A stretch of DNA of 12,807 nucleotides from Clostridia bacterium (GTDB lineage: Bacteria; Bacillota_E; RBS10-35; JAJYVN01). Below, piece after piece: positions 1 to 12,807 of the stretch (positions within the stretch are counted from its first letter, which is position 1; each line of letters opens with the position of its first letter). The notes beneath the pieces were generated by a model. The model saw only the letters and a list, made by a program, of their open reading frames with translations. It did no database searches and was not told the origin of the DNA. The translations under genes were made by a program, and so were the position numbers. The stretch covers positions 1 to 12,807 of the forward strand of contig DAHWHT010000369.1 of the NCBI GenBank assembly GCA_027335515.1, given 5' to 3'.

Positions 1-736
1 CCCGGGCCACCTCGGCGAGGGCGGCGACGCTCGGGGCGGCCGTGAAGCCGACCTGGCGGAAGTTGCTCTGATGCACCTTGAGCAGCAGAGCAACTTCCGC
101 ACCCGGCCGCGCCAGGGCCGCGGCATAGTCGCGGGCATAGGTGCGGTTGGTCGTACCGACCTCGACCAGGGTCGCACCGCTTTGCGCCAGGACCTCGGGA
201 ATGCGAAAGCTGCCACCGATCTCCACCAGTTCGCCGCGCGAGACCACCACCTCGCGCCCCGCGGCCAGTGCGGCCAGCAACAGCAGGACGGCGGCGGCGT
301 TGTTGTTCACGACCATCGCGGCCCCCGACCCGGTCAACTCCCCAAGGGCGGCCGCCACCAGAGCGTGGCGGTCGCCGCGCCGCCCGGCCGCAAGGTCGAA
401 CTCCAAGTTGCTGTAGCCGGCGGCCACGCGCGCGACCGCCTCCACGGCCCGCTCCGCCAGGGGGGCGCGGCCCAGTCCCGTGTGCAGCACAATGCCGGTG
501 GCATTGATCACGGCCCGCAGCCGCGGCAGGGACTCCTCCCGCAGGCGCTGCTCGATCCGGTCCAGGAGCGCCTCGGGATCCGGGACGCCGCCCGCGGCCG
601 CCGCCCGCGCCAAAGACAGCACCGCGGCAACGCTGCGGCGCACGACGGCGCGACCCAGGCGCGCCTGCCAGTCCACCAGCCGCGGATCCGCCAGCAGCAC
701 ATGCACCGGCGGCAGCCCGCGGCGGCCGTCCGTCAA
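1..736 (-). CDS. selA: L-seryl-tRNA(Sec) selenium transferase (selenocysteine synthase), 5' part, truncated by window edge
   Basis: PLP enzyme that converts seryl-tRNA(Sec) to selenocysteinyl-tRNA(Sec) using selenophosphate; cytoplasmic, and required for inserting Sec at UGA. About 245 N-terminal residues are visible. Seen in order: the N-terminal LPPVHVLLADP segment, INATGIVLHTGLGRAPLAE, YSNLEFDL, the VVNNNAAAVLLLLAAL block, VSRGELVEIGGSFRIPEV, EVGTTNRT and LLKVHQSNFRQVGF, all characteristic of SelA. The PLP-binding lysine would lie beyond the left edge. The start is taken as TTG at 736-734: it lies 21 bases after the lgt stop (TAG at 760-758), which is the in-frame upstream stop, and it gives the N-terminus usual for the family. 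A G-run directly abuts the TTG, so the ribosome binding site is unusually close and translation may be coupled to lgt. Its presence shows that the organism decodes UGA as Sec, which matters for the permease at 4747-5859. Confidence 0.96.
   Translation of the reverse strand, partial: MTDGRRGLPPVHVLLADPRLVDWQARLGRAVVRRSVAAVLSLARAAAAGGVPDPEALLDRIEQRLREESLPRLRAVINATGIVLHTGLGRAPLAERAVEAVARVAAGYSNLEFDLAAGRRGDRHALVAAALGELTGSGAAMVVNNNAAAVLLLLAALAAGREVVVSRGELVEIGGSFRIPEVLAQSGATLVEVGTTNRTYARDYAAALARPGAEVALLLKVHQSNFRQVGFTAAPSVAALAEVAR
56..100. repeat. 15-bp perfect inverted repeat inside selA
   Basis: GCGGAAGTTGCTCTG (56-70) and CAGAGCAACTTCCGC (86-100) are perfectly complementary, separated by 15 bases. 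On the minus strand it spans the selA codons around VALLLKVHQSNFR, so it would form a 15-bp hairpin in the selA mRNA. Confidence 0.9.
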
Positions 737-757
737 CCCCCCGTGCCGCGCGATCGC

Positions 758-1585
758 CTAGCCCCCCCCGCCCTGACCCTGCGGCACCGCGCCGGCCGCC
801 GCGAGCCCCCCCGACCACCGCGGCCCTTCGGTCAGCGTGTGCCGATCGACCCCCCGGCGCCACACCAGGGCCCACAGGGTCAACGCCAGGATGAGCGGCG
901 TGAACAGCTGCTCCATCGTGGCGAAGCCGATGCCGAGGTAGTGGCTGGTGTAGTGCAAAAAGTACTGGGGGTTGTCACGAAACGCCTCGCTCATGAAGCG
1001 CAGAATACTGTACCCGAGGACGAAGGTCCAAAAGGGGACGCCGTCGGCGGGGTCCCTGCGCAGTTGGCGCCAATACACCGCCCAAAGAATGAGGGCGAAC
1101 ACCATCTCATAGACCTGCGCGGGTTGACGGTGCCCACCGAGCAGCCCGGCCGGGTGGCCCAGAATCTCTCCGTTAAAGATATTGCCGATCCGCACCAGAA
1201 AGACGCCGGTGCAGACCCCGGGCACCATCCCGTCCACCAGCACCCAAAAGGGCAGGGCCCTGCGCCAGGCATACCACATCCCGAAGGCCACGCCGCCGAT
1301 CAGGGCCCCGTGGATCGCCAGGCCTCCGTTTTCGATCTGCAGCACCTGGGCCGGATGCACCTGGAAGTAGTGCCAGTTCGTCAGCACGTAGACCAAGCGC
1401 GCCCCGAGGACGCCGCCCAGGATGCTCAGCAGCGCCATGTTATACAGCGTATCCTCATCCACACCGCTGCGCCTGCCGCGGCGGACGAAGTGGTGGATGC
1501 CGATCGCCATGGACACCGCCATGAACACCCCATACCAGCGGATGCCCAGCGGCCCCAACTGCAGCAGATACGGATTGAGGTGCAG
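758..1585 (-). CDS. lgt: Prolipoprotein diacylglyceryl transferase
   Basis: Integral membrane enzyme that transfers diacylglycerol from phosphatidylglycerol to the lipobox cysteine of prelipoproteins, the first step of lipoprotein maturation. Seen: IRWYG near the N-terminus, HGALIGG (about residue 92), the Lgt signature VRIGNIFNGEILG (about 131-143), RQPAQVYE, and RFMSEAFRDNPQ, with several hydrophobic membrane segments between. Length about 275 residues, normal for the family. Start is uncertain: the first standard start codon is TTG at 1558, which has no ribosome binding site and removes the conserved LNPYLLQ segment before LGPLGIRWYG. I therefore place the start at CTG 1585; an ACG at 1591 is 6 bases after the AGGGGGAG at 1598-1605. 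It follows the xer stop (TAG at 1606-1604) in the same frame and precedes selA, so the three probably form one operon. Confidence 0.95.
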   Translation of the reverse strand: MHLNPYLLQLGPLGIRWYGVFMAVSMAIGIHHFVRRGRRSGVDEDTLYNMALLSILGGVLGARLVYVLTNWHYFQVHPAQVLQIENGGLAIHGALIGGVAFGMWYAWRRALPFWVLVDGMVPGVCTGVFLVRIGNIFNGEILGHPAGLLGGHRQPAQVYEMVFALILWAVYWRQLRRDPADGVPFWTFVLGYSILRFMSEAFRDNPQYFLHYTSHYLGIGFATMEQLFTPLILALTLWALVWRRGVDRHTLTEGPRWSGGLAAAGAVPQGQGGGG

Positions 1586-1603
1586 GTACGTCGTGGTCTC
1601 CCC

Positions 1604-2527
1604 CTATCGTCGCGCCCGCGGGTGTGCCTGAAGGTAGGACTGGCGCAGATGACCAAGGGTCAAATGCGTGTAGATCTGCGTCGTCCCGATGTCCGCGTGC
1701 CCCAAGAGCTCCTGCACCACGCGCAGGTCCGCGCCGCCGGCCAGCAGGTGCGTGGCGAAGCTGTGCCGCAGGACGTGCGGCGAAGGCGGCCGCGAAAGTC
1801 CGGCGCGGCGCGCATACCCACGCAGCAACCGCCAGCACGTCTGGCGGCTCAACCGCCGGCCCCTGCGCCCCAGGAACACGGCATCCCCGGACCGCGCGCC
1901 GCGGGCCAGTTCCGGTCGACCCTCCCGCAGATAGCGCTCCAGGGCCGCGGCCGCGGGACGACCAAACGGCACCACGCGCGACCGTCCACCCTTACCGCGG
2001 CAGCGCAGGCTCCGCTGCTCCAGATCCAGGTCCCCCCGGTCCAATCCGACCAACTCGGACACGCGCAGCCCGCTGGCATAGAGCAACTCGACCCACGCAC
2101 GGTCGCGCAGACCGCACGGACCCTCCCCGGAAACGGCCTCCAGCAGCGCCAGGGTCTCGTGCACCCCCAGCACCCGCGGCAGCCGCAGGCGGCGGCGCGG
2201 CCGGGGCAGCCGGCCCAGGCCGCCTTGGAGGGCCGGTGCCGACCCCTCCTCGGCGCAGTAGCGGTCGTAGGCGCGCAACGCCGACAGGCGCCGGGCCATG
2301 GTCGCCGGCGCGCGACCGGCCGCCAGCAGCGCCTGCAGGTAGGCCTCCGTGCTCCGCACGTCCGGCGGCCCGGACAGGACCTGCCCCCGGGCGGCGAGGA
2401 ACCGTTCAAAATCCTCCAGGTCGCGCCGGTAGGCGGCCACCGTGTGCGCCGCCAGGCCGCGCTCCGCCGCCAGGTCGGCGGTGCACGCCGCGACGCAACC
2501 GCCGCGCGCCGGCAACGCCGCCGCCAC
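1604..2527 (-). CDS. xerD: Site-specific tyrosine recombinase, XerD type
   Basis: Tyrosine recombinase of the XerC/XerD family, which resolves chromosome dimers at dif. N-terminal SAM-like core-binding domain with ERGLAAHTVAAYRRDLEDF (about residues 22-40). The catalytic domain holds the full set of active-site residues: Arg155 (SGLRVSEL), Lys179 (RGKGGRSR), His251 and Arg254 (SPHVLRHSFATH), His277 (LLGHADIGTTQ) and the nucleophile Tyr286 (QIYTH). The start is GTG 2527, chosen because AGGGGG ends 7 bases upstream and 307 residues matches the family; a longer frame opens at 2578 without such support. XerD rather than XerC is inferred from the C-terminal motif wording and from the ald-xerD-lgt context; XerC cannot be excluded. 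It lies 85 bases downstream of ald and directly upstream of lgt. Confidence 0.92.
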   Translation of the reverse strand: MAAALPARGGCVAACTADLAAERGLAAHTVAAYRRDLEDFERFLAARGQVLSGPPDVRSTEAYLQALLAAGRAPATMARRLSALRAYDRYCAEEGSAPALQGGLGRLPRPRRRLRLPRVLGVHETLALLEAVSGEGPCGLRDRAWVELLYASGLRVSELVGLDRGDLDLEQRSLRCRGKGGRSRVVPFGRPAAAALERYLREGRPELARGARSGDAVFLGRRGRRLSRQTCWRLLRGYARRAGLSRPPSPHVLRHSFATHLLAGGADLRVVQELLGHADIGTTQIYTHLTLGHLRQSYLQAHPRARR

Positions 2528-2612
2528 GACCACTCCCCCTGTCCCCTGTCCGGAGGATTCGACGGAGCGCCGCCCCACCCCTGGAAGGGAACCGACGCCG
2601 ACCTAGCCGGAC

Positions 2613-3725
2613 CTAGCCGCGGTCGAGCGCGAGCGTCTGAACGTCACGCCCCTGTGCCTGCGCCACCGGCGCGCAGACGATCGCGCCGCCCGCGACGTTC
2701 ACCCCCAGGGCCAGCGCCGGATCCGCCGCCGCGGCCCGCCGCCAGCCCTGCGCCGCGATGGCCCGCAAGAACGGCAGCGTCGCATTGGCAAGCGCGGCCG
2801 TCGCCGTGCGCGGGACCGCCCCGGGCATATTGGCCACCGCGTAGTGCACCACCCCGTGGCGGACGTAGGTGGGATCCTGGTGGGTGCTCTGCCGGTCGCA
2901 GGTGGCGATGCACCCGCCCTGGTCCACCGCCACATCCACCACGACGCTCCCCGGCCGCATGGCCCGCACCACGGCCTCGCTCACGACACGCGGCGCGCGG
3001 GCGCCGGGAACCAATACCGCGCCGATCACCAGGTCCGCCGCCGACACCGCCGCGGCCACCGCGAACGGTTGGGCCGCCACCGTGTCGACGCGGCCGTCGA
3101 AGTGATCGTCCAGCGCCCGCAGGCGGTCGGCCTGAATGTCCAGCAACGTCACCCGGTAGCCGAGACCCAGGGCGACACGGGCCGCCCCGCGCCCCACCGT
3201 GCCCCCGCCGACGATCGCGCAACGCGCCGGAGCCACCCCCGGCACCCCTCCGGGCAGGATGCCGCTCCCACCCAGGGGCCGCTGCAAAAAGTGGCTTCCG
3301 ACCTGCGCCGACATGCGGCCGGCAATCTCGCTCATGGGCGCCAACAGGGGCAGATGCCCGTCGCCGCGCTGGACCGTCTCCAGGGCGATCGCCACCGCGC
3401 CGGACGCCACCAGCGCCGCGGTCAGCTCGGGCGCCGGGGCAAGATGAAGGTAGGCAAACAGCACCAGACCGGGCCGAAAGAACGCGAACTCCGCCGGTTG
3501 GGGCTCTTTGACCTTCGCCACCAGGTCACAGCCCCAGACCGCCGCCGCATCCCCGAGGCGACATCCCGCCGCGACAAACTCGGCGTCACCCCACCCGCTG
3601 GCGACGCCCGCCCCGTCCTCCACCACCACCTGGTGCCCATCCTCCACCAGAACGTGTGCCGCCGCGGGCGTCAGAGCCACCCGATACTCGGCGTCTTTCA
3701 CCTCGCGCGGCACCCCGATGCGCAC
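2613..3725 (-). CDS. ald: Alanine dehydrogenase
   Basis: NAD-dependent oxidative deamination of L-alanine to pyruvate and ammonia; in sporulating bacteria it feeds carbon and nitrogen metabolism during sporulation and allows alanine use. Seen: the N-terminal RIGVPREVKDAEYRVALTP with substrate-binding Arg15, KVKEP with the catalytic-region Lys73, His94 in AYLHLA, APMSEIAGRMS, the Rossmann glycine motif GGGTVGRGAA (about 173-182), DVAVDQGG with Asp268, and the family segment HYAVANMPGAVPRTAT. Start is GTG 3725: GGGAGGG lies 7 bases upstream, and the resulting 370 residues is the standard length. The frame is open to 3752, but that extension adds non-family residues. Its promoter is annotated at 3779-3807. 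It is divergent from the methyltransferase and may read through into xerD-lgt-selA. Confidence 0.97.
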   Translation of the reverse strand: MRIGVPREVKDAEYRVALTPAAAHVLVEDGHQVVVEDGAGVASGWGDAEFVAAGCRLGDAAAVWGCDLVAKVKEPQPAEFAFFRPGLVLFAYLHLAPAPELTAALVASGAVAIALETVQRGDGHLPLLAPMSEIAGRMSAQVGSHFLQRPLGGSGILPGGVPGVAPARCAIVGGGTVGRGAARVALGLGYRVTLLDIQADRLRALDDHFDGRVDTVAAQPFAVAAAVSAADLVIGAVLVPGARAPRVVSEAVVRAMRPGSVVVDVAVDQGGCIATCDRQSTHQDPTYVRHGVVHYAVANMPGAVPRTATAALANATLPFLRAIAAQGWRRAAAADPALALGVNVAGGAIVCAPVAQAQGRDVQTLALDRG

Positions 3726-3778
3726 GGGCCATCCCTCCCGGTCGAATCGCACTGGCCGATCGGCATCGGCGCGCGCTC

Positions 3779-3807
3779 AGCGTAGCGCCGCGCACCGCGG
3801 GCTTCAA
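3779..3807 (-). promoter_or_regulatory. Sigma-A-type promoter for ald
   Basis: On the minus strand TTGAAG (3807-3802) and TACGCT (3784-3779) are separated by exactly 17 bases, giving 4/6 and 3/6 matches to TTGACA/TATAAT. The predicted transcript would start near 3772 and leave a leader of about 47 bases before GTG 3725. In such GC-rich DNA these AT-bearing hexamers stand out, but this is inferred by eye. Confidence 0.5.
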
Positions 3808-3875
3808 GTCGCTGGCAGGTCCAGGAACGCGCGCCGCCGAAGGCAGCCCAGGCGCTTTGGCGCGGGGGGGTTTCG

Positions 3876-4706
3876 ATGCCCGACATCTGGTCCGACTGGT
3901 TGAACCGCACCCGCTTCACCGCGGCCACGACCGACGAGGCGCAGGCGGCCATGGCCTTCATCGCCGGCATCCGCCAGCGCCTGGTTTCGGCCGCCGCGCC
4001 CGCCCTCGGGCAGACCGTCCTCGAACTCGGCTGCGGCACCGGCGAGTTCCTGCCGGCCCTGCTCTCCGCCGTCGGCCCGCAGGGCTCCGTCCTGGCGCTG
4101 GACATCTCGGCGGAACTGCTGGCCCAGGCGCGGGCGGCGGTGGCATCCCACCCGCTGGCCCACCGGGTCCGCTGGCTGCACGCCGACATGGCGGACCTGC
4201 CGCTCGAAACGGCGGGGGTCGATGCGGTCGTCGCCCGCTCGGTGCTGCAGTATGCGGAAACGACGCTGCCGGCGGTGACCGCGGGGCTGGCGCGCGTGCT
4301 GCGGCCGGGCGGGCGGCTGGCCGCCTTCGAACTGCTGCACGGGGACGCGACGGCGCTTTCGACGGTCGAACCGACGGGGCCCATGGCCGCCGCGCTCGAC
4401 CGCTGGCGGCAGCTGCCCTTTGCCCTGCGGCGCGACGCACTGGAAGCCGCCCTGCCCCCCGCCCTGTTTTGCCCACTCGAGTTGGAAGCGCATACGACCA
4501 CCTGGCGTCAGGCGCCGGATCCCGCCGCCATCGAACGATCCCTGCAGGCCCTGCCAAGACCCGGATGCCCACCGCTCGGCGTGGTGTATGGCCCGGAGGC
4601 CGCCGAGCTCCTGCGTCGGGCCGACTGCGTGCAGGAATGCGGCGCCTGGTGCTTTGTGACCGCCACCCGCACCACCCACCCCGCGCCGCATGCGTATCCG
4701 GCATAG
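3876..4706 (+). CDS. Class I SAM-dependent methyltransferase, substrate unknown
   Basis: Predicted cytoplasmic S-adenosylmethionine methyltransferase of 276 residues. Seen: motif I VLELGCGTGEF (about residues 48-58), the acidic ALDIS (about 74-78) at the end of the second beta strand, HADMADLPL (102-110), DAVVARSVLQY (116-126) and the post-motif LRPGGRLAAFELL (142-154). The N-terminal IWSDWLNRTRF resembles a group of methyltransferases I know only as uncharacterised. The C-terminal third has five cysteines (199, 231, 251, 255, 259), the last three as CxxxCxxxC, which may bind a metal or metalloid; this is inference. ATG 3876 is supported by a run of seven G five bases upstream. It ends just before the promoter of the selenocysteine permease and is the only gene on the same strand beside it. 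It does not show the cysteine arrangement I would require to call an arsenite methyltransferase. Confidence 0.9.
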   Translation: MPDIWSDWLNRTRFTAATTDEAQAAMAFIAGIRQRLVSAAAPALGQTVLELGCGTGEFLPALLSAVGPQGSVLALDISAELLAQARAAVASHPLAHRVRWLHADMADLPLETAGVDAVVARSVLQYAETTLPAVTAGLARVLRPGGRLAAFELLHGDATALSTVEPTGPMAAALDRWRQLPFALRRDALEAALPPALFCPLELEAHTTTWRQAPDPAAIERSLQALPRPGCPPLGVVYGPEAAELLRRADCVQECGAWCFVTATRTTHPAPHAYPA

Positions 4707-4710
4707 TCCA

Positions 4711-4739
4711 TTGGCGATCGACGCATATCCCGCTATGCT
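4711..4739 (+). promoter_or_regulatory. Sigma-A-type promoter for the selenocysteine permease
   Basis: TTGGCG (4711-4716) and TATGCT (4734-4739) are separated by 17 bases, each matching 4 of 6 consensus positions. It lies 5 bases after the methyltransferase stop, so the permease may be transcribed separately. The predicted transcript start near 4746-4747 coincides with the first ATG of the permease, which would make that ATG leaderless or push initiation to GTG 4768 or TTG 4777. Confidence 0.55.
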
Positions 4740-4746
4740 GGGGGTA

Positions 4747-5859
4747 ATGGTCCGCCAGCGGAAGGGTGTGTGTTGCTTGGCCCAAACGTCCGTGGTCCGC
4801 TCCGAGCCGCGGCCGGCGCGCGTGGCGTGGGGTATCGCCGCGTTCACCGCCATCGCCGTGGCCGGACTCTTCTACGTGAAGTGGGATCCGCTGTTCCACA
4901 AGAGCCTCGCCGCCGCCGCGCACCACACCCTGGGCGGCTCCATCGTGAGCGGCACCGTGGCCGCGGCCCCGCAGCCCTCGCTCGCGGCCGCCTGGCTGTA
5001 CACCCGCACCTACGTCGGGGATGTCTGGCAGGCCATGGTCCTGGGCCTGCTGCTGGGGGCCGGCGTCCAGGCGCTGATCCCGGGCGACTGGCTGCGCCGG
5101 GTGCTGGGCCGTACCGGCCTTGGCTCGGTTGCCCTGGCGGGACTCGCCGCGACGCCGTCCATGATGTGAACGTGTTGCAGCGCCCCACTGGCAGTGGGGC
5201 TCGGGGCCCGACGCGTCGCACCCGGAGCCGCGATCGCCTACTGGCTGGGCAACCCGGTGCTGAATCCGGCCACCATTGTGTTCATCGGCTTCGTGCTCGG
5301 TTGGCGCTGGGCCCTGGTGCGGATCGTTGCCGGCGTCGCCCTGGTCCTGGGCGCCGGCTGGCTCGTCAACCGCTTTGCGGGCGACGACGCCGGGGCGGCC
5401 GCCGCCCTGGGCGCCTCGGAGCCGGCAGAGCCTCCCGACAACGACGTCTGGCGGCGCTGGCTGCGCAGCCTCGCCAAGCTGGCCTTGGGTGTCGTGCCGG
5501 AGTGGATCGTCATCGTGTTGCTGCTTGGGTTTGCGCGCGCCTGGTTGTTTCCGGCCATGACGCCGGCCATCGGGGCCGCGCTCTGGCTGCTGCCGGCCTT
5601 TGCGCTGGCTGGAACCCTCTTTGTGATCCCCACGGCGGGCGAGGTGCCGATCCTGCAGGTGCTGTCCCGCTATGGTCTGGGCGGCGGCAGCTTCGGCGTT
5701 CTGCTCCTGGCGCTGCCGGCCATCAGCCTGCCCTCCATGCTGATGGTGGGCCGCCGGCGGACGATCCCACCGCGGCTGGTCGCCCTGACCGGCGCCGCGG
5801 TGGCCGTGGCCGCCCTCGCGGTCGGCGTCGCCGCCCTGGCCCTGGGCATCGCGCCCTGA
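4747..5859 (+). CDS. Selenocysteine-containing permease of the DUF318/UPF0718 (ArsP-like) family; in-frame TGA at 5167 read as Sec141
   Basis: Polytopic inner-membrane permease of 370 residues, about nine hydrophobic segments (roughly 26-44, 93-112, 126-151, 161-185, 189-207, 246-266, 273-294, 314-334, 344-368). Before the TGA the frame reads LAATPSMM; after it TCCSAPLAVGL, then YWLGNPVLNPATIVFIGFVLG, the standard continuation of the family. Cysteine relatives have C-T-C-C at this point, so UGA replaces the first Cys: Sec141, Cys143, Cys144 inside a membrane segment. The SECIS-like hairpin at 5170-5216 and selA in the same window support recoding. Family members include ArsP, an organoarsenical exporter; the substrate here is unknown. 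The start could be ATG 4747 (GGGGG 2 bases upstream), GTG 4768 or TTG 4777 (GGAAGGG at 4760-4766, ten bases before). Gene callers would report 4690/4747-5169 and 5194-5859 as two genes. A true frameshift-free nonsense pseudogene is the alternative. Confidence 0.9.
5167..5169 (+). other. Recoded UGA codon (selenocysteine)
   Basis: This is the only in-frame stop between the permease start and its real terminator TGA at 5857-5859. It is preceded by two ATG codons and followed by ACG TGT TGC, giving Met-Met-Sec-Thr-Cys-Cys where the family has Cys-Thr-Cys-Cys. One base change from TGC or TGT to TGA accounts for the difference. Confidence 0.87.
5170..5216 (+). promoter_or_regulatory. Bacterial-type SECIS element
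   Basis: Directly behind the UGA, GCCCCACT (5182-5189) pairs perfectly with AGTGGGGC (5193-5200) to form an 8-bp stem with the loop GGC (5190-5192). A lower stem ACGTGT (5170-5175) with ACGCGT (5211-5216) can close it, with one G-U pair. The first loop G is 21 bases after the UGA, closely matching E. coli fdhF, where the GG of the SelB-binding loop sits at about the same distance. A bulged U like that of fdhF is not obvious. Assignment is by eye, without energy calculation. Confidence 0.8.
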
Positions 5860-6009
5860 GCGGGGAGTCGGCGCCCGCGTTCCGGCGGCATTCGGGTGAC
5901 CGGCGGGGTTTCGGGCAGGGCGCACGCCCCCCGGCCCCCCGCCAACCGTCCCGACGGGCGCGCCCGCCGCAGCCTCCCCAACGATCCCGTCCCGCCCCCG
6001 CCGGCCCCT

Positions 6010-6624
6010 TCAACCCCCGATGTGGAAGGCGTGCAGCAGCAGCGGCGCCAGTTCCGCCTCCCCCACGCTGCTGAGGGTGACGCCCACCAGGACCGTGGCC
6101 CCCACGCGCACGTAGGCCGACGGCAGCGGGCTGGCCGCCGGGCGGGCCGCCAGCGCCACCGCCCGCCCACCCATCCACGCCAGGGCCGGCAGCGCCAGAA
6201 GGTTGCCGGGCAGAATGGCCAAGGCGCTCGCCGCCAAGCCCGCGGGTCCGCCGCTCGCCGCCGCCACCCCCAATCCCATGCCGAGCGCGAAGGCATGCAG
6301 CGACAGCGCCGCGAGTGCCAGCGGCACCCCCACGACCCGCACCATCCCCGCCGCCCAGACCGGCGCGGCCGCCTGCAGCCAGCCGCGCAAGGCCGGGCCC
6401 AGAACGTGGCCGCGGCCATGGGCGCGGCTGCGCACATACGCGGCGACGGCCGTCCCGAGGGCCGCGCGCTCCGCCGGCGCCAGCGCATACGCCGCCAGCG
6501 CACCCGCGACCAGGCCGCCGGCCAAAGCGGCGGCGGCGGCAAGACCGGGCCAGCGCGGCGACGGCCGACGCCAGCGCACCAGACGTATCCGCAGCCGCGG
6601 CACAGGCACCACCGTCCCGGCCAA
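6010..6624 (-). CDS. spoIIM: Stage II sporulation protein M
   Basis: Membrane subunit of the SpoIIDMP complex, which remodels septal peptidoglycan during engulfment; normally made in the mother cell under sigma-E. About 204 residues, the usual length. Seen: a basic N-terminus, a first membrane span (about 28-48), a soluble loop, then membrane segments with VGVPLALAALSLHAFALGMGLGV and AILPGNLLALPALAWMGG, which match the family's conserved hydrophobic and 'ILPxNLLxxPA' segment, and a final span ending near the C-terminus. The start codon is uncertain: TTG 6624 opens the frame 3 bases after the stop of the endonuclease Q-like gene, and GTG 6612, 6609 and 6603 are in-frame alternatives. The near-contact with the upstream gene suggests co-transcription. 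Converges with the selenocysteine permease; the 150 bases between hold no recognisable terminator. Confidence 0.85.
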   Translation of the reverse strand: MAGTVVPVPRLRIRLVRWRRPSPRWPGLAAAAALAGGLVAGALAAYALAPAERAALGTAVAAYVRSRAHGRGHVLGPALRGWLQAAAPVWAAGMVRVVGVPLALAALSLHAFALGMGLGVAAASGGPAGLAASALAILPGNLLALPALAWMGGRAVALAARPAASPLPSAYVRVGATVLVGVTLSSVGEAELAPLLLHAFHIGG

Positions 6625-6627
6625 GGC

Positions 6628-7842
6628 CTATGCCCGCGGTGCCATCCCCACCACCCTGCCATAGCTGCCGCCACCGCCGGGCCGCAGGTGCAACCGGCCT
6701 TCGCGGGCGGCCAGGACCCACCCCGCCACCGCCGCGCCCGCGACGGCGGCGATCGCGTCCCCGTCCACCCGATGCAGGATCGAAAGGTCCGGTCCCAGGC
6801 TGGCGCGCAGCCGGCTCAGGGTCCGCGGCCCGACCCCGGGCAGACTCGCCAGCGGCACCTGGGGCCGGTAGGGCGGGCGGTGCGGGGGATGCCGCGGCTC
6901 CAGCCGGTCCGCGATGGACACCAGACGGTCCAAGACCCCCGGAACGACGCGGGAGTGCGGGCAATGGCTGCAGGCCAGCTGCGGCGGCGGCCCCTCCACC
7001 GTGCGGCCGCAACGCAGGCAGGCCGTCCGATGGTACTTACCCAACGCGGGCTCAAGCCCGTAGTTGGCGACCACCACATACCCCGCCTCCCGCCGCAGGC
7101 AGCGCACCAGGCCCGCAAAGTCGAGCGGCCCCGGCAGGCGCAGGCGGTTGACCTCGCGCCCGAGCGTGGCGAGCCCGTGCGCGTCGGAGTTGCTGAGGAA
7201 GGTCAGCGGCGCAAGCTCGTCCACCCGGTCCGCCATCGCGGTGTCCGCGGACAACCCGAGTTCCAGGGCGGCGAAGTGGTCGAACACCGCGGCGCCCAGA
7301 CCCAGCGGTGGGGGCGCGCCGGCACGCCGCAGCGCACACCCATACAGCCCCCGGTGCGGCGTGAAGGCATGGGCGGGCCAGACAACGCCCCCGGCGCCGG
7401 CGACCGCCGCCAGCAGGCCGGCCGGATCCAGACCATGCGCCAGCTGGCTCGAAAGCCAGCGGTTGCGCACGTGGCCCGCAAGCCGGTCGGCCAGGGACGC
7501 CGCGCCGTCCAGGTCCGCAAGCAGCGCCACGAAATGCACCCGGTGCCGGGAGATGTCCAGTTCCACCTCGGCCGCGGGCCACACCACCAGCCCGTCCGCC
7601 GCGCGGAGGCCGCCGCCGGCGAGGGGACGCAGCACCCCGGCGTGCACCGCCGCGCGCAGATCGGCCAAACCGCCCGTCGTGCAGGCATCGACGATGGCGA
7701 CGCCGTCCAATCCGACCGCCTTCTTGGCCGTGGCGAGGATACCGGCAAGGTCCAGGGCCGCCGACGCGCTGATCTTCACCGGCCTTCCGGCCGCGCGGCC
7801 CAGATGAACGTGGAGATCCACGAACACGTCCCCGTCGGTCAT
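6628..7842 (-). CDS. Endonuclease Q family protein (YqxK-like), PHP domain plus zinc ribbon
   Basis: Probable DNA repair nuclease of the EndoQ family; characterised members cut 5' of deaminated bases (uracil, hypoxanthine, xanthine). 404 residues. The PHP metal-dependent domain shows DLHVH (9-13), an acidic WPAAEVEL (88-95), PAHAFTPHRGLYG (156-168), LELGLSADTAMADR (193-206) and FLSNSDAHGLATLGRE (215-230). ANYGLEPALGKYHRTAC follows, then a zinc ribbon of Cys275, 278, 291 and 294. A helix-hairpin-helix-like LPGVGPRTLSRL (334-345) and a glycine-rich GGGGSYGRV tail end the protein. This arrangement is that of the bacterial YqxK-type branch. ATG 7842 is preceded by a modest GGTGA. It reads toward spoIIM, 3 bases away. 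Repair of deaminated spore DNA is a possible role but is inference from context. Confidence 0.9.
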   Translation of the reverse strand: MTDGDVFVDLHVHLGRAAGRPVKISASAALDLAGILATAKKAVGLDGVAIVDACTTGGLADLRAAVHAGVLRPLAGGGLRAADGLVVWPAAEVELDISRHRVHFVALLADLDGAASLADRLAGHVRNRWLSSQLAHGLDPAGLLAAVAGAGGVVWPAHAFTPHRGLYGCALRRAGAPPPLGLGAAVFDHFAALELGLSADTAMADRVDELAPLTFLSNSDAHGLATLGREVNRLRLPGPLDFAGLVRCLRREAGYVVVANYGLEPALGKYHRTACLRCGRTVEGPPPQLACSHCPHSRVVPGVLDRLVSIADRLEPRHPPHRPPYRPQVPLASLPGVGPRTLSRLRASLGPDLSILHRVDGDAIAAVAGAAVAGWVLAAREGRLHLRPGGGGSYGRVVGMAPRA

Positions 7843-7937
7843 CGGTCACCACTGCGTTGGGCGGACCCGGCATGTCCCGGGGCGAACGCGCACATGCTGT
7901 GGGGTGGAATGGGGCGTGCGCTCCATGGGAGGGGTGG

Positions 7938-8087
7938 ATGGTGGCCACTTTGGACGGCACGGCGACGCCGCTGCGACGGGGACTGCGGTTCTGCGGCAGC
8001 CTGCGCGAGTTCCGTCTCTGGCTGGCGGTGCTGTGCACCGGCCCGGGGCTGCGGGCCTGGCTGGCCCTGGCGCGCGCCCGCAACTGA
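7938..8087 (+). CDS. Small hypothetical protein, 49 residues
   Basis: Not recognised. A plus-strand ORF in the 255-base gap between the endonuclease Q-like gene and the unknown minus-strand protein, converging with the latter (stops 11 bases apart). ATG 7938 is chosen because GGGAGGGG (7927-7934) ends 3 bases upstream, with its GGAGG core 5 bases away, one of the best ribosome binding sites in the window; the frame is open upstream to ATG 7857, but without such a site. The product is Leu/Arg-rich with one cysteine-containing patch (RFCGSL) and a hydrophobic, basic C-terminal half (FRLWLAVLCTG, RAWLALARARN) that could form an amphipathic or membrane-binding helix. No clear promoter was seen. 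Coding status rests mainly on the ribosome binding site and on filling an otherwise empty gap. Confidence 0.5.
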   Translation: MVATLDGTATPLRRGLRFCGSLREFRLWLAVLCTGPGLRAWLALARARN

Positions 8088-8097
8088 GCCCGAGGCG

Positions 8098-8883
8098 TCA
8101 GGCCTCCTGTGGTTCGTAGCCCGCAGCCACCTCGGCCGTGGCGTCCACCGGCTGTGACCGTGCGGGGCCCAGACGGCGCGCGGCCACCCCATACGGCCGG
8201 TTGGTGGCGTTGAGCACGGCCCGCACCGCCGCCTCCAACGGCTCGCTGCGGACAAGGGCCGACCCACTGAGCACCTCCACCGCCCCCCGGGGCGCATGAT
8301 ACTGCAGCAGGCAGACCACGATCTCATGGTTGCCCAGGGCCGTCCGACCGATGTCCGCGACGCTGAAGGCGTGGTCCGGCCGCAGGGCCTGATTCAACGC
8401 CTGCAGCGTGGCCTCCGACGCCAGACGCAGGCCGGCCCCGGCGCCGCTGACACCCGCGGCCCGACCCTGCCACAGGGAGGTGCCGGCCAGCACCGATCGT
8501 CCGGCGGCCTCGCGCCCACTATCGGGAGCCAGGCTGACCGCAACCTCGATCCGGCCCCGCACGGGATCGCTGCTGACCGCAAACTGCTCCAGGCGCAACC
8601 GCGACCATTGGGGGCGCGGCGCGCTGTCTTCCACCTGGGCGATGCTGATCCGCCGGTGGTCCACCACAAGGCCCCAGCGCGCCTGCAGGCCGGACTGGAT
8701 ATCACGGGCAATCGCCTTGGGTGGGCGGGAGTCGTCGGCCAGCACATGGATCTGCTGCACCGCGCCCCAGTCGTCCAGGACAATACGCGCGCCCTCGACC
8801 GCAGCGAACCCTTCGATCAACTGCTCTACCGCGCGTACCGCAACCTTGGCGCGCGTCCCGGCCGTTCCCTGGCCTTCGTCCAC
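8098..8883 (-). CDS. Conserved-looking hypothetical protein downstream of spo0A, 261 residues
   Basis: Function not recognised. Soluble, with no signal peptide or membrane span. The N-terminal third (about 1-80) has an alternating strand/helix pattern: a hydrophobic strand ARIVLDD, IHVLAD, an amphipathic helix AIARDIQSGLQARWG, and RRISIAQVE. The C-terminal part (about 150-240) has SEATLQALNQAL, EIVVCLLQYH, LSGSALVRSEPLEAAVRAVLNATNR, a second alpha/beta-like module. I recall proteins of this look near sporulation genes in Clostridia, but cannot name a family. GTG 8883 is chosen because GGGGTGGGGG ends 4 bases upstream; the frame is open to 8961, which would run through the inverted repeat at 8910-8949. 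With that start, 109 bases separate it from the spo0A stop, so it may be co-transcribed with spo0A through, or controlled by, that repeat. Confidence 0.78.
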   Translation of the reverse strand: MDEGQGTAGTRAKVAVRAVEQLIEGFAAVEGARIVLDDWGAVQQIHVLADDSRPPKAIARDIQSGLQARWGLVVDHRRISIAQVEDSAPRPQWSRLRLEQFAVSSDPVRGRIEVAVSLAPDSGREAAGRSVLAGTSLWQGRAAGVSGAGAGLRLASEATLQALNQALRPDHAFSVADIGRTALGNHEIVVCLLQYHAPRGAVEVLSGSALVRSEPLEAAVRAVLNATNRPYGVAARRLGPARSQPVDATAEVAAGYEPQEA

Positions 8884-8909
8884 TGCGCCCCCACCCCTCG
8901 TGAGGATCC

Positions 8910-8949
8910 CTGCGACGGGGTGTGTCAACGCGCCACCACCCCGTCGCAG
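8910..8949 (-). terminator. Strong inverted repeat after spo0A (possible terminator or attenuator)
   Basis: CTGCGACGGGGTG (8910-8922) and CACCCCGTCGCAG (8937-8949) are perfectly complementary over 13 bp around a 14-base loop. It begins 43 bases after the spo0A stop and ends 26 bases before the next gene's GTG. No T-run follows on the minus strand, so it is not a classical intrinsic terminator; a processed end, attenuator or protein site is possible. Confidence 0.5.
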
Positions 8950-8992
8950 CGGAATTACCACCCCGGACCATCGCTCTCCTGCAGGCGGCCGT

Positions 8993-9769
8993 TCAGGAAC
9001 GCAATTCCATCCGCAGCTTGTCCGCGACCATCGCGACGAACTCGGAATTGGTCGGCTTGCCCCGATCCGAGTTCACGGTGTGCCCGAAGAGGCTGTGGAT
9101 GAGATCGACGTTGCCCCGGCTCCACGCGACCTCAATGGCGTGGCGGATCGCCCGCTCCACCCGGCTGGGGGTCGTTTGAAAGCGCTTGGCGATGGTGGGA
9201 TAGAGCTCCTTTGTGACGCCGCCCAGGAGTTCCACCCGCTGGACCACAAGGCAGATGGCCTCACGCAGATAGAGATAGCCTTTGATGTGGGCGGGAATAC
9301 CGATCTCGTGCAGGACCTCGGTCACCTCGAATTCGAGGCTGCGCGCCTCCCCCTGTGGTCGCTTCACCGTCTGGCCGCTGGCGATCTGGCGGATGCGCTT
9401 GGCCAGCACCGCCAGGTCGAACGGTTTGAGGATGTAATAGTCGGCACCCAGAGAAACCACGCGCTGGGCGATGTTCTCCTGGCCGAAGGCCGTCAGCATG
9501 ATCACGCGCGGCCGATGCGGCAATCCGAGTGCGTTCAACTGCTCCAACACACCGATGCCGTCCAGGTGTGGCATGATAATATCCAGAATCAGCACGTCCG
9601 GGCTCTCGCTTTCCACAAGCTCCAGAACCTGACGCCCGTTTTGTGCCACGCCCACCAGCTTGAAGTCGCTCTGGCTCTGAATGAACTGAGCGAGGAGGTC
9701 GCAGAACTCGCGATTGTCGTCCGCCACCAGAATCCGGTATGGGACCACTGCTTCGGCGCTGACGGCCAA
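8993..9769 (-). CDS. spo0A: Stage 0 sporulation protein A, response regulator
   Basis: Master transcription regulator of sporulation entry, activated by phosphorylation through kinases or the phosphorelay. 258 residues, the usual length. The receiver domain has the acidic pair Asp17/Asp18 (VADDN), the phosphoacceptor Asp63 ([12 protein letters not shown]), Thr93 (MLTAFG) and Lys115 (ILKPFD). The effector domain is nearly textbook: [49 protein letters not shown] with the recognition helix, and [16 protein letters not shown] at the C-terminus. Start is TTG 9769: GAGGTGG lies 5 bases upstream. The open frame extends to 10045, but that stretch overlaps spoIVB and is not Spo0A-like. A sigma-H-like promoter lies at 9846-9874. 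Located after spoIVB in the classic order. Confidence 0.98.
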
Positions 9770-9845
9770 ACTGTCCACCTCTTCCGACGATCGACCGGTC
9801 GGTGCACCGCCTCGGCCGCGGGGTGCGGTGCCGGCCGCACGCCTT

Positions 9846-9874
9846 GGATTCGGTCCCCTCCGGGGGGCTCCTGC
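9846..9874 (-). promoter_or_regulatory. Sigma-H-type promoter for spo0A
   Basis: On the minus strand GCAGGAGCC (9874-9866) and ACCGAATCC (9854-9846) match the invariant AGGA and GAAT cores of the sigma-H consensus (RNAGGAWWW, RNNGAATWW), with an 11-base spacer, the normal spacing. The AT-rich flanks of the consensus are replaced by C. spo0A is a known sigma-H target in Bacillus, which supports the call. The leader to TTG 9769 would be about 70 bases. No convincing Spo0A box was seen in the gap. Confidence 0.55.
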
Positions 9875-9917
9875 CGCGCGACCGGTAACGCATACCAGGA
9901 CCGTCAGCCTCGTTTCG

Positions 9918-11291
9918 TCAGGACGCGCCAAGCGCCGTCGGCGATAGCAGGCCCGCCATCGACGCCATCCAACAGGCGCAAACGCCGTAGCCACGCGCCG
10001 GATCATCCACAAACACGTGGGTGACCGCCCCGACCAGGCGCCCATCCTGCAGGATGGGACTGCCGCTCATGCCCTGAACGATACCACCGCTTTCGGCAAG
10101 CAGTCGCGGATCCACCACCCGGACCACAAAGCCGCGGCTGGTCATCCGCCGCTGCGGCAGGACCGCGGTGATGTCGACCTGATAGGCACGGACGCGCTGC
10201 CCGTCGATCACCGTCAGCAACTGGGCGCCGCCCCGGTGAATCTGGTCGACCAGCGCCAGCGGCCACGTGCCCGCCACCAGCCCGGCGACCGGCGGTGTGG
10301 TGAGCCGCCCGAACACCCCCACCGGGGTGTTGGACCGCACGCTGCCCATCGGCCGCCCCCCGGGTGCCAGCTGCCCCACCTTCTCGCCCGGCCGCCCCGG
10401 CCGCCCTGGCACCAAACCCGAAACCACCGTCGGCCACAGCGTTCCCGGCGCCGCCAGCTGGGGCGTCCGCCCGGCCGTATTGACGACCGGATGCCCCAGG
10501 GCCCCGTACAGACCCGTCGGCGACTGGTAGAAGGTCAGGGTACCGACACCGGCCGCTCCGTCCCGCACCAGCCAGGCACCGATCCGATAGCGACCGCCCG
10601 CCGACCGCACCGGCCTCACCCGCACCCGCTGTGTCCGCCCGCGGCGCAGGACGACCAGCCCGAGCGACCGCCCCGCAAGCCCGGCCGCCTGGACGGCGCG
10701 CGCCACCGCCTGCGGGCTGTGGACCGCGCGGCCGCCCGCCGTCAGGACGATATCCCCCGCCTCCAGGTCCGCTCTGGAGGCCGGCGCGGCGCTGGCCCCA
10801 CCGGCCTGCGAAACCGGAACCGTCCGCACCACGAGCGGGCCGTCGCCGTGCAACACCACGCCGATCGACTGCCCGCCGGTCCACACCAGGGGAACCCGCA
10901 CCGCGCGCAACCGCACCGGCCGCCACGGCACCAACCCAAAAAGCCGCAGTTGCAGGGTGGTGACCCCCGCGCGCTGCGGCTCCAACCACAACCCTGCGGC
11001 CGGAACCTGGCGCCACCGCGTGGCCGGCGCTCCGTCCACCCGCAGCCATTGGGCCCCCGGGCCGATGACGCGCACCGCCACCATCCCCGGCAGGCCCAGA
11101 TCCAGCCGTTGCCGCTGCCCGACCGCCACCTGCACCGCACCCGGCAGGCGCAGGGCCGCGCGGGCCTCCGGGGCCCTGCCGGCGAGGACCACGGCAGCGG
11201 CAAGCACCGCCCCGAACCAGCGTGCCATCCGTCCCCGCAGCTTGCCCCGCCTCCACCCCGGGAGGCGCACCCGCCGTCCCACCACCACCAT
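9918..11291 (-). CDS. spoIVB: SpoIVB serine peptidase (S55 family)
   Basis: Forespore-made protease exported to the intermembrane space, where it cleaves SpoIVFA and so triggers processing of pro-sigma-K by SpoIVFB. About 457 residues. Seen: a short basic N-terminus and membrane anchor or signal ([15 protein letters not shown], about 25-39), a PDZ domain (about 157-227, with [19 protein letters not shown]), then the S55 peptidase domain with YGALGHPV (His267), VVDPRLL (Asp394) and [25 protein letters not shown] (Ser409), followed by DDPARGYGV. These are the expected catalytic positions. Start is ATG 11291, with GTG 11297 and 11300 as in-frame alternatives; GGGGG at 11303-11307 serves any of them. 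It starts within 20 bases of the DUF5317 stop, and 148 bases separate it from spo0A. Confidence 0.96.
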
Positions 11292-11309
11292 CCCCACCAC
11301 GGCCCCCGG

Positions 11310-11870
11310 CTATGAGCCGGAAGCGGCGGAGGCGCGCCGCGACCGCATGGAGGACGCCAAAAACAGCGCCAGCCCGAGGGCGATGCCGACATCACCCACG
11401 CTGAACACGTCGGGACGCAGCGGCGGCGGCACCGTGAAGACATCGCCCAGCCAGCCCAGGGCATGCGGATGCCACATGGCGGCGTGGTCCACGTACCCCC
11501 CCGCGACCAGTCGCGCCCGGGCGGCCGGCTGGCGCCACGCAGCCGCCACCCAGACCGGCATCCGCCCGCCGTAGCGCAGGGTCGCCAGCGCGTTGCACGC
11601 CGTACCCACCGCCGCCGGGGCCGCGCCGGAAAGGCGGCGGTTGGCCCACAACAGATAGCCGACCGATCCATAGAGCAGGCAGGCCCGCGCCAGTTCCGCC
11701 CAGAGGTGGTCACGCAGACCCGGCCACCCAAGCGGCAGGAGCACGTTGCACAAGACACCGGCAAGGACCGCCGGCCAGGCGCGCACCCGCACCTCGGCCA
11801 GCTCAGTCAGCCGCCCCCCGCCGATCCACCCGGCGGCCAGCCCCGCAAGCACCGCGGCGAGGAAGATCAC
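11310..11870 (-). CDS. DUF5317 family membrane protein
   Basis: Uncharacterised integral membrane protein of 186 residues with about five hydrophobic segments. Family-like features seen: the N-terminal span IFLAAVLAGLAAGWIGGGRL followed by basic residues, LLYGSVGYLLWANRRLSG, the segment NALATLRYGGRMPV (DUF5317 proteins carry a similar NGGRMPV), then GWLGDVFTVP and the C-terminal FSVGDVGIALGLALFLA. Start is GTG 11870, with AAAGGGGG ending 10 bases upstream; the frame is open further upstream, but that would overlap recN. It lies 25 bases after recN and under 20 bases before spoIVB, so recN, this gene and spoIVB are probably co-transcribed. Function is unknown; proximity to spoIVB hints at a sporulation or envelope role but does not prove one. 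Confidence 0.87.
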   Translation of the reverse strand: MIFLAAVLAGLAAGWIGGGRLTELAEVRVRAWPAVLAGVLCNVLLPLGWPGLRDHLWAELARACLLYGSVGYLLWANRRLSGAAPAAVGTACNALATLRYGGRMPVWVAAAWRQPAARARLVAGGYVDHAAMWHPHALGWLGDVFTVPPPLRPDVFSVGDVGIALGLALFLASSMRSRRASAASGS

Positions 11871-11895
11871 GCCACCGCATCCCCCTTTGCACGCC

Positions 11896-12807
11896 TCAAC
11901 CGGCGGGTCGGGCGCGCCGCGCCAACAGCTCGCGGGCGTGGGCGACGGCGCCGGCCGAGGCGCTTCCGTCCAGCATCCGCGCCACTTCGTGGACCCGCTG
12001 TGCCCCCTGCAGCTGGACGATCTCGGCCGCCGTGCGCTCGCCGACGGTGCGCTTGCCCACCGCAAACTGCCGCTCGGCCACGGCCGCAACCGTCGCCAGG
12101 TGCGTCACGCAGAGCACCTGCCGCTGCGTCCCCAGCGATCCGAGGCGGGCCGCGACCGCCGCCGCCGCCCGGCCTCCCACCCCGGCATCGACCTCGTCGA
12201 ACACCAGCGTGGGCACATCCCCCGACTCGGCCCGCAGGGCGTGCAGCGCCAAATACAGCCGGGAGAGTTCGCCCCCCGAAGCGACCCGGCCCAGCTCCTG
12301 TCCCCCTTCCCCAGGATTGGCCGCCCAGAGCCACACCGCGCGCTCGCAGCCGGACGGACCGCAGCGCAGCCGCTCCCGCCCCACCGGCACCCCGTCCGGG
12401 TCCCGCGCAACCTCCAGCCCGACCTTCAGGCTGGCCCCCGGCATGCCCAGGTCCTGCAGCGGATCCGCCAGCGCCGCCTCCAGTTGCGCGGCGGCCTCGC
12501 GGCGCAACGCCCCAAGCGCCGCCGCCGCCGCGCCCAGGTCGGCAGCGCGCGCCTCCACCTCCGCCTCCAGACCCGCGGCGCGCACTTCCTGCGCCTCCAG
12601 GGCCTGCACCTCGGTGGCGGCCTCCTCCCGGTAGGCCAGCACCGCCGCCAGGTCGGCCCCGTAGCGCCGCTTGCAACGCTGGATGGCCGTCCACCGCTGC
12701 TCCAACTCAGCCACGACCTCCGGGTCGAAGGTCAGACCCTCGGCGTAGGCGTGCAGCAGCCGCGCGGCCTCGTCCGTGGCGATCCGCGCCTGCTCCACGA
12801 GGGCCTC
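11896..12807 (-). CDS. recN: DNA repair protein RecN, 3' part, truncated by window edge
   Basis: SMC-like ATPase acting early in double-strand break repair. Only the C-terminal 303 or so residues are present, of a protein usually near 560; the N-terminal Walker A half lies beyond the right edge. Seen: a coiled-coil-prone stretch (alanine/glutamate/arginine rich, roughly the first 125 residues), the ABC signature VASGGELSRLYLALHAL, Walker B PTLVFDEVDAGVGGRAA, the H-loop region QVLCVTHLATVAA, and the C-terminal HEVARMLDG. The reading frame is open to the last base of the window. The recN-to-spoIVB neighbourhood is typical of spore-forming Bacillota. Confidence 0.97.
   Translation of the reverse strand, partial: EALVEQARIATDEAARLLHAYAEGLTFDPEVVAELEQRWTAIQRCKRRYGADLAAVLAYREEAATEVQALEAQEVRAAGLEAEVEARAADLGAAAAALGALRREAAAQLEAALADPLQDLGMPGASLKVGLEVARDPDGVPVGRERLRCGPSGCERAVWLWAANPGEGGQELGRVASGGELSRLYLALHALRAESGDVPTLVFDEVDAGVGGRAAAAVAARLGSLGTQRQVLCVTHLATVAAVAERQFAVGKRTVGERTAAEIVQLQGAQRVHEVARMLDGSASAGAVAHARELLARRARPAG

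Follow-up and report, generated by a model that had tools for sequence, protein, structure and literature searches.

The window analysed here, a stretch of 12,807 nucleotides from a Clostridia bacterium, contains the gene of a predicted permease whose reading frame is crossed by a single TGA codon. We propose that this gene belongs to a distinct ArsP_1 subfamily with a UGA decoded as selenocysteine (Sec), and that the subfamily is part of selenium metabolism, most likely moving a selenium species; taking the evidence together, we consider this proposal probable. Sequence comparisons establish four features: an exchange of Sec and Cys at one site, a conserved hairpin, Sec machinery in relatives, and a linkage to selenium (sel) genes. 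The elements of the window concerned are the following.

2..736, minus strand: selA, incomplete at the window edge, for L-seryl-tRNA(Sec) selenium transferase (PF03841; TIGR00474 at 298.4 bits, cut-off 267.9)
3876..4706, plus strand: SAM-dependent methyltransferase, 5' of the permease (PF13649, 78 bits)
4768..5859, plus strand: predicted Sec-containing ArsP_1 permease, about 360 aa (PF03773, 73.3 bits)
5167..5169, plus strand: in-frame TGA interpreted as a Sec codon, in the place of the leading Cys of a C-x-C motif common to other ArsP_1 paralogues
5170..5178, plus strand: Thr-Cys-Cys after the Sec (U-T-C-C motif)
5182..5200, plus strand: bSECIS-like hairpin, an 8-bp stem pairing 5182-5189 with 5193-5200 around the apical loop GGC (5190-5192)

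In the plus-strand frame 4747-5859, the TGA at 5167-5169 is the sole in-frame stop ahead of the terminal TGA at 5857-5859. The preliminary description of this DNA had reported such an otherwise intact frame, correctly, but had opened it at ATG 4747, a start that comparison does not favour. The frame of the nearest relative, locus L001, opens 27 nt 5' of the GTG matching 4768, with no in-frame start further upstream, and in locus L114 the first possible start lies 130 codons ahead of the TGA, the same distance as TTG 4777 in the window; because of these positions, translation probably begins at GTG 4768 or TTG 4777 rather than at ATG 4747. Similarity to the permease family had been said to run through the TGA, and the joined frame indeed exceeds the PF03773 (ArsP_1) cut-off (73.3 versus 32.3 bits), with its best stretch at residues 92-361. 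Of 7997 candidates scored, 2247 are relatives of the joined product at E 0.001 or better. An AlphaFold model of the permease has a mean pLDDT of 91.3; the best match of a PDB sequence search was no better than E 0.02, and Foldseek gave no match at E 0.001.

The interrupted codon falls on a conserved cysteine. In an alignment of 32 rows (29 span residue 141, in the numbering of the preliminary description, and three begin after the site), residues 141, 143 and 144 are near-invariant Cys within M-M-C-T-C-C. We scanned one genome per species and took the best 80 of 542 loci: the codon at residue 141 is TGC in 73, TGT in five and TGA in two, namely L001, from a Bacillota MAG (89% identical), and L075, from a Rokubacterial MAG (about 52%). 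The preliminary description had proposed a Sec/Cys pair at a conserved Cys, to be sought in homologues with Cys at this residue and in further UGA-bearing homologues. Both were found (Cys in 78 of these 80 loci, TGA in two), together with Sec machinery in L001's genome, and the proposed pair is supported.

Wider surveys returned more such genes. Homologues occur in seven of 13 genomes in the order of L001's genome (eight homologues, five with and three without TGA), in 13 of 398 genomes of its phylum, with TGA in L001's alone, and in four of 95 genomes of the phylum of L075's genome, which we take to be Methylomirabilota, where 4/4 have one TGA. The TGAs of all these homologues lie at residue 141, the second stop of L120 (residue 369) being the gene end. 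After duplicate removal, 10 distinct UGA loci including the window are present in two phyla: six belong to Bacillota (the window, L001, L114, L116, L119 and L120), and the other four (L075, L122, L123 and L124) to the phylum of L075. L119 runs past its contig end and the match of L124 stops at residue 303; refetched loci bear paired labels (L116/L125, L119/L127, L120/L126, L122/L128, L123/L129 and L124/L130). A search with N-terminal halves as query, in which full-length relatives were left out by length, gave 347 shortened proteins, of which the best 120, including the window's own half and L001's, all (120/120) end in M-M, at the codon before the site; their source names include Candidatus Rokubacteria and Candidatus Sulfotelmatobacter records.

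Purifying selection operates on both sides of the TGA: between the window and L001, dN/dS is 0.13 before it and 0.14 after. Given that the same codon recurs in 10 loci and that all 120 listed halves stop there, and given these dN/dS values, the in-frame TGA is evidently more than chance. Third-base conservation after the TGA in the same pair (12/13 versus 226/348, p 0.07) is suggestive at most.

Twelve nucleotides 3' of the TGA stands the hairpin sequence GCCCCACU-GGC-AGUGGGGC. All eight stem pairs form in each of the 10 distinct UGA sequences (80/80 cells paired), and the complete hairpin occurs in none of 93 Cys rows, some of which are one gene fetched twice; the best Cys row, L009, attains 7 of 8 pairs. 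A single stem pair is swapped: it is C-G in six UGA sequences, and all four sequences from the phylum of L075 have G-C. The swap matches a protein change, Leu-Ala-Val versus Val-Ala-Leu. Sliding the partner by 1-3 columns reduces stem pairing to 34-63%. Only 4 of 500 shuffles reach the paired percentage and covariation score of the hairpin; 469 of 500 reach its covarying-pair count, which is one. The encoded amino acids are in themselves favourable to the stem: when the codons of the window's peptide were exchanged at random for synonymous ones, 3.9% of the sequences gave 8/8 pairs. The single-sequence fold of the region is unremarkable (z -0.6 to -1.0, with -1.04 for 49 nt, and +0.44 for a longer piece). 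Its position, and the guanine with which the apical loop begins, are presumably in line with bacterial SECIS rules, and the hairpin, coming directly after the UGA, may aid Sec decoding. Two Rfam microRNA matches in the window scored far under their gathering scores and were taken as chance.

Gene callers break the permease frame at the UGA and call C-terminal halves from a GTG 3' of it, as an ordinary stop would have it, whether through a pseudogene, a sequencing error or the production of each half as a protein of its own. We judge an ordinary stop very improbable: the split falls within a near-invariant motif, at one and the same codon in all the distinct loci and the listed shortened proteins, with low dN/dS on either side, and the complete hairpin is confined to TGA forms. 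For a pseudogene or a sequencing error, recurrence, hairpin and selection rule the explanation out.

UGA at codon 141 is, on the comparisons above, almost certainly decoded as Sec, and the decoding would be carried out by SelA, SelB and tRNA-Sec. The selA gene that had been recognised in the window is real, though truncated by the edge. The other genes to which the preliminary description had tied Sec decoding, selB, selC and selD, are found in the genome of L001: selB at 323.9 bits (cut-off 242.25), selD, and a tRNA-Sec with anticodon TCA on contig C47, the contig that also holds the permease. That genome bin has two tRNA-Sec genes (L089 and L090), which may be two copies or reflect a mixed bin. 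A changed code that gives UGA a different meaning, for instance Cys or Trp, is barely conceivable, since the permease itself terminates in TGA (5857), tRNA-Sec accompanies it on L001's contig and a hairpin lies where a SECIS is expected.

L075's genome likewise has selB (374.4 bits), and so do 15 of 17 Cys-permease carriers checked (E 1e-60 or better), so that having the machinery does not in itself decide between Cys and Sec. The presence of selD is weakly tied to that of the permease (13/13 versus 260/398, p 0.0035; 6/7 versus 90/120, p 0.44). As to the host, the window also encodes Spo0A (8993-9787, minus strand, 386.4 bits) and SpoIVB (9918-11300, minus strand, 319.5 bits), which suggests a spore-forming member of the Bacillota.

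The distribution of Sec and Cys forms was placed on a quick tree of 70 rows, for which Burkholderia-type rows were thinned (104 to 67 rows), nine proteins were added, and both the four outgroups and two long rows, L111 and L113, were left out. A single clade of the 10 UGA rows is rejected on this tree (p-AU 0.0003), and its starred branches force at least three changes; in a first tree, with the outgroups in and the nine added proteins absent, starred branches forced one change only. The window and L001 group with two Cys rows in a four-row set (support 100 in the 70-row tree). Closest to them by path come two Cys proteins, P0002 and P0004, the latter flagged as long and odd in composition. 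Our reading of the tree is one of repeated Sec/Cys exchange, or of gene transfer between lineages.

For the Sec/Cys cluster, the preliminary description had suggested the binding or reduction of a soft metal(loid) substrate; gene context points to selenium, as far as gene order can indicate. Among the best 80 of 542 loci, 53 (52 Cys and one Sec) have selA, selB, selD or selU within 1.5 kb of the permease. Most of these (43 of 53) are from Burkholderia, Paraburkholderia or Caballeronia, in which 43 of 52 loci are linked; elsewhere it is 10 of 28. Five further loci of the 80 have a LysR gene alone within 1.5 kb, and 27, some on short contigs, lack any sel gene within 3 kb. As a control, we took 29 loci of other ArsP_1 members, most with a 1.5-kb flank per side (22 plus one weak match from 120 Burkholderiales genomes, and six from genomes that hold the subfamily): none has a sel gene in the DNA covered (53/80 versus 0/29, Fisher p 3.6e-11, uncorrected for kinship). 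The linkage is not universal: of the 12 other homologues in L001's phylum, two of them from genomes already among the 80, one (L105) has a sel gene in its short flank and four (L102, L103, L104 and L111) have a LysR gene nearby; of seven family members in Burkholderiales, two have a sel gene nearby, one being L006's own gene.

The gene most often found next to the permease in Burkholderia and related genera is selU/mnmH, for tRNA 2-selenouridine synthase, which in Burkholderia L006 (NF008752, 566.2 bits) meets the permease start. The Cys permeases of L009, L015, L020 and L026 adjoin selD, and those of L043, L044, L047 and L068 stand beside selA, selB, tRNA-Sec and selD. LysR genes beside L003, L014 and the UGA locus L114 have as best match NF040786, the selenium metabolism-associated LysR, at 211.4, 142.7 and 188.5 bits, all under the cut-off of 250; the other two of five such genes scanned, in L006 and L068, have a different best match.

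Among the 10 UGA loci, the DNA examined includes a sel gene in six. In the window and L001, selA is 4.0-4.2 kb from the permease; in L116/L125, L075, L123/L129 and L124/L130, selD lies 0.2-0.35 kb away, upstream by about 160-200 nt in L075, L129 and L130. The UGA permease of L125 has selD (317.6 bits), selB (365.3 bits), selA (530.9 bits) and tRNA-Sec all within about 7 kb. Three loci (L114, L119/L127 and L120/L126), whose flanks are short or one-sided, have an adjacent LysR gene alone, and L122/L128 has neither a sel gene nor LysR nearby. Judged by these neighbourhoods, the link between the subfamily and sel genes extends over Bacillota, Proteobacteria and Rokubacteria.

Some further neighbours of UGA permeases deserve mention. 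A family 4 glycosyltransferase occurs near the permease in both phyla (L125:5333-6361, minus strand; L075:14455-15594, plus strand), with similar ORFs in L126, L127, L129 and L130; the best match of the L125 and L075 proteins is NF038229 and the second TIGR04348, the SenB selenosugar synthase, both below cut-off. A cytochrome-like protein 3' of the UGA permease in L075 (11941-13173, plus strand) weakly resembles the ExtKL multiheme (seleno)protein (59.7 bits, cut-off 250).

The permease might instead be a Sec-containing exporter of an organoarsenical or another soft metal(loid), its nearness to sel genes reflecting a need for selenium or joint travel with a selenium island. Membership of ArsP_1 speaks for this: relatives are described as organoarsenical exporters in the portions of two papers available to us (PMC4435449, PMC7176098), the first of which also reports a conserved C(S/T)C motif in the membrane domain of ArsP. 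So does the SAM methyltransferase gene directly 5' of the permease in the window (3876-4706), which ends about 60-70 nt ahead of the likely permease start and would be co-transcribed with it. That methyltransferase, however, reaches only 53.2 bits against the arsenite methyltransferase model NF008823 (cut-off 263); the NCBIfam matches shown for it, all sub-cut-off, include arsenite methyltransferase selenoprotein models; and among 27 other loci compared, L001 alone has it beside the permease. Moreover, all but one of the 53 linked loci encode Cys forms, themselves without a need for selenium, and the linkage is absent from the control loci of other ArsP_1 paralogues. We therefore regard metal(loid) export as possible, though unlikely.

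Formate metabolism offers another route to the same linkage: the subfamily would transport formate or a related compound for formate dehydrogenase, and sel genes would be nearby on account of that selenoenzyme. The island of L043, in which selA, selB, tRNA-Sec and selD accompany the Cys permease, contains formate dehydrogenase genes by model, FdhE and the beta and alpha subunits flanking the permease, and the islands of L044, L047 and L068 contain them by likeness of gene starts. Yet the neighbour in Burkholderia and kin, selU, is a tRNA enzyme; no fdh gene was recognised in the gene listings of L075 and L125, some of whose entries were scanned by model; and a Cys/Sec cluster would have no evident use for formate. 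Such a role seems improbable.

We accordingly return to selenium, which would be the substrate of the permease, and whose supply the linkage to selD and selU fits, at least by gene context. In the mechanism we envisage, the permease would carry a selenium species across the membrane, as an exporter or an importer. The Sec or Cys of U/C-T-C-C, located where a membrane helix is broken, would be the ligand, binding the substrate as a soft donor or passing on a selenosulfide; in the window and L001, the methyltransferase could supply a methylated substrate. As Sec is needed for completion, the full-length protein would be made only under sufficient selenium, a dependence more easily reconciled with export of surplus selenium than with import under starvation. 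This argument is a weak one, because SelD itself often has an in-frame TGA (in most of the matches listed). More tentatively, the subfamily could be a dedicated selenium transporter for both the selenocysteine and the selenouridine pathways; in several lineages it would have turned into a selenoprotein, its Sec forms sensing selenium supply through UGA decoding in a built-in feedback. We consider this somewhat less likely than not. If true, the subfamily would be the dedicated selenium transporter so far missing from the field. The occurrence of both Cys and Sec at the same site, along with sel linkage, makes it a selenium-transporter candidate that can be tested by deletion in culturable hosts, and it adds a recurrent selenoprotein currently split at UGA by gene callers. 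In a separate system, the available part of a study of Methanococcus maripaludis lists MMJJ_00180, a 'putative permease', as up 3.1 log2 on selenium depletion (PMC11097638, Table 1).

What precedes this in the literature concerns a related family. In the part accessible to us, a 2026 review lists, from genome annotation, a Sec form of the SO_0444 family with the motif UxC (PMC13188914); Sec in the ArsP_1 superfamily is therefore not new. What seems new is the Sec form of the present subfamily and its link to selenium: neither was found in the literature covered, whose partial coverage makes a prior mention possible. Within the same partial coverage, 'selenoprotein' was not found together with YraQ, UPF0718 or PF03773. 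The main text of that review has no ArsP, DUF318, YraQ, UPF0718 or PF03773, and PMC12013277 has no PF03773; PMC11922444 and PMC10143001 contain both 'selenoprotein' and 'ArsP'. The genes reported near sel genes in a study of 2015 were YedE, YedF, a LysR and DUF3343, and the text available has no 'permease' (PMC5322559).

Four known systems bear comparison. SO_0444 (NF033936), a Cu/Zn efflux family by model name, is related in sequence to the window protein, and its UxC fits the U-T-C of the window; the window protein nevertheless lies outside that family (50.2 bits, cut-off 300). Since four other ArsP_1 paralogues align C-x-C-G with U-T-C-C, placing C-E-C or C-A-C opposite U-T-C at residues 141-143, the Sec of SO_0444 is probably at the same site as that of the window. 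With ArsP (PF03773; TC 2.A.119), the window protein shares a score over the Pfam cut-off and a membrane segment bearing the C(S/T)C motif, but it differs in having Sec for the first Cys, selenium genes as neighbours and 73.3 bits to PF03773, as against 212-259 bits in many other paralogues. Its likeness to the SaoE efflux transporter (NF040736), part of the selenocysteine-assisted organometal system, is distant (39.6 bits, under the cut-off of 325). YedE is a proposed selenium-related transporter (TIGR04112) whose gene often adjoins selD and other selenium genes, according to the available part of its description (PMC5322559). Neither TIGR04112 nor PF04143 is among the Pfam and NCBIfam models that the window protein matches at E 0.001, but its family resembles YedE in being one of membrane proteins with selenium genes as neighbours.
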